Below, piece by piece: positions 1 through 64,000 of a stretch of DNA of 64,000 nt. The stretch comes from Burkholderia savannae. Its GTDB lineage: Bacteria > Pseudomonadota > Gammaproteobacteria > Burkholderiales > Burkholderiaceae. The notes beneath the pieces were generated by a model. That model had not been told where the DNA came from. It ran no database searches and was given only the letters and a program-made list of their open reading frames with translations. Each line of letters starts with the position of its first letter. Positions within the stretch are counted from its first letter, which is position 1. The translations under genes and the position numbers were made by a program. The stretch lies in assembly GCF_001524445.2 (NCBI RefSeq), contig NZ_CP013417.1, positions 1,116,001 through 1,180,000 on the forward strand, in the 5' to 3' direction.

Positions 1-345
1 TACGAGCGGCCGGTGCTCGCCGCGCTGTACCGGCTCGCGCGCGTGGGCTACGTGACGCCGCTGCGCGACGGGATGAACCTTGTCGCGAAGGAGTACGTGT
101 CCGCGCAGAACCCGGACGATCCGGGCGTGCTCGTGCTGTCGCGCTTCGCGGGCGCCGCGTGCGAGCTCACGGGCGCGCTGATCGTCAACCCGATCGACAT
201 CGGCGGAATGGCCGACGCGTTGTCACGCGCGCTGTCGATGCCGCTCGCCGAGCGGCGCGCGCGCCACGCCGACATGCTCGCGCGGCTGCGCGAGAACAAC
301 GTGTCGGTGTGGCGCGACAACTTCTTGCGCGATCTCGGGAAATAG
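1..345 (+). CDS. otsA: Trehalose-6-phosphate synthase, C-terminal part (5' end outside window)
   Basis: The reading frame is open from base 1 and ends in TAG at 343-345, giving the last 114 residues. The segment TPLRDGMNLVAKEYVSAQ is the signature of GT20 trehalose-6-phosphate synthases, where it contributes to the nucleotide-sugar site. It is followed by the conserved SRFAGAACEL and VNPIDI segments. The enzyme joins a glucosyl donor to glucose-6-phosphate in the cytoplasm to make trehalose-6-phosphate. The gene converges on the ABC exporter gene, and a strong palindromic terminator lies 225 bp downstream of the stop. Confidence 0.93.
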   Translation, partial: YERPVLAALYRLARVGYVTPLRDGMNLVAKEYVSAQNPDDPGVLVLSRFAGAACELTGALIVNPIDIGGMADALSRALSMPLAERRARHADMLARLRENNVSVWRDNFLRDLGK

Positions 346-484
346 CGCGCCGCGCTCGCGGGAGCGGCTGAGGATTCGCGGGTTGGGCGCGGCGCGTTCG
401 TGCCGGTCATGCGGGCGATGCGTGCCGAATGCCGAATCGCGCGGAGTCGAATCGTGTGGAATCGGCGAGATTCGCGACGCGAGC

Positions 485-508
485 GTCGAAAGTCGAAAGT
501 CGAAAGTC
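485..508. repeat. Short tandem repeat, GTCGAAA x 3.4
   Basis: Three perfect copies of the heptamer GTCGAAA (485-505) are followed by GTC. It lies in the non-coding gap between otsA and the ABC exporter. Confidence 0.8.
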
Positions 509-569
509 GCGAATGCTTGGAGGCCGCATCGACCGAACGCCTTCCCGATCGTCGCCGACGAGCGCAACG

Positions 570-607
570 AAAAGGCCCGGCCGGCATATGCCGGCCGGGC
601 CTTTTTT
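570..607. terminator. Bidirectional Rho-independent terminator (perfect 36-bp palindrome)
   Basis: Bases 570-605 are a perfect palindrome with AAAA at the left end, GGCCCGGCCGGCAT and its complement in the middle, and TTTT at the right, plus two more T. Either strand gives a GC-rich hairpin followed by a U tract. It sits between the converging otsA and ABC exporter genes, so it can end both transcripts. Confidence 0.9.
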
Positions 608-673
608 CTGGCGGGGCGAGGATTGCGTACAGGCGGCAGCCGGGCGACGATCGGCTCGACACCGCCGCACTGC

Positions 674-736
674 CGCCCAACGCCCAACGCCCAACGCCCA
701 ACGCCCAACGCCCAACGCCCAACGCCCAACGCCCAC
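674..736. repeat. VNTR, heptamer CGCCCAA x about 9
   Basis: Eight perfect copies of CGCCCAA run from 674 to 729, and a ninth, CGCCCAC, ends at 736. The array lies in the non-coding gap just downstream of the ABC exporter stop codon. It makes several spurious open frames on both strands. Confidence 0.95.
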
Positions 737-775
737 CGCGCGGCGCGGTACACGCCGCACACGCGGAGCACCCCG

Positions 776-2644
776 CTAGGCGACGCGCTCGTCGTCGTCG
801 GACGCGGACGAATCGTCGTCGCCGTTGCCGTCCGCGGGCGCCGGCGCGGGCGCGGGCAGATGCCGGCCGTGCTGCTTCGCGAGCAGGTCGCGATAGAGGC
901 CCGGGCGCTCGCGCAACGCGTCGGGGCTGCCGTCGTCGATCACCTTGCCCGCGCTCATCACGATGATCCGGTCGAAGTTGCGCAGCGTCGACAGCCGGTG
1001 CGCGATCGCGATCACCGTGCGGCCCGTCATCAGCCGGTCGAGTGCCGCCTGGATCGCTTCCTCGGACGCGCTGTCGAGCGCCGACGTCGCCTCGTCGAGC
1101 AGCAGGATCGGCGCGTCCTTCAGGATCGCGCGCGCGATCGCGATCCGCTGCCGCTGGCCGCCCGACAGCTTCACGCCGCGATCGCCGACGATCGTCTCGA
1201 AGCCCTCCGGCATCGCCTCGATGAACTCGGTGCAGCGCGCCTCGCGCGCGGCGGCGAGCACTTCCTCGTGCGTCGCCTCGGGGCGGCCGTACGCGATGTT
1301 CTCGTAGATCGAACGGTGAAAGAGCGAGATGTCCTGCGGCACGAGCGCGATCGACTGGCGCAGGCTTTCCTGCGTGATCGAGCCGAGGTCCTGGCCGTCG
1401 ATCCGGATCGAGCCTTGCTGAATGTCGTAGAAGCGCTGCAGCAGCGCGAGCACGGTCGATTTGCCCGCGCCCGACTTGCCGATCAGCCCGACGCGCTGGC
1501 CGGGCTCGATGTGCAGGTCGAAGTGGTCGAGGATCGGCCGGCGGTGCGGATACGCGAACGTCACGCGCTCGAAGTCGACGCGGCCGCCGCGCGGCGCGAG
1601 CGCAATCGCGTCCGAGCGGTCGGGCATGCCGTGCGGCTCGAGAAGCGTCTTCACCGCTTCGGCGAGGCGCGCGACGTGCTGCGTGACGTCGACGAGCGCG
1701 ACGGCGAGGTCGCGCGTGCCGTGCAGGATCGTGAAGCCGAGCGAGCTGACGAGCACGATGTCGCCCGATGTCGCGCGGCCCTGGTCCCACAGCCACAGCG
1801 CCCAGCCGAGGAGGCCCGCGGACAGCATCGCGGTGATCACCGCGTGCAGCAGGCGCAGCTTCTCCAGATAGAGCAGGCTCTGCTGCCGCGCGTCCATTTC
1901 GGCCTTGACGGTCGCGCCGAAGCGCTTCTGCTCGCGCAGCGTCATCCCGAATGCGCGCACGAGCCCCATGTTGCCGATCACGTCGACGAGCTCGCCGTCG
2001 ACGGCCGCCGCCCTCGCGGCGAAGCGGTGATGGCGTACCGAGCCGCGCTTGGCGAGCTTGAACAGCACGATCGCGAGCACGCCCGAGCACGACAGCAGGC
2101 CGAGCGCCATCAGCGGATTGACGACGATGATCATCAGGATCGCGCCCATCACCGCGATGCACGGCGGCAGCACGTTCCACGCCATCGTGTTCTCGGCCGT
2201 GTAGATCGCGTTCGACGTCGCGGTGATCCGGCTCGCGAGCGTGCCGGGCTGCTTCTCCGCGTAGTAGGTCTGCGAATGGCCGCTCAGATATTGAAACAGG
2301 TCGCGGCGCAGGTCGCCCGTCACCGCGACGAACGTGTGCGCGGCGACCCAGCCGCCGACGCGCCATAGCAGGTTGTCCGCGGCGATGAGGCCGACGAGGA
2401 GCGCGAACGCGCCCCAGAGCGGGCCCGGATGATGGCGGCCGGCCGCGAGCACGTCGATCAGGTGCTTGATCGCGTATTGCGAGCCGAGCGCGCAGCCGAC
2501 CGCCGCGAGCACGCTGGCGAGCACGATGACGTGCGCGACAGGGTGCATCCGGATGTAGCGGAACAGGAACGCGAGCGGCCGGTCGGCGTAGCTCGCGAGC
2601 TTCGCGTTGTAGACGTTGCGCTGGGCAGGGGTGAGAGCTTCCAA
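776..2644 (-). CDS. ABC exporter, fused permease and ATPase (MsbA/multidrug type)
   Basis: A 622-aa half-transporter. Residues about 30-320 form the six-helix ABC type-1 membrane domain. Residues about 350-590 form the ATPase, with Walker A GKSGAGKST at 389-397, signature LSGGQRQR near 490, Walker B ILLLDEATSALD near 511 and the H-loop AHRLST near 548. All catalytic elements are intact, so a homodimeric exporter in the inner membrane is expected. The C-terminal tail (about 595-622) is Ala/Pro/Asp rich. The substrate cannot be read from sequence; lipids, peptides or drugs are possible. The gene stands alone, convergent with otsA and divergent from the glycosyltransferase gene. Confidence 0.9.
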   Translation of the reverse strand: MEALTPAQRNVYNAKLASYADRPLAFLFRYIRMHPVAHVIVLASVLAAVGCALGSQYAIKHLIDVLAAGRHHPGPLWGAFALLVGLIAADNLLWRVGGWVAAHTFVAVTGDLRRDLFQYLSGHSQTYYAEKQPGTLASRITATSNAIYTAENTMAWNVLPPCIAVMGAILMIIVVNPLMALGLLSCSGVLAIVLFKLAKRGSVRHHRFAARAAAVDGELVDVIGNMGLVRAFGMTLREQKRFGATVKAEMDARQQSLLYLEKLRLLHAVITAMLSAGLLGWALWLWDQGRATSGDIVLVSSLGFTILHGTRDLAVALVDVTQHVARLAEAVKTLLEPHGMPDRSDAIALAPRGGRVDFERVTFAYPHRRPILDHFDLHIEPGQRVGLIGKSGAGKSTVLALLQRFYDIQQGSIRIDGQDLGSITQESLRQSIALVPQDISLFHRSIYENIAYGRPEATHEEVLAAAREARCTEFIEAMPEGFETIVGDRGVKLSGGQRQRIAIARAILKDAPILLLDEATSALDSASEEAIQAALDRLMTGRTVIAIAHRLSTLRNFDRIIVMSAGKVIDDGSPDALRERPGLYRDLLAKQHGRHLPAPAPAPADGNGDDDSSASDDDERVA

Positions 2645-3205
2645 AATCAGTGCGTGTGGGTGAAACGAGGGTTGAACGCCGCGTCCGAACGTCGCGCCGA
2701 GAAGCAGGCGAAAGCCGGCATTGTAATCAAGCCGGTGTGTCGCGCTGCCGCCGAGTTGCGTAACGCCGGGGTATGCGACTCATTTTGGGATAAAATTTTG
2801 CGCTTCGTGGCGTGTTCCGCTCGCCGATCGACGAAAAACCGTCGCGCGCACGGCCTGTCGCCGCAGGGAGCGGGGCAGACGCGACTACTCTAAAACGGTC
2901 TTCCTGTCAGAAGATTGGCAAAGTGTTGCGTCTTTGTAACAACGTAAAGACTTTGAAATGTTGTGCGCCGCACTGATCGCGACCCCCGATAATCGACTTC
3001 GGGTTTGTCCTTAGGTGTTTTACTGGAACCTGTCAACGGATTTCCCGCTGAAACGTTAACTGCCCGTGCGGTGCGGCCTGCGAGGCGACGCAGCCTCAGT
3101 GTCGCGAGCCGGCTCGCCTAGCGTCCAACCGACGTCGCGGCGGCGTTCGGCAGGCGGGCGATCGTCCCGCTGTCTTATTGTTTGCCGATTTTTTAGGAGT
3201 TACGC
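2645..3205. other. Divergent intergenic region (561 bp), no gene seen
   Basis: It separates the ABC exporter (minus) from the glycosyltransferase (plus) and must hold both promoters. It is clearly more AT-rich than the flanking genes from about 2780 to 3060. A GTCTTT/AAAGAC inverted repeat (2930-2951) is the only local symmetry seen. Open frames here lack coding character. Confidence 0.5.
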
Positions 3206-4270
3206 ATGCGAATCGCTCAAATCGCTCCGTTGCACGAAGCGGTTCCCCCGAAACTGTACGGCGGTACCGAACGGGTGGTGTCCTATCTGACCGAGGCGCT
3301 CGTCGAGATGGGGCATGACGTCACGCTCTTCGCGAGCGGCGATTCGCAGACCTCCGCGAAGCTCGAGGCCGTGTGGCCGCAGGCGCTGCGCCTCGATCCG
3401 ACGATTCGCGACGTGATGGCGCCGCACATGCTGCTGCTCGAGGAAGTGCGCCGCCGCGCGGACGAGTTCGACGTGCTGCACTTCCACATCGACTACTACC
3501 CGTTCCCGCTGTTCTCGCGCCAGCCGGTGCCGCATCTGACGACGCTGCACGGCCGCCTCGACCTGCCGGAACTGCAGCCGATCTTCAACACGTTCAGCGA
3601 CGTGCCCGTCGTGTCGATTTCCGACAACCAGCGCATTCCGCTTTCGCAGGCGAACTGGCTGCAGACGACCTACCACGGCCTGCCCGAGAACCTGCTGAAG
3701 CCGATCCCGGACGTGAAGCCGGGCTACCTCGCGTTCCTCGGCCGCATCTCGCCCGAGAAGCGCGTCGACACGGCGATCCGCATCGCCGAGCAGGCCGGCA
3801 TGCCGATCAAGATCGCGGCGAAGCTCGACAAGGCAGACCGCGCGTACTACGAGGAAAAGATCAAGCCGCTCTTCTCGCTGCCGCACGTCGAATACATCGG
3901 CGAGATCAGCGAGGCGGAGAAGGCCGAGTTCCTCGGCAACGCGCACGCGCTGCTGTTCCCGATCGACTGGCCGGAGCCGTTCGGCCTCGTGATGATCGAA
4001 GCGATGGCGTGCGGCACGCCGGTCATCGCGTTCAAGCGCGGCTCGGTGCCCGAAGTGATCGAAAACGGCGTGTCCGGCTTCGTCGTCGAAGACGAGCTGT
4101 CGGCCGTCGCCGCCGTCAAGCGCCTGGCCACGCTGCCGCGCGAGCGCGTGCGCGCCGCGTTCGACGCGCGCTTCACGTCGAAGGTGATGGCGCGGAACTA
4201 CGTGAAGGGCTACGAAGAGTTGCTGCGCCAGAAGCGCCGCACGGTGCTGCGCGAAGTCAACGCGGGCTGA
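3206..4270 (+). CDS. Glycosyltransferase family 4 (GT-B fold)
   Basis: A 354-aa cytoplasmic glycosyltransferase. The N-terminal domain opens with MRIAQIAPL and a Gly-rich YGGTERVV acceptor-side loop (about 19-26). The C-terminal domain carries GRISPEKR near 177 and the donor-site EX7E motif inside EPFGLVMIE near 257-265, both typical of retaining GT4 enzymes. The ATG at 3206 follows an AGGAG at 3195-3199 with good spacing. Neither donor nor acceptor is evident. Similar genes often sit near trehalose or capsule genes, and otsA nearby makes a role in storage or surface sugar metabolism possible, but this is inference. A strong terminator follows at 4338. Confidence 0.88.
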   Translation: MRIAQIAPLHEAVPPKLYGGTERVVSYLTEALVEMGHDVTLFASGDSQTSAKLEAVWPQALRLDPTIRDVMAPHMLLLEEVRRRADEFDVLHFHIDYYPFPLFSRQPVPHLTTLHGRLDLPELQPIFNTFSDVPVVSISDNQRIPLSQANWLQTTYHGLPENLLKPIPDVKPGYLAFLGRISPEKRVDTAIRIAEQAGMPIKIAAKLDKADRAYYEEKIKPLFSLPHVEYIGEISEAEKAEFLGNAHALLFPIDWPEPFGLVMIEAMACGTPVIAFKRGSVPEVIENGVSGFVVEDELSAVAAVKRLATLPRERVRAAFDARFTSKVMARNYVKGYEELLRQKRRTVLREVNAG

Positions 4271-4337
4271 CGCGCTTCATGTGCGCCGCGCGCGACGTTG
4301 CGCGGCGCAGCGCCGTCGAGCGCCGGAAGTTTGATCG

Positions 4338-4373
4338 ATGCCCCGCCCGGGTCGACCGGGCGGGGCATTTTGC
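4338..4373 (+). terminator. Rho-independent terminator of the glycosyltransferase gene
   Basis: A perfect 13-bp GC-rich stem (4338-4350 with 4356-4368) around a 5-nt GTCGA loop is followed by TTTTG. It lies 67 bp after the glycosyltransferase stop. Confidence 0.88.
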
Positions 4374-4569
4374 ATTCGGGGCCGGTTTTCCGGCCGGCCC
4401 GGGGGGCGCACCGCGCGCGCCATCTGTTGTATTCACGCCGCGCCACTGTGTCCGGAAACGACGCAATCCGGCGATTTGCGGCGCACGGGCATCAGTCGAC
4501 CTAGTAATGTCCCTATAATGGCCGTGCCGTAAAATCGGGCCCCGGCAAGGCCGTCAAGAGGAGAGCGTT

Positions 4570-5535
4570 TTGGCGAGAACGAAACCCACGCGTGCGAATC
4601 CGGCTCCCGGCTCGGGCGTCATTTTCGCGTTGCGAGCCATCGGTCTCGTGTTGCTCGCCCGCTGGCTCTTCTCGATGTCGCTGATGGGCTATCGCGCGTC
4701 GCTGTCGGCGATGGCGTCGTCGCCGTGGGCGTGCATCAACGTCGTCCTCATGTTCCTGCTGCTGGTGCTCCCGGGCGCGCAGGCGCGCGCCGAGCGCCCG
4801 TTCCATCCGCTTCCGCAGTGGCTGCGCCAGGCGCTGCGCTTCTTCGCGCTGCTCGGCTTCCTGTTTGCCGTGTGGTCGGTCGGCGTGTTCACGTGGGCGG
4901 CCGGCTGGCGCCGCGCGCTGCATGCGCTGACGCTCAGCAACGGCTGGCTGCTCGCCGCGCCCGCGCTCTATGCGGCCGTCGTCTGGATGTGCCGGCCGCG
5001 CGCGCTGTGGCGCACCAACGTCGCCGCGCGCCGCTATGCGATCGGCCGCTACGCGATCTCGCTCGATACGCTCACGCGCACCGTCGTCGTCTGGATGGAA
5101 AGCCGCAAGGTCGGGCAATACGACGCGCGCGAGCTGTCGGTCCGCTGGCCGAACGGGGCCGAGCCGCAGCCGTCCGCTGCGTCTTGTTCCGCCGTGGCGG
5201 GCGCCGATGCGCCGGGCGCCGATGTGCCGGTGATCGATGCGCCGGCCGCCGTTCCGGGCAGTGACGCCCCGGTCGCCGCCGCGCAACCGGATCTCGCCGC
5301 GCAGCCGGGGGCCGCCGCGCCCGCCGCGCCGCCTGCGTCGACGAAAACGCCGTCGTCGGCGCGGCCCGCGCCGCCCACGGGCGGACGGTTCGCGCGGCCG
5401 AAGCTCGAGCTGCTGTGGGATTCGCCCGCCGCAGTCGGCCATAACCGCCAGATCGTGATGCGCACGCCGCTCGCGACGGAAGGAGACCGCGTCGCGGCGC
5501 GTGCGCTTGACGCATCGCTCAAGCAGGTCGCGTGA
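4570..5535 (+). CDS. Uncharacterised inner-membrane protein with Ala/Pro-rich linker
   Basis: I do not recognise the family. The 321-aa product has about four hydrophobic segments in the first 145 residues (near 18-40, 55-75, 95-118 and 125-145). A soluble part follows, then an Ala/Pro/Asp-rich low-complexity stretch at about 200-280 and a short basic C-terminus. The start is a TTG at 4570 preceded by AAGAGGAGAG; no better ATG fits the N-terminal membrane segment. It is followed after 55 nt by the DUF2214 gene and the two may be co-transcribed. Confidence 0.75.
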   Translation: MARTKPTRANPAPGSGVIFALRAIGLVLLARWLFSMSLMGYRASLSAMASSPWACINVVLMFLLLVLPGAQARAERPFHPLPQWLRQALRFFALLGFLFAVWSVGVFTWAAGWRRALHALTLSNGWLLAAPALYAAVVWMCRPRALWRTNVAARRYAIGRYAISLDTLTRTVVVWMESRKVGQYDARELSVRWPNGAEPQPSAASCSAVAGADAPGADVPVIDAPAAVPGSDAPVAAAQPDLAAQPGAAAPAAPPASTKTPSSARPAPPTGGRFARPKLELLWDSPAAVGHNRQIVMRTPLATEGDRVAARALDASLKQVA

Positions 5536-5590
5536 CGCCGGCGGGCCGGCTCGCGCCGCCGCGTCCGCCTGGCCGACACAAGGAGGACCG

Positions 5591-6060
5591 ATGCTGACCG
5601 TTCGATGGTTGCTCGCCGCCGTCCATTTGCTCGCATTCGGTTTCGCGCTCGCGTCGATCGCCGCGCGCAGCCGTGCGCTCAAGCGCGTCGCCGCGTCGCC
5701 GCGTCGCGGCAGTCCGCCGATTTGCCCGACGTGTTCAGAGCCGACGCGATCTGGGGCGTGTCCGCGCTCGTGCTGATCACGACGGGCATCGTCCGCGCGT
5801 TCGGCGGCTTCGAGAAGGGCGGCGAATACTATCTGCACGCGCCGCTCTTTCATCTGAAAATGGGCGCGCTCGCGCTGATCCTCGTGCTCGAACTGATTCC
5901 GATGACGGGCCTCATCCGCTGGCGCGTGACCGCGCGGCGCGGGATGCTGCCGGATCTCGCGCGCGCGCCCGCGTACGCGCGGATCGGTCACGTGCAGGCG
6001 ATGCTCGTCGTCGTGATCGTGTTCGCGGCGGCCGGGATGGCGCGCGGCGTCGGATTCTGA
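5591..6060 (+). pseudogene. DUF2214-type membrane protein, frame broken at an octamer repeat
   Basis: The ATG at 5591 (after AGGAGG at 5581) starts a good N-terminus, MLTVRWLLAAVHLLAFGFAL, but the frame runs into PRRGSPPIC and stops near 5778. The rest of the protein, from ADLPDVFRADAIWGVSAL to the stop at 6060, continues in another frame. The break falls in three perfect copies of CGCGTCGC (5684-5707). Removing one copy reads KRVAASRQSADLPDVF and restores a continuous 153-aa, four-helix protein matching the family's usual length. The gene is therefore off by one octamer: slipped-strand phase variation, recent inactivation, or an assembly error. Confidence 0.88.
5684..5707. repeat. Intragenic octamer tandem repeat CGCGTCGC x 3
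   Basis: Three perfect adjacent copies inside the DUF2214 coding region. With two copies the gene is in frame; with three it is out of frame. Confidence 0.95.
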
Positions 6061-6202
6061 CGCGCCGCAGGCGACGCATGGGGGGGTGTGTGCCTGCGCA
6101 AATGAGGGCGCGGGCGCCGCTGCATCGCGGCACGCATCGCCGCCGAGCTCGTTCGCGGCTTGCGCATGCGTCGCGCGCGCGGCGCCTCGGGCGCGTCTTC
6201 CG

Positions 6203-7375
6203 TCAAACGACGTTCTTCTCGACGATCGGCCGGCCTTCCAGCACGCGCTCGAAGCCGAGCGGCGACAAATCGAGCGAATCGTACCGTCCGAGCGCGATCA
6301 GCTCCGCGACGCCGCGCCCCGTCGCCGGCCCCTGCTGCAGCCCGTGCCCCGAGAAGCCGTTCGCGAAGATGCAGTTGTCGACGTCCGGATGCGGCCCGAT
6401 GATCGCGTTCTGGTCGAGCACGTTGTACTCGTAATAGCCGGACCAGCTGCGCGCGACCCGCAGCGCCTCGAACTGCGGCACGCGGTGCGCGAGGGTCGGC
6501 CAGATCAGCTCGTCGAAGAGCGCGTGGTCGACGTCGTCGAGCGGCAGATCGTCGAAGTCGCGCTCGGGCGGCGGCGCCGCGCCGCAGATGAACGACGCGC
6601 CTTCCGGCCGGAAATAGACGCCGCTCGGATCGATGACGAGCGGGCAGCGCGGCAGCACGGCGGGCGACGTCACGTTGAAGATGCTGCGGCGGCGCGCGTG
6701 AACGGGCAGGTCGACGCCGACGAGCGCCGCGATCGAGCGCGCCCACGGGCCGGCCGCGTTGACCATCGCGTCGCAGTCGAACGCGCGGCCGTCGGCCGTC
6801 AGCAATTGCGTGACGCGCCGCCCGTCGACGCGCGCGCCCGTCACGTCGGCTCTCACGTATTGCGCGCCGAGCGCGCGCGCCTTCCGGCGCAGCGCCTGCA
6901 CGAGCCCGTAGCCGTCGAACCATCCTTCGCCGCGCTCGCCGTAGCAGCCGGCGGCGAGATCGTCGGCGTGCAGCCATGGAAACGTCGCGGCGAGCGCGTC
7001 GCGCGGCAGATAGCGGATTTGCGCGCCGAGCGACGTCTGCAGCGCGTGGTTCTCGCGCAGCGTCGCGTCGCCCGCGGGCGTCGCGAGAAACAGGTAGCCG
7101 CCTTCGTGCAGATCGATCGATGGGCGCTCGCCGTCCACCGCGAGCCGCTCGCCGAGCGAGCGCAGGAATTCGATTCCGAAGAGCGACATCCGGATCGACA
7201 GCGGCGTCGAGAACTGCTGGCGGATCGACGCCGCGGACAGCGCGGACGACGCGCGCGCATACGTTGGATCGCGCTCGATCACGGTCACGGAGATGCCCGG
7301 ATCGAGCGTGCGCAGGAAATAGGCGGTCGCGCTGCCGATGACGCCGCCGCCGACGATGACGACATTCGAATGCAT
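6203..7375 (-). CDS. FAD-dependent oxidoreductase, DAO family
   Basis: A 390-aa protein. The N-terminal dinucleotide-binding motif VVIVGGGVIGSATAYF (residues 5-20) and the C-terminal NGFSGHGLQQGPATG segment near 350-366 are typical of D-amino-acid/glycine/sarcosine oxidase-type flavoproteins, which oxidise C-N bonds of amines or amino acids. No signal peptide is present, so it should be cytoplasmic. It lies 98 nt downstream of a periplasmic amino-acid-type binding protein on the same strand, suggesting that the imported compound is its substrate. The exact substrate is not determined. Confidence 0.85.
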   Translation of the reverse strand: MHSNVVIVGGGVIGSATAYFLRTLDPGISVTVIERDPTYARASSALSAASIRQQFSTPLSIRMSLFGIEFLRSLGERLAVDGERPSIDLHEGGYLFLATPAGDATLRENHALQTSLGAQIRYLPRDALAATFPWLHADDLAAGCYGERGEGWFDGYGLVQALRRKARALGAQYVRADVTGARVDGRRVTQLLTADGRAFDCDAMVNAAGPWARSIAALVGVDLPVHARRRSIFNVTSPAVLPRCPLVIDPSGVYFRPEGASFICGAAPPPERDFDDLPLDDVDHALFDELIWPTLAHRVPQFEALRVARSWSGYYEYNVLDQNAIIGPHPDVDNCIFANGFSGHGLQQGPATGRGVAELIALGRYDSLDLSPLGFERVLEGRPIVEKNVV

Positions 7376-7473
7376 CGAAACTCCAAGGCAAAGGCGCGAT
7401 GCGCGCCGGTCGGGAAAAAGGCCGCGCGCGTGCAGCGCGTCGCGTGCGGCCCGCCGAATTCAGGGGCGGCCGA

Positions 7474-8622
7474 TCAGCCCCCCTTCGTGACGATCGTCTG
7501 CCATGCGCCGTTTTTCACCTGATAGAGCGTCGACATCCCGCTCTTGAGCGATCCGTCGCCGCCGAACGCGATGCGCCCGGTGATGCCCTCGAAGTCGATC
7601 TTCTTCAGCGCGGGCTGATACGCGCCCGGCTCGGTCGAGCCCGCCGCCTGCATCGCCCTGATCGCGGCCCACGTCGCGTCGTAGCCGAATTGCGCGTACG
7701 ACAGCACGTCGACGCCGAAGCGCTTCTTGAAGCGCGCCTCGAAATCCTTGCCCTGCGGCAGCTGGTCGAGCGGCCGGCCGTATTCCCACGCCATCGCGCC
7801 TTCGGCCGCCGGGCCCGCGATCTTGATGAATTCGGCGTCCTTCACGCCGCCGCCGCCGACGAATTGCGCGGCGAGGCCGAGCTGCTTCATCTGCTTGATG
7901 AAATTCGCCGCGAGCGAATCGAGGCCGCCGAAGAAGATCAGATCGACGTTCTTGCTCTTGAGGCTGGTGATCTGCGCGCGGAAGTCGACTGCCTGGTTGC
8001 TCGTGTATTCGCGCGCGACGATCGCGCCGCCTGCGGCCTTCACCGCCTTGTCGAATTCGTCGGCTTCGCCCTGGCCGAACGCGGTGCGGTCGTCGACGAT
8101 CGCGATCCGCTTGGCCTTCGACACGTCGATCGCGTAGCGGCCCGCGTTGCCCGCGTTCTGGCCGTCGGTCGCGATCACCATGAACACGTTCGCGAGCCCG
8201 CGCGACGTGATGACGGGATTCGTCGCGGCCGGATCGATGACGGGGACGCCCGCCTTGTCGTAGACGACCGATGCGGGAATCGTCGTGCCCGAATTGAAGT
8301 GGCCGACGACGACCGACACCTTCTTGTCGACGAGGCTCTGCGCGGCCTGCACGCCGATCCGCGGATCGGCCTGATCGTCCTCGACGACGAGCTCGAAGCG
8401 CGCGGGCTTGCCGGCGATCTTGATCTTCTGCGCGCGGGCGTCGTCGATCGCGAGCTGCACGCCGTTTTGCAGATCCTTGCCGTAGCCCGCGTTGACGCCC
8501 GTGAGCGGCGCGGCGAAACCGATCTTGACGGGCGTGTCGTCGGCGGCGCGCGCGGCGCCGGTTGCGCCGCACGCGAGCGCGGCGGCGAGGGCGAGGGAGG
8601 ACAGGGGCGAGCGGAGTCTCAT
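7474..8622 (-). CDS. Periplasmic binding protein of a branched-chain amino-acid-type ABC transporter (LivJ/LivK-like)
   Basis: A 382-aa protein with a clear signal peptide (residues 1-26, ending GAARA). The type 1 periplasmic-binding fold shows as PVKIGFAAPLTGVNAGYGKD, VVVGHFNSGTTIPAS near 110 and the AYAQFGYDATWAA-like segment near 305 (sequence SYAQFGYDATWAA). It captures branched-chain or other hydrophobic amino acids or amides for a Liv-type importer. No permease or ATPase gene is adjacent, so the protein probably uses a transporter encoded elsewhere. The FAD oxidoreductase follows on the same strand. Confidence 0.88.
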   Translation of the reverse strand: MRLRSPLSSLALAAALACGATGAARAADDTPVKIGFAAPLTGVNAGYGKDLQNGVQLAIDDARAQKIKIAGKPARFELVVEDDQADPRIGVQAAQSLVDKKVSVVVGHFNSGTTIPASVVYDKAGVPVIDPAATNPVITSRGLANVFMVIATDGQNAGNAGRYAIDVSKAKRIAIVDDRTAFGQGEADEFDKAVKAAGGAIVAREYTSNQAVDFRAQITSLKSKNVDLIFFGGLDSLAANFIKQMKQLGLAAQFVGGGGVKDAEFIKIAGPAAEGAMAWEYGRPLDQLPQGKDFEARFKKRFGVDVLSYAQFGYDATWAAIRAMQAAGSTEPGAYQPALKKIDFEGITGRIAFGGDGSLKSGMSTLYQVKNGAWQTIVTKGG

Positions 8623-9016
8623 GTTCTTTCCTTGTAGGCGATGCGCGAACGGGACGCGAGTGGCGCGGATGCACGAAGCCCGCGTCGCGGCCGGCGGGTC
8701 GGCTCGGCGCGGCGAAGCTGGCTTTCCGATTTATAGAAGGCCAAATTGGGCGAGTCTTGTCGATTTGCGGCGCATCGGATGCGGATTTGCGCATAGCCGC
8801 GCGACGGCGGGCGAGGGTGGGAAATGGCGGGGCGGCCTCGATTCTGCAGACTGTTGGCGATTGGCGCCGCGCTTGCGTGCGTGCGGGTGAGCGGCGCATT
8901 GCGGCAGAAGGCGGCGCCCGGCGGCCGTGAGCGGGCGGAGGGGAGGGTGATCGAAAGAACGGCGGATGGGCCGCTCGCAGGTTGCGCTTCGCGCAAACGG
9001 GGCGATGCTCGATGCC

Positions 9017-9184
9017 GGCAAACGGCAAACGGCAAACGGCAAACGGCAAACGGCAAACGGCAAACGGCAAACGGCAAACGGCAAACGGCAAACGGCAAAC
9101 GGCAAACGGCAAACGGCAAACGGCAAACGGCAAACGGCAAACGGCAAACGGCGAACGGCAAACGGCGAACGGCGAACGGCGAAC
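9017..9184. repeat. VNTR, heptamer GGCAAAC x 24
   Basis: Nineteen perfect copies of GGCAAAC (9017-9149) are followed by five more units that are GGCAAAC or the variant GGCGAAC (9150-9184). The variant units lie only at the right edge, as expected for an array that expands from its other part. Confidence 0.97.
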
Positions 9185-9387
9185 GATGAGCAGCACGCAG
9201 AGAGCGGAAAACGGAAGGCGAGAGAAACAGAAAGACGGGAGCGGAAGTGCGGCAAGCGGAAACCGATGTGATCGCGGATGCAGCGAGTGCGCGCCGTCGA
9301 CGAAGAAGGTACGGCCCACCGTTCTCGCCGCTCGATGCGATTCCGATTTCGTGCGACGGTTCGCCTGCGCGCAACCGATCGGTCGTC

Positions 9388-9434
9388 ACGCAACGCAACC
9401 CAACGCGACGCGACGCAACGCAACGCAACGCAAT
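9388..9434. repeat. Degenerate pentamer repeat (ACGCA)
   Basis: About nine units of ACGCA or one-base variants such as ACCCA and ACGCG, in the non-coding gap downstream of the phospholipase C gene. Confidence 0.7.
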
Positions 9435-9612
9435 CAGGTGCGACGCGCCGTGCCGCGCGCGTCGCGCCCCGTGTTTCTCGTAACCGTTCGGCCGCCGCCG
9501 CGCGATCACGCCGCCGTGCGAGCGCCCGTCGCGCAACGGCGCGATCGCCGGCGCGCGTTGCGCTCGCCGCGCGCACCGCCGAAGCGGCGCGCGCGAGCGT
9601 GCGCGTCGACGC

Positions 9613-11715
9613 TCAGACCGTCGCGATCAGCGGATCGCTCGTGCTCGGCCGGCCCGTCTCGACGTGCCCCGCGAAGCGGCGCAGGAAGCCGTTCGGCGCG
9701 CCGTCGGAGACGGTGAGGTCGTACCAGCTGTGGCTGTCGCGCAGATCCCAGTAGTCGTTGATCCGCTGGCCGGGCTTGAGCTCGTAGACGCGCGGGCTGT
9801 CGTTGCCGTACGCGTTCGTCACCGTGAGCCGCACCGTCGCGCGGCCGCGGTTCGACAGGCGCAGCGTGACGTTGCCGTTCGCGACGTCGTAGCCGTAGAT
9901 CACTTCCGGGTTCGCGGCGAGGCCGAGCGCCGCGGCGGTCGAGCCGCGGAACTGGCACAGGAAGCCGTTCGGGCCGTAGACGGTCAGGTCGTAGATGCTC
10001 AGCGTGAGCGCCGTGCTCCACTCATCGGACAGGCGCTTGTGCGCGTCGACCGTGTACGCCCACGGGCCGTCGGGGCGATTGCCGGCCGTCACCTGGAACG
10101 ACGCGCCCGCGCGGCCCGTGTTCGCGAAGGTCAGCTTGAACTTGCCGGTCGACTTGTCGATGCGGCCGAGCACGAAGAGCTCGTACGGCAGCGCGCGCGC
10201 GGCGCGCAGGCCCGCTTCCTGTTTCGGCATCGATTGCGCGACGGGCGGCACCGGCACGTAGCTCGGATGGCGATTGCGATCGGGCGGCGCGTAGGCGCTC
10301 GTGTCGGGCAACTGCGGCCAGCTGTCGTCGGGGCTCGCGAAGTTGAACGCGGACGTGAGGTCGCCGCACACCGTGCGGCGCCACGGCGTCACGTTCGGCG
10401 CGCGCACCGAATAGCGATCGTTGAAGCGCGCCTCGACGAATTGCAGCAGCGACGTGTGATCGAACGTCTGCGAGCAGACCCAGCCGCCCTTCGTCCACGG
10501 CGACACGACGAGCATCGGCACGCGCGGCCCGAGCCCGTACGGCCCGGCCATGTGCGTCGCGTCGCCCGGGAAGATCTCGCCCGCCGCCGACACCGTCGAC
10601 AGCCCGTTGTCGCGCGATTGCGGCGCGAACGGCGGCGCGACGTGATCGAAGAAGCCGTCGTTTTCGTCGTACGTGATGAAGAGCGCGGTCTTGCTCCACA
10701 CGTCCGGATTCGACGTCAGCGCCTTCAGCACCTGCTCGACGTACCATGCGCCGTAGTTCGCCGGCCAGTTCGGGTGTTCGGAATACGCTTCCGGCGCGCA
10801 GATCCACGACACCTGCGGCAGCGTGCCGTTCTTCACGTCCTGCTGCAGCACGTCGAAGAGGGTGCCGCCCGCGCTGACGTTGGTGCCCGTGCGGGCCTTG
10901 TCGTACAGCGGCGTGCCCGGCTGCGCGTTGCGGTACTGGTTGAAGTAGAGGAGCGAGTTGTCGCCGTAGTTGCCGATGTACGGATTCTGCGTCCAGCCCC
11001 ACGAGCCCGCCGCGTCGAGGCCCGTGCCGACGTCCTGATAGATTTTCCACGACACGCCCGCCTGCTCGAGCGTCTCCGGATACGTGCTCCAGCCGTAGCC
11101 TTTCTCCTCGTTGCCGAGCACGGGGCCGCCGCCCGCGCCGTCGTTGCCGACGTAGCCGGTCCACATGTAGTAGCGGTTCGGATCGGTCGAGCTCGGGATC
11201 GAGCAGTGGTACGCGTCGCAGATCGTGAACGCGTCGGCGAGCTGGTAGTGGAACGGGATGTCGTCGCGCTCGAGGTACGCCATCGTCGTCGTCCCCTTGT
11301 TCGCGATCCAGCGGTCGTAGCGGCCCTTGTTCCAGGCGCCGTGCATGTCCTGCCAGCCGTGCGGCAGATCCTGCAGGAACTGCATGCCGAGATTCGACGC
11401 GTCCGGATGGAACGGCGGCAGCTCGGCCGGGCCGAGGAGCACCGGTTGATGGAACACCGACTTGCCGTTCTGCATCACGAGCGGGCGCGGATCGCCGAAG
11501 CCGCGCACGCCGCGCAGCTTGCCGAAGTAATGGTCGAACGAGCGGTTTTCCTGCATCAGGATCACGATGTGCTCGATGTCGCGGATCGTGCCGGTGCGGC
11601 GGTTCGCGGGAATCGCGAGCGCTTCGCGGATCACGGGCGGAAAGAGCTGCAAGGCGGCGGCGCCCGCCGTGCCGGCGGCGAGGCGCAGAAAGTCGCGGCG
11701 ATTCTGATTGGTCAT
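9613..11715 (-). CDS. plcN: Phosphocholine-type phospholipase C, Tat-exported
   Basis: A 700-aa protein of the acid phosphatase/phospholipase C family. A twin-arginine signal, RRDFLRLAAG, starts at residue 6. The catalytic-region motif ENRSFDHYFG is at 56-65, and the metal-binding region with TYDENDGFFDHVAPP is near 355. Two C-terminal DUF756-type repeats, each ending in a YDLTV...NGF pattern, occupy about 505-610 and 610-690. These features define the phosphocholine-hydrolysing enzymes known as PlcH/PlcN in Pseudomonas and Plc-1/2/3 in Burkholderia. It cleaves phospholipids outside the cell, giving diacylglycerol and a phospho-head group, and supports phosphate scavenging and host membrane attack. 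Which Burkholderia paralogue this is cannot be settled here. The gene is monocistronic. Confidence 0.93.
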   Translation of the reverse strand: MTNQNRRDFLRLAAGTAGAAALQLFPPVIREALAIPANRRTGTIRDIEHIVILMQENRSFDHYFGKLRGVRGFGDPRPLVMQNGKSVFHQPVLLGPAELPPFHPDASNLGMQFLQDLPHGWQDMHGAWNKGRYDRWIANKGTTTMAYLERDDIPFHYQLADAFTICDAYHCSIPSSTDPNRYYMWTGYVGNDGAGGGPVLGNEEKGYGWSTYPETLEQAGVSWKIYQDVGTGLDAAGSWGWTQNPYIGNYGDNSLLYFNQYRNAQPGTPLYDKARTGTNVSAGGTLFDVLQQDVKNGTLPQVSWICAPEAYSEHPNWPANYGAWYVEQVLKALTSNPDVWSKTALFITYDENDGFFDHVAPPFAPQSRDNGLSTVSAAGEIFPGDATHMAGPYGLGPRVPMLVVSPWTKGGWVCSQTFDHTSLLQFVEARFNDRYSVRAPNVTPWRRTVCGDLTSAFNFASPDDSWPQLPDTSAYAPPDRNRHPSYVPVPPVAQSMPKQEAGLRAARALPYELFVLGRIDKSTGKFKLTFANTGRAGASFQVTAGNRPDGPWAYTVDAHKRLSDEWSTALTLSIYDLTVYGPNGFLCQFRGSTAAALGLAANPEVIYGYDVANGNVTLRLSNRGRATVRLTVTNAYGNDSPRVYELKPGQRINDYWDLRDSHSWYDLTVSDGAPNGFLRRFAGHVETGRPSTSDPLIATV

Positions 11716-12097
11716 GTTGTCGCTTCCTTGTCTGGAGTGGGGCGAGACCGCCGGAGCGGCAGCGGCCGAAGGGGAGTTGGTCGCGATGCGTGATGCCGTC
11801 TTGCGCGGCAGCGCCGCCGCGCAACGCCGCCGGGAGGATATCGGGGAAACGGTGTCATCCGGATGAACGTGCGCCGGTGCGCATGCGGATGCCGTGTCGC
11901 GCGCGCGAGCGCGACGGCGCTCGCCGGCGCGGCGAGACGGGCGCAGGGGGGCCGGCGAGATTTCGTCGTGTGGCGCGAGCGGGCCCGCGACGCGCGCGGC
12001 CGACGTCTCGACGAAGGCGCGCGCGCCGATTGCAGCGGTGGCCGCGAGGAAGGTGGTTGCGGTGAGGTTGAGGGTGAAGGCGACGGCAACTGCGACA

Positions 12098-12277
12098 GCG
12101 GAGACGGCGGAGACGGCGGAGACAGCGGAGACAGCGGAGACAGCGGAGACAGCGGAGACAGCGGAGACAGCGGAGACAGCGGAGACGGCGGAGACAGCGG
12201 AGACGGCAGAGACGGCAGAGACGGCGGAGACAGCGAGGACAGCGAGGACAGCGAGGACAGCGAGGACAGCGAGAGCG
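12098..12277. repeat. VNTR, nonamer GCGGAGACA/G then GCGAGGACA, about 20 units
   Basis: Fifteen units of GCGGAGACR or GCAGAGACG (12098-12232), four of GCGAGGACA (12233-12268) and one decayed unit. Being a multiple of three, the array leaves long open frames on both strands (TAE, SP or GDS repeats). It lies between the phospholipase C start (11715) and the pdxY stop (12364). The rest of that gap (11716-12097) shows no gene. Confidence 0.95.
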
Positions 12278-12363
12278 GCGAGAACCCCCCACGCGGCGGC
12301 GTCCGGTGCAAAAGCGCGCGACGGAGCGTGCGGGTCAACACGCGGACGGGTGCGCGCGCCGCA

Positions 12364-13227
12364 TCAATCCGCGCCCGTGACCCAGGCGCCGAACCACTCG
12401 CTCGGCTGCGCGATTTCGTCCTGCGCGGCGACGAGCTCGAGCTCGTAGCGCCGCGCGTCGTAGGTCGCCTTCACGACCGCATGCACGGCGGCGAGCGTGT
12501 GCTCGAACGCGGCGCGCACGCTGTCGCCGCGCAGCCGCCGCGCGACGAAGACCGCGCTCGTCAGGTCGCCGACGCCGACCGGATGCCGCGGAAACGCATA
12601 CAGCGGGCGCTGGCCGATCCACGCTTCGGTTTCGGTGACGACGAGCATGTTGAAACGGTCGGCAGGGCTGTTGCGGTCGTGCAGATGCTTGACGAGGATC
12701 ACCTGCGGGCCGCGGCGAATGATCGAGCGGCACGCGTCGACCGCCTCCGCGACCGTCTCGACGCGCTTTCCGGCGAGCTTCTGCAGTTCGCCGTGATTGG
12801 GCGCCATGCCGTCCGCGAGCTCGGGCAACTCGGCGACGATGAACTCCTCGACGCCGGGCTCCGGGCGGATGCCGCCCGTCTGGCCCATCGCGGGATCGCA
12901 GAAGTACCACGCATTCGGGTTCGTCGCCTTCACGGTGCGCACGATCTCGACGGCCGCGCGCGCCTGCGCGGGCGAGCCGAGGAAGCCCGAGAGGACCGCG
13001 TCGCAGCGCTTGAGCGCGCCGATCGCCGCGATGCCGTCGACGAGCTGCTCCATCTTCGCCGCGTCGATCGCGCTGCCCGCCCAATGACCGTACTGCATGT
13101 GGTTCGACAACTGCACGGTGTTGAGCGGCCACACGTTGACGCCGAGCCGTTGCATCGGAAACACCGCGGCGCTGTTGCCCGCATGGCCGTAGATGACGTG
13201 CGACTGAATGCTGAGGACGTTTTTCAT
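12364..13227 (-). CDS. pdxY: Pyridoxal kinase
   Basis: A 287-aa ribokinase-fold enzyme, the usual length for PdxY. It phosphorylates pyridoxal to pyridoxal 5'-phosphate in the vitamin B6 salvage pathway. The substrate-binding loop is [11 protein letters not shown] near residue 14, and the phosphate/ATP segment near 219 is [12 protein letters not shown] with the catalytic Asp. The ATG complement at 13225-13227 begins [11 protein letters not shown], the standard PdxY start. Longer open frames extend upstream but lack homology. It is divergent from the alpha/beta hydrolase gene. Confidence 0.93.
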
Positions 13228-13409
13228 GATCGAGTGTGCCTGCGCGCGGCGGGCTCGTCGGACTACGTCGAACGATACATGACTTTTCCGCATTCGCGGA
13301 AACATCTGGTAATACAGTAACGAGGGTGTCGTCAGCCCGTCGAAAGTAAAATTGCGTGCGGCCCGCGCGAATGTCCGGCCGGCCGTTTCCTTCTCTCTTC
13401 TCGGCTTCG

Positions 13410-14681
13410 ATGATGTTCCAGATTCGCATAATGCGGTTCGCGCGGCTCGCCGCGATGTCCGCGGCCGCCGCGGTGACGGCGATGCCGCAAGCGCCGGCGT
13501 GCGCAAGCACGCCGGTCGTCGCGGGCGCGCCGTCGGCACGCGCATCCGCGCCGTCGGCGGCCGTTGCGGGCGTCGTCCCGGGCGCTGCTTTGGCCACGGC
13601 TTCGGGCGCCGCATCGGCCACGACCTCGGCCGCGACCTCGGCTACGCCGCAAGCCGGCGCGGCGTCCGCCGTCGCCGCGCCGGCGAGCGCCGCCGCGCGC
13701 GCGAAGGGCGACGGCCCGGCGTACGGCGCGGAGCTCGAGGGCTTCGCGTATGCGTATCCGGTGCATCGCTACGCGTTCACGTCGCAGCGCGAAACGCTGC
13801 AGATGGCGTACCTCGACGTGCTCCCCAGGCGCCCGAATGGCCGCACCGTCGTGCTGCTGCACGGGAAGAACTTCTGCGCGGGCACCTGGGAGCAGACGAT
13901 CGACGTGCTCGCGAAGGCGGGCTACCGCGTCGTCGCGCCCGACCAGATCGGCTTTTGCAAGTCGACGAAACCCGCGCGCTATCAGTACAGCTTCCAGCAG
14001 CTCGCGCACAACACGCACGCGTTGCTCGAATCGATCGGCGTGAAGGAGGCGACGATCGTCGGTCACTCGACGGGCGGCATGCTCGCGGTGCGCTACGCGC
14101 TGATGTACCCGAAGGACACGCAGCAGCTCGTGCTCGTCAACCCGATCGGCCTCGAGGACTGGAAGGCGCTCGGCGTGCCGCCGCTGTCAGTCGACTACTG
14201 GTACGCGCGCGAGCTGAAAACGACCGCGGACGGCATTCGCCGCTACGAGCAGCGCACGTACTACGCGGGCGGGTGGTCGCCCGCCTACGAGCGCTGGGTG
14301 CAGATGCTTGCTGGCATGTATCGCGGGCCGGGGCGCGACGCCGTCGCGTGGAACTCGGCGCTCGTCTACGACATGATCCTCACGCAGCCGGTCGTCTACG
14401 AATTCGGCGCGATCACGGTGCCGACGCTGCTCCTCATCGGCGACAAGGACACGACCGCGATCGGCAAGGACGTCGCGCCGCCCGACGTGCACGCGAGGCT
14501 CGGCCATTATCCGGCGCTCGCGAAGCGCGCGCAGGCGGCGATTCCGGGCGCGGTGCTCTACGAATTTCCGGCGCTCGGCCACGCGCCGCAGATCCAGGAC
14601 CCGGCGACTTTCCACAAGGCGCTGCTCGACGGGCTCGCGGACGCGAGGCCCGCGCACGCGGCGCGCGCGCCAAGCGAATAG
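13410..14681 (+). CDS. Exported alpha/beta hydrolase
   Basis: A 423-aa protein counted from 13410. A signal-like N-terminus [20 protein letters not shown] starts 7 residues in, at 13431, which is an equally good start. An Ala/Ser/Pro-rich stretch of about 70 residues precedes the catalytic domain. The oxyanion segment LHGKNFCAG, the nucleophile elbow GHSTGG with Ser220, an acidic residue in GDKDTT near 345 and His391 in LGHAP give a complete triad. It is an esterase, lipase or haloperoxidase-like hydrolase in the periplasm or outside. The substrate is unknown. No ribosome-binding site clearly decides between the ATG codons at 13410, 13413 and 13431. Confidence 0.82.
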
Positions 14682-14853
14682 GCGCGACCGCCGGAAGGCG
14701 GCGTGGCAGGGCGGGGCGGACGGCGGACCGGGGGGCGCGCGTGGCTCGTCCTGTTCGCGTTCGCGGCGGATTCGGCGGTCGTTCGTCGGCCGCTTTGTTG
14801 GCACTTTCGTGCACGAAGATACGCGCGTTGCCGACAGATGTATCGTCGTTGCC

Positions 14854-14931
14854 GCATCCGCATCCGCATCCGCATCCGCATCCGCATCCGCATCCGCATC
14901 CGCATCCGCATCCGCATCCGCATCCGCATCC
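14854..14931. repeat. VNTR, hexamer GCATCC x 13
   Basis: Thirteen perfect copies of GCATCC, in the gap between the alpha/beta hydrolase and the luciferase-like oxidoreductase. The converging genes end at 14681 and 15153. Confidence 0.97.
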
Positions 14932-15039
14932 GTGGGCGTAGCCGGAGCAAGATCCGCAGCAATAGCGGCATCTGCGTCAGCGGCGACGTTACCGATGACG
15001 ACGCCGACGCCGGCGCTGATATCGCATCTAGATCTATAC

Positions 15040-15135
15040 CGCCACCGCCACCGCCACCGCTGCCATCGCCATCGCCATCGACATCGCCATCGACATCGAC
15101 ATCGACATCGACATCGACATCGACATCGACATCGC
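15040..15135. repeat. Hexamer tandem repeat (CCACCG, CCATCG, ACATCG types)
   Basis: About 16 hexamers that change step by step from CCACCG through CCATCG to ACATCG. The array ends 18 bp before the stop of the luciferase-like gene. A minus-strand frame through it encodes a meaningless Met-Ser repeat tail. No gene is seen in the rest of 14682-15152. Confidence 0.92.
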
Positions 15136-15152
15136 GCCGCCGCGCCTCCCCA

Positions 15153-16163
15153 TCAACCCGCGACCTCGTCGCGAAGCGCGTCGCGCACCTGCGCGGCGAT
15201 CTCGTACGAGCGCACCCGCGCGCCGTGATCGTAGATCTGCGCGGCGACGATCAACTCGTCCGCGCCCGTCTGCGCGATCAGCCGGCGCAGCCGCTCGCGC
15301 ACCGTATCGCGCGAACCGACCGCCGCGAACGACAGCGCCTGCGCGACGCTCGCGAGCTCCTGCTCGGTCGCGCCGAGCGCATCGAGCGACTCGACGGGCG
15401 GCGGCAACTGCCCGGGCGTGCCGCGCCGCAGCTTCAGGAACTGCTGCTGCAGAGACGTGAACAGGCGCCGCGCGTCGTCGTCGGTGTCGGCGGCGAACAC
15501 GTTCACGCCGACCATCGCATACGGCTTCGCGAGCGCCGCGGACGGCCGGAACTGCGCGCGGTACACGTCGAGCGCGCGCATCAGGTAGTCGGGCGCGAAG
15601 TGCGACGCGAACGCGAACGGCAAGCCGAGCATCGCGGCGAGCTGCGCGCTGAAGAGGCTCGAGCCGAGCAGCCAGATCGGCACGTTCAGGCCGGCGCCCG
15701 GCACCGCGCGCACGCGCTGGCCCGGGGCGGGCGCGGCGAAGTAGCGCTGCAGCTCGACGACGTCGTCCGGGAACGCATCCGCGCTGCCGATGAGGTCGCG
15801 CCGCAGCGCGCGGGCCGTCGTCTGATCGGTGCCGGGCGCGCGCCCGAGGCCGAGATCGATGCGCCCGGGGTACAGCGACGCGAGGGTGCCGAACTGCTCG
15901 GCGATCACGAGCGGCGCGTGGTTCGGCAGCATCACGCCGCCCGAGCCGACGCGGATCGTCTGCGTCGCGCCCGCGACGTGGCCGATCACGACCGCGGTCG
16001 CGGCGCTCGCGATGCCGGGCATGTTGTGGTGCTCGGCGAGCCAGTAGCGGCGATAGCCGAGGCGCTCGGCGTGGCGGGCGAGGTCGACGGAATGGCGAAA
16101 CGCCTGTGCGGCGTCGGCGCCGGCGGGAATCGGCGCGAGGTCGAGAACGGAGAACGGGATCAT
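15153..16163 (-). CDS. LLM-class flavin-dependent oxidoreductase (luciferase-like)
   Basis: A 336-aa protein with the bacterial luciferase-like fold. It begins [15 protein letters not shown], the typical start of the MsnO8/YhbW subgroup. It shows YWLAEHHN near residue 49, the [20 protein letters not shown] stretch near 75 and [11 protein letters not shown] near 105. These enzymes use reduced FMN and O2 to oxygenate small molecules; the substrate is unknown. The start at 16161-16163 fits the family, and the longer frame to 16244 adds an unrelated Ala-rich leader. It is single, convergent with the alpha/beta hydrolase. Confidence 0.88.
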
Positions 16164-16836
16164 GGCGACGGCGGAACCGATGGCGTAGGGGGACGGAACA
16201 TGGGCCGACGCGCGTGCGGCGCGGCCCACCGGTGATGCGTGCACACAACAGTTGCCGCTGATTGTGCCAAAGCGCTCCGGATCGCGTCGGCGGCCGAAAG
16301 ATATCCCTGCCGTCGTCAGGGGCGAGCCGCGGCGTCAACTTGACGCGGAGCGGCGCGAAAGATTGTTCTGTAATAGACTGTAATCGCAAGAAATTTGATG
16401 AAATCCGGGACGATTTGGCTCGAATATTTCATCTGGTACAAAAATCCACAGAAACCCTTACGTTTTGGACAGCGTGCTTCCTGCAAAGCGCTTACGCTAA
16501 GAGGAGGGCAATTGCGCGGAAATTGATTGCATCTGCGTGGATTTGCCGTTCAGAAACAGTGCTTTTCGGTACGCGCGGCAAGCGCTGCCCGCGCGTCGCT
16601 GCTAAAATTCGCGGCCTACACACCAATCGCGCTCACGGATTCCGTTCAATTCTCCCTGCGCTTGCCGCGAAAAGCCGCACGAGGAGCCTCGGGATTGCGG
16701 CCGTACGGCCGGTTCCGGTGCGTTGCGCGTCGTTGAAAGTGCAAGTAAGAGGAGTTGGGATCGTGTTCGAATTCGTCCCCGCCGAAGCATCGTGTCCCCG
16801 TTTCGCCCGCCGTCCGATCGTTCGGAGGCGAGCGGC
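16164..16836. other. Intergenic region (673 bp), no gene seen
   Basis: It lies between the divergent LLM oxidoreductase and the hpn operon. The middle (about 16370-16560) is clearly lower in GC than its surroundings, which suggests promoter DNA for hpnI. No convincing open frame, tandem repeat or hairpin with a T tract was found. Confidence 0.5.
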
Positions 16837-18015
16837 ATGACGGAATCGCTTTCCATCGTCGGGTGGGTGCTGCTCGCGCTCACCTGCGCATCGTGCGGCT
16901 ATGCGGTGCTCGCGGCGTTCGCGCCGGCGCCGCGCACGCCGCGCACGGCCGTGCGCGACGGCTTCGAGCCCGTCAGCGTGCTGAAGCCGCTGTGCGGGGC
17001 GGAGCCGCATCTGTACGAAAATCTCGCGACCTTCTGCGAGCAGCGGCATCCGCGCTACCAGTTGCTGTTCGGCGTCGCGTCGGCGGCCGATCCGGCCATC
17101 GCCGTCGTGCGGCGGCTGCAGGCCGATTATCCCGACTGCGACATCGAGCTCGTGATCGACGCGCGCGTGTACGGCTCGAACCTGAAGGTCAGCAACCTCG
17201 TCAATCTCGCCGAGCGCGCGCGCCACGGCCGCATCGTGATCGCCGACAGCGACATCGCGGTCGAACCCGATTATCTGACGCGCGTGACCGCGCCGCTCGC
17301 CGATGCGTCGGTGGGCGTCGTCACTTGCCTGTATCATGCGCGCAGCGTCGGCGGCTTCTGGACGCGGATCGGCGCGCAATTCGTCGATGCGTGGTTCGCG
17401 CCGTCGGTGCGGATCACCCACCTCGGCGGGTCGAGCCGCTTCGGATTCGGCGCGACGCTCGCGTTGACGCGCGCGACGCTCGATACGATCGGCGGCTTCA
17501 AGGCGCTGAAGGACGAACTCGCGGACGACTACTGGCTCGCCGAGCTGCCGCGTCGGCTCGGGCTGCGCACGGTGCTCTCCGAGGTGAACGTGGCGACCGA
17601 CGTCGCGGAGCCGTCGTTCGCGCCGCTCTGGCTGCGCGAGACGCGCTGGCTGCGCACGATCCGCTCGCTGAATCCGGCGGGTTTCGCTTTCCTGTTCATC
17701 ACGTTCACCGCGCCGTGGCTCGCGGCCGGCGCGGCGCTCGCGGCGTGGCTCGGCCCGGCGTCGGCGGCGGGTGCCACGGCCGGCGCGGCCGCCGCGATCG
17801 GCACGCTCGCGCGGCTCGCGCTGCATGCGCGCGGCTCGGCCGGCTGGCGTGCGTTCTGGCACGATTTGCCGCTCGTGCCGGTGCGCGACGCGCTGCTCGC
17901 GCTCGAGTGGCTCGTCGCCGCGTTCGGCACGCAGGTCGTGTGGCGGGGCGCCAGGATGACGGTCGTCGGCGGCGACGCGCGCGCGACCGTCGTCGAAGCG
18001 GGCGACGGGCGCTGA
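16837..18015 (+). CDS. hpnI: Hopanoid-biosynthesis glycosyltransferase HpnI
   Basis: A 392-aa family 2 (ceramide glucosyltransferase-like) enzyme. An N-terminal membrane segment (about 6-30) precedes the GT2 domain with PVSVLKPLCG near 49, the metal-binding IADSDIAVEPD near 133-143 and the acceptor-side RETRWLRT near 268. Two or three hydrophobic C-terminal helices follow. HpnI is known to transfer N-acetylglucosamine to the bacteriohopanetetrol side chain. ATG 16837 has GGAGG at 16824-16828; the frame open upstream has no such signal. It begins the hpnI-J-K-L set. Confidence 0.93.
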   Translation: MTESLSIVGWVLLALTCASCGYAVLAAFAPAPRTPRTAVRDGFEPVSVLKPLCGAEPHLYENLATFCEQRHPRYQLLFGVASAADPAIAVVRRLQADYPDCDIELVIDARVYGSNLKVSNLVNLAERARHGRIVIADSDIAVEPDYLTRVTAPLADASVGVVTCLYHARSVGGFWTRIGAQFVDAWFAPSVRITHLGGSSRFGFGATLALTRATLDTIGGFKALKDELADDYWLAELPRRLGLRTVLSEVNVATDVAEPSFAPLWLRETRWLRTIRSLNPAGFAFLFITFTAPWLAAGAALAAWLGPASAAGATAGAAAAIGTLARLALHARGSAGWRAFWHDLPLVPVRDALLALEWLVAAFGTQVVWRGARMTVVGGDARATVVEAGDGR

Positions 18016-18137
18016 AGGGCGCGCGACACGGCGCGACACATATACGGGATGCGCGGGCGGCCACGGGCCGCCCGCGGTTTTCGAAACATTTGTACTGGAA
18101 CGAATTGATATCTATGCAGCAGGCTACCGGAGCATTC

Positions 18138-19559
18138 ATGAAAACGCTGTTCTTGCAGGCACCGTCGTACGACGGCTTCGACGGCGGCGCGGGCTCCCGC
18201 TATCAGGCAAAGCGCGAGATCCGGTCCTTCTGGTATCCGACGTGGCTCGCGCAGCCGGCCGCGCTCGTGCCGGGCAGCCGCGTGCTCGACGCGCCGGCCG
18301 ACAGCCTGTCGGTCGAAGACACGCTCAAGATCGCGAAGGACTATGATCTCGTGATCATCCACACGAGCACGCCGTCGTTCCCGACCGACGCGATGTTCGC
18401 GGAAGACCTGAAGAAGATGAAGCCGTCGATGCTCGTCGGCATGGTCGGTGCGAAGGTCGCGGTCGATCCGCACAACTCGCTCACCGCGACGGAAGCGATC
18501 GATTTCGTGTGCCGCGAGGAGTTCGACTACACCTGCAAGGATATCGCCGAAGGCAAGCCCTTCGCCGAGATTCTCGGCATGAGCTACCGCGCGAAGGACG
18601 GCTCGATCGAGCACAACGGAGCGCGTCCGATGATCGAGAACATGGACGAGCTGCCGTTCGTCGCGCCCGTCTACAAGCGCGACCTGAAGATCGACAACTA
18701 TTTCATCGGCTATCTGAACTACCCGTACGTGTCGATCTACACGGGCCGCGGCTGCCGCTCGAAGTGCACGTTCTGCCTGTGGCCGCAGACGGTGGGCGGC
18801 CACCGCTACCGCGTGCGCTCGGTCGAGAGCGTGCTCGCGGAAGTGAAGTGGATTCGCGACAACATGCCGGAAGTGAAGGAAATCATGTTCGACGACGACA
18901 CCTTCACCGACTTCAAGCCGCGCGTCGAGGAGATCGCGCGCGGGCTCGGCAAGCTCGGCGTCACGTGGTCGTGCAACGCGAAGGCGAACGTGCCGTATTC
19001 GACGCTGAAGATCATGAAGGAAAACGGGCTGCGCCTGCTGCTCGTCGGCTACGAGTCGGGCGACGACCAGATCCTCTTGAACATCAAGAAGGGCTTGCGC
19101 ACCGACATCGCGCGCCGCTTCAACGAGGATTGCAAGAAGCTCGGCATCAAGATCCACGGCACCTTCATCCTCGGCCTGCCGGGCGAGACGAAGGAAACGA
19201 TCAAGAAGACGATCGAGTACGCGAAGGAAATCAATCCGCACACGATCCAGGTGTCGCTCGCCGCGCCGTATCCGGGCACGCGCCTGTACAACCAGGCGAT
19301 CGAGAACGGCTGGATGGAGGAGAACAAGACGATCAACCTCGTCAGCAAGGAAGGCGTGCAGCTCGCGGCGATCGGCTATCCGCACCTGTCGAAGGAAGAC
19401 ATCTACCACGAGCTCGAGCATTTCTACCGCGAGTTCTACTTCCGCCCGTCGAAGATCTGGGAGATCCTGCGCGAAATGCTGACGAGCTGGGACATGATGA
19501 AGCGCCGTCTGCGCGAGGGCGTCGAATTCTTCCGCTTCCTGCGCGCGCACGAGGCGTAA
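18138..19559 (+). CDS. hpnJ: Hopanoid-biosynthesis radical SAM protein HpnJ
   Basis: A 473-aa radical SAM enzyme. A cobalamin-binding-like N-terminal domain (about 1-180) precedes the 4Fe-4S motif C206-X3-C210-X2-C213 within GRGCRSKCTFCLW. HpnJ is known to convert the sugar-derived head group to the cyclitol ether of composite hopanoids. The start MKTLFLQAP at 18138 is the usual one; an in-frame ATG at 18114 would add 8 residues. The frame is open far upstream through hpnI, but that part is a shadow. It ends 3 nt before hpnK. Confidence 0.93.
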   Translation: MKTLFLQAPSYDGFDGGAGSRYQAKREIRSFWYPTWLAQPAALVPGSRVLDAPADSLSVEDTLKIAKDYDLVIIHTSTPSFPTDAMFAEDLKKMKPSMLVGMVGAKVAVDPHNSLTATEAIDFVCREEFDYTCKDIAEGKPFAEILGMSYRAKDGSIEHNGARPMIENMDELPFVAPVYKRDLKIDNYFIGYLNYPYVSIYTGRGCRSKCTFCLWPQTVGGHRYRVRSVESVLAEVKWIRDNMPEVKEIMFDDDTFTDFKPRVEEIARGLGKLGVTWSCNAKANVPYSTLKIMKENGLRLLLVGYESGDDQILLNIKKGLRTDIARRFNEDCKKLGIKIHGTFILGLPGETKETIKKTIEYAKEINPHTIQVSLAAPYPGTRLYNQAIENGWMEENKTINLVSKEGVQLAAIGYPHLSKEDIYHELEHFYREFYFRPSKIWEILREMLTSWDMMKRRLREGVEFFRFLRAHEA

Positions 19560-19562
19560 TCG

Positions 19563-20450
19563 GTGGCTGCCTCCGACGCGGCGCGGCGCGCGCTGATCTT
19601 CACGGCGGACGATTTCGGCCTGCATGAGCGGGTCAATGCCGCCGTCGAGCGTGCGCACCGCGACGGCGTGCTCGCGGCCGCGAGCCTGATGGTCGGCGCG
19701 CCGGCCGCGCGCGACGCGATCGAGCGCGCGAAGCGCCTGCCGTCGCTCGCGGTCGGCCTGCACGTCGTGCTCGCCGACGGGCCGGCGACGCTGCCCGCAA
19801 GCGAGATTCCCGCGCTCGTCGGCCCCGACGGCCGTTTCGGCGACGCGATGGCGAAGGACGGCTGCCGCTTTTTCTTCCTGCCGCACGTGCGAGCGCAACT
19901 GCGCCGCGAGATCCGCGCGCAGTTCGAGGCGTTCGCGGCGACCGGGCTCGCGCTCGATCACGTGAACACGCACAAGCATTTCCATCTGCATCCGACCGTG
20001 CTGTCGATGCTCGTCGAGATCGGCCGCGAATTCGGGCTTTCCGCGATGCGGCTGCCGTACGAGCCGTCGACGCCGTTCTGGCTGAAGCCGTGGATCGGGC
20101 TCGTGCGCGCGCGGCTCGACCGCGCGGGCATCGCGCACAACGACTACGTGGTCGGCATCGAGCACACGGGCGCGATGGACGAGGCCGTGCTGCTCGACGC
20201 GCTCGCGAAGCTGCCGCCGGGCGTCGGCGAGATCTACTCGCATCCGGCGGAGGCGGGCGACGGCCCGATCACGCCGTCGATGCGCGATTACCGGCCGGCC
20301 GACGAGCTCGCCGCGCTCCTGTCGCCGCGCGTCGCGGCCGCGGTGCAGGCGGCGGGCGTCGCGTGCGGCGGCTTCGCCGACGTGTTCGGCGATCGCGCGC
20401 GTGCGCGCCTGCCGCGCGGCGCGCGGATCACCGGGGCGCAGCCGTCATGA
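19563..20450 (+). CDS. hpnK: Hopanoid-biosynthesis deacetylase HpnK (YdjC fold)
   Basis: A 295-aa YdjC-family polysaccharide/amino-sugar deacetylase. FTADDFGLH near 13-21 and HVNTHKHFHLHP near 131-142 provide the metal-binding Asp and His residues. HpnK removes the acetyl group from the GlcNAc added by HpnI. The GTG start at 19563 is 3 nt after the hpnJ stop, and the gene's last codon and stop overlap the hpnL ATG, showing translational coupling. Confidence 0.92.
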   Translation: MAASDAARRALIFTADDFGLHERVNAAVERAHRDGVLAAASLMVGAPAARDAIERAKRLPSLAVGLHVVLADGPATLPASEIPALVGPDGRFGDAMAKDGCRFFFLPHVRAQLRREIRAQFEAFAATGLALDHVNTHKHFHLHPTVLSMLVEIGREFGLSAMRLPYEPSTPFWLKPWIGLVRARLDRAGIAHNDYVVGIEHTGAMDEAVLLDALAKLPPGVGEIYSHPAEAGDGPITPSMRDYRPADELAALLSPRVAAAVQAAGVACGGFADVFGDRARARLPRGARITGAQPS

Positions 20451-21493
20451 TCCGCTGGATCAAATGGCTCGGCTGGCCGATCGGGATCGCGATCCTGCTC
20501 GCGCTCGTCGTGCACGAGGGCGTCGGCGACGCCGTCCGCGTGATCGGCCAGGCCGGCTTCGCGCTGCTGTGGCTCGTGCCGTTTCACGGCCTGCCGCTGC
20601 TGCTCGACGCGCACGCCTGGCGTTTGCTGCTCGACAAGCGCGCGTCGCTGCCGTTCCTCTGGTGGATCGCGACCGTGCGCGAGGCGGTGAACCGCCTGCT
20701 GCCCGTCGTCGGCGTCGGCGGCGAGATCGTCGGCATCCGGCTCGCGCGCTGGCGCGTGCCCGATGCGAGCCGCGTGACGGCGTCGGTGATCGTCGAGGTG
20801 CTGGTGACGATCGCCGTTCAGTACGCGTTCGCCGCGCTCGGCCTCGTGCTGCTGCTCGCCGCGACGCAGGAGAGCGTCGGCGCGAAGACGATCGGCGTCG
20901 CGCTCGTGCTGTCGCTGCCGATGCCGGTGCTCGCGTTCGCGCTGATGCGGCGCGGCGGTGTCTTCCATGCGATCGAGCGCTTCGCGAGCCGGCTGCTCGG
21001 CGATTCGCACAGGCTGCTGCAAGGCGTCGACGGCAAGCGCCTCGACGCCGACATCGACGCGCTGATGTCGCGCGCGGGCCTCTTGTTTCGCGCATTCTTC
21101 TGGCAGCTCGCCGGCTACGTGGTCGGCGCGCTCGAAATTTACTGGGCGCTCGCGCTGCTCGGCCATCCGGTGTCGATCGGCGGCGCGATCGCGATCGAGG
21201 CGATGACGCAGGCCGTGCGCCATGCGGCGTTCATGGTGCCGGGCGGGCTGGGTGTCCAGGAGGCGACCGTCGTGCTGCTCGCGCAGATGTTCGGCGTCGA
21301 TCGCGAGGCGGCGCTGTCGCTCGCGCTCGTCAAGCGCGTGCGCGAGCTGCTGTTCGGCGCGCTGGCGCTCGGGTCGTGGCAGCTCGTCGAGCTGTCGCGC
21401 ACGCGACGGCGGATTCGCAGCCACGCGCGGCGCGCGGCCCGCGTCGCAGCCGCCGAGGCGCGGCGCGAGCGCGAGGTCGAGACGCTGCTGTGA
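20447..21493 (+). CDS. hpnL: Hopanoid-associated integral membrane protein HpnL
   Basis: A 348-aa polytopic inner-membrane protein (about 8 hydrophobic segments) of the lysylphosphatidylglycerol synthetase-like flippase family. The VPGGLGVQEATVVLL segment near 263 is typical. Its place after hpnIJK and its family point to a role in moving or exporting finished hopanoids, but this is inference; no catalytic residues are evident. The ATG overlaps the hpnK stop by 4 nt. The basic C-terminal tail (about 320-348) should be cytoplasmic. Confidence 0.87.
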   Translation: MIRWIKWLGWPIGIAILLALVVHEGVGDAVRVIGQAGFALLWLVPFHGLPLLLDAHAWRLLLDKRASLPFLWWIATVREAVNRLLPVVGVGGEIVGIRLARWRVPDASRVTASVIVEVLVTIAVQYAFAALGLVLLLAATQESVGAKTIGVALVLSLPMPVLAFALMRRGGVFHAIERFASRLLGDSHRLLQGVDGKRLDADIDALMSRAGLLFRAFFWQLAGYVVGALEIYWALALLGHPVSIGGAIAIEAMTQAVRHAAFMVPGGLGVQEATVVLLAQMFGVDREAALSLALVKRVRELLFGALALGSWQLVELSRTRRRIRSHARRAARVAAAEARREREVETLL

Positions 21494-21560
21494 GCGCGTG
21501 GTCGGGCGACGCGGCGCTTCCTTTCGGCTGTTGACTCGCCGGGCTGCCGAATCGATCGTC

Positions 21561-21760
21561 CGAAGGCACGAAGGCACGAAGGCACGAAGGCACGAAGGCA
21601 CGAAGGCACGAAGGCACGAAGGCTCAAAGGCTCAAAGGCTCAAAGGCTCAAAGGCTCAAAGGCTCAAAGGCTCAAAGGCTCAAAGGCTCAAAGGCTCAAA
21701 GGCTCAAAGGCTCAAAGGCTCAAAGGCTCAAAGGCTCAAAGGCTCAAAGGCTCAAAGGCT
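21561..21760. repeat. VNTR, octamer, 25 units in two blocks (CGAAGGCA then CAAAGGCT)
   Basis: Seven perfect copies of CGAAGGCA (21561-21616), one hybrid CGAAGGCT (21617-21624), then 17 perfect copies of CAAAGGCT (21625-21760). The two-block structure suggests two separate expansions. It lies 68 bp after hpnL. The rest of the gap 21494-22085 shows no gene. Confidence 0.97.
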
Positions 21761-22085
21761 CAAAGGGGAGCCGACCGCGCGCACGCTCGGCGGTTCCGCC
21801 GGCGATCGTCCGGCCGTGCGGCTAGGGGCGTTGCGATTGTCCTCCTTTCGCGTCGCGAAGCCGGGGCGATTGCCAACCGCGGCTCGCCGCCGAGTGCCGT
21901 CTCGACACGGCGCGACACGATGAGAAGCCACGAGAAGCCGTGAGCAGCCGCGAGAAGCGACGCGTCGCGGTGAAACGGACCACACTTCGAGCGCTTCATC
22001 GAGTCGCGCTTTCCGCGCACGATGATCGCGGTGCGGTATGCTTGCGCGCGTGTTCGATGTCACGCGCAAGTCGCGCCATTTCCCG

Positions 22086-22646
22086 ATGACGATGTTCCGA
22101 TTCCGTGTCCTTCCCGTGGCAATGCTCGGCGCGGCGCTCGTGCTCGCCGGCTGCGACGACCAGCAAAGCGAGCAGACCGTGCAGCGATTCAAGGATTTTT
22201 TCAACGCGGTCAAGCCCGCGCCGCTGTTCCTCAAGGGCCTCACGCCCGGCGTGACGACGGAGGCCGAGATCCGCGGCCAGATGGGCCGGCCCGAAACCGA
22301 GCGCGTCTATACCGACGGCTCGAAGCGTCTCGAATATCCGCGCGGCCCGATGGGCAACGAGACCTACATGGTCGACATCGACGCGAACGGCCGCTTCGTC
22401 GCCGCGACGCAGGTGCTGACGGCCGCGAACTTCGCGAAGGTTCGCCCGGGCATGTCGGAGGACGAGGTGCGGCGGCTGCTCGGCAAGCCGACCGAGGTTG
22501 CGCGCTATCCGCTCAAGCCGGAGACGGTGTGGAGCTGGCGCTGGCTCGAGGACGGCGTCAATCAGGATGCGTTCTTCAACGCTCATTTCGGGCCGGACGG
22601 GCTCGTCTATACGACGTCGCGCTCGGACATCCTGAAGGGGCACTGA
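22086..22646 (+). CDS. Lipoprotein with BamE/SmpA-like repeats
   Basis: A 186-aa predicted lipoprotein. A short signal ends in the lipobox LAGC with Cys23, giving a mature N-terminus CDDQQ. Two related segments, LTPGVTTEAEIRGQMGRPE near 56 and VRPGMSEDEVRRLLGKPTE near 118, match the repeat of SmpA/OmlA (BamE) domains, which help hold outer-membrane complexes. This protein is longer than BamE and has two copies, so it is a relative rather than BamE itself. The ATG at 22086 is chosen because it gives a compact signal peptide. The N-terminal extension to 22038 is unlikely. Confidence 0.85.
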   Translation: MTMFRFRVLPVAMLGAALVLAGCDDQQSEQTVQRFKDFFNAVKPAPLFLKGLTPGVTTEAEIRGQMGRPETERVYTDGSKRLEYPRGPMGNETYMVDIDANGRFVAATQVLTAANFAKVRPGMSEDEVRRLLGKPTEVARYPLKPETVWSWRWLEDGVNQDAFFNAHFGPDGLVYTTSRSDILKGH

Positions 22647-23522
22647 GCGTCGAGGCGGGGCGGGGCTGCGTCGAGGGCGGCCGGCCCCGTGGGGCGTCGG
22701 CGCGTGGCCCAATCGGTTCGTATTCGTCCGTCGCGACTGCGCGTACGCGAACGCAGGCATGTGCGCCGCGTGCGCCCGAGCGCCTGCCGCGCCTTGCCGG
22801 TTCTTTGCGGCGCAATGGCCGGTTCGTCGTCATGAGCGGCTTGGCCGATCGCGGACGCTCGCGAGCGCGCTCGCAAAATCTGTCGGCGCTCGGGGTGACT
22901 CGCTGGCCGTCGGATTTCTCCTCGGCGCCGGCAGGCACTCGCTGACGCCGGCTTCTCACGGCGTCCTCGCTTCGTCGTCGCGTCCTCGAGTCATCTCATC
23001 ATCTCGTCATCTCGTCATCTCGCGGCTTTCGCCGCGCGTGCCGGTCAATGCCGCGCAGCGCGGCCGACGACCACTGGCGCCGTCGGCGTGCGTCATTCAC
23101 GCCTTTCGAGGCCATCCGGAGCCGTTCCAGGCGCTCAGACTCGCTTCGAGGCGCTGCCGACAGTGCCCGACTGGTTGCGAGCGGTGCGAGCGGCTCGAAC
23201 GCCCGCGAACCCGCTGCCGATCATCGTGCGTCGCCGCGAACCGTCCGCTGCGGCCGCTCGTCCGCGCCCGTCGTCCCTATCGCAAAAGCGACTCGAAACT
23301 TGCAAAAAAGCTGCGCACGACGCGCGGCCGGCAATGCCCGCCGCCGACGTTTACCCCGCTAAAACAGTGCTGTGCGCGTGCCGCGCGCCGGCGTCGCCGT
23401 GATATTGCGGCGCAGCATTGCGCGCCACCGCCATTTGAGCCGATTTTTTTCGCTTGCGACTATCCGCGTCAAACCGGCGCAGCCGTCCGTGCGCCACTCC
23501 CATCACGATCACGGAGACAAGC
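22647..23522. other. Intergenic region (876 bp), no gene seen
   Basis: It lies between the lipoprotein gene and the arginine transport operon. It contains a short repeat of TCATCTCR, four units at 22991-23022. The open frames are basic, Ser/Arg-rich and lack any recognisable domain. The promoter of the transport operon should lie in the last 200 bp. Confidence 0.55.
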
Positions 23523-24212
23523 GTGTTTCTATACGGCTTTGGCCCGCTCATCTGGGCCGGCACCGTGCAGACGATCGAGCTGTCGGTGCTGTCGCTCGCG
23601 GCCGCAATCGTGCTCGGCCTCGTCGGCGCGGTGGCGAAGCTCTCGCACAATCGCGCGCTGCGCGCGATGGCGACGGGCTACACGACGCTCATCCGCTCGG
23701 TGCCCGATCTCGTGCTGATGCTGCTGCTGTTCTACAGCATTCAGATCTGGCTGAACCAGTTCACCGATCTGATGAACTGGGATCAGATCGACATCGATCC
23801 GTTCGTCGCGGGCGTGCTGACGCTCGGCTTCATCTACGGCGCGTACTTCACCGAGACGTTTCGCGGCGCGTTCCTCTCGGTGCCGCGCGGCCAGCTCGAG
23901 GCGGGCAGCGCGTACGGGATGAGCGGCATGCGCGTGTTCGTGAGGATCATGTTTCCGCAGATGATGCGCTTCGCGCTGCCCGGCATCGGCAACAACTGGC
24001 AGGTGCTCGTGAAGGCGACCGCGCTCGTGTCGATCATCGGCCTGGCCGACGTCGTGAAAGCCGCGCAGGACGCGGGCAAGAGCACGTTCAACATGTTCTT
24101 CTTCATCCTCGTCGCGGCGCTCGTGTATCTCGCGATCACGACGGTCTCCAATCTCGTGCTCAGGCAGCTCGAGAAGCGTTATTCCATCGGCGTGAGGCAC
24201 GCGGAACTATGA
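23523..24212 (+). CDS. aotQ: Basic amino acid ABC transporter permease (HisQ/AotQ type)
   Basis: A 229-aa inner-membrane permease with five to six hydrophobic segments. Its cytoplasmic coupling loop, EAGSAYGMSGMRVFVRIMFP near 125, is typical of the polar amino acid family. It forms a heterodimer with the next gene product to import arginine, ornithine or lysine. The GTG start at 23523 follows GGAGACAA; the longer frame from 23454 would place polar residues before the first helix. The stop overlaps the next ATG by 4 nt. The gene's context with argR and the aru/ast genes supports arginine uptake. Confidence 0.9.
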   Translation: MFLYGFGPLIWAGTVQTIELSVLSLAAAIVLGLVGAVAKLSHNRALRAMATGYTTLIRSVPDLVLMLLLFYSIQIWLNQFTDLMNWDQIDIDPFVAGVLTLGFIYGAYFTETFRGAFLSVPRGQLEAGSAYGMSGMRVFVRIMFPQMMRFALPGIGNNWQVLVKATALVSIIGLADVVKAAQDAGKSTFNMFFFILVAALVYLAITTVSNLVLRQLEKRYSIGVRHAEL

Positions 24213-24922
24213 TCGAGATTCTCCAGGAATTCGGGCGCGCGTTCTTCTACTGGGACGGCCAGCGCATGTCGGGGCTTGCCGTCACGCTGTGGCTGCTCGT
24301 CGCGTCGCTCGCGATCGGCTTTGCCTGCGCGGTGCCGCTCGCGGTCGCGCGGGTGTCGAAGAACCGCTGGCTGTCGACGCCCGTGCGCTTCTACACGTAC
24401 GTGTTTCGCGGCACGCCGCTCTACGTGCAATTGCTCCTCATCTACACCGGGATGTACAGCCTCGCGTTCGTTCGCGATCATGCGTTCCTCGACGCGTTCT
24501 TCAGGAGCGGCTTCAACTGCGCGATCCTCGCGTTCGCGCTCAACACCTGTGCGTACACGACCGAGATCTTCGCGGGCGCGATCCGCGCGATCCCGCACGG
24601 CGAGGTCGAGGCGGCGCGCGCGTACGGGATGAGCCCGCTCACGATGTACCGCCGGGTGATCCTGCCGTCGTCGCTGCGCCGCGCGCTGCCGCTTTACAGC
24701 AACGAAGTGATCCTGATGCTGCATGCGACGACGGTTGCGTTCACGGCGACCGTGCCCGATATCCTGAAGGTCGCGCGCGACGCGAATTCGGCGACGTACA
24801 TGGCGTTCCAGTCGTTCGGAATCGCCGCGCTGATCTATCTTGCGGTATCGTTCGCACTCGTCGCGGCCTTTCGTCGGGCCGAGCGCCACTGGCTCGCGTA
24901 TCTCGCGGCCGGCCGTCATTGA
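24209..24922 (+). CDS. aotM: Basic amino acid ABC transporter permease (HisM/AotM type)
   Basis: A 237-aa permease with the coupling loop EVEAARAYGMSPLTMYRRVI near 131. It pairs with the AotQ-type protein encoded just upstream, whose stop it overlaps by 4 nt. The last residues are basic. It is followed after 21 nt by the ATPase gene. Membrane topology and length match the HisM/ArtM family. Confidence 0.92.
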   Translation: MIEILQEFGRAFFYWDGQRMSGLAVTLWLLVASLAIGFACAVPLAVARVSKNRWLSTPVRFYTYVFRGTPLYVQLLLIYTGMYSLAFVRDHAFLDAFFRSGFNCAILAFALNTCAYTTEIFAGAIRAIPHGEVEAARAYGMSPLTMYRRVILPSSLRRALPLYSNEVILMLHATTVAFTATVPDILKVARDANSATYMAFQSFGIAALIYLAVSFALVAAFRRAERHWLAYLAAGRH

Positions 24923-24943
24923 TTTCACTCCAGGGAGAGCCAG

Positions 24944-25738
24944 TTGGCAGAGACCACGACCACGACCGCCGCGTGCAAGCTCGAGGCGCGGGACATCCAC
25001 AAGCGCTACGGCGACAACGAGGTGCTCAAGGGCGTGTCGCTGAACGCGAAGGCGGGCGACGTCATCAGCATCATCGGCGCGAGCGGCTCCGGCAAGAGCA
25101 CGTTCCTGCGCTGCATCAATTTTCTTGAGCGGCCGAACGCGGGTCAGATCGTCGTCGACGGCGAGACGGTGCGCACGAAGGCCGATCGCGCGGGCAGCCT
25201 CGAAGTCGCCGATCACAAGCAGCTGCAGCGGATTCGCACGAAGCTTGCGATGGTGTTCCAGCACTTCAACCTGTGGGCGCACATGAACGTGCTCGAGAAC
25301 GTGATGGAGGCGCCGGTGCACGTGCTCGGCCTTCCGAAGCGCGAGGCCGAGGAGCGCGCGCGCGAATATCTGGAGAAGGTGGGCCTCGCGCCGCGCGTGG
25401 AAAAGCAGTATCCGTCGCATCTGTCGGGCGGTCAGCAGCAGCGCGTCGCAATTGCGCGCGCGCTCGCGATGCATCCGGACGTGATGCTGTTCGACGAGCC
25501 GACGTCGGCGCTCGACCCGGAGCTCGTCGGCGAAGTGCTGAAGGTGATGCAGAAGCTCGCGGAGGAAGGGCGCACGATGATCGTCGTCACGCACGAGATG
25601 GGCTTCGCGCGCAACGTGTCGAACCACGTGATGTTCCTGCACCAGGGGCGCACCGAGGAAGAGGGCGATCCGGCCGACGTGCTCGGGCGTCCGCAAAGCG
25701 AGCGCCTGAGGCAGTTCCTGTCGGGCAGCCTCAAGTAA
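24944..25738 (+). CDS. aotP: Basic amino acid ABC transporter ATPase (HisP/AotP type)
   Basis: A 264-aa cytoplasmic ATPase that drives the AotQ/AotM permease pair. Walker [10 protein letters not shown] is at 45-53, signature LSGGQQQR near 160, Walker [13 protein letters not shown] near 183 and the H-loop His in VVTHEMG near 216. The start is a TTG at 24944 after AGGGAGAG; no ATG gives a complete N-terminal strand. It is 18 nt before argR, so the regulator is probably in the same transcript. Confidence 0.93.
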
Positions 25739-25756
25739 CGGTCGACGCGGCAGGTC

Positions 25757-26809
25757 GTGACGTCCGTGAATCGTCCAGCGAATCCCGCCCGCACGATACA
25801 GGTGGCGATCGTCGCGTTGCCGCCCGTGTCGATGTCGGGCGTGGGGCCGATCGTCGACGCGTTGAATCTCGCGAACGAGATCGACGCGCGCCTGTTGTAC
25901 CGCTGGCAGGTGTGCTCGTGGGACGGCCGCGCGGTGCCGCTCGCGGGCGGCGCGCAGTGGCACGCGGACGCCGCGTTCAACGATGCGATCGTCTGCGACT
26001 GGCTGATCGTCGTCAGCGAGCGGTTCCAGCAGTTCGCCGATTACCGGCTCTTTCTCGCGAGCCTCGCGCGGGTCGGCCAGCGCACGCCGCTCGTGACGGG
26101 CATTCATCACGGCGTGTGGTGGCTCGCGATGGCGGGGCAGTTGTCGGGCTACCGGGTGAGCGTGAACTGGGAGACTTACCAGCAGTTCGCGGAGCAATTC
26201 GAGCGTTCGATCGTCACGCAGCAGATCTTCGAGATCGACCGCGATCGCGCGACGTGCGCGGGCGGCCAGGCGAGCGTTGATTTCATGCTGGCGATGATCG
26301 GCCGCGATCAGGGGCCGGAGCTGGCGGAGCGGGTTGCGGACGCGCTCGGCACGGGGCCGCTTCGCAGCGGCGAGGAGCGCCAGCGGATTCCGTTCGTGAC
26401 GGCGCCGGGCGAGCGGCACCCGCGATTGAACGATGCGCTGCTGCTGATGGAGGCGAATGTCGAGGACCCGCTGACGACGGACGAGATCGCGGGGCTCGTC
26501 GGCGTGTCGCGGCGGCAGCTCGAGCGACTCTTCAGACAGTATCTCGGCGCGATGCCGTCGAAGTATTACCTGAATTTGCGGTTGCTGAAGGCGCGCACGC
26601 AGTTGCAGCGCACGAGCAAGTCGGTCGTGCAGGTGAGTCTCGCGTGCGGGTTTTCTTCGGCGGCGCATTTTTCGAATGCCTATCGGGAACGCTTCGGCGT
26701 CACGCCGCGCGAGGATCGGCGCGCGTGGCTCGAGAAGCAGCACGGGAAGGGGGGCGCCGAGCCGCCTCGCGCGGGGGCCTTGGTGGAGCGGCCGCCGGCT
26801 CGGGACTGA
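25757..26809 (+). CDS. argR: AraC-family arginine regulator ArgR (Pseudomonas type)
   Basis: A 350-aa regulator with an N-terminal DJ-1/glutamine-amidotransferase-like domain (about 14-190) and a C-terminal double helix-turn-helix AraC domain (about 225-330). The latter includes LVGVSRRQLERLFRQYLG and VSLACGFSSAAHFSNAYRERFG. This is the architecture of Pseudomonas ArgR, which binds arginine, induces the aru (AST) genes and the aot transporter, and differs from the E. coli ArgR family. Its place between aotQMP and aruCFGDB fits that role exactly. GTG start at 25757. The tail past residue 335 is low complexity. Confidence 0.9.
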   Translation: MTSVNRPANPARTIQVAIVALPPVSMSGVGPIVDALNLANEIDARLLYRWQVCSWDGRAVPLAGGAQWHADAAFNDAIVCDWLIVVSERFQQFADYRLFLASLARVGQRTPLVTGIHHGVWWLAMAGQLSGYRVSVNWETYQQFAEQFERSIVTQQIFEIDRDRATCAGGQASVDFMLAMIGRDQGPELAERVADALGTGPLRSGEERQRIPFVTAPGERHPRLNDALLLMEANVEDPLTTDEIAGLVGVSRRQLERLFRQYLGAMPSKYYLNLRLLKARTQLQRTSKSVVQVSLACGFSSAAHFSNAYRERFGVTPREDRRAWLEKQHGKGGAEPPRAGALVERPPARD

Positions 26810-26847
26810 GCGTGAGCAGTCCTTGGGGGCGCTTTCTTCGTTGCGTT

Positions 26848-27434
26848 TTTTTTGTCGGTTGTTTGGCGTATGTGTGTGTGTCGTGAATGGCCTGTGATGT
26901 TTGCGGTCTGTGAGCGTCGCCCCTCCCCGGGGCGGGGGTCACTTTTCTTTGTCTTGCCAAAGAAAAGTAACCAAAAGAAAGGCGCGTCCTTCGGCGGACA
27001 GCAAAGGGAGCTGCGTTCGCTCTTCTCGCCAGCTTCACCGCTCACTTCGCTGCAAACCACTCTTTCATGTCACGGCTCGCCCCGCACGACGCATGCCGCC
27101 AATCTCAAGGTATGCCAATTATTCAAATCCGAGGCTCGCGCCTTGATGTGCCCATCGTCCGAGCGCAGCGAAAAAGGAGCCGGCGGGCGATGCGACGACA
27201 CGGCCCCCGCGCGATCCGCTCCGCGTTCCGGTGCGACGCGACACGTTGGGGCCGTGCCGACACGAACGAGCATGTCGCCTTAGGCCTGGGCCGAAAAAGC
27301 GCCTTTCTTTAGGTTACTTTTCTTTGGCAAGACAAAGAAAAGTGACCCCCGCCCCGGGGAGGGGCGACGCTGACAGACCGCAAACATCACAGGCCATTCA
27401 CGACACACACATACGCCAAACAACCGACAAAAAA
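26848..27434. repeat. Long inverted repeat unit: two arms of about 137 bp around a 313-bp centre
   Basis: The left arm (26848-26985) and right arm (27299-27434) are inverted copies. They differ only by one GT dinucleotide in a GTGT run and two substitutions. Each arm contains an internal perfect 11-bp hairpin (left copy 26941-26951 with 26958-26968) and a GC-rich CCCCTCCCCGGGG segment. The outer ends are T8 on the left and A6 on the right. The centre (26986-27298) has no convincing gene. I recognise the arm type as dispersed in Burkholderia-like genomes only from memory of similar translated fragments. It separates argR from aruC and could block or attenuate read-through. Confidence 0.88.
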
Positions 27435-27559
27435 TCGTCGCCCGCCGAAAAGGGCAAAAGAACCCCATCCGACAAATCGCGTCGCAATTGCGCAAGACGC
27501 ATCGCGCGGCGTTGCCTAAACTTGAATCTGTTACCTCTTACGAAACGAAAGGAATCGTC

Positions 27560-28795
27560 ATGAAGAGCCCGAACGTGTCCCGTCAGACTTTCGATGAAGT
27601 GATGGTGCCGGTGTTCGCCCCCGCGCCGTTCGTGCCTGAGCGCGGCGAAGGCTCGCGCGTGTGGGACACGGAAGGCCGCGACTACGTCGATTTCGCGGGC
27701 GGCATCGCCGTCACCGCGCTCGGCCACGGTCATCCGGAGCTCCTCAAGGTCCTCGACGAGCAAGGCCGCAAGCTCTGGCACATCGGCAACGGCTACACGA
27801 ACGAGCCCGTCCTGCGCCTCGCGAAGCGCCTCGAATCGCTCACGTTCGCCGATCGCGCGTTCTTCGCGAACTCCGGCGCCGAAGCCAACGAGGCCGCCCT
27901 CAAGCTCGCGCGCCGAGTCGCGTTCGAGCGACACGGCGCCGACAAGTACGAGATCGTGTCGTTCCTCCAGTCGTTCCACGGCCGCACGTTCTTCACCGTC
28001 AGCGTCGGCGGACAATCGAAGTATTCGGAAGGCTTCGGCCCCGTGCCCGAAGGCATCCGGCACCTGCCGTACAACGACATCGCCGCCGCAAAGGCCGCGA
28101 TCGGCCCGAAGACCTGCGCCGTGATCGTCGAGCCGATCCAGGGCGAGGGCGGCGTGATCCCCGCCGATCCCGCGTTCCTCGAGGCGCTGCGCGAAGCATG
28201 CGACGCGCACGGCGCGCTCCTCATCTTCGACGAGGTGCAAACGGGCGTCGGCCGCACCGGCCATTTCTACGCGTACATGGACACGGGCGTCACGCCCGAC
28301 ATCCTGACCACCGCGAAGGCGCTCGGCAACGGCTTCCCGATCGGCGCGATGCTCACGACGAAAGAGCTCGCCGCGCACTTCAAGGTCGGCGTGCACGGCA
28401 CGACGTACGGCGGCAATCCGCTCGCGTCGGCGATCGCCGAGAAGGTCGTCGAGCTCGTCAGCGATCCGGCGCTCCTCGAAGGCGTCAAGGAGCGCAGCGC
28501 GCGCCTCACGGCCACGCTCGAGAAAATCGACGCGCGCTTCAAGCTCTTCAAGGAAGTTCGCGGCAAGGGCCTGCTGATCGGCGCGGAGCTCGTCGACGCG
28601 TTCGACGGCCGCGCGAAGGATTTCGTGTCGGCCGCGGCCGACCATGGCGTGATCATGCTGATCGCCGGCCCGAACGTGCTGCGCTTCGCGCCGTCGCTCG
28701 TGATTCCGCTCGACGTGCTCGACGAAGGCCTCGCGCGCTTCGAGAAGGCGGTCGAGCAGGTGCTCGCCGCGCAGGCCGAAGCTACGCCGCGCTGA
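27560..28795 (+). CDS. aruC: Succinylornithine/acetylornithine aminotransferase
   Basis: A 411-aa class III, PLP-dependent aminotransferase. It shows [15 protein letters not shown] near 100, the [11 protein letters not shown] cofactor segment near 225 and the PLP-binding Lys253 in TTAKALGNG. In the arginine succinyltransferase pathway it moves the amino group of N2-succinylornithine to 2-oxoglutarate; the same protein type (ArgD/AstC) can act in arginine synthesis. Its position before aruF favours the catabolic role. ATG 27560 follows AAGGA at 27548-27552. The frame open upstream runs into the inverted repeat and is not coding. Confidence 0.93.
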
Positions 28796-28838
28796 GCAGC
28801 CCCTAAGCAGCCCCTAAGCAGCCCCTAAGCAGCGCCCA
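28795..28838. repeat. Undecamer tandem repeat AGCAGCCCCTA x 3-4
   Basis: Three perfect copies (28795-28827) and one decayed copy begin at the last base of the aruC stop codon, within the 92-bp aruC-aruF gap. Confidence 0.9.
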
Positions 28839-28887
28839 AGCGGCCCATATCGCTGACGTAGTAATGCTGACGTAGACAGGAACGACG

Positions 28888-29946
28888 ATGCTCTTCGTAC
28901 GCCCCGGCAGACTCGCCGATCTCGACGCGCTCGCGCAGATGGCGCGCACCGCGCAACCCGTGCTGCACTCGCTGCCGCACGACCGCGCGGCGCTCGAAGC
29001 GCGCGTCGCGCTTTCCGAGGACTCGTTTCGCGCGGAAGTCGACTTCCCCGGCGAGGAGTTCTATCTGTTCGTGCTCGAGGACAGCGCGACGGGCAAGCTG
29101 CTCGGCACCGCGAGCATCGTCGCCGCGGCCGGCTATTCGGAGCCGTTCTACGCGTTCCGCAACGACGCGCTGATCCACGCGTCGCGCGAGCTGCACGTGA
29201 ACCGCAAGATCCATGCGCTCACGATGTCGCACGAATTGACGGGCAAGAGCCGGCTCGCCGGCTTCTACGTCGATCCGTCGCTGCGCGGCGACGCCGCCGC
29301 GCATCTGATCTCGCGCGCACGGATGATGTACATCGCCGCGAACCGCAGCCGCTTCACGCCCGAGGTGTTCTCGCTGTTGCTCGGCGTCACCGACGAGACG
29401 GGCGCGTCGCCGTTCTGGGAGGCGGTCGGCCGCAAGTTCTTCGGGCGCGACTTCGCCGCGGTCGAGATCGAGTCGGGCGGCCGCAGCCGCACGTTCATCG
29501 CCGAAGTGATGCCGACCTATCCGCTTTACGTGCCGCTGCTGCCCGAGGCCGCGCAGCGCGTGCTCGGCGAGCCGAACGAGCACGCGCTCCTCGCGTACGA
29601 CATCCACCTCGAGGAGGGCTTCGAGCCGGACCGCTACGTCGACATCTTCGACGCCGGCCCCGTGCTGACCGCGCAGGTCGACCGCACCGCGTGCGTGACG
29701 AAGCACGCCGAGCGCACGGTGCGCGAGGCGGCGCGCGCGCAGGGCGACACCACGTATCTGCTCTCGAGCGGGCGCGGCGACGCGTTTCGCTGCGTGCTCG
29801 CCGATCTGCCCGCCGACAGCGCCGACGCGCCGCTGCCCGCCGACGCGCGCGCGGCGCTCGGCGTCGCCGACGGCGACACGGTGCGCTGCGTGCCGCTGCA
29901 TCAGCGCGACGGCCAACCGTCGGACCAACCAGGAGACGCAGCATGA
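28888..29946 (+). CDS. aruF: Arginine N-succinyltransferase, alpha subunit
   Basis: A 352-aa AstA-family protein. It is related over most of its length to the next gene product (shared patterns LSRSRFMFIA / ISRARMMYIA, SPFWxAVGxxF and the VDIFDAGPVL segment near 250). In organisms with two subunits, AruF and AruG form the heteromeric enzyme that succinylates arginine from succinyl-CoA, the first step of the AST route. ATG 28888 begins MLFVRPGRLADL, the typical start. The stop overlaps the aruG ATG by 4 nt. Confidence 0.94.
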   Translation: MLFVRPGRLADLDALAQMARTAQPVLHSLPHDRAALEARVALSEDSFRAEVDFPGEEFYLFVLEDSATGKLLGTASIVAAAGYSEPFYAFRNDALIHASRELHVNRKIHALTMSHELTGKSRLAGFYVDPSLRGDAAAHLISRARMMYIAANRSRFTPEVFSLLLGVTDETGASPFWEAVGRKFFGRDFAAVEIESGGRSRTFIAEVMPTYPLYVPLLPEAAQRVLGEPNEHALLAYDIHLEEGFEPDRYVDIFDAGPVLTAQVDRTACVTKHAERTVREAARAQGDTTYLLSSGRGDAFRCVLADLPADSADAPLPADARAALGVADGDTVRCVPLHQRDGQPSDQPGDAA

Positions 29947-31001
29947 TCGTCGTTCGGGTCGTACAAACGGGCGACGTGGATGCGCTCGTCTCGCTCGCGC
30001 AGGAAACCGGACCGGGGCTCACCACGTTCAAGCCGGACCGCGACGCGCTCGCCGCGCGAATCGAGCGCACGCGCCGCACGCTCGAGAATTGCGCGACGCC
30101 CGCCGAGGCCGGCTATTTCTTCGTGATGGAAGATTCGCAGTCGGGCGACATCGCCGGCGTGTGCGGAATCGAAACCGAAGTCGGCCTCGCGCAGCCGTTC
30201 TACAACTATCGCGTGAGCACGGTCGTCCACGCGAGCCAGGATCTCGGCGTGTGGACGAAGATGTCGCTGCTGAACATCTCGCACGACCTGACGGGCTACG
30301 CGGAAGTGTGCTCGCTGTTCCTGAGCCCGCGCTACCGGACGGGCGGCGTAGGCGGCCTGCTGTCGCGCTCGCGCTTCATGTTCATCGCGCAGTTCCGCGA
30401 ACGCTTTCCGGAGCGCATCTGCGCGGAGCTGCGCGGGCACTTCGACGACGACGGCACGTCGCCGTTCTGGCGCGCGGTCGGATCGCACTTCTATCAGATC
30501 GATTTCAACGCCGCCGATTATCTGAGCTCGCACGGCCGCAAGTCGTTCCTCGCGGAACTGATGCCGCGCTTTCCAGTCTACGTCGACCTGCTGCCGCGGG
30601 ACGCGCAGGACGTGATCGGGCTCACGCATCGCGACACGCTGCCCGCGCGCAAGATGCTCGAAGCGGAAGGGCTGCGCTATCAGAACCACGTCGACATCTT
30701 CGATGCGGGCCCCGTGCTCGAATGCCACGTCTCGGATCTGCGCACGGTGCGCGAGAGCGTCGTCGTGCCGGTCGCGATCGGCGCGAGCGCCGGGCGCGAC
30801 CGGCGTGATGGGGGCGACGGACGCGACGAAGCACCGCGCTCGCTCGTGTCGAACACGTCGCTCACCGATTTTCGCGTCGGCGTCGCGCCGGGACTCGTCG
30901 AGGACGGCGCGTTCATGCTGTCGGCCGACGATGCCGCCGCGCTGCGCGTGAGCGCGGGCGATCTCGTGCGCGTATTGCCGCTCAAACCCAAACAGAGATA
31001 A
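29943..31001 (+). CDS. aruG: Arginine N-succinyltransferase, beta subunit
   Basis: A 352-aa AstA-family paralogue of aruF. It starts MIVVRVVQTGDVDALVSLAQ and carries RYRTGGVGGLLSRSRFMFIA near 131 and FDAGPVLECHVSDLRTVR near 256. A hydrophilic, low-complexity insertion (GRDRRDGGDGRDEA, about 283-296) distinguishes it from aruF. It is coupled to aruF by a 4-nt overlap and ends 5 nt before astD. It forms the succinyltransferase with AruF. Confidence 0.94.
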   Translation: MIVVRVVQTGDVDALVSLAQETGPGLTTFKPDRDALAARIERTRRTLENCATPAEAGYFFVMEDSQSGDIAGVCGIETEVGLAQPFYNYRVSTVVHASQDLGVWTKMSLLNISHDLTGYAEVCSLFLSPRYRTGGVGGLLSRSRFMFIAQFRERFPERICAELRGHFDDDGTSPFWRAVGSHFYQIDFNAADYLSSHGRKSFLAELMPRFPVYVDLLPRDAQDVIGLTHRDTLPARKMLEAEGLRYQNHVDIFDAGPVLECHVSDLRTVRESVVVPVAIGASAGRDRRDGGDGRDEAPRSLVSNTSLTDFRVGVAPGLVEDGAFMLSADDAAALRVSAGDLVRVLPLKPKQR

Positions 31002-31006
31002 CGGAC

Positions 31007-32470
31007 ATGACTGAACTCTTCATCGACGGCGCCTGGGTCGACGGCGCGGGAGCCGTCTTCGCGTCGCGCAACCCCGGCACGAACGAGCGCGTGTGGGAAG
31101 GCGCGAGCGCGTCGGCGCACGACGTCGACCGCGCGGTCGCGAGCGCGCGGCGCGCATTCGCTTCGTGGTCGGCGCTCGATCTCGACGCGCGTTGCGCGAT
31201 CGTCAAGCGCTTCGCCGCGCTTCTCGTCGAGCGCAAGGAAGCGCTCGCGACGATGATCGGCCGCGAGACCGGCAAGCCGCTGTGGGAGGCGCGCACCGAG
31301 GTCGCGTCGATGGCCGCGAAGGTCGACATCTCGATCGCCGCGTACCACGAGCGCACGGGCGAAAGGCGCACGCCGATGGGCGACGGCGTCGCGGTGCTGC
31401 GGCATCGTCCGCACGGGGTCGTCGCGGTGTTCGGTCCATACAACTTCCCCGGCCACTTGCCGAACGGGCATATCGTGCCGGCGCTCATCGCGGGCAATGC
31501 CGTCGTGTTCAAGCCGTCTGAGCTCGCGCCCGGCGTCGCGCGCGCCACCGTCGAGATCTGGCACGACGCGGGGCTGCCCGCCGGCGTGCTCAATCTCGTG
31601 CAGGGCAAGAAGGACACGGGCGTCGCGCTCGCGAACCATCGGCAGATCGATGGGCTCTTCTTCACCGGCAGCTCCGACACGGGCACGGTGCTGCACCGGC
31701 AGTTCGGCGGCCGGCCGGAGATCGTGCTCGCGCTCGAGATGGGCGGCAACAATCCGCTCGTCGTCGCCGACGTCGAGGATATCGACGCGGCGGTGCATCA
31801 CGCGATCCAGTCGGCGTTCCTGTCGGCGGGGCAGCGCTGCACGTGCGCGCGCCGGATTCTCGTGCCGCACGGCGCGTTCGGCGATCGCTTCCTCGCGCGC
31901 TTCGCGGACGTCACGTCGAAGATCACGGCCGACGTCTACGACGCCGATCCGCAGCCGTTCATGGGCGCGGTGATCTCGGCGCGCGCGGCGTCGCGTCTCG
32001 TCGCCGCGCAGGCGAGGCTCGTCGAGCTGGGCGCTGCGCCCATCGTCGAGATGAAGCAGCGCGATTCCGCGCTCGGCTTCGTCAACGCGTCGATTCTCGA
32101 CGTGACGAACGTGCGCGAGCTGCCCGACGAAGAGCATTTCGGCCCGCTCGCGCAGATCATTCGCTATACGGATCTCGACGACGCGATAGCGCGCGCGAAC
32201 GACACCGCGTTCGGCCTGTCGGCGGGCCTGCTCGCCGACGACGAAAAAGCCTGGGACACGTTCCGCCGCGCGATCCGCGCCGGCATCGTGAACTGGAACC
32301 GGCCGACCAACGGCGCGTCGTCGGCGGCGCCGTTCGGCGGCGCGGGCCGCTCCGGCAACCATCGCCCGAGCGCGTACTACGCGGCCGATTACTGCGCGTA
32401 TCCGATGGCGTCGGTCGAGAGCGCGCAATTGCAGATGCCCGCGAGCCTCTCGCCGGGCCTTCATTTCTGA
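31007..32470 (+). CDS. astD: N-succinylglutamate 5-semialdehyde dehydrogenase
   Basis: A 487-aa aldehyde dehydrogenase. The general-base Glu lies in [11 protein letters not shown] near 245, and the catalytic Cys lies in [11 protein letters not shown] near 277. It oxidises succinylglutamic semialdehyde to succinylglutamate with NAD+, the fourth step of arginine catabolism by the AST pathway. The length and the first residues ([15 protein letters not shown]) match AstD. It is 5 nt after aruG and 13 nt before astB, so it is clearly within the operon. Confidence 0.95.
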
Positions 32471-32483
32471 GCAGGATACGACG

Positions 32484-33824
32484 ATGAACGCTAAAGAAGC
32501 CAATTTCGACGGGCTCGTCGGCCCGACCCATAACTATGCGGGGCTGTCGTTCGGCAACGTCGCGTCGCTGTCGAACGAGAAATCCGACGCGAACCCGAAG
32601 GCGGCCGCGAAGCAGGGGCTGCGCAAGATGAAGCAGCTCGCCGAGCTCGGCTTCGCGCAGGGCGTGCTGCCGCCGCAGGAGCGGCCGTCGCTGCGCCTCT
32701 TGCGCGAGCTCGGCTTCTCCGGCAAGGACGCCGACGTGATCGCGAAGGCCGCGAAGCAGGCGCCCGAGATGCTCGCCGCCGCGAGCTCGGCGTCCGCGAT
32801 GTGGACCGCGAACGCGGCGACGGTGAGCCCGTCCGCCGACACGAGCGACGGCCGAGTGCACTTCACGCCGGCGAATCTGTGCAGCAAGCTGCATCGCGCG
32901 ATCGAGCACGAATCGACGCGTCGCACGCTCGCCGCGATCTTCGCGGACGAAGCGCGCTTCGCGGTGCACGACGCGCTGCCCGGCACGCCCGCGCTCGGCG
33001 ACGAGGGCGCGGCGAATCACACGCGCTTTTGCGCGGAATACGGCGCGCCCGGCGTCGAATTCTTCGTGTACGGCCGCGCCGAATTCCGCCGCGGGCCGGA
33101 GCCGACGCGCTTTCCCGCGCGCCAGACGTTCGAGGCGAGCCGCGCGGTCGCGCATCGCCACGGCCTGCGCGAGGAGGCGACGATCTACGCGCAGCAGAGC
33201 CCGGACGTGATCGACGCGGGCGTGTTCCACAACGACGTGATCGCGGTCGGCAATCGCGACACGCTGTTCTGCCACGAGCGCGCGTTCGTCGACAGGCAGG
33301 CGGTGTACGACGCGCTCACCGCATCGCTCGGCGCGCTCGGCGCGCAGCTGAACGTGATCGAGGTGCCGGATCGCGCGGTGAGCGTCGCCGACGCGGTCGG
33401 CTCGTACCTGTTCAACAGCCAGCTGCTGACGCGCGACGACGGCCGGCAGTTGCTCGTCGTGCCGCAGGAATGCCGCGAGAACGCGAACGTGTCCGCGTAT
33501 CTCGACGCGCTCGTCGCCGGTAACGGGCCGATTCGCGACGTGCGCGTGTTCGATCTGCGCGAGAGCATGAAGAACGGCGGCGGGCCCGCGTGCCTGCGGC
33601 TGCGCGTCGTGCTGACCGATGCGGAGCGCGCGGCGGTGAAGTCGAACGTGTGGATCAACGACGCGCTGTTCGCGTCGCTCGACGCGTGGATCGACAAGCA
33701 CTACCGCGACCGGCTGTCGCCCGTCGATCTCGCCGATCCCGCGCTGCTCGACGAATCGCGCACCGCGCTCGATGCGCTGACGCAGATCCTCGGCCTCGGC
33801 TCGCTCTATGACTTCCAGCGCTGA
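32484..33824 (+). CDS. astB: N-succinylarginine dihydrolase
   Basis: A 446-aa enzyme of the guanidino-modifying fold. It hydrolyses succinylarginine to succinylornithine, CO2 and ammonia. It begins [25 protein letters not shown]; the catalytic Cys370 lies in [10 protein letters not shown], and a His is present in [11 protein letters not shown] near 249. It follows astD in the operon although it acts earlier in the pathway. Its 3' end overlaps the astE start by 17 nt. Confidence 0.95.
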
Positions 33825-34860
33825 TCGCGGCGGCGACGCCGCGTGGCTCGACGATTTCCTCGCGCTGACGCTCGCGGGCGAAAAGCCGCGCGCGGAAGCG
33901 GGCGAATGCGCGGCGCGTGCGGCGGTGCGCTGGCGCTGGCTCGGCGACGGGCTGCTGCAGCTCGAGCCCGCCGACGCGGCGCTGGCGAGGCAAAGCGTGT
34001 TCGTATCGGCGGGCGTGCACGGCGACGAGACGGCGCCGATCGAGCTGCTGTCGATGCTCGTGCGCGATCTCGCGCGCGGCGCGCTGCCGCTGCGCTGTCG
34101 CCTCCTCGTCGCGCTCGGCAATCCGGGCGCGATGCGCGCGGGCGAGCGCTATCTCGACGATGACCTGAACCGGCTCTTCGGCGCTCGCCACGCGCAGCTC
34201 GCGGCGAGCCGCGAGGCGCCGCGCGCGGCGCAGCTGGAGGCGGCCACGTCGGCCTTCTTCGCGACGGCGGGCCGCGCGAGGGGCGCGCGCTGGCACATCG
34301 ACATGCACACGGCGATTCGCGCGTCGGTGTTCGAGCAGTTCGCGCTGCTGCCGCACACGGGCGAGCCGCCGACGCGCACGATGTTCGAGTGGCTCGGCGA
34401 AGCGGGGATCGCCGCGGTGCTGCTGCATACGGCGAAGGGCAGCACGTTTTCGCACTTCACCGCGGCGACGTGCGGCGCGCTCGCGTGCACGCTCGAACTC
34501 GGCAAGGTGATGCCGTTCGGCGCGAACGATCTCGCGCGCTTCGCGCTCGCCGACGCGGCGGTGCGCGGCCTCGTCTCCGGCCGCCGGGACGCGCCGCGCG
34601 GGCCGCTGCCGCGCGTGTTCACGGTCGTCGACCAGATCACGAAGCAAAGCGACGCGCTCGAGCTTCTCGTCGCGAAGGACGTGCCGAACTTCACGCCGTT
34701 CGCGCAGGGCACGCTGCTCGCGCGCGACGGCGACTACCGCTACGCGGTGCGTCATGCCGAGGAGCGCATCGTGTTCCCGAATCCGGCCGTGAAGCCCGGC
34801 CTGCGAGCGGGGCTTCTCGTCATCGAGACGACGCGCGACACGCACGCGTCGCTCGCGTGA
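33808..34860 (+). CDS. astE: Succinylglutamate desuccinylase
   Basis: A 350-aa zinc hydrolase of the AspA-AstE (M14-related) family. The zinc ligands are His71 and Glu74 in GVHGDET, with His163 or His167 in HIDMHTA as the third. It releases succinate and glutamate in the last AST step. The start at 33808 overlaps astB by 17 nt. A GC-rich palindromic stretch follows the stop at 34862-34930 but has no T tract, so I do not call a terminator there. Confidence 0.93.
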
Positions 34861-34936
34861 AGCGCGGGCCGGGCCCGATGCGGTCCGGCCGGACCTTGGC
34901 CCGGCTCGGCCCGGCGCAACCCGGCGCCTCGCGCAT

Positions 34937-35551
34937 TCAGCGGTCGAGCCCTTCCGCCGCCAGCGCTTCCTTGACCTTCGGCCGCGCGGCGATCCGCTCC
35001 ATCAGTGCGACGAGATGCGGATACGGCGCGAGCGGAATGCGCAGAAAGTTCGACCAGTTCGCGACCGCGAACAAATACGCGTCGGCGACCGTGAAGCCGC
35101 TCGCGCTCAGATATTCGCGCGTCGCGAGATGCGCGTCGACTTCGTTCAGGCGTCGATCGAGCTTGTCGAGGCATTGACGCCGCGTCGACTCGGCGGTGTC
35201 GTCGTGAAAGAGCCACGGACTGTACGTCTTGTGCAGCTCGGAGCTGACGAACGTCAACCATTCGATCACCTCGTAGCGCGCCGGCGTGCCGTGCGCGGGA
35301 ATCAGCGCGCCGGCGGGCGCGAGATCGCCGACGCGCTGCAGCAGCGCGGCCGCTTCGGTGTGGCGCGTGCCGTCGTCGAGCTCGAGGAGCGGCACGTAGC
35401 CGCGCGGCGATACCGCGTGGAAGTCGCCGCCGTCGCCGGCGATCCGATGTTTGGACAGATCGACCCTGACGGCTTCGAACGGCAGGCCGGCTTCCGTGAG
35501 CGCGATGCGAATGGCGAGCGAACAGGCGCCGGGCGTGTAATAGAGCTTCAT
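34937..35551 (-). CDS. Glutathione S-transferase
   Basis: A 204-aa cytoplasmic GST. The N-terminal thioredoxin-like domain begins MKLYYTPGACSLAIRIALTE and has GYVPLLELDDG near 52. The C-terminal helical domain has SGFTVADAYLFAVANW near 152. The N-terminal Tyr/Ser context and the length match the beta class (GstA). It conjugates glutathione or has peroxidase activity on an unknown substrate. It converges on astE and interrupts the arginine locus. A decayed LysR gene is divergent from it. Long frames open upstream of 35551 are shadows. Confidence 0.9.
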   Translation of the reverse strand: MKLYYTPGACSLAIRIALTEAGLPFEAVRVDLSKHRIAGDGGDFHAVSPRGYVPLLELDDGTRHTEAAALLQRVGDLAPAGALIPAHGTPARYEVIEWLTFVSSELHKTYSPWLFHDDTAESTRRQCLDKLDRRLNEVDAHLATREYLSASGFTVADAYLFAVANWSNFLRIPLAPYPHLVALMERIAARPKVKEALAAEGLDR

Positions 35552-35693
35552 GAGCGAGCGTTTCCTCGTGTTGACGATAGGTCGAAGGCGGCGGGCGGCG
35601 CTCGAAGGCGCGCCCGGGATACGTCGCTCGAATAGCGGCGACGCACTCGACGATAACGGAAAAGGCGCGAAACGATGCGTGTGGAAACGCGAT

Positions 35694-35950
35694 ATGAACC
35701 GACGGCCATCGACACGCAGGCGGCGCTCGCTCGCGCTCGTGCGCGCGGGCACGCTCGCGCAAGCGGCGCGCCGGATGAACCTCGACGCGCCCACCGTGTT
35801 CCGCGCGGTGCGGCGCATCGAGCGGAGCCCGGGCGGCGGCTGTGCGCGCGCTCGACGCGCGGCTATCGGCCGACGTCGCGCGGCGGGCGGCTCGCGCGGC
35901 ACGGCGAGCGCATCGAGGCGAAACGCGCCGCCGACGCCTGCGCCGCGTAG
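35694..35950 (+). pseudogene. LysR-family regulator remnant
   Basis: The ATG frame at 35694 reads LALVRAGTLAQAARRMNLDA then PTVFRAVRRIERS, a LysR helix-turn-helix. Near 35826-35845 the match shifts to another frame, reading LCARSTRGYRPTSRGGRLAR then HGERIEA before a stop at 35950, which is the wing that normally follows as LFERSTRGY..T..G..L. The first residues are basic and unlike a LysR start, and no effector domain follows. It lies divergent from the GST gene, the usual place of a LysR regulator. At least one frameshift and loss of the C-terminal three quarters make it a relic. Confidence 0.8.
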
Positions 35951-36221
35951 CCGGGCGCGATCGCCGCGCGTTCCGGCACATGCCTTGCGCGATTGCGACA
36001 TCGTCTTGCAACTTCCGTTCGACGCGCCCCCCATTCGATGCGGCGCCGCGCGAGCGAGCGTTCGACGGCTCGGGGCGCGCGAGACGGTACAATCGCGACC
36101 TTGCGGCTGTTGCGCCGCATCACGGCCGACCCGCGCGATTGTCCGGAAATTTCGGCGCTGCAATGATGCGGCGGTCCGGTCGTTGACTGACATTGTTCGT
36201 TCAAAGCGAGGAGAACACCTG

Positions 36222-37016
36222 ATGAAGTTGAACTGGCGGAAGATGGCCGTGTTCGCGGTCGCGACGGCCGCGGCGCTGGAGGCGGGCAGCGCGTTTGGCG
36301 CCGACCTGAAGGAAATCCGCTTCGGCGTCGAGGCGTCGTATGCGCCGTTCGAATACAAGATGCCGGACGGCAAGCTGGCGGGCTTCGACATCGACATCGG
36401 CAACGCGGTGTGCGCGAAGCTGAAGGTCAAGTGCGTGTGGGTCGAGAACGCGTTCGACGGGCTGATCCCGGCGTTGCAGGCGCGCAAGTTCGACGCGATC
36501 AACTCCGACATGACGATCACCGAGCAGCGTCGCAAGGCGATCGACTTCACCGATCCGATCTACACGATTCCGAACCAGCTGATCGCGAAGAAGGGCAGCG
36601 GCCTGCTGCCGACGACCGCGTCGCTGAAGGGCAAGCGCATCGGCGTGCTGCAGGGCACGATCCAGGAAGCGTACGCGAAGAAGCGCTGGGCGCCGGCGGG
36701 CGTCGAAGTCGTGCCGTACCAGACGCAGGATCTCGCGTACGAAGACCTGAAGTCGGGCCGCCTCGACGCGACGTTCCAGGATTCGGAAGCGGGCGCGAAG
36801 GGCTTCCTGTCGAAGCCGCAGGGCGCGGGCTTCGCGTTCGCGGGCGATCACGTGAGCGACGCCGAGATCCTCGGCACGGGCGTCGGCTTCGGTCTGCGCA
36901 AGGGCGACGCGCAGTTGAAGAACGCGGTCAATCAGGCGCTGAAGGACCTGAAGGCCGACGGCACGATCGACGGCTTCGCGAAGAAATACTTCAGCGTGCC
37001 CGTGACGCTCAAGTAA
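36222..37016 (+). CDS. aotJ: Periplasmic lysine/arginine/ornithine-binding protein
   Basis: A 264-aa family 3 solute-binding protein. A signal peptide runs over residues 1-26, ending SAFGA. It has IRFGVEASYAPFEYK near 31, GFDIDIGNAVCAKL, DAINSDMTITEQRRKAIDF near 92 and the C-terminal ALKDLKADGTIDGFAKKYF. It presents basic amino acids to the AotQ/M/P-type importer, whose genes lie 11 kb upstream on the same strand. ATG 36222 follows a strong GAGGAG. The long open frame upstream belongs to the LysR relic region. A terminator follows directly. Confidence 0.93.
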   Translation: MKLNWRKMAVFAVATAAALEAGSAFGADLKEIRFGVEASYAPFEYKMPDGKLAGFDIDIGNAVCAKLKVKCVWVENAFDGLIPALQARKFDAINSDMTITEQRRKAIDFTDPIYTIPNQLIAKKGSGLLPTTASLKGKRIGVLQGTIQEAYAKKRWAPAGVEVVPYQTQDLAYEDLKSGRLDATFQDSEAGAKGFLSKPQGAGFAFAGDHVSDAEILGTGVGFGLRKGDAQLKNAVNQALKDLKADGTIDGFAKKYFSVPVTLK

Positions 37017-37062
37017 CGCATTCGACGGGCGGCTCGCCGCTCGTCGCGATGTGCTCGAATCG

Positions 37063-37092
37063 ACCGGCCGCGCAAGCGGCCGGTTTCGTTTT
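37063..37092 (+). terminator. Rho-independent terminator of aotJ
   Basis: A perfect 9-bp stem ACCGGCCGC/GCGGCCGGT (37063-37071, 37076-37084) with a GCAA tetraloop is followed by TTCGTTTT. It lies 46 bp after the aotJ stop. Confidence 0.85.
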
Positions 37093-37188
37093 GAGGCGCG
37101 CCGGTGCCGCTCGGCGCAAGGGCGACCGGCGCCGCTTCGCGATAGCGGCGCGCGCGGCGGATGCGACCGGCCGCGCGCGCCGCGCGCA

Positions 37189-38346
37189 TCATGCGCCGTT
37201 CGGTCGGGCCGAGCCGCCCGCGCCGCCTTGCGCGCCGCCCGGCCGCTGATCCGCCATCGGCGCGTCTGCGCGCAGATGCGCGTCGCTCGTCGCGCGGCCG
37301 CGATAATCGGTCCAGCACTTGCGCTCGGTGTCGTAGAGCTTGCAGCGCCGCGCGGTGTCGAAATACCAGCGCCAGCCGAAGCGCTGCACGACGATGCGCC
37401 CCGGCAGCATTGCTTCGAGCTTCGCCTGCGCGCCCTTCAGCCCGTACAGCGGGATGCTCATGTCGACGTGATGCGCGGTGTGCTCCATGATGTGATGCAG
37501 CAGCCCGCCGATGCCGAACGGAAACGTCAGGTGCAGCGTCGTCGACACGAACGGCGCCGCGCGCGACCATTCGGCGCGGTTCGCGTGCCACGAGATCCGC
37601 GGATCGGTGTGGTGGACGTAGACGACGAAGCCGATCATCGAGCACCAGAACAGGAACGGCACGGCAAAGCCGGTGACGAGCAGCAGGAGCGTCGACTGAT
37701 GCGTCGCCGCGGCGATCCAGACGACCGCGCCGATCCACAGCGCGGCGAAGCCCGTGACGAGCAGGCAGTCGCGCCGGAATATCGGCCGCGACGCGCCGAG
37801 GTAGGCCTTCGCCGGAAAGTACATTCGCAGCCACCAGATTTCGACGAGATAGTAGAGCCCCGGCGCCCAGCCGCTGCGATAGATGCGGTCGAGAAAACGC
37901 CGCGTCGGCGACAGCGCGGCGAACTCGTCCGGCGTATGCGGCGCCCACACGAAATCGAAGCCCTTCAGGTTCGTGTAGCCGTGATGGACGACGTTGTGGC
38001 CGACTTCCCACAGGCTGTATGGCGTGAGCGACGGCAGGAACGCGATGCGGCCGAGCCAGCGGTTGAGCCGGTGATTCGGCGTGAGGCTCTGATGGCACGC
38101 GTCGTGGCCGATGATGAAGAGGCGGCCGGTGACGAAGCCGGCCGCCATGCCGCAGACGATCTTCGCGACGCTGGACGGCGCGAGCAGCGCGCCTGCGAGC
38201 GCGGCGAGGAGCAGCAGATAATCGACGACGAGCAGCGCGATCGAGCGGACGATCACACGCTCGCCGAACGGCGTGATCCACGAGCGGATGACCTTGCGGT
38301 GCGGCATCGGCTCGTCGACGCGAATGGGGTTGGAGGAGTCGTTCAT
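37189..38346 (-). CDS. Membrane fatty-acid desaturase (three histidine boxes)
   Basis: A 385-aa integral membrane desaturase. The di-iron ligands form three boxes: HDACH at 81-85, HNVVHH at 117-122 and HHIMEHTAHH near 284-293. Hydrophobic pairs near 33-57 and 60-80, and again near 180-230, fit four membrane spans. It introduces a double bond in lipid acyl chains (omega-6/delta-12 type fold) with O2 and an electron donor. The start at 38346 (MNDSSNPIRV) is chosen, but an in-frame ATG at 38370 is possible. The C-terminus is Ala/Gly rich. It stands alone. Confidence 0.88.
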   Translation of the reverse strand: MNDSSNPIRVDEPMPHRKVIRSWITPFGERVIVRSIALLVVDYLLLLAALAGALLAPSSVAKIVCGMAAGFVTGRLFIIGHDACHQSLTPNHRLNRWLGRIAFLPSLTPYSLWEVGHNVVHHGYTNLKGFDFVWAPHTPDEFAALSPTRRFLDRIYRSGWAPGLYYLVEIWWLRMYFPAKAYLGASRPIFRRDCLLVTGFAALWIGAVVWIAAATHQSTLLLLVTGFAVPFLFWCSMIGFVVYVHHTDPRISWHANRAEWSRAAPFVSTTLHLTFPFGIGGLLHHIMEHTAHHVDMSIPLYGLKGAQAKLEAMLPGRIVVQRFGWRWYFDTARRCKLYDTERKCWTDYRGRATSDAHLRADAPMADQRPGGAQGGAGGSARPNGA

Positions 38347-38712
38347 GGAGTCGATAGCACAAAAAGACATCGAGGCGCCGGTGCCGGTATCCCGCGCTTC
38401 GCCCGCCGAACGGCGGCGCGGATACCGGTCGCCGGATCGCAGGCGCCGCGCCCGAGGCCCGCGCGACGACGCGAGCGTGAGCACGTGCGCATGCGGTTGC
38501 AATGGCGTCGGCGAAGCGACGGACGATGCGAATGTCGATCGTCGCTCATGTTCGCCGACGCTTCGGAACACGAATCGAAAACGAATCGAAATCGGCTCGC
38601 GCGGCGCCGTCGAATCCGGTAACGCGTGCACCACGTGCAGACGGCCGGATCGGCGCGTGCGCCCGGCGCGGCGAGAGCAACGAACAAGCAAAGCGGCAAA
38701 CATGCAACAAGA

Positions 38713-38742
38713 GCGATGCCGTCCAGCGCGGGACGGCATCGC
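38713..38742 (-). terminator. Likely terminator of the cyoABCD operon
   Basis: A perfect 12-bp inverted repeat (38713-38724 with 38731-38742) has a 6-nt loop. On the minus strand it is followed by TCTTGTTGC. It lies 45 bp beyond the cyoD stop in the cyoD-desaturase gap (38347-38786), which shows no gene. Confidence 0.65.
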
Positions 38743-38786
38743 CGACGCGCGGCAAGACCCGTCGCGAGGCTTGTCGCAAGGCTTGT

Positions 38787-39119
38787 CTATCGGGACATCA
38801 TGTTCATGCCGACGTTGTGCATGACCCAGACCGTGCCGAAGATCAGGATCAGCGCGGTCAGCACCGTGTAGCTGAACGCCATCACGTTCCAGCGCTGACT
38901 CGACGACGTGTTCATGTGCAGGAAATAAACGAGATGCACGACGATCTGCACGGTGGCGAGCACGGCGAGCGACACGAGCGTCTCGCGCGGCGGCAGCACG
39001 CCGCCCATCACGAGGCCGAACGACGCGGCCGTCAGCAGCACCGACAGCACGAAACCCGCGATGTAGCCGCCGATGGTGCCGTGCGCTTCATCGCCGTGAG
39101 AAAGATGCGTATGTGCCAT
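38787..39119 (-). CDS. cyoD: Cytochrome o ubiquinol oxidase subunit IV
   Basis: A 110-aa membrane protein with three hydrophobic segments (about 16-36, 45-65 and 77-100). It shows the IGGYIAGFVLSVLLT, VLATVQIVVHLVYFLHMN and IFGTVWVMHNV patterns of CyoD. It supports assembly of the CuB site of the bo3 oxidase. It starts immediately after the cyoC stop and is the last gene of the operon. Confidence 0.94.
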   Translation of the reverse strand: MAHTHLSHGDEAHGTIGGYIAGFVLSVLLTAASFGLVMGGVLPPRETLVSLAVLATVQIVVHLVYFLHMNTSSSQRWNVMAFSYTVLTALILIFGTVWVMHNVGMNMMSR

Positions 39120-39725
39120 TCAGATCACGCTCGCAAGATAGACAAAGGAGAACACGCAGATCCAGACGATGTCGAGGAAGTGCCAGAAGAGGCTCAGGCA
39201 GGTGAGCCTGCGGATGTCCCGCTCGGTCAGCTCGGGGCGGCGCAGCGCCTGCGCGGCGAGCACGATCATCCACGCGAGGCCGGCCGTCACGTGCAGCCCG
39301 TGCGTGCCGACGAGCGTGAAGAACGACGACAGGAACGCGCTGCGCTGCGGCCCCGCGCCTTCGGCGATCAGGTGCGAGAACTCGCGCAGCTCCATCGCGA
39401 GGAACGCCGCGCCGAGCACGAACGTCACCGCGAGCCAGCCGAACACCGCGCCACGCCGCCGCTTGTGCGCGCCGATCATCGCGAAGCCGTACGTGATGCT
39501 GGAAAGCAGCAGCGCGGCGGTCTCGAGCGCGACGCCTGGAATGTCGAACAGGTCCTTGCCGGTCGGGCCGCCCGCGAACTGATTGCCGAGCACCGCGAAC
39601 GTCGCGAACAGCGCCGCGAAGAGCACGCAGTCGGTCATCAGGTACAGCCAGAAGCCGAACACCGAATGCGACGGCGGATGATCGTGCGATGCCGCGTGGT
39701 CGAGCATCATCGTGTTGTGCGACAT
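39120..39725 (-). CDS. cyoC: Cytochrome o ubiquinol oxidase subunit III
   Basis: A 201-aa five-helix membrane protein of the haem-copper oxidase subunit III family. It contains [20 protein letters not shown] near 24, the [17 protein letters not shown] segment near 136 and [16 protein letters not shown] at the end. Its ATG overlaps the cyoB stop by 1 nt. It is part of the proton-pumping quinol oxidase in the inner membrane. Confidence 0.95.
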
Positions 39726-41737
39726 CAGTTGACCTCCAGTTCGACTTCGGCCGGCTGCGCCGGCATGCGCGCGCCGGTGCGCTTTTCCTCGATCTTGCGG
39801 ACCGTTTCGGCCGGAATGTAATAGCCGTCGTTGTCGCCCGCGCTATACAGGATCACCGTCGCGACGATGCCGACGAGCGACGCGATCGCGAGCCACCAGA
39901 TGTGCCACACGAGCGCGAAGCCGAGCACGAGGCTGAACATGCCGATGATGAAGCCCGCACCCGTGTTCGACGGCATGTGGATGTCCTGATAGACGATCTT
40001 CTTGCCGGCGCCGACACCGAGGCCATGTTCCTTGCGGTACGCGAGCTCGTCGAGCGCGTGCACGGTCGGGATCACCGCGAAGTTGTAGACGGGCGGCGGC
40101 GACGTCGTCGCCCATTCGAGCGTGCGGCCGTCCCACGGGTCGCCCGTCGTGTCGCGGTAGGCGGGCTGGTTGCGGTTGCGTACCGCGACCCACACCTGCG
40201 CGACCTGATGCAGCACGCCGATCGCGATCAACGCGACGCCGCACGCGGCGACGATGAGCCACGGATGCCATGCGGGGTTGTCGTAATGATTCAGGCGGCG
40301 CGTCATGCCCATGAAGCCGAGCACGTAAAGCGGCACGAACGACACGTAGAAGCCGATGAACCAGCACCAGAACGCGCGCTTGCCGAGCTTCTCGTCGAGC
40401 TTGAAGCCGAACGCCTTCGGGAACCAGTAATGGAAGCCCGCGAGATAGCCGAACACGACGCCGCCGATGATCGCGTTGTGGAAGTGCGCGATCAGGAACA
40501 GGCTGTTGTGCAGCACGAAGTCCGCGCCGGGGATCGCCATCATCACGCCCGTCATCCCGCCGAGCGTGAACGTCACCATGAAGCCGATCGTCCACAGCAC
40601 GGGCGCGGTGAACTCGATGCGGCCGCGGTACATCGTAAACAGCCAGTTGAAGATCTTCACGCCGGTCGGAATCGCGATCACCATCGTCATGATCCCGAAG
40701 AACGCGTTCACGTTCGCGCCCGAGCCCATCGTGAAGAAGTGGTGCAGCCACACGAGGAACGCGAGCACCATGATCACGCACGACGCGTAGACCATCGTCT
40801 TGTAGCCGAAGAGCGGCTTCTTCGAGAACGTCGAGATCACTTCCGAATAGATGCCGAACGCGGGCAGCACGAGGATGTACACCTCGGGATGGCCCCACGC
40901 CCAAATCAGGTTCAGGTAGACCATCGCGTTGCCGCCGGCGTCGTTCGTGAAGAAGTGCATGCCGAGGTAGCGGTCGAGCGCGAGGAGGGCGAGCGCGACC
41001 GTCAGGATCGGGAACGTCGCCATGATGAGGACGTTCGAGCAGAGCGCGGTCCACGTGAACACGGGCATCTTCATCAGCGTCATGCCGGGCGCGCGCATCC
41101 GGATGATCGTCACGAAGAAGTTGATCGCGGTGATCAGCGTGCCGACGCCGGATATCTGCAACGCCCACAAGTAGTAATCGACGCCGACGCCCGGACTGAA
41201 CTGCAGCTCCGACAGCGGCGGATACGCGAGCCAGCCTGTTTGCGCGAATTCGCCGACGATGAGCGAGACGTTCATCAGCAGCGCGGCGACGGCCGTCATC
41301 CAGAAGCTCAGCGAATTGAGGAACGGGAACGCGACGTCGCGCGCGCCGATCTGCAACGGCACGATCAGGTTGAAGAGCCCGACGAGGAGCGCCATCGCCA
41401 TGAAGAAGATCATGATGACGCCGTGCGCGGTGAAGATCTGATCGTAATGATGCGGCGGCAGGTAGCCCGGGCCGTTGTATGCGAGCGCGAGCTGCAGGCG
41501 CATCATCACGGCGTCGGCGAATCCGCGCAGCAGCATCAGTACCGCGACGATGATGTACATCACACCGATCTTCTTGTGGTCGACCGACGTGAGCCACTCG
41601 GACCACAGCCATTTCCAGCGCTTCGTGTAGGTCAGCGTGCCGACGACCGAGAGCGCGACGAGCGCCATGAACACGGCCGCGCCCATGACGATCGGCTGAT
41701 CGAACGGGATGGCAGAAAGCGTCAATTTACCGAACAT
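39725..41737 (-). CDS. cyoB: Cytochrome o ubiquinol oxidase subunit I
   Basis: A 670-aa catalytic subunit with about 15 membrane helices. The haem b ligand lies in [11 protein letters not shown] near 104. The CuB and cross-linked His-Tyr site lies in [17 protein letters not shown] near 283, and the haem o3/CuB histidines lie in [12 protein letters not shown] near 331 and [13 protein letters not shown] near 415. The oxidase reduces O2 to water with ubiquinol and pumps protons, mostly at high oxygen. It starts 3 nt after cyoA. Confidence 0.97.
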
Positions 41738-41740
41738 GCG

Positions 41741-42631
41741 TTACCCCTTCGTCCGACAGGCGGCGTCCGTCAGATCGAGGACGTGGCCGTTGTTGTACTT
41801 CGCGATGATGTTGTGAAAGAGCCGCGGGTCGATCGTCGAGTAGTAGCGCACGGGCTGCTTCTCGCTCGGCTGCGCGAGCTGGCCGTACGCGCTCATGTCG
41901 AGCCGGTCGGCCGACGCGCGCACCTTCGCGACCCACGCGTCGAACGCGTCGCGCGACGTCGCGAGCGTGCGGAACTTCATGTCGGAGAAGCCGCGGCCGC
42001 TGTAGTTCGCGGAGATGCCGGCGAAGTCGCCCGGCTCGTCGGCGATCAGGTGCAGGCGCGTCTGCATGCCGGCCATCGCGTAGACCTGCGTGCCGAGCTG
42101 CGGAATGAAGAACGAGTTCATCACCGAATCGGACGTGATCCGGAAATTGATCGGCGTGCCGACAGGCACCGCCAGTTGGTTCACCGAAGCAATGCCGAGG
42201 TCCGGATAGACGAAGAGCCACTTCCAGTCGAGCGCGACGACCTCGACGTCAATCGGCTTCACCGACGATTGGATCGGCCGATACGGATCGAGCTCGTGCG
42301 TGGTCTTCCACGTGAGGATGCCGAGGAACAGGATGATCAGCGACGGCACCGTCCAGATCACGATCTCGATCGCGGTGGAATGCGCCCACTTCGGCGAGTA
42401 GGTCGCGTTGCGGTTCGACGCGCGGTAGCGCCACGCAAAGAGCAGCGTGAGGAGGATCACCGGCACGACGACGATCAGCATCGCCCACGTCGACGTGGCG
42501 ATCAACGCCTTCTCCGCGGCGCCGATCGCGCCCTTCGGATCGAGCACGTGCAGCTCGCTGCATCCGGAAAGATCCGCGACGAGTCCTAATCGCAGGATCG
42601 CGGACGCTCTACTCGTTATTCTTCGGACCAT
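41741..42631 (-). CDS. cyoA: Cytochrome o ubiquinol oxidase subunit II
   Basis: A 296-aa lipoprotein-type subunit. A signal ends in the lipobox LSGC with Cys24, two membrane helices (about 45-70 and 87-108) follow, and then comes a periplasmic cupredoxin-like domain. The CuA ligand set is absent, as expected for a quinol oxidase. The segments WKWLFVYPDLGIASVNQL near 139 and MNSFFIPQLGTQVYAMAGM near 174 are typical. It is first in the operon. The region upstream (42632-43034) is shared with the divergent hemerythrin gene. Confidence 0.95.
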   Translation of the reverse strand: MVRRITSRASAILRLGLVADLSGCSELHVLDPKGAIGAAEKALIATSTWAMLIVVVPVILLTLLFAWRYRASNRNATYSPKWAHSTAIEIVIWTVPSLIILFLGILTWKTTHELDPYRPIQSSVKPIDVEVVALDWKWLFVYPDLGIASVNQLAVPVGTPINFRITSDSVMNSFFIPQLGTQVYAMAGMQTRLHLIADEPGDFAGISANYSGRGFSDMKFRTLATSRDAFDAWVAKVRASADRLDMSAYGQLAQPSEKQPVRYYSTIDPRLFHNIIAKYNNGHVLDLTDAACRTKG

Positions 42632-43034
42632 TGAATTTGCCTAAGTTTGTTTGTGATGAAGCAGGCCTAGCGAGACGCCGAAACGCATTCGTCGCACTCG
42701 ATGCGACAACCAGTCGCTTTGGCGGCGGAATGTAGCGGAATTTCGCGGATTGCATGTTGACGATTCGCAAACAACGCATGGGGCGAGGTCTTGATGCATG
42801 TTCAGGCGAGCCCGATGCACGGCCCAAAATGGGTTGGAAAGACAGTGGCGGAAAAATGAAAGCCGACACGCCGCGCGCCGGCTTTGCGCGCATGGGCGAG
42901 CCCGTATGCTCCGAAAAGCTTGTGTTGAATCAACGTGAACGAAGATCGGCGAGCGAAGGGCGAGGGCGGCATGTACCTTCGAAGACGCGATCCGTCAGGT
43001 CGCCTATCGAATCACGAACTACACCGCCTTTCCG
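42632..43034. promoter_or_regulatory. Divergent cyoA / hemerythrin intergenic region
   Basis: A 403-bp region with no credible gene; the minus-strand frame 42609-42893 has no domain and overlaps cyoA. It must hold the cyo promoter and perhaps that of the hemerythrin gene. The segment TTGATGCATGT at 42791-42801 resembles one half of the NsrR-type sites found further right, but its partner half is missing. A GTTGAATCAAC palindrome lies near 42925-42935. Neither is a firm operator. Confidence 0.4.
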
Positions 43035-43460
43035 ATGCAAGATCCTTCACCCAACCTGAAGCCCGAGCTGAAGCTCGACGATCCGTTCGTCGATGCCGTT
43101 CACACGGAATTCGTCCAGTTGCTCGACGCAGCCGCGCGCGCGGACGACGCGCACTTCCTGCAGGCGTTCGACGTCTGGATCGATCACTGCCGTCAGCACT
43201 TCGAACGAGAAGAGCGCTGGATGGCGAGCACGAAGTTCGGGCCGCAGTACTGCCATGCGGCCGATCACGACGAAGTGCTGAAAGTGGCGGCGTCCGTGCG
43301 CGACAAGATCGCGCGCGACGCGCAGTTCGAACTGGGCCGCCGGCTGCTGGCGGAAGTATCGGATTGGTTCGATCATCACGTCCGGACGATGGACTCGATG
43401 ATGGTCGCCCACCTGAAGATGCTCAACTTCGCGATGCTCGACGAGCGGACCGAAGTCTGA
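43035..43460 (+). CDS. Bacteriohemerythrin
   Basis: A 141-aa four-helix di-iron protein. The ligand pattern is present: His in DAVHTEF near 23, His with Glu in WIDHCRQHFEREE near 49-60, His in AADHDEV near 77, and HH with Asp in SDWFDHHVRTMD near 110-119. Single-domain hemerythrins bind O2 or NO reversibly in the cytoplasm. Placement beside nsrR and the NO-related genes favours a role in NO or oxygen buffering, which is inference. It is convergent with nsrR. Confidence 0.9.
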   Translation: MQDPSPNLKPELKLDDPFVDAVHTEFVQLLDAAARADDAHFLQAFDVWIDHCRQHFEREERWMASTKFGPQYCHAADHDEVLKVAASVRDKIARDAQFELGRRLLAEVSDWFDHHVRTMDSMMVAHLKMLNFAMLDERTEV

Positions 43461-43611
43461 CGCGGCTTCGCCGCTGTCGGCCGGGCGCCGGCGGCGGCGC
43501 GGTAGCGGCGACGGAAGAGGGCGCGGCCGATTCAGCCGCGCGACGATCGACTGCCGCATTCGTGAGAAGCGGGCGCGCGGCGGCGCCCGTTCGCGTTCGA
43601 ACGCGAACCCG

Positions 43612-44097
43612 TCATCGCGTTCGCGCGGTCGCTTTCGCCGGCATCGCGATCGCGAATTCGTGCATCTTCTCGGCCGCGCTCAATCCATTCTTCGGTGGCG
43701 GGCCGACGAGATCCGCGAGCGTCGCGCCGTCCAGTTCCTTGAAATATGCGCGCAAGGCGCGGTCGAGCAGCCGCTCGAGCCGGCACTTCGCCGCGAGCAT
43801 GCACGTATTCGTGTTCCGGTCGAAGCACTCGACGAGCCGAAAGTCCGTTTCGGATGCGCGAATCACGTCGCCGATGCCGATACGCTCGGGCGGCAGCGCG
43901 AGACGCACGCCGCCGCCCCGGCCGCGCGTCGTCTCGAGCGTGCCTTGGCGCGCGAGGCTGTTGACGATCTTCGTCAGGTGATTCTTCGACACGTGGTGGC
44001 GCTCGGCGAGCTCCGCGATCGTGATGAGGCGATCCGGATTCGACGCGCAATACATCAGCACGCGCAGCGTGTAGTCCGTGTATTCAGAGAGTCGCAT
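43612..44097 (-). CDS. nsrR: NO-sensing Rrf2-family repressor NsrR
   Basis: A 161-aa Rrf2 regulator. The winged helix lies in residues 1-65, beginning MRLSEYTDYTLRVLMYCA with HHVSKNHLTKIVNSLARQG near 34-52. The 2Fe-2S cluster cysteines are Cys91, Cys99 and Cys105, inside ECFDRNTNTCMLAAKC; three cysteines at this place are diagnostic for NsrR/IscR-type sensors, and the C-X7-C-X5-C spacing is close to NsrR. Loss of the cluster to NO relieves repression. The start at 44097 matches the family rather than the ATG at 44106. NsrR-like boxes lie just upstream, indicating autoregulation and control of the divergent DUF2249 gene. Confidence 0.93.
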   Translation of the reverse strand: MRLSEYTDYTLRVLMYCASNPDRLITIAELAERHHVSKNHLTKIVNSLARQGTLETTRGRGGGVRLALPPERIGIGDVIRASETDFRLVECFDRNTNTCMLAAKCRLERLLDRALRAYFKELDGATLADLVGPPPKNGLSAAEKMHEFAIAMPAKATARTR

Positions 44098-44107
44098 ACG
44101 TGGCAAA

Positions 44108-44130
44108 AAGATGCATATTCAATGTTGCTA
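44108..44130. promoter_or_regulatory. Putative NsrR half-operator next to nsrR
   Basis: The left half AAGATGCATAT matches the NsrR half-site consensus closely; the right half (44120-44130) is poor. It is 10 bp upstream of the nsrR ATG, well placed for autorepression. Confidence 0.5.
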
Positions 44131-44148
44131 TCTAGGGTGGCGCGCTAT

Positions 44149-44171
44149 AAGATGCGCAATACATGCACTTT
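44149..44171. promoter_or_regulatory. Putative NsrR operator (nsrR / DUF2249 promoter region)
   Basis: Two 11-bp halves, AAGATGCGCAA and ACATGCACTTT, around one T. They agree with the known AAGATGCYTTT inverted-repeat consensus at most positions and have its 11-1-11 spacing. It lies 117 bp upstream of the DUF2249 ATG and 51 bp from nsrR, and overlaps the TATAAG and TATATA promoter-like hexamers. Confidence 0.7.
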
Positions 44172-44288
44172 ATATAGCTAACGGCTGCATGTTGCAAGCC
44201 GGGCAATCGCCGACGGCACTTCCCGGCGGGTGGCGGGCGTTCCACACGGGTCGCGCGCCGCGTCTTTCTCCTTTTCAAGGGCTATGCC

Positions 44289-44585
44289 ATGAGCGAGCAG
44301 TACGCATCCATCATCGACGTTCGTAGGATTCCTCATCACAAGCGCCATGCACTGATCTTCGGCACCTTCGATGCGTTGCCCGGCGGCGAAGCGCTGCAAC
44401 TGATCAACGATCACGATCCGAAGCCGCTCTATTACCAGTTGGAGCAACTCGCGGCCGATTCGTTCGAATGGACGTACCTGGAGGCGGGACCGTCGCAGTG
44501 GCGCGTGCAGATCGCGAAGCGCGACGGCGCGCTCGGGCACGATGCGGGCGACAGCTGCTGCTCGGGCGGCGGCTGCGGCGGTTGA
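44289..44585 (+). CDS. DUF2249-family small protein
   Basis: A 98-aa cytoplasmic protein of the DUF2249 family (HALIFGTFDALPGGEALQLI and NDHDPKPLYYQLE are the typical segments, about 20-52). The C-terminus is Cys-rich, with SCCSGGGCGG at 89-98, and could bind metal. The family is often under NsrR control and linked to NO metabolism in betaproteobacteria; its biochemical role is not established. The NsrR-like box upstream and the divergent nsrR gene support that link. The ATG follows AAGGG at 44277. Confidence 0.85.
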   Translation: MSEQYASIIDVRRIPHHKRHALIFGTFDALPGGEALQLINDHDPKPLYYQLEQLAADSFEWTYLEAGPSQWRVQIAKRDGALGHDAGDSCCSGGGCGG

Positions 44586-44788
44586 ATCGCACGGCTTGAC
44601 GCGGCGCGACGCAACATGGCGCGGTGTCCGCGCTTGGCGTCGCGTCGCTCCGCATGAACGGCGGCGGGCGGGAATGCGCGGCGGGCGTCGTTCGCCGGAT
44701 GTCCGCACGGATGTTCGCACGGATGTTCGGCGCGTCGCGTCATGTCGCGCCGCGTTACGTCGGCGCGGACAGCGTCCGCGAAAGGAAG

Positions 44789-44806
44789 CGCCCGCAAGCG
44801 CGGGCG
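44789..44806 (-). terminator. Possible terminator of the suf operon
   Basis: A perfect 7-bp GC stem (44789-44795 with 44800-44806) with a 4-nt loop is followed on the minus strand by CTTCCTTT. It lies 60 bp past the sufT stop. Confidence 0.5.
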
Positions 44807-44866
44807 TCACGGCGCTTTCGGCCGGCTTTGACGGCTCATGCTTCGCCGCGTCGCAGCGCCGTTTCT

Positions 44867-45415
44867 TCAAAGACCGAGCGCGAGCATCGCCGTCTCCGAC
44901 ATCCGCGACCGATCCCACGGCGGATCGAACACCATGTCCACGTTGACCTCGCCGACGAACGGCAGCGCGAGCACCTTGTCGGCGACTTCGTCGGCGAGCG
45001 CTTCTCCCATTCCGCAGCCGGGCGCGGTCAGCGTCATCCTGATCGATACCTTCAAGCGATCGTGCTCGGCGGGCTCGATCATGCAGGCGTAGATGAGGCC
45101 GAGCTCGACGATGTCGACTGGAATCTCCGGGTCGTAACAGGTCTTCAGGGTCCGCCAGACGAACGCTTGCGCCTCGTCGTGCGAGACGGGGCCGTCCGGC
45201 GCTTCGATCTCGTCGGGCGGTGGCCGGCCGATCGCGTCCGCATCCGCGCCGCGCAGCCGCACCATTTGGCCGCCGACGACGAGCGTGAAGTTCGTGCCGA
45301 GCGCCTGCGTGACGTCGGCGATCGTGCCCGCGGGCAGGTCGAGCGGCGCGCCGGACGGCACGCATTCGACGGCAACCGGCCGTTGCAGGACGACCGTTTC
45401 TTTCGGATGTCTCAT
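44867..45415 (-). CDS. sufT: Fe-S maturation protein SufT (DUF59 domain)
   Basis: A 182-aa protein. The N-terminal part (PAGTIADVTQALGTNFTLVV near 28) is the extension characteristic of the SUF-linked SufT subfamily. The DUF59/MIP18 domain follows, with CYDPEIPVDIVELGLIY near 93 and LTAPGCGMG near 132. It helps transfer or mature Fe-S clusters in the cytoplasm. The ATG at 45415 overlaps the sufU stop by 4 nt; it is the last gene of sufBCDSUT. Confidence 0.92.
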   Translation of the reverse strand: MRHPKETVVLQRPVAVECVPSGAPLDLPAGTIADVTQALGTNFTLVVGGQMVRLRGADADAIGRPPPDEIEAPDGPVSHDEAQAFVWRTLKTCYDPEIPVDIVELGLIYACMIEPAEHDRLKVSIRMTLTAPGCGMGEALADEVADKVLALPFVGEVNVDMVFDPPWDRSRMSETAMLALGL

Positions 45416-45903
45416 GATGCGTGCGCCTCGTGTTCGGACGCATCGGTCGCGTGTGTGTCGAGCGCGTGTGCGAGCGCGTGCCAACCGAGCAGCGCGCATT
45501 TGATCCGGCTGGGATAGCGCTGCACGGCGACGAGGCTCGCGAGCTTGCCGAGATGGGCCTCGTCGTGCTCGGCCTGGCCGGTGAGCACCGCGCGGAATCG
45601 CTGCTGGAGCTGCCGTGCGGCTTCGACGTCGCGGCCGATCACGGCCTCGGTCATCATCGACGCGGACGCGATGCAGATCGCGCAGCCGTGGCCTTCGAAG
45701 CGGATGTCGCCGATCCGGCCGCCTTCGATGCGCAACTGCACCTTCAGATCGTCGCCGCATTGCGGATTGTGCCCACGCGCCTCGTGCGTCGGATCGACGA
45801 GCTTGCCGAAGTGACGCGGCGCGCGCTTGTGCTCGACCACGAGTTCCTGATAGAGCGTGTTTCGCGCGTCGGCGGGCGCAGCGAGGGAGAGTGTCGAATT
45901 CAT
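45412..45903 (-). CDS. sufU: SufU-type Fe-S / sulfur-transfer protein
   Basis: A 163-aa IscU-fold protein. Three conserved cysteines occur in NPQCGDDLK near 50, GHGCAICIASASMM near 74 and RIKCALLGWHAL near 135. The CGD motif, the insertion between the second and third Cys, and the neighbouring sufS are typical of SufU, which binds zinc and accepts persulfide from SufS. SufU is mainly known from Gram-positive bacteria. Its ATG overlaps the sufS stop by 4 nt. Confidence 0.9.
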   Translation of the reverse strand: MNSTLSLAAPADARNTLYQELVVEHKRAPRHFGKLVDPTHEARGHNPQCGDDLKVQLRIEGGRIGDIRFEGHGCAICIASASMMTEAVIGRDVEAARQLQQRFRAVLTGQAEHDEAHLGKLASLVAVQRYPSRIKCALLGWHALAHALDTHATDASEHEAHAS

Positions 45904-47138
45904 CGCAATACCTCGAGTGCATGCGCGACGCCGGCCACGAGTCGTTCGACCTCGTCGTGCGTGTTGTACAGCGCAAACGATGCGCGTGTCGTCGGCCCGC
46001 AGCCGAGCCGCTCGAGGAGCGGCTGCGCGCAGTGATAGCCCGTGCGCAACGCGACGCCGCGCTCGTCGAGCAACGTGCCGATGTCGTGCGGATGCGCGCC
46101 GTCGGCGACGAACGACACGATCGCCGACGACGTGTGCGCGGCGAGCACGGTCACGCCGTCGAGCGCCGCGAGGCCCGCTGCCGCGTGGTCGCGCAGCGCG
46201 CGCACGTGAGCGTCGATCGCCTCTCGGCCGATTTCGTCGATATAGTCGGCGGCGGCCGCCATTCCGATCGCGCCCGCGACGTTCGGCGTGCCGCCTTCGA
46301 GCCTCGCGGGCAATGCGTCGAACGTCGCGTCGGTTTCGCCGACCCAGCTCACCATGTCGCCGCCGAAGCGCAGCGGCACGAGCCGATCGAGCGCCTCCCG
46401 GCGGCCGACGAGCGCGCCGGTGCCCATCGGCCCGTACATCTTGTGGCCGGAAAATGCGGCGAAGTCGCACGCGAGCGTCGACAGGTCCGGCACTTCGTGA
46501 CTCATTGCCTGCGCGGCGTCGAGCACCGTCAGCGCGCCTGCCGCGTGCGCGGCGGCGAGCAGCGCTTCGTAGGGCGGCCGCTCGCCGGTCGCGTTCGAGC
46601 AGGCCGTGACCGAGAACACGCGCGTGCGCGGCGTCAGCAATCGTTCGAGATCCTTCACGTGCAGGCGGCCCTCAGGGTCCGGGGGCAGGATTCGCAGCCG
46701 CGCGCCGCAGCGGCGCGCGGCCATCTGCCACGGCACGAGATTCGCATGATGCTCGAGAGCGCTGACGACGATCTCGTCGCCTTCCTGCAGCACGGCCCGC
46801 GTATGGCCCGCGAGCGACAGGCCGTGCGCGACGAGATTCAGCGCGTCGGTCGCGCCCGACGTGAAGACGAGCAGATGATCGGCGCGCCCGCCGACGAAAC
46901 GCGTCAGCGTGTCGCGCGCCCGCTCGTAGGCGTCGGTCGCGCGCTGGCTCAGCGTGTGGACGCCGCGGTGAATGTTGGCGCGATCGCGCTCGTCGAAGCG
47001 GCGCATCGCGTCGAGAACGGGCCGTGGCATGTGCGTCGTCGCCGCGTTGTCGAGATAGGCGAGCGGCGCGCCGTTGACGCGCTGCGCGAGTGCGGGAAAC
47101 GCGTTCACCATCGTCGCCGAGCGCAGCATGTCACCCAT
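45900..47138 (-). CDS. sufS: Cysteine desulfurase SufS
   Basis: A 412-aa class V aminotransferase-fold enzyme. PLP-binding Lys233 lies in FSGHKMYGP and the persulfide-carrying Cys370 lies in RTGYHCAQPL, both intact. It begins near AYLDNAATTHMP, the usual N-terminal motif. It removes sulfur from cysteine and passes it to SufU and then SufBCD. It overlaps sufD by 8 nt and sufU by 4 nt, so translation is tightly coupled. Confidence 0.95.
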   Translation of the reverse strand: MGDMLRSATMVNAFPALAQRVNGAPLAYLDNAATTHMPRPVLDAMRRFDERDRANIHRGVHTLSQRATDAYERARDTLTRFVGGRADHLLVFTSGATDALNLVAHGLSLAGHTRAVLQEGDEIVVSALEHHANLVPWQMAARRCGARLRILPPDPEGRLHVKDLERLLTPRTRVFSVTACSNATGERPPYEALLAAAHAAGALTVLDAAQAMSHEVPDLSTLACDFAAFSGHKMYGPMGTGALVGRREALDRLVPLRFGGDMVSWVGETDATFDALPARLEGGTPNVAGAIGMAAAADYIDEIGREAIDAHVRALRDHAAAGLAALDGVTVLAAHTSSAIVSFVADGAHPHDIGTLLDERGVALRTGYHCAQPLLERLGCGPTTRASFALYNTHDEVERLVAGVAHALEVLR

Positions 47139-48384
47139 GGCGAACCTCCGTTGCCGCCGTTGTTTCCGCCTGTTCGGCCAGATGCCGCTCGACCTCGCGT
47201 GCGACGAGCGTATCGCCGCCGAGCGTCTCCAGCATGCCGGGCGCGTCGATGCCGCGCGCGAGCGCCGAGCGCGCCATGCCCGCGATGATCAACGCCCGCG
47301 CATCGCGTCGATCGAGGCCGCGCTGGCATGCGTAGAAGAGCGCGTCTTCGGGCAATGCGCCCCACGTCGCGCCGTGCGCCGCCTGCACGTCGTCGTGATG
47401 GATCTCGAGATGCGGCCGCAGCACGACGCGCGGTTCGCCGCTCGTCGGAATGCCGCTCAGGCGCTGCCGGAGATCGGCACCCGATGCGCCCGCCGCAATC
47501 GACGAGAACGCGTTTGCGACGATCTGCGCGTTGCCGCTCGCGAGCGCGAGCGAATCGATCGCGCTCTTCGTGCGCGGCGCCGCGTGCGTTGCGCGCATCT
47601 GCTGTTCGAGCTTCGCGTGCGCGGATGCGAACAGCACGCCGGAGGCGCGGGCGAGCGCATGCTCGCCGCGCAGATCGAGCACCGTGCGTTGCAGGTGGTA
47701 CTCGCTGCCCGCCGCGAGCAGCGATTGCCGATATTGCGCGCCGCACTCGAGCTGCACGTGCACGTGATGCGCGATGCGGTCGAGCGCGCGAGGCGTCGCG
47801 ACGCGCAAATGATAGAGCGACGCGCCGGCGCCGAGCCGGATATGCGCCCGCAGGTTCTGCGTGATCGGGCCGTTGCGGCCCGCGGCTTCGTGCCCGTGCG
47901 ATTCGATCAGCACGCAGCGCGCGCCGGGCATCACGTCGATCACGACGAGCGGCGCTTCGACGCTCGCGTGCGGCTGCAACCGCAACTGAAGCATCACGGG
48001 CGGGCATTGCGCCGAACCGCTGCCGATGCGCAGACGCAGGCCGGATTCGCACAGCGCGCGATGTGCCCAGAAGAACGGCGCGGCGTCGCCTTCGCCGGAC
48101 GTCGGCAGATCCGCGAACAATGCGGCGCGCTCGGCGGGATCGGCCGTGCCCAGCCGGCGTGCGTCGACATGCCCGAGCGAGCCGGAGCCGACGGGCGCAA
48201 GCAGCCAGCCGGCGCGCGCCGGCGCGCTCGGCGCGGCCGATCGCGTGCGGCGAGCGTCGTCGCCGAGCCAGGCGTCGGCGGCGGGCGGCGGAAGATGGCG
48301 AAACGATTCGGCGCGGCGCGGGACCCAGCCGCGTTCAGAGAGCCGCGCTCGCGCGGCGATCCGTTCGGTGTCGGTGGTCGTCAT
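47131..48384 (-). CDS. sufD: Fe-S scaffold subunit SufD
   Basis: A 417-aa beta-helix protein of the SufBD family. The C-terminal half has VVLRPHLEIHHDDVQAAHGA near 322 and the RGLDRRDARALIIAGMARSA segment near 356. With SufB and SufC it forms the complex that assembles Fe-S clusters. The N-terminal 100 residues are divergent and Ala/Arg rich, as usual for SufD. It starts 4 nt after sufC and overlaps sufS by 8 nt. Confidence 0.93.
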   Translation of the reverse strand: MTTTDTERIAARARLSERGWVPRRAESFRHLPPPAADAWLGDDARRTRSAAPSAPARAGWLLAPVGSGSLGHVDARRLGTADPAERAALFADLPTSGEGDAAPFFWAHRALCESGLRLRIGSGSAQCPPVMLQLRLQPHASVEAPLVVIDVMPGARCVLIESHGHEAAGRNGPITQNLRAHIRLGAGASLYHLRVATPRALDRIAHHVHVQLECGAQYRQSLLAAGSEYHLQRTVLDLRGEHALARASGVLFASAHAKLEQQMRATHAAPRTKSAIDSLALASGNAQIVANAFSSIAAGASGADLRQRLSGIPTSGEPRVVLRPHLEIHHDDVQAAHGATWGALPEDALFYACQRGLDRRDARALIIAGMARSALARGIDAPGMLETLGGDTLVAREVERHLAEQAETTAATEVRHG

Positions 48385-48388
48385 CGCG

Positions 48389-49159
48389 TCAGGCCTCCGC
48401 GAGTGCGTTCGTGCGAACGAAGCCCTTCGCCGCGATATCCCGCGCCAGACCGAGATCGCCGGATTCGACGATGCGCCCGCGATCGAGCAGCAACACGGTA
48501 TCGGGCGCGAGCGATTCGATCATCTGCAGGTAATGCGACACGATCACGAACGCGGTGCCTTGCTCACGCAGCCGGCCGATCAGGTCGATCGCCGCGCGCA
48601 CGCCGTCGACGTCCATGCCCGAGTCGATCTCGTCGAGCATCGCGAGCCGAGGGCGCAGCAGCGCGAGTTGCAGCAGCTCGTTGCGCTTGCGCTCGCCGCC
48701 CGAGAAACCTTCGTTCATCGAACGGTTGAGCATCGAATCGGACAGGCCGACGCGCGTAGCGGCCGCGCGCGCGTCGCCGAGAAAATCGACGGCGTCGAGC
48801 GCCGTGTCGCCGCGCGCTTCGCGCACCGCATTGAGCGCGGTGCGCACGAAGAGATTGTTCTTCACGCCGGGAATATCGGGCGGCGCCTGGAACGACAGGA
48901 ACAGGCCGGCGCGCGCGCGCTGCTGCACCGTCATCGCGAGCAGGTCATGCCCGTCGAAGCGCACGTGGCCGCGCGCGACGCGATAGGCCGGGTGGCCCGC
49001 GAGCGTCATGCCGAGCGTGCTCTTGCCGCTGCCGTTCGCGCCCATCAGCACGACGAGCGCGCCCGCCGGCACGGTAAGCGACACCGACTCCAGCACGCGG
49101 CGCTCCGCGACGTCGACGCTCAGATCGAATACCTGCAGCAAGGGTTCGGATCGATTCAT
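48389..49159 (-). CDS. sufC: Fe-S assembly ATPase SufC
   Basis: A 256-aa soluble ABC-type ATPase. Walker A GANGSGKST is near 40-48, the signature FSGGERKRNE is near 152, Walker B AMLDEIDSGMD is near 172 and the H-loop His lies in VSHYLQM near 210. It powers structural changes of the SufB-SufC-SufD scaffold. The ATG at 49159 follows GAGGA 6 nt upstream on the coding strand. Confidence 0.95.
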   Translation of the reverse strand: MNRSEPLLQVFDLSVDVAERRVLESVSLTVPAGALVVLMGANGSGKSTLGMTLAGHPAYRVARGHVRFDGHDLLAMTVQQRARAGLFLSFQAPPDIPGVKNNLFVRTALNAVREARGDTALDAVDFLGDARAAATRVGLSDSMLNRSMNEGFSGGERKRNELLQLALLRPRLAMLDEIDSGMDVDGVRAAIDLIGRLREQGTAFVIVSHYLQMIESLAPDTVLLLDRGRIVESGDLGLARDIAAKGFVRTNALAEA

Positions 49160-49188
49160 GGTGGTTCCTCGGTTCTTCATGTGTGGGA

Positions 49189-50643
49189 TCAGCCGACGGC
49201 GCCTTCGAGCGATACCGCGAGCAGCGCTTTCGCTTCGAGCGCGAATTCCATCGGCAGCGCTTCGAGCACGGCCTGACAGAAACCGCCGACGATGAGCGCC
49301 GTGGCCTCCTGCGGATCGATGCCGCGTTGCTGGCAATAGAAGAGACGGTCTTCGGAGATGCGCGTCGTCGTCGCTTCGTGCTCGACGACGGCGTCGCCGC
49401 GCGCGCTCTCGACGTACGGGAACGTGTGCGCGCCGCACTGCGGTCCGATCAGCAGCGAATCGCACTGCGTGTGATTGCGTGCGCCTTCGGCCGTGCGCGC
49501 CACGCGCACGAGGCCGCGGTAGCTGTTCTGCGCGCGGCCGGCGCTGATGCCCTTCGACACGATTCGGCTGCGCGTATTGCGGCCGAGATGGATCATCTTC
49601 GTGCCGGTGTCGGCCTGCTGGCAGTGATTCGACACGGCGATCGAATGGAATTCGCCGCTCGATTCGTCTCCGCGCAGCACGACGCTTGGATATTTCCACG
49701 TGATCGCGGACCCGGTTTCGATCTGCGTCCACGCGATGCGCGAGCGCGCGCCCGCACACAGCCCGCGCTTCGTCACGAAGTTGTAGATGCCGCCGACGCC
49801 GTTCGCGTCGCCCGGATACCAGTTCTGCACGGTCGAATATTTGATGGACGCGTCGTCGTGCGCGACGAGTTCGACGACGGCCGCGTGCAGTTGATGCTCG
49901 TCGCGCTGAGGCGCGGTGCAGCCTTCGAGATAGCTGACGTGGCTGCCGGGCTCGGCGATGATCAACGTTCGCTCGAACTGACCGGTGTTCCGCGCATTGA
50001 TCCGGAAGTACGACGACAGCTCCATCGGGCAGCGCACGCCCTGCGGCACATAGACGAACGAGCCGTCGGAGAACACGGCCGAATTCAGCGCCGCGTAGAA
50101 GTTGTCGGCGGGCGGCACGACGGTGCCGAGATAGCGCTCGATCAGCTCCGGATGGTGTTCGACCGCATGCGAGAACGAGCAGAAAATCACGCCCGCTTCG
50201 GCGAGCTGTTCGCGAAAGGTCGTGCCGACCGACACGGAATCGAACACCGCGTCGACCGCGACGCCGGCGAGCCGGGCGCGCTCGTGCAGCGGCACGTTGA
50301 GCTTCTCGTAAGTCTCGAGCAGCTTCGGATCGACGTCGTCGAGGCTCTTCAGCCGGTCTTTCAGCGATTTCGGCGCCGAATAGTACGACTGCGCCTGGAA
50401 ATCGATCGGCGCGATGCGCAGCTTGCCCCAGTCGGGCGGCGTCATCGCGAGCCAGCGCTCGAATGCGGCGAGCCGCCACTCCAGCAGGAACGCCGGCTCG
50501 CGCTTGCGGCGCGAAATCTCGCGAACGACGTTTTCGTCGAGGCCGGGCGGCAGCGCATCGGATTCGATGTCGGTCACGAATCCTTGCCGGTAGGGTTGTT
50601 CGAGCGCTCGGGCGAGCGGCGTGGGTGGGGCGACGTTGAGCAT
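49189..50643 (-). CDS. sufB: Fe-S scaffold subunit SufB
   Basis: A 484-aa SufB with the family hallmarks [16 protein letters not shown] near 43, [17 protein letters not shown] near 157, the Cys-bearing [20 protein letters not shown] near 241 and [20 protein letters not shown] near 438. It carries the nascent cluster. The start at 50643 ([10 protein letters not shown]) is chosen by length; an upstream ATG at 50700 in the same frame adds 19 residues and is not excluded. It is first in the operon, with an NsrR-like box at 50732. Confidence 0.95.
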
Positions 50644-50731
50644 GGGCGAATCCGTGTGGAGCAGGGCGGTCACGACGGTGCGATGCGAAGCGCTGCGCAT
50701 CGCGCGACTCGCGATCGGTCGATCATCCTAA

Positions 50732-50754
50732 TTGTTGTACATGGTATGCATCTA
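50732..50754. promoter_or_regulatory. Putative NsrR-like operator of the suf operon
   Basis: On the minus strand the site reads TAGATGCATAC, one C, then ATGTACAACAA, the 11-1-11 layout of NsrR sites. The sufB-proximal half is degenerate. It is 88 bp upstream of the chosen sufB start. The remaining gap to nnrS (50755-51111) shows no gene. Confidence 0.55.
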
Positions 50755-51111
50755 TTTGGCGGGCCGCAAGCGAAGGCACGGAGACCCTGCTTCGAGTCGT
50801 GTCTTTGCGAGCTGTGCGCGCGAACGCGAAGGCAGCGGCGTGTCCGCGCGTGCCGCGAGCCGAGCCGATGTGATGGTGCGGCGCGCGATGGCAAGCAACG
50901 AAATACGCGTTCGAGTGACGAGGCGATTCGCCGGATGCCGCGATGCAAGCGGATAGCGAAAAAGTATTTCGGAGTCCGTCTCGATCCGGGCACGCGTTCC
51001 GCGATGATCTGTCGAGGCGCGACGCGGCGGTCGTCGCGGTATTTTCCGAAAACGTGCAGTCTTGCCCGCGTCTCACGTGCGCCGCGAACCCAACGGTGAC
51101 GCGCGTCCGGT

Positions 51112-52308
51112 TCAGCCCGCCTTGCCGTCGATGCGCGGCGAAGTCAGGTAGCCCGTGTAGCGCATTGCATAGACGGCGAACGCCGCCACCCAGCACGCGC
51201 CCGCCGCATCGATCCAGACGCTCGTCATGTCGGGCGCGACCCAGGGCCCGAACACGCGCACGAGCGTCGCGGCGATCAGCAGCCAATAGCATGCGATTTC
51301 GTTCGGTCCCGCACGCAGCGGCCGGCCGGTATGGCCGAGCGCGGTGCGCGTGATCATCGCAACGATCGCGCAGCCGATTACGCCGACCGTCAGCGCGTGA
51401 ATCGCGAGCGAGTGCGGCGCGACGTCGAGCGCGGCGAGCGCGAGCATCGCGAAGCCGAGCGGCACCCACGCATACGCGACGTGCAAGATCCACAGGATCG
51501 GCCGCGCGCCGACGCGCCACGAGCGCCAGCCGACGATGCGCGTCGCGTGCAGCGCGGCCGCCGCGAACGCGACGGCGGCGACGAGCGCGCCGGGCAGCGC
51601 AATCGCATCCGCGCAGAGCGCGAGCACGGTGACCGGCGCGGCGAGCGTCTCGACGAATTTCCAGCGCTTGACCGCGAACCCGGGAATCGCGTTCATCGTG
51701 AACGTCGGCACGATGCGGCCGGCAATCACGACGACGAACAGCAACACGAGACCGATGGCCGAATACGCGGCTTGCAGCGCGAGATCGAGGCGTCCGTGGG
51801 TGGCCCACCAGTGAAAGAGCGCGTTGAGCGCGCCGAGCAGAAAGAGCGCGACAGTCAGGAACACGTTGCGATGGTTGCGTGCGGCGAGCAGCACGCGCAG
51901 CAGGATGAGCGCGGTGATCGGCAGGAACGCGGAGTCGACGGCGGCGGCGAGCGGTTCGGGGCCCGCCCAGACGAGCAGGCGTCCCGCCGCCCATAGCAGC
52001 CAAAGGGCGGCGAGCTGCGCGCCGTGCGGCGTATCGCGCGAGGTCCATGCTCGGATCGCCGTCAGCAGAAAGCCGACGACGATCGCGGCCGAGAACCCGA
52101 ACACCATCTCGTGGACATGCCACGCAAGGCCGCTCATCGCGGGCGACCGGCCGGCCACTGGAAACCCGTGCAGCGACGCGAGCCAGAGCGCGATCGACAC
52201 GATCCCGAAATAAGCGCCGCCGAGATAAAACGGCCTGAACCCGAGCCGCAGCACCGGCAGGCCGGTGGGCTGCCGAGAAGGTTGATGGGTCGCGAGCGGG
52301 ATCTTCAC
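51112..52308 (-). CDS. nnrS: NnrS family membrane protein (NO tolerance)
   Basis: A 398-aa polytopic membrane protein with about 12 hydrophobic segments. It contains RLGFRPFYLGGAYFG near 22, GLAWHVHEMVFGFSAA near 64, GRIVPTFTMNAIPGF near 200 and HALTVGVIGCAIVAMITRTALGH-type patterns near 305-335, all characteristic of NnrS, a haem- and copper-binding protein that protects against NO. The GTG at 52306-52308, preceded by AGGAGAG, is taken as the start. The upstream ATG at 52332 lies inside the NsrR box and is rejected. Confidence 0.92.
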   Translation of the reverse strand: MKIPLATHQPSRQPTGLPVLRLGFRPFYLGGAYFGIVSIALWLASLHGFPVAGRSPAMSGLAWHVHEMVFGFSAAIVVGFLLTAIRAWTSRDTPHGAQLAALWLLWAAGRLLVWAGPEPLAAAVDSAFLPITALILLRVLLAARNHRNVFLTVALFLLGALNALFHWWATHGRLDLALQAAYSAIGLVLLFVVVIAGRIVPTFTMNAIPGFAVKRWKFVETLAAPVTVLALCADAIALPGALVAAVAFAAAALHATRIVGWRSWRVGARPILWILHVAYAWVPLGFAMLALAALDVAPHSLAIHALTVGVIGCAIVAMITRTALGHTGRPLRAGPNEIACYWLLIAATLVRVFGPWVAPDMTSVWIDAAGACWVAAFAVYAMRYTGYLTSPRIDGKAG

Positions 52309-52321
52309 GTTGGCTCTCCTG

Positions 52322-52348
52322 TTAAGATGCATACATTATGTATCTTAA
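52322..52348. promoter_or_regulatory. NsrR operator of nnrS
   Basis: An imperfect 27-bp palindrome, TTAAGATGCATAC then one A then TTATGTATCTTAA, with 11 of 13 pairs matching. It is the best NsrR-type site in the window. It lies 13 bp before the nnrS start codon and overlaps the likely -10 region. Confidence 0.8.
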
Positions 52349-52667
52349 TGCGTGAATCGATGCGGGTCCAACGCTCGTGCGCGACCGCGGGTCGCGATGC
52401 CGCGGCGGCGGCGAACGAGCCGGCCGGTCCACCGACGAACGGCCGCGTGGCGCGGTGCTCCCGCATGGATGATGCGTCGCGCGCGTACGGAGATTCTTGA
52501 TCGAACGCGTTGCGGGTATCCGTCATCGGGCGTGATTTTGATCTGCGTCAGGAAATGTTCAGGAAAGCCGAGCGTTGCCGAGCATGCGGCACAGCGACGC
52601 ACGAATTCGGAGGCGCCGCGTTCGATGCGTACAAATGACGCAGCGTGCGCGAACGTCGAATCATGCG

Positions 52668-52731
52668 TGCGCGAGCTGCACGTATTGCGCAAACGGCTGC
52701 GTCGATGTGCGCAATACGTGCAGCTCGCGCA
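52668..52731. repeat. Perfect 24-bp inverted repeat with 16-nt loop
   Basis: The arms 52668-52691 and 52708-52731 are exact inverted copies. Each contains TTGCGCA and GAGCTGCACG. It lies in the gap between divergent nnrS and the chemoreceptor gene (52309-52874), so it is not the end of either gene, and no T tract follows. Function unknown. Confidence 0.9.
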
Positions 52732-52774
52732 ATTTGGGCGATGTGGCGAAGATTTTGATGGCGATGTCTGACGA

Positions 52775-52788
52775 TTGATTTTGCTTAA
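52775..52788 (+). promoter_or_regulatory. Weak FNR/Dnr-like box before the chemoreceptor
   Basis: TTGAT-N4-CTTAA matches 8 of 10 positions of the TTGAT-N4-ATCAA consensus. It lies 86 bp upstream of the ATG. A CTTAAG-TTCG-CTTAAG symmetry follows it directly. Confidence 0.35.
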
Positions 52789-52874
52789 GTTCGCTTAAGT
52801 GTCGGGTCGAACGATCCGTATACGGCGGAAACGAGGCCGAAACGGTCGTCTCATCACATCGAAAAGGGGCAGGA

Positions 52875-54809
52875 ATGAGCAAGCAAATATTTGGACCTGG
52901 AATGCGCTTGATGGCGCGCATGAAGTTGCCCAGGAAGCTCGCGATTCTCGCCGCGCTGTTCATCGTGCCGCTCGTTGCGGCGCTCTACGCGACGCTCGCC
53001 GTCGCGTTGCATGCCTATGCGACGACGCAAAGCGAGCGCGACGGCATCTCGATCCTCGAAACGACGCAGGATCTGTTGAAGGCCGTGCAGGTGCGGCGCG
53101 GCGCGGGCGCTTCGGTGCTCGCGGGCAACGAAGCGATGCGCGGGAAATTCGACGCGGCGAGCGCGAGCGCGGAGCGTCTCGTCGCGGCATTGAAGCAGCA
53201 GGTGCGCGACACCGGCCGATTCGATGTCGTTGCGCCGGTCGACGCGCTCGCGAGCCAGTACGCGAAGGCGGCGACGGGCGGGCTCGGCACATCCGCCGCG
53301 GCGCTGTTCGATTCGCACACCGACGTCATCCATTCGATCTTTCTGTTCGAGAAGGATCTGGCGGTCGCCTCGCAGCTCGGTGTCGATCCGGACGCATCGA
53401 ACTATCACCTGATCGACTCGGTGCTGTTCGTGCTGCCGGGTACGGCCGAGACCGTCGGCGTGTTGCGCGGCAAGGGCTCGGCCGCGCTGAGCAGCGGCGC
53501 GCTCGGCGACGCCGACAAGCGCGAGCTCGCGGTGCGCGCGAGCGGCTTGGCCGAGCAGATGAACGTGATTCGGCATCACCTCGAACGCGTGAACGGCACG
53601 CGCGGCGCCGGCGGCGGCGCGCAGACGCCGGGCGGCATCGATCTCGGCGCGGTCGCGGCATTTCAGCGCACGGTGGCCTCGCTCGCGGGTGGCGATGCGT
53701 CGATCGACGCGAAGACGTACTTCGGCCAAGGCAGCGATGCGATCGACGCGCTGTACCGCGCGCATGGCGCGCTCGCGCAGCAGTTGCGCGAGCGGCTCGC
53801 GGCGCGCGCGCACGCCGAGCAGATGAAGGTGACCGCGATCATGACGCTGAGCGTCGCGCTCGTCGCGTGCGCGCTCTATCTGTTCGTCGCGTTCGCGATG
53901 TCGACGCACGACAACGTCGCGCAATTGTCTTCCTGCATGCATGCGGTGGGCGACGGAGATCTGCGCCGGCGCCTCGCGGTGAGCGGCAAGGACGAGTTCG
54001 CGTTCATCAAGCGCGGCTTCAACGCGCTGCTCGACGTATGGGCGCAGACGCTGACCGAGACGCGGCGCGTCGCCGATTCGGTGATGGTCGGCAGCCAGCA
54101 GATCGCGGCCGGCAATCTCGATCTGTCGGGCCGCACCGAAACGCAGGCGGCGTCGCTCGAGGAAACGGCGGCGAGCATGGAGGAACTGACGTCGACGGTG
54201 CGCCACAACGCATCGAACGCTTCGCACGCGAGCACGCTGAGCGCGCAGGCGTCCGAGCGCGCGGCCGACACAGGCCGGATCGTGGGGCATGCGGTGTCGC
54301 TGATGACGCAGATCCACGACAGCTCGAACAAGATGGCGGACATCGTGTCGGTGATCGAGGGCATTGCGTTCCAGACCAACATCCTCGCGCTGAACGCGGC
54401 CGTCGAGGCGGCGCGAGCGGGCGAGCAGGGCAAGGGGTTCGCGGTGGTCGCGGGCGAAGTGCGCGCGCTCGCGCATCGCAGCGCGAGCGCCGCGAAGGAC
54501 GTGAAGGAACTGATTCACGAATCGATCCGGCACGTGACCGACGGCTCGTCGCTGTTCAGGCGCGCGGACGACGCGATTCGCAGCGTGAACGCATCGATTC
54601 GCAGCGTGGATACCGTCGTGAGCGAAATCGCGAAGGCATCCGAGCAGCAAAGCGAAGGGATCGAACAGGTCAACGCGGCGATCACGCAGATGGACGAAGT
54701 GACGCAGCGTAACGCGGCGCTCGTCGAGGAATCGGCGGCGGCGAGCGCGTCGCTGCGCGAGCAGGCCGAGCACATGGGACAACTCGTCGGGCGCTTCGTG
54801 CTCGCGTAG
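52875..54809 (+). CDS. Methyl-accepting chemotaxis protein with large periplasmic domain
   Basis: A 644-aa transducer. TM1 spans about 18-45, a helical periplasmic ligand domain of about 270 residues follows, TM2 spans about 317-342, a HAMP-like linker about 343-395, and the signalling domain runs to the end. The signalling hairpin reads EGIAFQTNILALNAAVEAAR near 494. The periplasmic part starts with VQVRRGAGASVLAGN near 71, which resembles the first helix of nitrate/nitrite-sensing (NIT) domains; that is only a suggestion. No C-terminal methyltransferase-tethering pentapeptide is present. It starts after AAAGGGGCAGGA. Context is nnrS upstream and hemN downstream. Confidence 0.88.
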   Translation: MSKQIFGPGMRLMARMKLPRKLAILAALFIVPLVAALYATLAVALHAYATTQSERDGISILETTQDLLKAVQVRRGAGASVLAGNEAMRGKFDAASASAERLVAALKQQVRDTGRFDVVAPVDALASQYAKAATGGLGTSAAALFDSHTDVIHSIFLFEKDLAVASQLGVDPDASNYHLIDSVLFVLPGTAETVGVLRGKGSAALSSGALGDADKRELAVRASGLAEQMNVIRHHLERVNGTRGAGGGAQTPGGIDLGAVAAFQRTVASLAGGDASIDAKTYFGQGSDAIDALYRAHGALAQQLRERLAARAHAEQMKVTAIMTLSVALVACALYLFVAFAMSTHDNVAQLSSCMHAVGDGDLRRRLAVSGKDEFAFIKRGFNALLDVWAQTLTETRRVADSVMVGSQQIAAGNLDLSGRTETQAASLEETAASMEELTSTVRHNASNASHASTLSAQASERAADTGRIVGHAVSLMTQIHDSSNKMADIVSVIEGIAFQTNILALNAAVEAARAGEQGKGFAVVAGEVRALAHRSASAAKDVKELIHESIRHVTDGSSLFRRADDAIRSVNASIRSVDTVVSEIAKASEQQSEGIEQVNAAITQMDEVTQRNAALVEESAAASASLREQAEHMGQLVGRFVLA

Positions 54810-54875
54810 CGGGCGAACAGCCCTTCAGCGTATACGCGCGCCGCGCCGCGAGCGGCACGTGCGCGACGTCGGAGG

Positions 54876-54889
54876 TTGACTTGCATCAA
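54876..54889 (+). promoter_or_regulatory. FNR/Dnr-type box before hemN
   Basis: TTGACTTGCATCAA agrees with TTGAT-N4-ATCAA at 9 of 10 defined positions. It ends 68 nt before the hemN ATG chosen here. The regulator gene just downstream of hemN is the natural candidate. Confidence 0.75.
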
Positions 54890-54957
54890 GTCCGTTCGCA
54901 CTGCACGCCCGACAATGAAACGCCGGCATTTTGCGCGGCATGCCAGGGTATAAGCAG

Positions 54958-56409
54958 ATGGACATCACGAAGCATACGAACGAAGGCGCGGATACCGCCG
55001 CGCCCGCTCCCCAACACGCCGCGCCCGCGTTCGCGGACGTTCAGATCTCCGAAGCGCTGATCCGGCGCTTCGACCGCCAGGGGCCGCGCTATACGTCGTA
55101 CCCGACGGCCGACCGGTTCTCCGACGCATTCGACGAAGACGCCTACCGCGAATATCTGTCGCGACGCGCGACGGCCGAGCGCAATCCGCCGCTGTCCGTC
55201 TATCTGCACCTGCCGTTTTGCGAATCGCTCTGTTACTTCTGCGCGTGCAACAAGATCATCACGCAGGACCATAGCCGGACGAACGCGTACGTCGACTATC
55301 TGATCCGCGAGATGGACCTCGTCGCTCGGCATCTCGGCCGCGATCGCCTGACGACGCAGTTGCATCTCGGCGGCGGCACGCCGACGTTCTTCGCGACCGA
55401 CGAGCTCGCGCGCCTGATGCGCGCGCTGCGCGGCCACTTCGAATTCGCGCCGCAAGCGGAGCTCGGCGTCGAGATCGATCCGCGCACGGTCAATGAGCGG
55501 ACGCTGCAGTCGCTCGCGTCGCTCGGCTTCAACCGGACGAGCTTCGGCGTTCAGGATTTCGACCCGTCCGTCCAGGAGGCGGTGCACCGGGTCCAGCCGC
55601 TGCCGATGGTCGAGCGCGCGCTCGCCGCGAGCCGCGAGGCCGGCTTCGAATCGGTCAACATCGACCTGATTTACGGGTTGCCGCGGCAGACGCCCGCGAG
55701 TTTCGCGCGCACGCTCGACGAGGTGATCCGGCTGTCGCCCGATCGCATCGCGGTGTACAACTACGCGCATCTGCCGAGCCGTTTCAAGGCGCAGCGCCTG
55801 ATCGTCGAATCGGAGCTGCCGCCCGCCGAAGACCGGCTGAGCATCTTCATCGAATCGACGCAACGGCTGCTCGACGCCGGATACGTGTACATCGGGCTCG
55901 ATCACTTCGCGAAACCCGGCGACGAGCTTAGCAACGCATTGCGCGAGGGCAGCCTCCATCGCAATTTCCAGGGCTACACGACGCAGGCCGAATGCGACCT
56001 GATCGGCTTCGGCGTTTCCGCGATCGGCAAGGTCGGCGCGTCGTACAGCCAGTCCACGCGCTCGCTGAAGACGTATTACCGCCATCTCGACGCGGGACGC
56101 CTGCCGATCGAGCGCGGCTTCGCGCTGACGCCCGACGATCTGCTGCGGCGCGAAGTCATCATGACGGTGATGTGCAGCACGCCCGTCGATTTCGCGGCGA
56201 TCGGCCGCAGGCACGGCATCGATTTCACGCAGTATTTCGCGCCCGAGCTGGCGCGGCTCGAGCCCTATCGCGACGCCGGCCTGCTGGCGATCGAAGCGGA
56301 CCGGATCGCCGTTACGCCGAAGGGGCGCATGTTCGTGCGCGCGATCGGCATGGTGTTCGACGGCTATCTCGGCCGGCCGGCCGCTGCGTCCTATTCGAAG
56401 CTGATCTAG
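54958..56409 (+). CDS. hemN: Oxygen-independent coproporphyrinogen III oxidase
   Basis: A 483-aa radical SAM enzyme. The 4Fe-4S motif Cys88-X3-Cys92-X2-Cys95 lies in PFCESLCYFCACNK, LHLGGGTPTF follows near 140 and the LIYGLPRQTPASFARTLDEV stretch near 237. It converts coproporphyrinogen III to protoporphyrinogen IX without O2, allowing haem synthesis under anaerobiosis. The start at 54958 follows AGGG; an in-frame ATG at 54940 is possible. The regulator gene follows after 11 nt. An FNR-type box lies upstream. Confidence 0.95.
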   Translation: MDITKHTNEGADTAAPAPQHAAPAFADVQISEALIRRFDRQGPRYTSYPTADRFSDAFDEDAYREYLSRRATAERNPPLSVYLHLPFCESLCYFCACNKIITQDHSRTNAYVDYLIREMDLVARHLGRDRLTTQLHLGGGTPTFFATDELARLMRALRGHFEFAPQAELGVEIDPRTVNERTLQSLASLGFNRTSFGVQDFDPSVQEAVHRVQPLPMVERALAASREAGFESVNIDLIYGLPRQTPASFARTLDEVIRLSPDRIAVYNYAHLPSRFKAQRLIVESELPPAEDRLSIFIESTQRLLDAGYVYIGLDHFAKPGDELSNALREGSLHRNFQGYTTQAECDLIGFGVSAIGKVGASYSQSTRSLKTYYRHLDAGRLPIERGFALTPDDLLRREVIMTVMCSTPVDFAAIGRRHGIDFTQYFAPELARLEPYRDAGLLAIEADRIAVTPKGRMFVRAIGMVFDGYLGRPAAASYSKLI

Positions 56410-56420
56410 AAGGTGGCGTG

Positions 56421-57110
56421 ATGAAAGAAAGCAAGATCCCGGTGCAGGACTTCCTTGCACGGTTGCCGCTCTTCAGCGGGCTTTCGCGCGGCGAGCTCGA
56501 CAATCTCGCGCGGGGCACGATGCGCGCGCAGGTGTCGCGCGGGCAGACAGTGTTCAGCCGCGGTGACCCGTGCGGCGGCTTTCATATGATCGTCTACGGG
56601 CAGATCAAGCTGAGCTCGTTTTCGCCGCTCGGCATCGAGAAGATCGTGCGTCTGCTCGGGCCGGGAGACAGCTTCGGCGAAGCGGTGATGTTCATGGACA
56701 AGCCGTACGCGGTGACGGCGAAGACGCTCTCCGACGCGCTACTCCTGCACGTGACGAAGGCCGCCGTGACCGACGAGCTCGATCACAACCCGGCGTTCGC
56801 GCGCAGGATGCTCGCGAGCCTCAGCATGCGGCTGCATCAGCTCGTCGTCGACGTCGAGACGTATTCGCTGCGCTCGGGCACGCAGCGCGTGATCAGCTAT
56901 CTGCTCGAGCAGAACGACGCACCCGCGGAATCCGGCCTGCAGATCCGGCTCGAGACGGGCAAGAAGGCGATCGCGTCGCGGCTGAATCTCACGCCCGAGC
57001 ACTTCTCGCGCGTGCTGCGCGATCTCTGCATGCGCGAGCTTGTCGTCGTCAACGGCCGCGACATCTTCATCCCCGACGTCGATCGGCTACGCTCCGAGAT
57101 GCAGTACTGA
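56421..57110 (+). CDS. dnr: Crp/FNR-family regulator, Dnr-like
   Basis: A 229-aa regulator. The cyclic-nucleotide-type sensor domain spans about 15-125 and the helix-turn-helix about 165-215, with LNLTPEHFSRVLRDL as recognition helix; its E-X2-S-R pattern is the one that reads TTGAT half-sites. The N-terminal cysteine cluster of FNR is absent, and Cys52-type single cysteines remain, so an Fe-S oxygen sensor is unlikely. This fits Dnr/NnrR regulators that sense NO through haem. It follows hemN by 11 nt. Its last 24 nt overlap the convergent membrane-protein gene. Confidence 0.85.
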   Translation: MKESKIPVQDFLARLPLFSGLSRGELDNLARGTMRAQVSRGQTVFSRGDPCGGFHMIVYGQIKLSSFSPLGIEKIVRLLGPGDSFGEAVMFMDKPYAVTAKTLSDALLLHVTKAAVTDELDHNPAFARRMLASLSMRLHQLVVDVETYSLRSGTQRVISYLLEQNDAPAESGLQIRLETGKKAIASRLNLTPEHFSRVLRDLCMRELVVVNGRDIFIPDVDRLRSEMQY

Positions 57111-58418
57111 CGACGCGACGCGTCGCTTGACCTGTGCGTAGCGCCGCCATGCGCCGAGCATGTTGACGGCGAGCCAGCCTGCCGACACGCCGAGCGCGAC
57201 GGCGGCCGGCCGCGCGAATGCGCCCGGCGCGACGCTCGCGGCGACGAGCAGCAGCAAGGCGGCGACATGCGCGAAGAACTGCCTGCGGGCGATGCGCTCC
57301 GGCAGCATGTCCTTGACCTTCGGCATGGCGGGGATCGCCGTGTCGCTCGCCTTTTGCGCGTGATACCACAGCAGGAACGGAATGATCTTGTAGAGCATGC
57401 CGTTGATCGCCGACCATGCGCCGCCGATCGTCAGCAACACGCCCGTCGTGATTGCAACGTCGCGGCCGCCGACGCTTGCGTTCACGATCCAGAGCACGCT
57501 CGCGCCTGCGACGCTCGCTGTCGCGGTGCGCCAGAATAGCGTCGTGGTGTCGGCTTCGGGGCGCTTGCGGGTCCACAGCAGGTAAAACGTGAGCGTGGCG
57601 TACGCCGCGTATGTCACGTATAGCGCGACGCGAATCACGCCGGCCACGAAACCGAAGCGGCCGGCCGATCCGACGGCGACGATCGACGCCGCAACGAGCC
57701 AAGCGAACACGCATGGACCCAGCCAGCGCGTGACGATGCGCGGATAGGGCTCGGTGGCCTGAAACATCGGAATCAACTGAAATGAGATGCCGATCGTCAG
57801 TAGCCCGACCCATCCGGCCAGCCCCCAGGCCGCGTGCAGATCGACGAGATCGATCGAGAAGAAGGGTAGATGCCCGCCGAGCGCGAACGCAAGCGATGTG
57901 CCGAGCGCGACGGTGGCCGCAAGCGCGAGCAGCGCGATGCGCACGGTGCGCAGCACGCTCGCGGCGCCGGCGGGCATGCGTCGCCGGTGCCGCGCGAAGC
58001 CGATCGCGCAGACGAGCAGGAACCCCAGGAACGCGGCGCCGAGCAGCAGCGCGGCAGGGGCGAACAGCGCGGGGGCCCGGCACGCGAACGCGGCCGCGAG
58101 CAGCAGCGTGCCGAGCACCAGGCACGCGTGGATCGCGGTCGCGCTTGCGACGGGCGACGCAATCCGAATGCCCGCCGCGACCGACATGATCTGGATCATC
58201 GCGCCGATCATCGTCGACGCGAGCATGCCGAGTGCGACGAGGTGCGTGAGCGCGAGCGCATACGGCGACCAGCGCGACGCGAACGCGTCCGGTCCCGCCC
58301 ACAGCAGCACGCCGGCCGCGGCGATCGCGAAGAGCGGCGCGCTTGCGAAAAAGCGCAGCGGCGCGCTCAGCGCGGGAGAATTGTCGAGTTCGAGTTTGCG
58401 CTGCATGGCGGGAAGCAT
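57087..58418 (-). CDS. Uncharacterised 12-TM membrane protein next to denitrification-type genes
   Basis: A 443-aa protein with about 12 hydrophobic helices. Histidines lie in helices or loops at LTHLVALGM near 58, DLVDLHAAWGLAGW near 192 and LLWYHAQKAS near 350, reminiscent of haem-binding membrane proteins of the NnrS and haem-copper families. I do not recognise a named function. It begins MLPAMQRKLELDNSP; a second ATG at 58406 is possible. The 3' end overlaps dnr by 24 nt on the opposite strand. The neighbours dnr, hemN, nnrS and the flavoprotein gene place it in NO or anaerobic metabolism by context only. Confidence 0.75.
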   Translation of the reverse strand: MLPAMQRKLELDNSPALSAPLRFFASAPLFAIAAAGVLLWAGPDAFASRWSPYALALTHLVALGMLASTMIGAMIQIMSVAAGIRIASPVASATAIHACLVLGTLLLAAAFACRAPALFAPAALLLGAAFLGFLLVCAIGFARHRRRMPAGAASVLRTVRIALLALAATVALGTSLAFALGGHLPFFSIDLVDLHAAWGLAGWVGLLTIGISFQLIPMFQATEPYPRIVTRWLGPCVFAWLVAASIVAVGSAGRFGFVAGVIRVALYVTYAAYATLTFYLLWTRKRPEADTTTLFWRTATASVAGASVLWIVNASVGGRDVAITTGVLLTIGGAWSAINGMLYKIIPFLLWYHAQKASDTAIPAMPKVKDMLPERIARRQFFAHVAALLLLVAASVAPGAFARPAAVALGVSAGWLAVNMLGAWRRYAQVKRRVASSVLHLGA

Positions 58419-58558
58419 GTCGGCTGAGAAAGGCGTCGCGAATGCGCACGAAGGGCGCGCTCGGCGCCGCCGCAATGGCACGGCGCGGCGCCGCGCCGCA
58501 GCCATGTTTCGGTATTCTGATCATAACCCCGGATTGGTCGTCGACCCGGGCAGAGACC

Positions 58559-58572
58559 TTGACGCGGATTAA
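58559..58572 (+). promoter_or_regulatory. FNR/Dnr-like box before the nitronate-monooxygenase gene
   Basis: TTGACGCGGATTAA matches TTGAT-N4-ATCAA at 8 of 10 positions. It ends 68 nt before the GTG start, the same distance as the hemN box. Confidence 0.6.
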
Positions 58573-58640
58573 GGCGACGGAAACGGGTTCGGCCGCACAC
58601 TTACGCACCGGGCGTAAGCCGCCCCTTTCAGGAATTTGCC

Positions 58641-59852
58641 GTGTCCGTCGCCAAAACCGTATTCAAGAATCTCGTAATCAAGGGCAGGTCGCTGCTGCCG
58701 ATTGTGCAAGGCGGGATGGGCGTCGGCGTGTCCGCGCACCGGCTTGCCGGCACCGTCGCGTCGCTCGGCGCGTGCGGCACGATCTCGAGCGTCGACCTGC
58801 GTCGGCATCATCCGGACCTGATGGCGCGCACCGGCCGCTCGCGCGATCGCGCGCTCATCGATGCGGCGAATCTCGAGGCGCTCGATCGCGAGATTCGCGC
58901 GGCGAAGTCGCTCGCGAACGGCTGCGGGCTCGTCGCCGTCAACGTGATGCGCGCGTTGTCCGAATACGCGTCCTACGTGCGCCAGTCGTGCGAGAGCGGC
59001 GCGGATGCGGTCGTCGTCGGCGCGGGCCTGCCGCTCGATTTGCCCGAGCTCGCCGCTGGTTTTCCCGATGTCGCGCTGATTCCGATCCTGTCGGACGCGC
59101 GCGGCATCGGGCTCGTGCTGAAGAAGTGGATGCGCAAGAATCGCCTGCCCGACGCCGTCGTCATCGAGAACCCGCGCTACGCGGCGGGCCATCTCGGCGC
59201 GCCGACGACCGACAGCCTGAACAATCCGAATTTCGCGTTTCCCGCAGTGCTCGAAGGTACGTTCGATCTGTTCAAGGAGCTCGGCATCGAGCGCGAGCGC
59301 ATTCCGCTCATCGCGGCGGGCGGCATTCACAGCCACGAGCAAGTGCGGCAATTGTTCGCGCTCGGCGCGAGCGCGGTGCAGCTCGGCACGCCGTTCGCGG
59401 TGACGGAAGAGGGCGATGCGCATCCGAACTTCAAGAAAGTGCTCTTGGAAGCGAGGCCCGACGACATCGTCACGTTCATGAGCGTCGCGGGCCTGCCGGC
59501 GCGCGCGGTGCGCACGCCGTGGCTCGCGAACTATCTGGAGCGGGAAAAGAAGCTGCAGCGCGCGGCGAAGCCGCGCAAATGCCTCGTCGGCTTCGATTGC
59601 CTGCAGCAATGCGGGCTGCGCGACGGCATCGCGAAGCACGGCCAGTTCTGCATCGATACGCGGCTCGCGTTCGCGCTCGCGGGCGACATCAAGCGCGGCC
59701 TGTTCTTCCGCGGCTCCGAGATTTTGCCGTTCGGCCACGAGATCCGTTCGGTGCGCGAGCTGATCGACTATCTGTTGACGGGCGTGAAGCGCGCGGCCGC
59801 CGCGGTCGTCTCGCCTGAGCCGGCTTGCGTGCCGCTGCCCGCGCTCGGCTGA
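58641..59852 (+). CDS. Nitronate monooxygenase / 2-nitropropane dioxygenase-type flavoprotein
   Basis: A 403-aa FMN-binding TIM-barrel protein. It shows LPIVQGGMGVGVSAHRLAG near 19, VVVGAGLPLD near 125, and the phosphate-binding IPLIAAGGIHSHEQVRQLFALGASAVQLGTPF region near 217. A Cys-rich segment CLVGFDCLQQCGLRDGIAKHGQFC near 314-337 is unusual for canonical nitronate monooxygenases and could bind a metal. The subgroup's substrate is unknown. The GTG start follows AGGA. It lies before ubiUVT, separated by a terminator, and has an FNR-like box. Confidence 0.82.
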   Translation: MSVAKTVFKNLVIKGRSLLPIVQGGMGVGVSAHRLAGTVASLGACGTISSVDLRRHHPDLMARTGRSRDRALIDAANLEALDREIRAAKSLANGCGLVAVNVMRALSEYASYVRQSCESGADAVVVGAGLPLDLPELAAGFPDVALIPILSDARGIGLVLKKWMRKNRLPDAVVIENPRYAAGHLGAPTTDSLNNPNFAFPAVLEGTFDLFKELGIERERIPLIAAGGIHSHEQVRQLFALGASAVQLGTPFAVTEEGDAHPNFKKVLLEARPDDIVTFMSVAGLPARAVRTPWLANYLEREKKLQRAAKPRKCLVGFDCLQQCGLRDGIAKHGQFCIDTRLAFALAGDIKRGLFFRGSEILPFGHEIRSVRELIDYLLTGVKRAAAAVVSPEPACVPLPALG

Positions 59853-59884
59853 AGGCGCTTCGCTTCGGGCGACGCCCGTTCTCG

Positions 59885-59914
59885 CCGCTCGACGGCATGC
59901 CGCGAGCGGTTTTT
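59885..59914 (+). terminator. Rho-independent terminator after the nitronate-monooxygenase gene
   Basis: CCGCTC pairs with GAGCGG (59885-59890, 59904-59909) around an inner self-complementary CGGCATGCCG. It is followed by TTTTT. It sits 26 bp before ubiU. Confidence 0.75.
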
Positions 59915-59940
59915 CGTTTCCTTGATGGAGCCGTCATGCC

Positions 59941-60975
59941 ATGACGCAAAGCAGTCACATCGCGACAGGCGCCGTGCCGATCGAACTCGTGTGTCCGGCG
60001 GGCAGCCTGCCCGCGCTGAAGGCCGCGGTCGACAACGGTGCGAACTGCGTGTATCTCGGTTTTCGCGACGCGACGAACGCGCGCAACTTCGCCGGCCTGA
60101 ACTTCGACGCGCAGGCGATCGACGCCGGCATTCGCTACGCGCACGAGCGCGGTTGCAAGGTGCTCGTCGCGCTCAACACGTATCCGCAGCCGGACGGCTG
60201 GACGGCCTGGCGTGAAGCGGTGGGCCGCGCGGCCGACGCGGGCGTCGACGCGATCATCGTCGCCGATCCGGGGCTCATGCGCTTCGCGCACGAACGCTAT
60301 CCGGCGCTGCGGCTGCACCTGTCGGTGCAGGGCTCTGCGACGAACTACGAGGCGATCAATTTCTATCACGAGCATTTCGGCATCGCGCGCGCGGTGCTGC
60401 CGCGCGTGCTGTCGCTCACGCAGGTCGAGCAGGTGGCCGAGAACACGCCGGTCGAAATCGAAGTGTTCGGCTTCGGCAGCCTGTGCGTGATGGTCGAGGG
60501 GCGCTGCGCGCTGTCGTCGTACGCGACGGGCGAATCGCCGAACACGCGCGGCGTGTGCTCGCCGGCGAAGGCGGTGCGCTGGCAGAAAACGCCGGACGGC
60601 CTCGAATCGCGGCTCAACGGCGTGCTGATCGATCGCTACGAAGACGGCGAGAACGCCGGATATCCGACGCTCTGCAAGGGCCGCTTCACCGTCGCGGACG
60701 AAAGCTACTACGCGATCGAGGAGCCGACGAGCCTGAATACGCTGGAGCTGCTGCCGAAGCTGATGCAGATCGGCATACGCGCGATCAAGATCGAGGGGCG
60801 CCAGCGCAGCCCCGCATACGTCGCGCAGGTGACGCGCGTGTGGCGCGACGCGATCGATCAGTGCGCGGCGAACCTTGCGCGCTACTACGTGAAGCCCGCA
60901 TGGATGACGGAATTGAACAAGGTCGCGGAAGGGCAGCAGCATACGCTCGGCGCTTATCACCGGCCGTGGAAATGA
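59941..60975 (+). CDS. ubiU: Anaerobic ubiquinone biosynthesis protein UbiU (U32 family)
   Basis: A 344-aa U32-family protein. Cys182, Cys189, Cys206 and Cys245 reproduce exactly the 7-17-39 spacing of the four cluster cysteines known in E. coli UbiU (169, 176, 193, 232). With UbiV it forms the Fe-S complex that hydroxylates the ubiquinone ring without O2, probably with prephenate as oxygen donor. ATG 59941 begins MTQSSHIATG. It is followed by ubiV after 40 nt and ubiT after that. Confidence 0.93.
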   Translation: MTQSSHIATGAVPIELVCPAGSLPALKAAVDNGANCVYLGFRDATNARNFAGLNFDAQAIDAGIRYAHERGCKVLVALNTYPQPDGWTAWREAVGRAADAGVDAIIVADPGLMRFAHERYPALRLHLSVQGSATNYEAINFYHEHFGIARAVLPRVLSLTQVEQVAENTPVEIEVFGFGSLCVMVEGRCALSSYATGESPNTRGVCSPAKAVRWQKTPDGLESRLNGVLIDRYEDGENAGYPTLCKGRFTVADESYYAIEEPTSLNTLELLPKLMQIGIRAIKIEGRQRSPAYVAQVTRVWRDAIDQCAANLARYYVKPAWMTELNKVAEGQQHTLGAYHRPWK

Positions 60976-61015
60976 CACGCACGACGGCGCACGCCTGAAT
61001 GCGGGAGCGAGGATC

Positions 61016-61903
61016 ATGAAAATTGCTTTGGGGCCGGTGCAGTACTACTGGCCGCGCGTCGCGACGATGCAGTTCTATCAGGCGATGTCGGAGACGCCCG
61101 TCGACATCGTCTATCTCGGCGAAACCGTTTGCTCGCGCCGCCACGAACTGCGCGCAGCGGACTGGCTCGAGATTGCCGACATGCTGGCCGAGGCGGGCAA
61201 GGAGGTCGTGCTGTCGACGCAGGTGCTGCTCGAATCGGGCCGCGATCTGAAGGCGATGCGCGAGATCGTCGAGAACGGCCGCTATCTGGTCGAGGCGAAC
61301 GACATGGGCGCCGTGCGCTGCAGCGCGCGGCGCGCGTTCGTCGCCGGGCCGTGGCTCAACGTCTACAACCCGCCGACGCTCGCGATGCTCGCGGAACTCG
61401 GCGCGCGGCGCTGGGTGATGCCGCCCGAGATGAGCGAGGCGGGCCTCGCGAGCATGCAGGCCGAGCGTGCCGAGCATCTGGAAACCGAAGTGTTCGCGTA
61501 CGGGCGCATTCCGCTCGCGTTTTCCGCGCGCTGCTTCACCGCGCGGAACCGCAATTTTCCGAAGGACAACTGCCAGTACGTATGCATGGAGCATCCGGAC
61601 GGCTTGCCGCTGCACACGCGCGAAGGCGAGCCGTTTCTCGTGCTCAACGGCATCTCGACGCAATCCGCGCGCGTCTACAACCTGATCGACGAGATCGACG
61701 CGCTGCGTGCGCTGAACGTCGACGTCGTGAGGCTCAGCCCGCAATCGCAGCACATGGGCGACGTGATCGATGCGTTCCACGGCGTGCTGAGCGGCCGCAC
61801 GAATGCGCGCGACGCGCTCGCGGCGCTGCACGAGCGGATGCCGGAAGCGTCGTGCAACGGCTATTGGCACGGCAAGCCGGGCCTCGAGCGCGTCGTGCGC
61901 TGA
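61016..61903 (+). CDS. ubiV: Anaerobic ubiquinone biosynthesis protein UbiV (U32 family)
   Basis: A 295-aa U32-family protein that pairs with UbiU. The cluster cysteines are Cys39 (LGETVCSRRHEL), Cys173, Cys186 and Cys190 (ARCFT and NCQYVCM); E. coli UbiV has 39, 180, 193 and 197, so the last three keep the same 13-4 spacing. It is part of the O2-independent hydroxylase. The start MKIALGPVQYYWPR follows GGAGCGAGGA. Confidence 0.93.
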   Translation: MKIALGPVQYYWPRVATMQFYQAMSETPVDIVYLGETVCSRRHELRAADWLEIADMLAEAGKEVVLSTQVLLESGRDLKAMREIVENGRYLVEANDMGAVRCSARRAFVAGPWLNVYNPPTLAMLAELGARRWVMPPEMSEAGLASMQAERAEHLETEVFAYGRIPLAFSARCFTARNRNFPKDNCQYVCMEHPDGLPLHTREGEPFLVLNGISTQSARVYNLIDEIDALRALNVDVVRLSPQSQHMGDVIDAFHGVLSGRTNARDALAALHERMPEASCNGYWHGKPGLERVVR

Positions 61904-61959
61904 AGCCGTCGGCGCGGCCTGTGCCGCGCCGCTTCCGATTGGTTTGTGAGGATTCCGTG

Positions 61960-62439
61960 ATGAATGCCGCGATCTATCAATTGCCGCCCATGGTCGGCAA
62001 GCTGCTGTCGAAACTGCCCGCGTATCCGGGGGCGTTGCTGTTCGCGGGCGGGATCAATCTCGTGCTGCGCAAGCATTTGCCCGCGGAGACGCTCGCGCTG
62101 CTGGAGGATCGCCCGCTGCGCATCGAAGTGAAGGACGCGGGCGTCGCGTTCGATTTCGTCTGCCGGCGCGGCGCGTTTTCCGCGCTGTCCGGCCGACGCG
62201 ACGTCGACTTGACGATCGGCGCGACCGCATACGATTTCTATCTGCTGTCGCAACGCCGCGAAGATCCGGACACGCTGTTCTTCAGCCGGCGCCTGACGAT
62301 GGAAGGCGACACCGAGCTCGGGTTGCTCGTGAAGAATTCGCTCGACGCGATCGATCTGTCGGCGTTCTCGTTCGATCAGTGGCTGCCGGCGCGGCTGTTC
62401 CGTTCGCGGCCGATCGAGCGCGGCGGAATGCCGGACTGA
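61960..62439 (+). CDS. ubiT: Anaerobic ubiquinone biosynthesis accessory protein UbiT (SCP2 domain)
   Basis: A 159-aa protein with a sterol-carrier-2 lipid-binding domain (about 30-145) and the typical RRLTMEGDTELGLLVKNSLD segment near 110. UbiT binds ubiquinone intermediates and is needed with UbiU and UbiV for anaerobic synthesis. ATG 61960 is immediately after a GTG in the same frame (61957); the ATG is preferred by alignment with the family start. It is 56 nt after ubiV. Confidence 0.92.
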   Translation: MNAAIYQLPPMVGKLLSKLPAYPGALLFAGGINLVLRKHLPAETLALLEDRPLRIEVKDAGVAFDFVCRRGAFSALSGRRDVDLTIGATAYDFYLLSQRREDPDTLFFSRRLTMEGDTELGLLVKNSLDAIDLSAFSFDQWLPARLFRSRPIERGGMPD

Positions 62440-62479
62440 TAGGCGCGCAATCCGGGGAGCGCTCGTTCAGGAGAGCGGA

Positions 62480-62929
62480 ATGAAGAACGAAACGAAGACG
62501 CTGCCGATCGTCTATTCGTGCTCGGGATGTTCGAACGTCGCGCAACTCGCGAATCACGTCGCGGTGCGGCTCGACCGTAGCGGCGACGCGGAGATGTCGT
62601 GCATCGTGGGCGTCGGCGGCGACGTGCCGTCGCTGTTGAAGCTCGCGCATTCGGGCCGGCCGATTATCGCGATCGACGGTTGCCCGCTCGTGTGCGCGAA
62701 AAAAAGCCTCGGGCGGCACGGGATCGCGCCGGACGCGCATGTGCAACTCGGCGAGCACGGCGTCAGGAAGCGCTTTCACGAGGACTTCGACCCGGCCGAC
62801 GCGAAGCGCATTCTTGCGCTCGCGCGCGACGAAGCGTTGCGGCTCGCGCGATGCGGGCGCGAGCACGCGCATGACGGCGCCGCGCGCGTCGACGAGCGCG
62901 CAGATGCCGCACTGCAAGACAAGGTGTGA
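62480..62929 (+). CDS. DGC-domain putative zinc-binding protein
   Basis: A 149-aa protein with the DGC-domain signature: CSGCS at 14-18, a Cys in MSCIVGVGGD near 40 and IAIDGCPLVCAKKSL near 63-77. Four conserved cysteines suggest zinc or a cluster. Function is unknown. The C-terminal 40 residues are charged and Ala/Arg rich. It starts after AGGAGAG, 40 nt downstream of ubiT, and is likely co-transcribed. The gap to nrdG (62930-63129) has no gene. Confidence 0.85.
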   Translation: MKNETKTLPIVYSCSGCSNVAQLANHVAVRLDRSGDAEMSCIVGVGGDVPSLLKLAHSGRPIIAIDGCPLVCAKKSLGRHGIAPDAHVQLGEHGVRKRFHEDFDPADAKRILALARDEALRLARCGREHAHDGAARVDERADAALQDKV

Positions 62930-63129
62930 TTTCGTTCGGGAGAATCGCGGGCGGCTTGTCGGCGTCTGGCTTGCTCGGCACTCGAGCGGTGGGATCGACG
63001 CATGCGTCGCATGCGGCGAAAGCGCCCTCGGAGTCGTCGTTGCAGAGTGCATCTTGCGCTCGGGGGCATCTTTGATTTCACCGCTCGCGCGCACGCGATC
63101 GCATGGACGCAGAGCGCATGCGCGCCGAT

Positions 63130-63849
63130 TCAACCGCGTCGAACCGCGAAATTCGCGAACAGGCGATCGAGCCTGCCGAGCAATGCATCGCTCGGATAGC
63201 CGATGACCGGCGTGGCATTCAGCGTGCTGTCGCCGCATCCCTGCGCGCGAAACACTTGCAGCACGTAATTCTCGACGCCGAGATCGGCGAGTTCATGGGC
63301 AAGCCGCAGCAGCGCGGGCTCCGGCAGCAGGTCGGGATGCGCGGTCGTCCGGCATTCGTACGCGACGCCGCTTGCGAGCACCGCTTCGAGGCTCCGCCGC
63401 GCGTGGCCGCCGCTCGTACGCACGTGCGTCGTGTGCGCGTAGTCGTCGAACGGTGCCTTCACGTCGAGCCCGATCCAGTCGAGCGACGGCAGCAGGTGCG
63501 CGAGCCGCCGCGGATGCGTTCCCGCGCTGTGCATGCCGACCTTGAAGCCGAGCCGCCTCACGTCGTCGATCGACGCGGCGAGCGCCGGATCGATCGACGG
63601 CTCGCCGCCGCTGAACACCACGGCGTCGATCAGGCCGACGCGGCGCGCGAGGAACGCGAGCAGCGCGTCCCATTCGATCGCGGCGGGTTGCGAGCGCGCT
63701 TGCAGATGCGGGTTGTGACAATATCCGCATCGCCATGGGCAGCCCTGCACGAACACGACCGCGGCGAACCGGCCGGGATAATCGGTCGCGGTGAACGGGA
63801 CGAGCCCGCCCACCTTGAGCGGATGACGCCGGGCGAGGGCGAGGTTCAT
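63130..63849 (-). CDS. nrdG: Anaerobic ribonucleotide reductase activating protein
   Basis: A 239-aa radical SAM activase. The 4Fe-4S motif Cys37-X3-Cys41-X2-Cys44 lies in QGCPWRCGYCHN, and VVFSGGEPSID near 78 follows. It makes the glycyl radical on NrdD so that deoxynucleotides can be produced without O2. The length fits the longer class of NrdG (about 230 aa) found with non-enterobacterial NrdD. It lies 16 nt after the nrdD stop. Confidence 0.93.
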   Translation of the reverse strand: MNLALARRHPLKVGGLVPFTATDYPGRFAAVVFVQGCPWRCGYCHNPHLQARSQPAAIEWDALLAFLARRVGLIDAVVFSGGEPSIDPALAASIDDVRRLGFKVGMHSAGTHPRRLAHLLPSLDWIGLDVKAPFDDYAHTTHVRTSGGHARRSLEAVLASGVAYECRTTAHPDLLPEPALLRLAHELADLGVENYVLQVFRAQGCGDSTLNATPVIGYPSDALLGRLDRLFANFAVRRG

Positions 63850-63865
63850 CGCGCGGGCCGTGCGC

Positions 63866-64000
63866 TTACGCCGCGGCGCGCAACGCGACGTCGCTCGACT
63901 CGCGTTCGCGGAAGTACTTGCGCTCGTGGAATTCGCCTTTCTTGCCGACGTTGAACGACGACATGGGGCGGTGGTAGCCCATCACGCGAGTCCAGATCTC
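63866..64000 (-). CDS. nrdD: Anaerobic ribonucleoside-triphosphate reductase, C-terminal end (rest outside window)
   Basis: The last 44 codons and the TAA stop are present; the frame is open to base 64000. The segment TRVMGYHRPMSSFNVGKKGE is the C-terminal glycyl-radical region of class III reductases (RVxGY with the radical Gly), followed by a short tail RESSDVALRAAA. It reduces ribonucleotides anaerobically after activation by NrdG, which is encoded next in the same operon. Confidence 0.9.
   Translation of the reverse strand, partial: EIWTRVMGYHRPMSSFNVGKKGEFHERKYFRERESSDVALRAAA

What the first reader, a model, noticed from the sequence alone, without database searches (positions are those of the whole stretch)
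5591..6060. DUF2214 membrane gene switched off by one extra copy of an 8-bp repeat
Seen: three perfect CGCGTCGC copies at 5684-5707 break a good N-terminus and a good C-terminus into two frames, and deletion of one copy gives a seamless 153-aa protein. Known: octamer tracts inside genes slip during replication and cause phase variation. Inference: the gene may flip on and off, or this isolate or assembly carries a recent expansion.
Basis: partly seen in the sequence, partly recalled or inferred. Interest (0 to 1): 0.75.

Follow-up and report, generated by a model that had tools for sequence, protein, structure and literature searches.

The report
Membrane gene broken by repeat slippage
A small conserved membrane-protein gene in a Burkholderia genome is split into two reading frames by a short repeat that is longer here than in its relatives; this looks like a recent, ordinary copying slip rather than an on/off switch.

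Summary
Three perfect CGCGTCGC copies at 5684-5707 split a DUF2214 (PF09980) gene into two frames. Period-8 runs this long appear in 0 of 120 randomised windows. The genome is of the Burkholderia pseudomallei group, species not established, and holds no other DUF2214 match. A match was found in 52 of 64 same-genus relatives, none with a stop inside; 12 gave none. The period-8 run is 24 bp here, 16 and 15 bp in the two nearest relatives, and 10-14 bp in 39 other loci. The downstream piece still shows purifying selection, so the break is probably recent. Of 57 non-triplet arrays in 800 kb, 9 were placed in a relative's frame and only this one shifts it; 39 could not be placed. Slippage frameshifts at 7-8-bp repeats are published for B. 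mallei (PMC1574311); a 3-copy 9-bp repeat did not mutate in 100 passaged B. pseudomallei lineages (PMC2799673). Best reading: a recent one-off expansion that inactivates the gene in this isolate. Phase variation is possible but unsupported; assembly error is untested.

The parts
5580..5587 (+). Shine-Dalgarno-like AAGGAGGA before ATG 5591
   Evidence: read directly; an AGGAGG motif is also seen before the start in six of the nine relatives (L009, L010, L021, L022, L023, L026); two were cut too short to show it and one (L024) was given on the wrong strand
5591..5776 (+). N-terminal frame of the DUF2214 gene: 61 aa with hydrophobic segment 1 and the family-invariant H12 and R26, then out-of-frame residues to TGA 5774-5776
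5684..5707 (+). three perfect tandem copies of CGCGTCGC
5605..6060 (+). second frame, open from ATG 5605 (151 aa); carries the DUF2214 profile match (residues 33-150 on profile 29-147)
5770..5776 (+). GTG of the second frame (5770-5772) next to the TGA (5774-5776) that ends the first: a possible restart site, not tested
   Evidence: read directly

Best explanation
The gene encodes a membrane protein of family DUF2214 with four hydrophobic segments (function unknown). Codons for an Arg-Val-Ala-Ala-Ser stretch between segments 1 and 2 form a two-unit octamer in the nearest relative (shown). In this genome, slipped-strand replication or a similar misalignment lengthened the array to three units (inferred), and the reading frame is broken there (shown). 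Translation from the normal start should end after 61 aa with only segment 1 made (inferred from the frame), so the gene is most likely null or nearly so in this isolate. The event looks recent, and like one of many repeat expansions in a repeat-rich lineage, not a dedicated switch.
For: Frames and tract. Period-8 run 24 bp here, 16 bp in G017 (92% identical DNA), 15 bp in G021, 10-14 bp in the other 39 of 42 loci examined. 52 of 64 relatives have a match, none with a stop inside; one of them (G025) matches in two pieces on one open frame. A 152/153-aa intact protein with a blank source (P0003/P0004) shares all 36 N-terminal residues with the window's first frame (P0004) and differs at 2 positions downstream (compared by eye). 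Purifying selection: downstream piece versus G017 dS 0.168, dN 0.032; versus G021 0.267 and 0.024. Repeat-rich lineage: in 800 kb, perfect arrays of at least 3 copies number 21 (period 7) and 16 (period 8), against 1 and 0 in 800 kb of G017. Of 57 non-triplet arrays there, 9 fall in a G017 open frame and only this one shifts it. Precedent: 5 of 7 coding SSR indels in passaged B. mallei had 7- or 8-nt units and shifted the frame (PMC1574311).
Against: No reads or named sister isolates were available, so an assembly error is not excluded. 39 of the 57 arrays could not be placed, and of the 9 placed in frames only two have 7- or 8-bp units, so 'only this one' is weak. The 12 relatives without a match could have lost or broken the gene. 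Loss of function is inferred from the frame, not measured. The upstream piece has too few changes to judge selection (2 synonymous, 2 nonsynonymous on the window's branch). The source of P0004 is blank, so its closeness to the window's species rests on sequence alone.
Confidence: 0.75

Rival explanations
1. Phase variation: the octamer tract gains and loses units often, switching the membrane protein on and off in the population.
For: Unit length not a multiple of three, inside the 5' part of a gene; the lineage is rich in 7- and 8-bp arrays; a 3-to-4 octamer change has been seen in passaged B. mallei, though between genes (PMC1574311 Table 2).
Against: Only 3 units; a 3-copy 9-bp locus gave 0 mutations in 100 lineages in B. 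pseudomallei, although four loci with 6-12 copies also gave none in that strain (PMC2799673 Table 1). The tract is not kept beyond the two nearest relatives, and no relative with a match has a stop inside (52 of 64).
Confidence: 0.1
2. Assembly or sequencing error: the real genome carries a normal gene.
For: The gene is open in all 52 relatives with a match and constrained downstream; no reads could be checked. In one search five further frames taken from G017 also showed a stop or frame change in the window.
Against: An exact 8-bp extra unit is not the usual single-base error, and a 24-bp tract is shorter than ordinary reads (recalled, not tested). Of 47 G017 frames with a hit in the window, 8 were flagged: 2 for coverage only (o0 at the window edge, o37) and 6 for a stop or frame change: this gene, o6, o8, o13, o32, o35. 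The first half of o8 and o35 lie opposite minus-strand genes with Pfam domains. o6 is flagged where the G017 frame extends upstream beyond the 382-384-aa frames of the window and G021; o13 overlaps o12 and spans the array at 21563-21766; o32 has no Pfam match. So no other clear gene break was found, but o6, o13 and o32 were not settled.
Confidence: 0.12
3. The altered gene still makes a useful product: the 151-aa frame from ATG 5605, or a shorter protein restarted at GTG 5770 beside the TGA.
For: The second frame is open from 5605; GTG 5770 sits next to the TGA of the first frame.
Against: The 5605 frame replaces hydrophobic segment 1 and invariant H12 and R26 with 34 non-hydrophobic residues, 12 of them Arg or Lys; none of the 89 protein hits covers more than 85% of this frame; by eye no Shine-Dalgarno sequence lies at the usual distance before 5605.
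Confidence: 0.03

Closest known systems
Slippage indels at 7- and 8-bp simple sequence repeats in Burkholderia mallei ATCC 23344 (PMC1574311)
   Same: unit changes of heptamer or octamer repeats inside genes, with frameshift and truncation
   Different: there seen as changes between passaged isolates; here only inferred from comparison with relatives
VNTR loci of B. pseudomallei (PMC1853098, PMC2799673)
   Same: similar unit sizes, same species group
   Different: the 32 MLVA loci have 6 or more copies in K96243, and the five listed inside genes all have units that are multiples of three (PMC1853098 Table 3); this array has 3 copies of an 8-bp unit inside a conserved gene
Contingency (phase-variable) loci with coding repeats, as in Haemophilus and Neisseria (recalled; no source opened)
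   Same: non-triplet repeat in the 5' part of a gene
   Different: those tracts are longer as a rule (recalled); no length variation was shown here

Membership tests
DUF2214 (PF09980) | profile match over Pfam's cut-off | tested here: met
   115.8 bits against 34.1, profile 29-147 of 147, second frame only; the 61-aa first frame alone has no match
DUF2214 (PF09980) | N-terminal segment with residues invariant in 40 aligned relatives (H12, R26) | tested here: met
   present in the 61-aa first frame but separated from the rest by the frame change
Phase-variable repeat locus | non-triplet tandem repeat inside a gene | tested here: met
Phase-variable repeat locus | tract long enough to mutate often | tested here: inconclusive
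   3 copies; a 3-copy locus of another repeat had 0 mutations in 100 lineages (PMC2799673), but a 3-copy octamer between genes did change in B. mallei (PMC1574311)
Phase-variable repeat locus | tract kept in related species | tested here: not met
   16 and 15 bp in the two nearest relatives, 10-14 bp in 39 other loci
Phase-variable repeat locus | both lengths present within a strain or species | not testable with these tools
   no reads and one genome per species; P0004 suggests an intact allele in a very near genome, source blank
Recent frameshift pseudogene | frame broken here, open in relatives, flank still constrained | tested here: met
   (constraint shown for the downstream piece)

The most novel reading that the evidence does not exclude
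A low-copy octamer between the first two membrane segments of DUF2214 acts as a slow genetic switch in this repeat-rich Burkholderia lineage, so that subpopulations lack this membrane protein.
Probability: 0.08. Interest if true: 0.45.

Novelty: new member of a known kind. Interest (0 to 1): 0.2.

Why it matters
It adds one clear case of a gene interrupted by repeat expansion to a species group already known for mutable repeats. It also shows how sharply two close relatives can differ in short-array content (16 against 0 perfect octamer arrays per 800 kb), while only one of the 9 arrays that could be placed in genes shifts a frame. The gene itself has no known function.

Tried and rejected
A profile search of solved structures gave 5 weak matches, all Alba-type nucleic-acid-binding proteins, best E 0.042, not credited. 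Pfam at a lax threshold gave no convincing second family for 4 relatives. NCBIfam gave none for the window frame or P0006. The 61-aa frame found no homologue by the word search. Promoter and terminator scan found none; the tract does not fold better than shuffles (z +1.2, 181 of 200 shuffles fold at least as well). PLSDB held no record covering 80% of 4500-7500 (0 of 6 matching records; the five best cover only the part of the neighbouring oxidoreductase gene). Species: two published forward MLVA primers of B. pseudomallei K96243 (2 of 64 listed) had no match at up to 3 mismatches in G000, G017 or G021; there was no positive control, so this argues only weakly against B. pseudomallei. In one search the row L024 was given on the wrong strand and is meaningless; one search reads it on the right strand. 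Five other frames flagged were looked at as told under the assembly-error rival; three were not settled. Papers seen: PMC1574311 (passages, sections 10 and 30), PMC1853098 (passages, section 23 part 1), PMC2799673 (passages, section 7), PMC5311406 and PMC12096841 (passages); others only in search listings. Two papers in the library name DUF2214; neither title concerns Burkholderia.

Full report
Observation. The window holds three exact copies of CGCGTCGC at 5684-5707. A start with a good ribosome-binding site at 5591 opens a frame that passes through the tract and stops at 5774-5776 (61 aa). The Pfam family DUF2214 (PF09980) matches another frame that ends at 6060, covering profile positions 29-147 of 147. 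Randomised windows never gave a perfect period-8 run of 24 bp (0 of 60 dinucleotide shuffles, 0 of 60 order-5 Markov sequences), while the real window has four such runs, two of them parts of one array. The octamer pair occurs nowhere else in the 7.43-Mb genome. So the tract and the split frame are real features of this sequence.

Setting. The window is G000 contig 1, 1,116,001-1,180,000, from a Burkholderia of the pseudomallei group: B. mayonis and B. thailandensis proteins match the DUF2214 frame at 90-94% identity over 83% of its length. The species is not established. Two K96243 MLVA primers were not found. The gene is the only DUF2214 match in the genome. It lies between an upstream frame without a Pfam match (4570-5535) and a convergent FAD-dependent oxidoreductase gene at 6203-7375.

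Comparison. Among 65 same-genus genomes including this one, 53 have a match with the B. thailandensis protein P0006; 12 have none, which may mean absence, divergence or loss. Of the 52 relatives with a match, none has a stop inside; 51 match as one piece, from residue 1-4 to 150-153, and G025 matches in two pieces on a single 144-aa open frame, apparently an in-frame shortening between the first two membrane segments. The period-8 run at the site is 24 bp here, 16 bp in G017, 15 bp in G021 and 10-14 bp in 39 other loci, out of 42 examined; three named loci (L009, L010, L011) appear to repeat genomes also present as L023, L024 and L026, so the number of species is smaller. The stretch between segments 1 and 2 is also where relatives differ in length. 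An intact 152/153-aa protein with a blank source shares the window's 36 N-terminal residues exactly (P0004) and differs at two downstream positions by eye. Its contig (4,077,888 bp) is not contig 1 of this genome (4,228,278 bp). The tool uses a blank source for proteins that the window encodes, which cannot literally hold here, so where it comes from is unresolved.

Age. Compared piece by piece, without joining them, the downstream 116 codons show dS 0.168 and dN 0.032 against G017, and 0.267 and 0.024 against G021. On the window's branch 7 synonymous and 2 nonsynonymous changes were counted downstream, and 2 and 2 in the 31 codons upstream. The upstream counts are too few to judge. No second inactivating change is seen in either piece. 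This points to a recent break.

Genome background. In 800 kb of this genome, perfect arrays of at least three copies number 21 for period 7 and 16 for period 8; the 800-kb G017 stretch has 1 and 0. For period 4 the counts are alike (21 and 22); for periods 5 and 6 they are 18 against 8 and 20 against 5, so the excess grows with unit length up to 8. About 530 kb of the two stretches aligned, at 92.7% identity. Of 57 non-triplet arrays in G000 (at least 3 copies and 15 bp), 9 lie in a G017 open frame, 9 between frames, 22 lack an ortholog on one flank and 17 could not be mapped. Of the 9 in frames, seven have 4- or 5-bp units and no length difference, one 7-bp array differs by 36 bp and keeps the frame, and only this one shifts it. 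In the reverse test, 9 arrays were found in G017 and 0 of the 5 in a G000 frame shifted it. The repeats are thus common, and few are shown to break genes, in the part that could be tested.

Mechanism. The most likely history is a two-unit octamer, formed by similar codons in a stretch that tolerates length change, that lengthened by slipped-strand mispairing (inferred). The expected product is a 61-aa fragment with one membrane segment. Two alternative starts exist (ATG 5605, GTG 5770), but a product from either would lack segment 1 and the invariant H12 and R26. Loss of function is inferred, not shown.

Switch or accident. Published data from the same group make repeat slippage plausible: in passaged B. 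mallei, 5 of 7 coding repeat indels had units of 7 or 8 nt and shifted the frame, and one octamer between genes went from 3 to 4 copies (PMC1574311). They also make a fast switch at three copies doubtful: locus 3145k (9-bp unit) with 3 copies had 0 mutations in 100 lineages of one strain, whereas at 14 copies in another its rate was 6.05e-5 per generation. Four loci with 6-12 copies also failed to mutate in the first strain, so zero means only a low rate (PMC2799673). Repeat arrays in B. pseudomallei coding regions are reported to be mostly multiples of three (PMC1853098). No length variation within a strain or species could be examined here.

Verdict. A confirmed frame-breaking repeat, most likely a recent expansion confined to this isolate or its close kin; a new instance of a known phenomenon. 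Assembly error (about 0.12) and phase variation (about 0.1) remain open until reads and sister isolates are checked.

Noticed in passing
window 9016-9185, 21563-21766, 12094-12271, 14852-14932, 674-739: Long arrays of 6-9-bp units (for example CGGCAAA about 24 copies and AAGGCTCA about 25 copies); the fetched G017 counterpart shows no perfect array of 3 or more copies of these units.
   Followed up: partly
L057-L096 against L097-L136: Perfect arrays of 7- and 8-bp units are far commoner in this genome than in its 93%-identical relative (37 against 1 per 800 kb), while 4-bp arrays are alike. The cause is unknown.
   Followed up: partly
window 4570-5535: The frame upstream of the DUF2214 gene has no Pfam match and differs in length between relatives (321 aa here, 300 in G017, 264 in G021).
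   Followed up: no
G025 contig 13, 55514-55900: A relative's DUF2214 gene seems to be shortened by roughly 20 residues in the same stretch without losing its frame.
   Followed up: no
window 9613-11715, minus strand: Phosphoesterase family gene with bacterial phospholipase C C-terminal domains; the CGGCAAA array lies between it and the gene for a periplasmic binding protein at 7474-8622.
   Followed up: no
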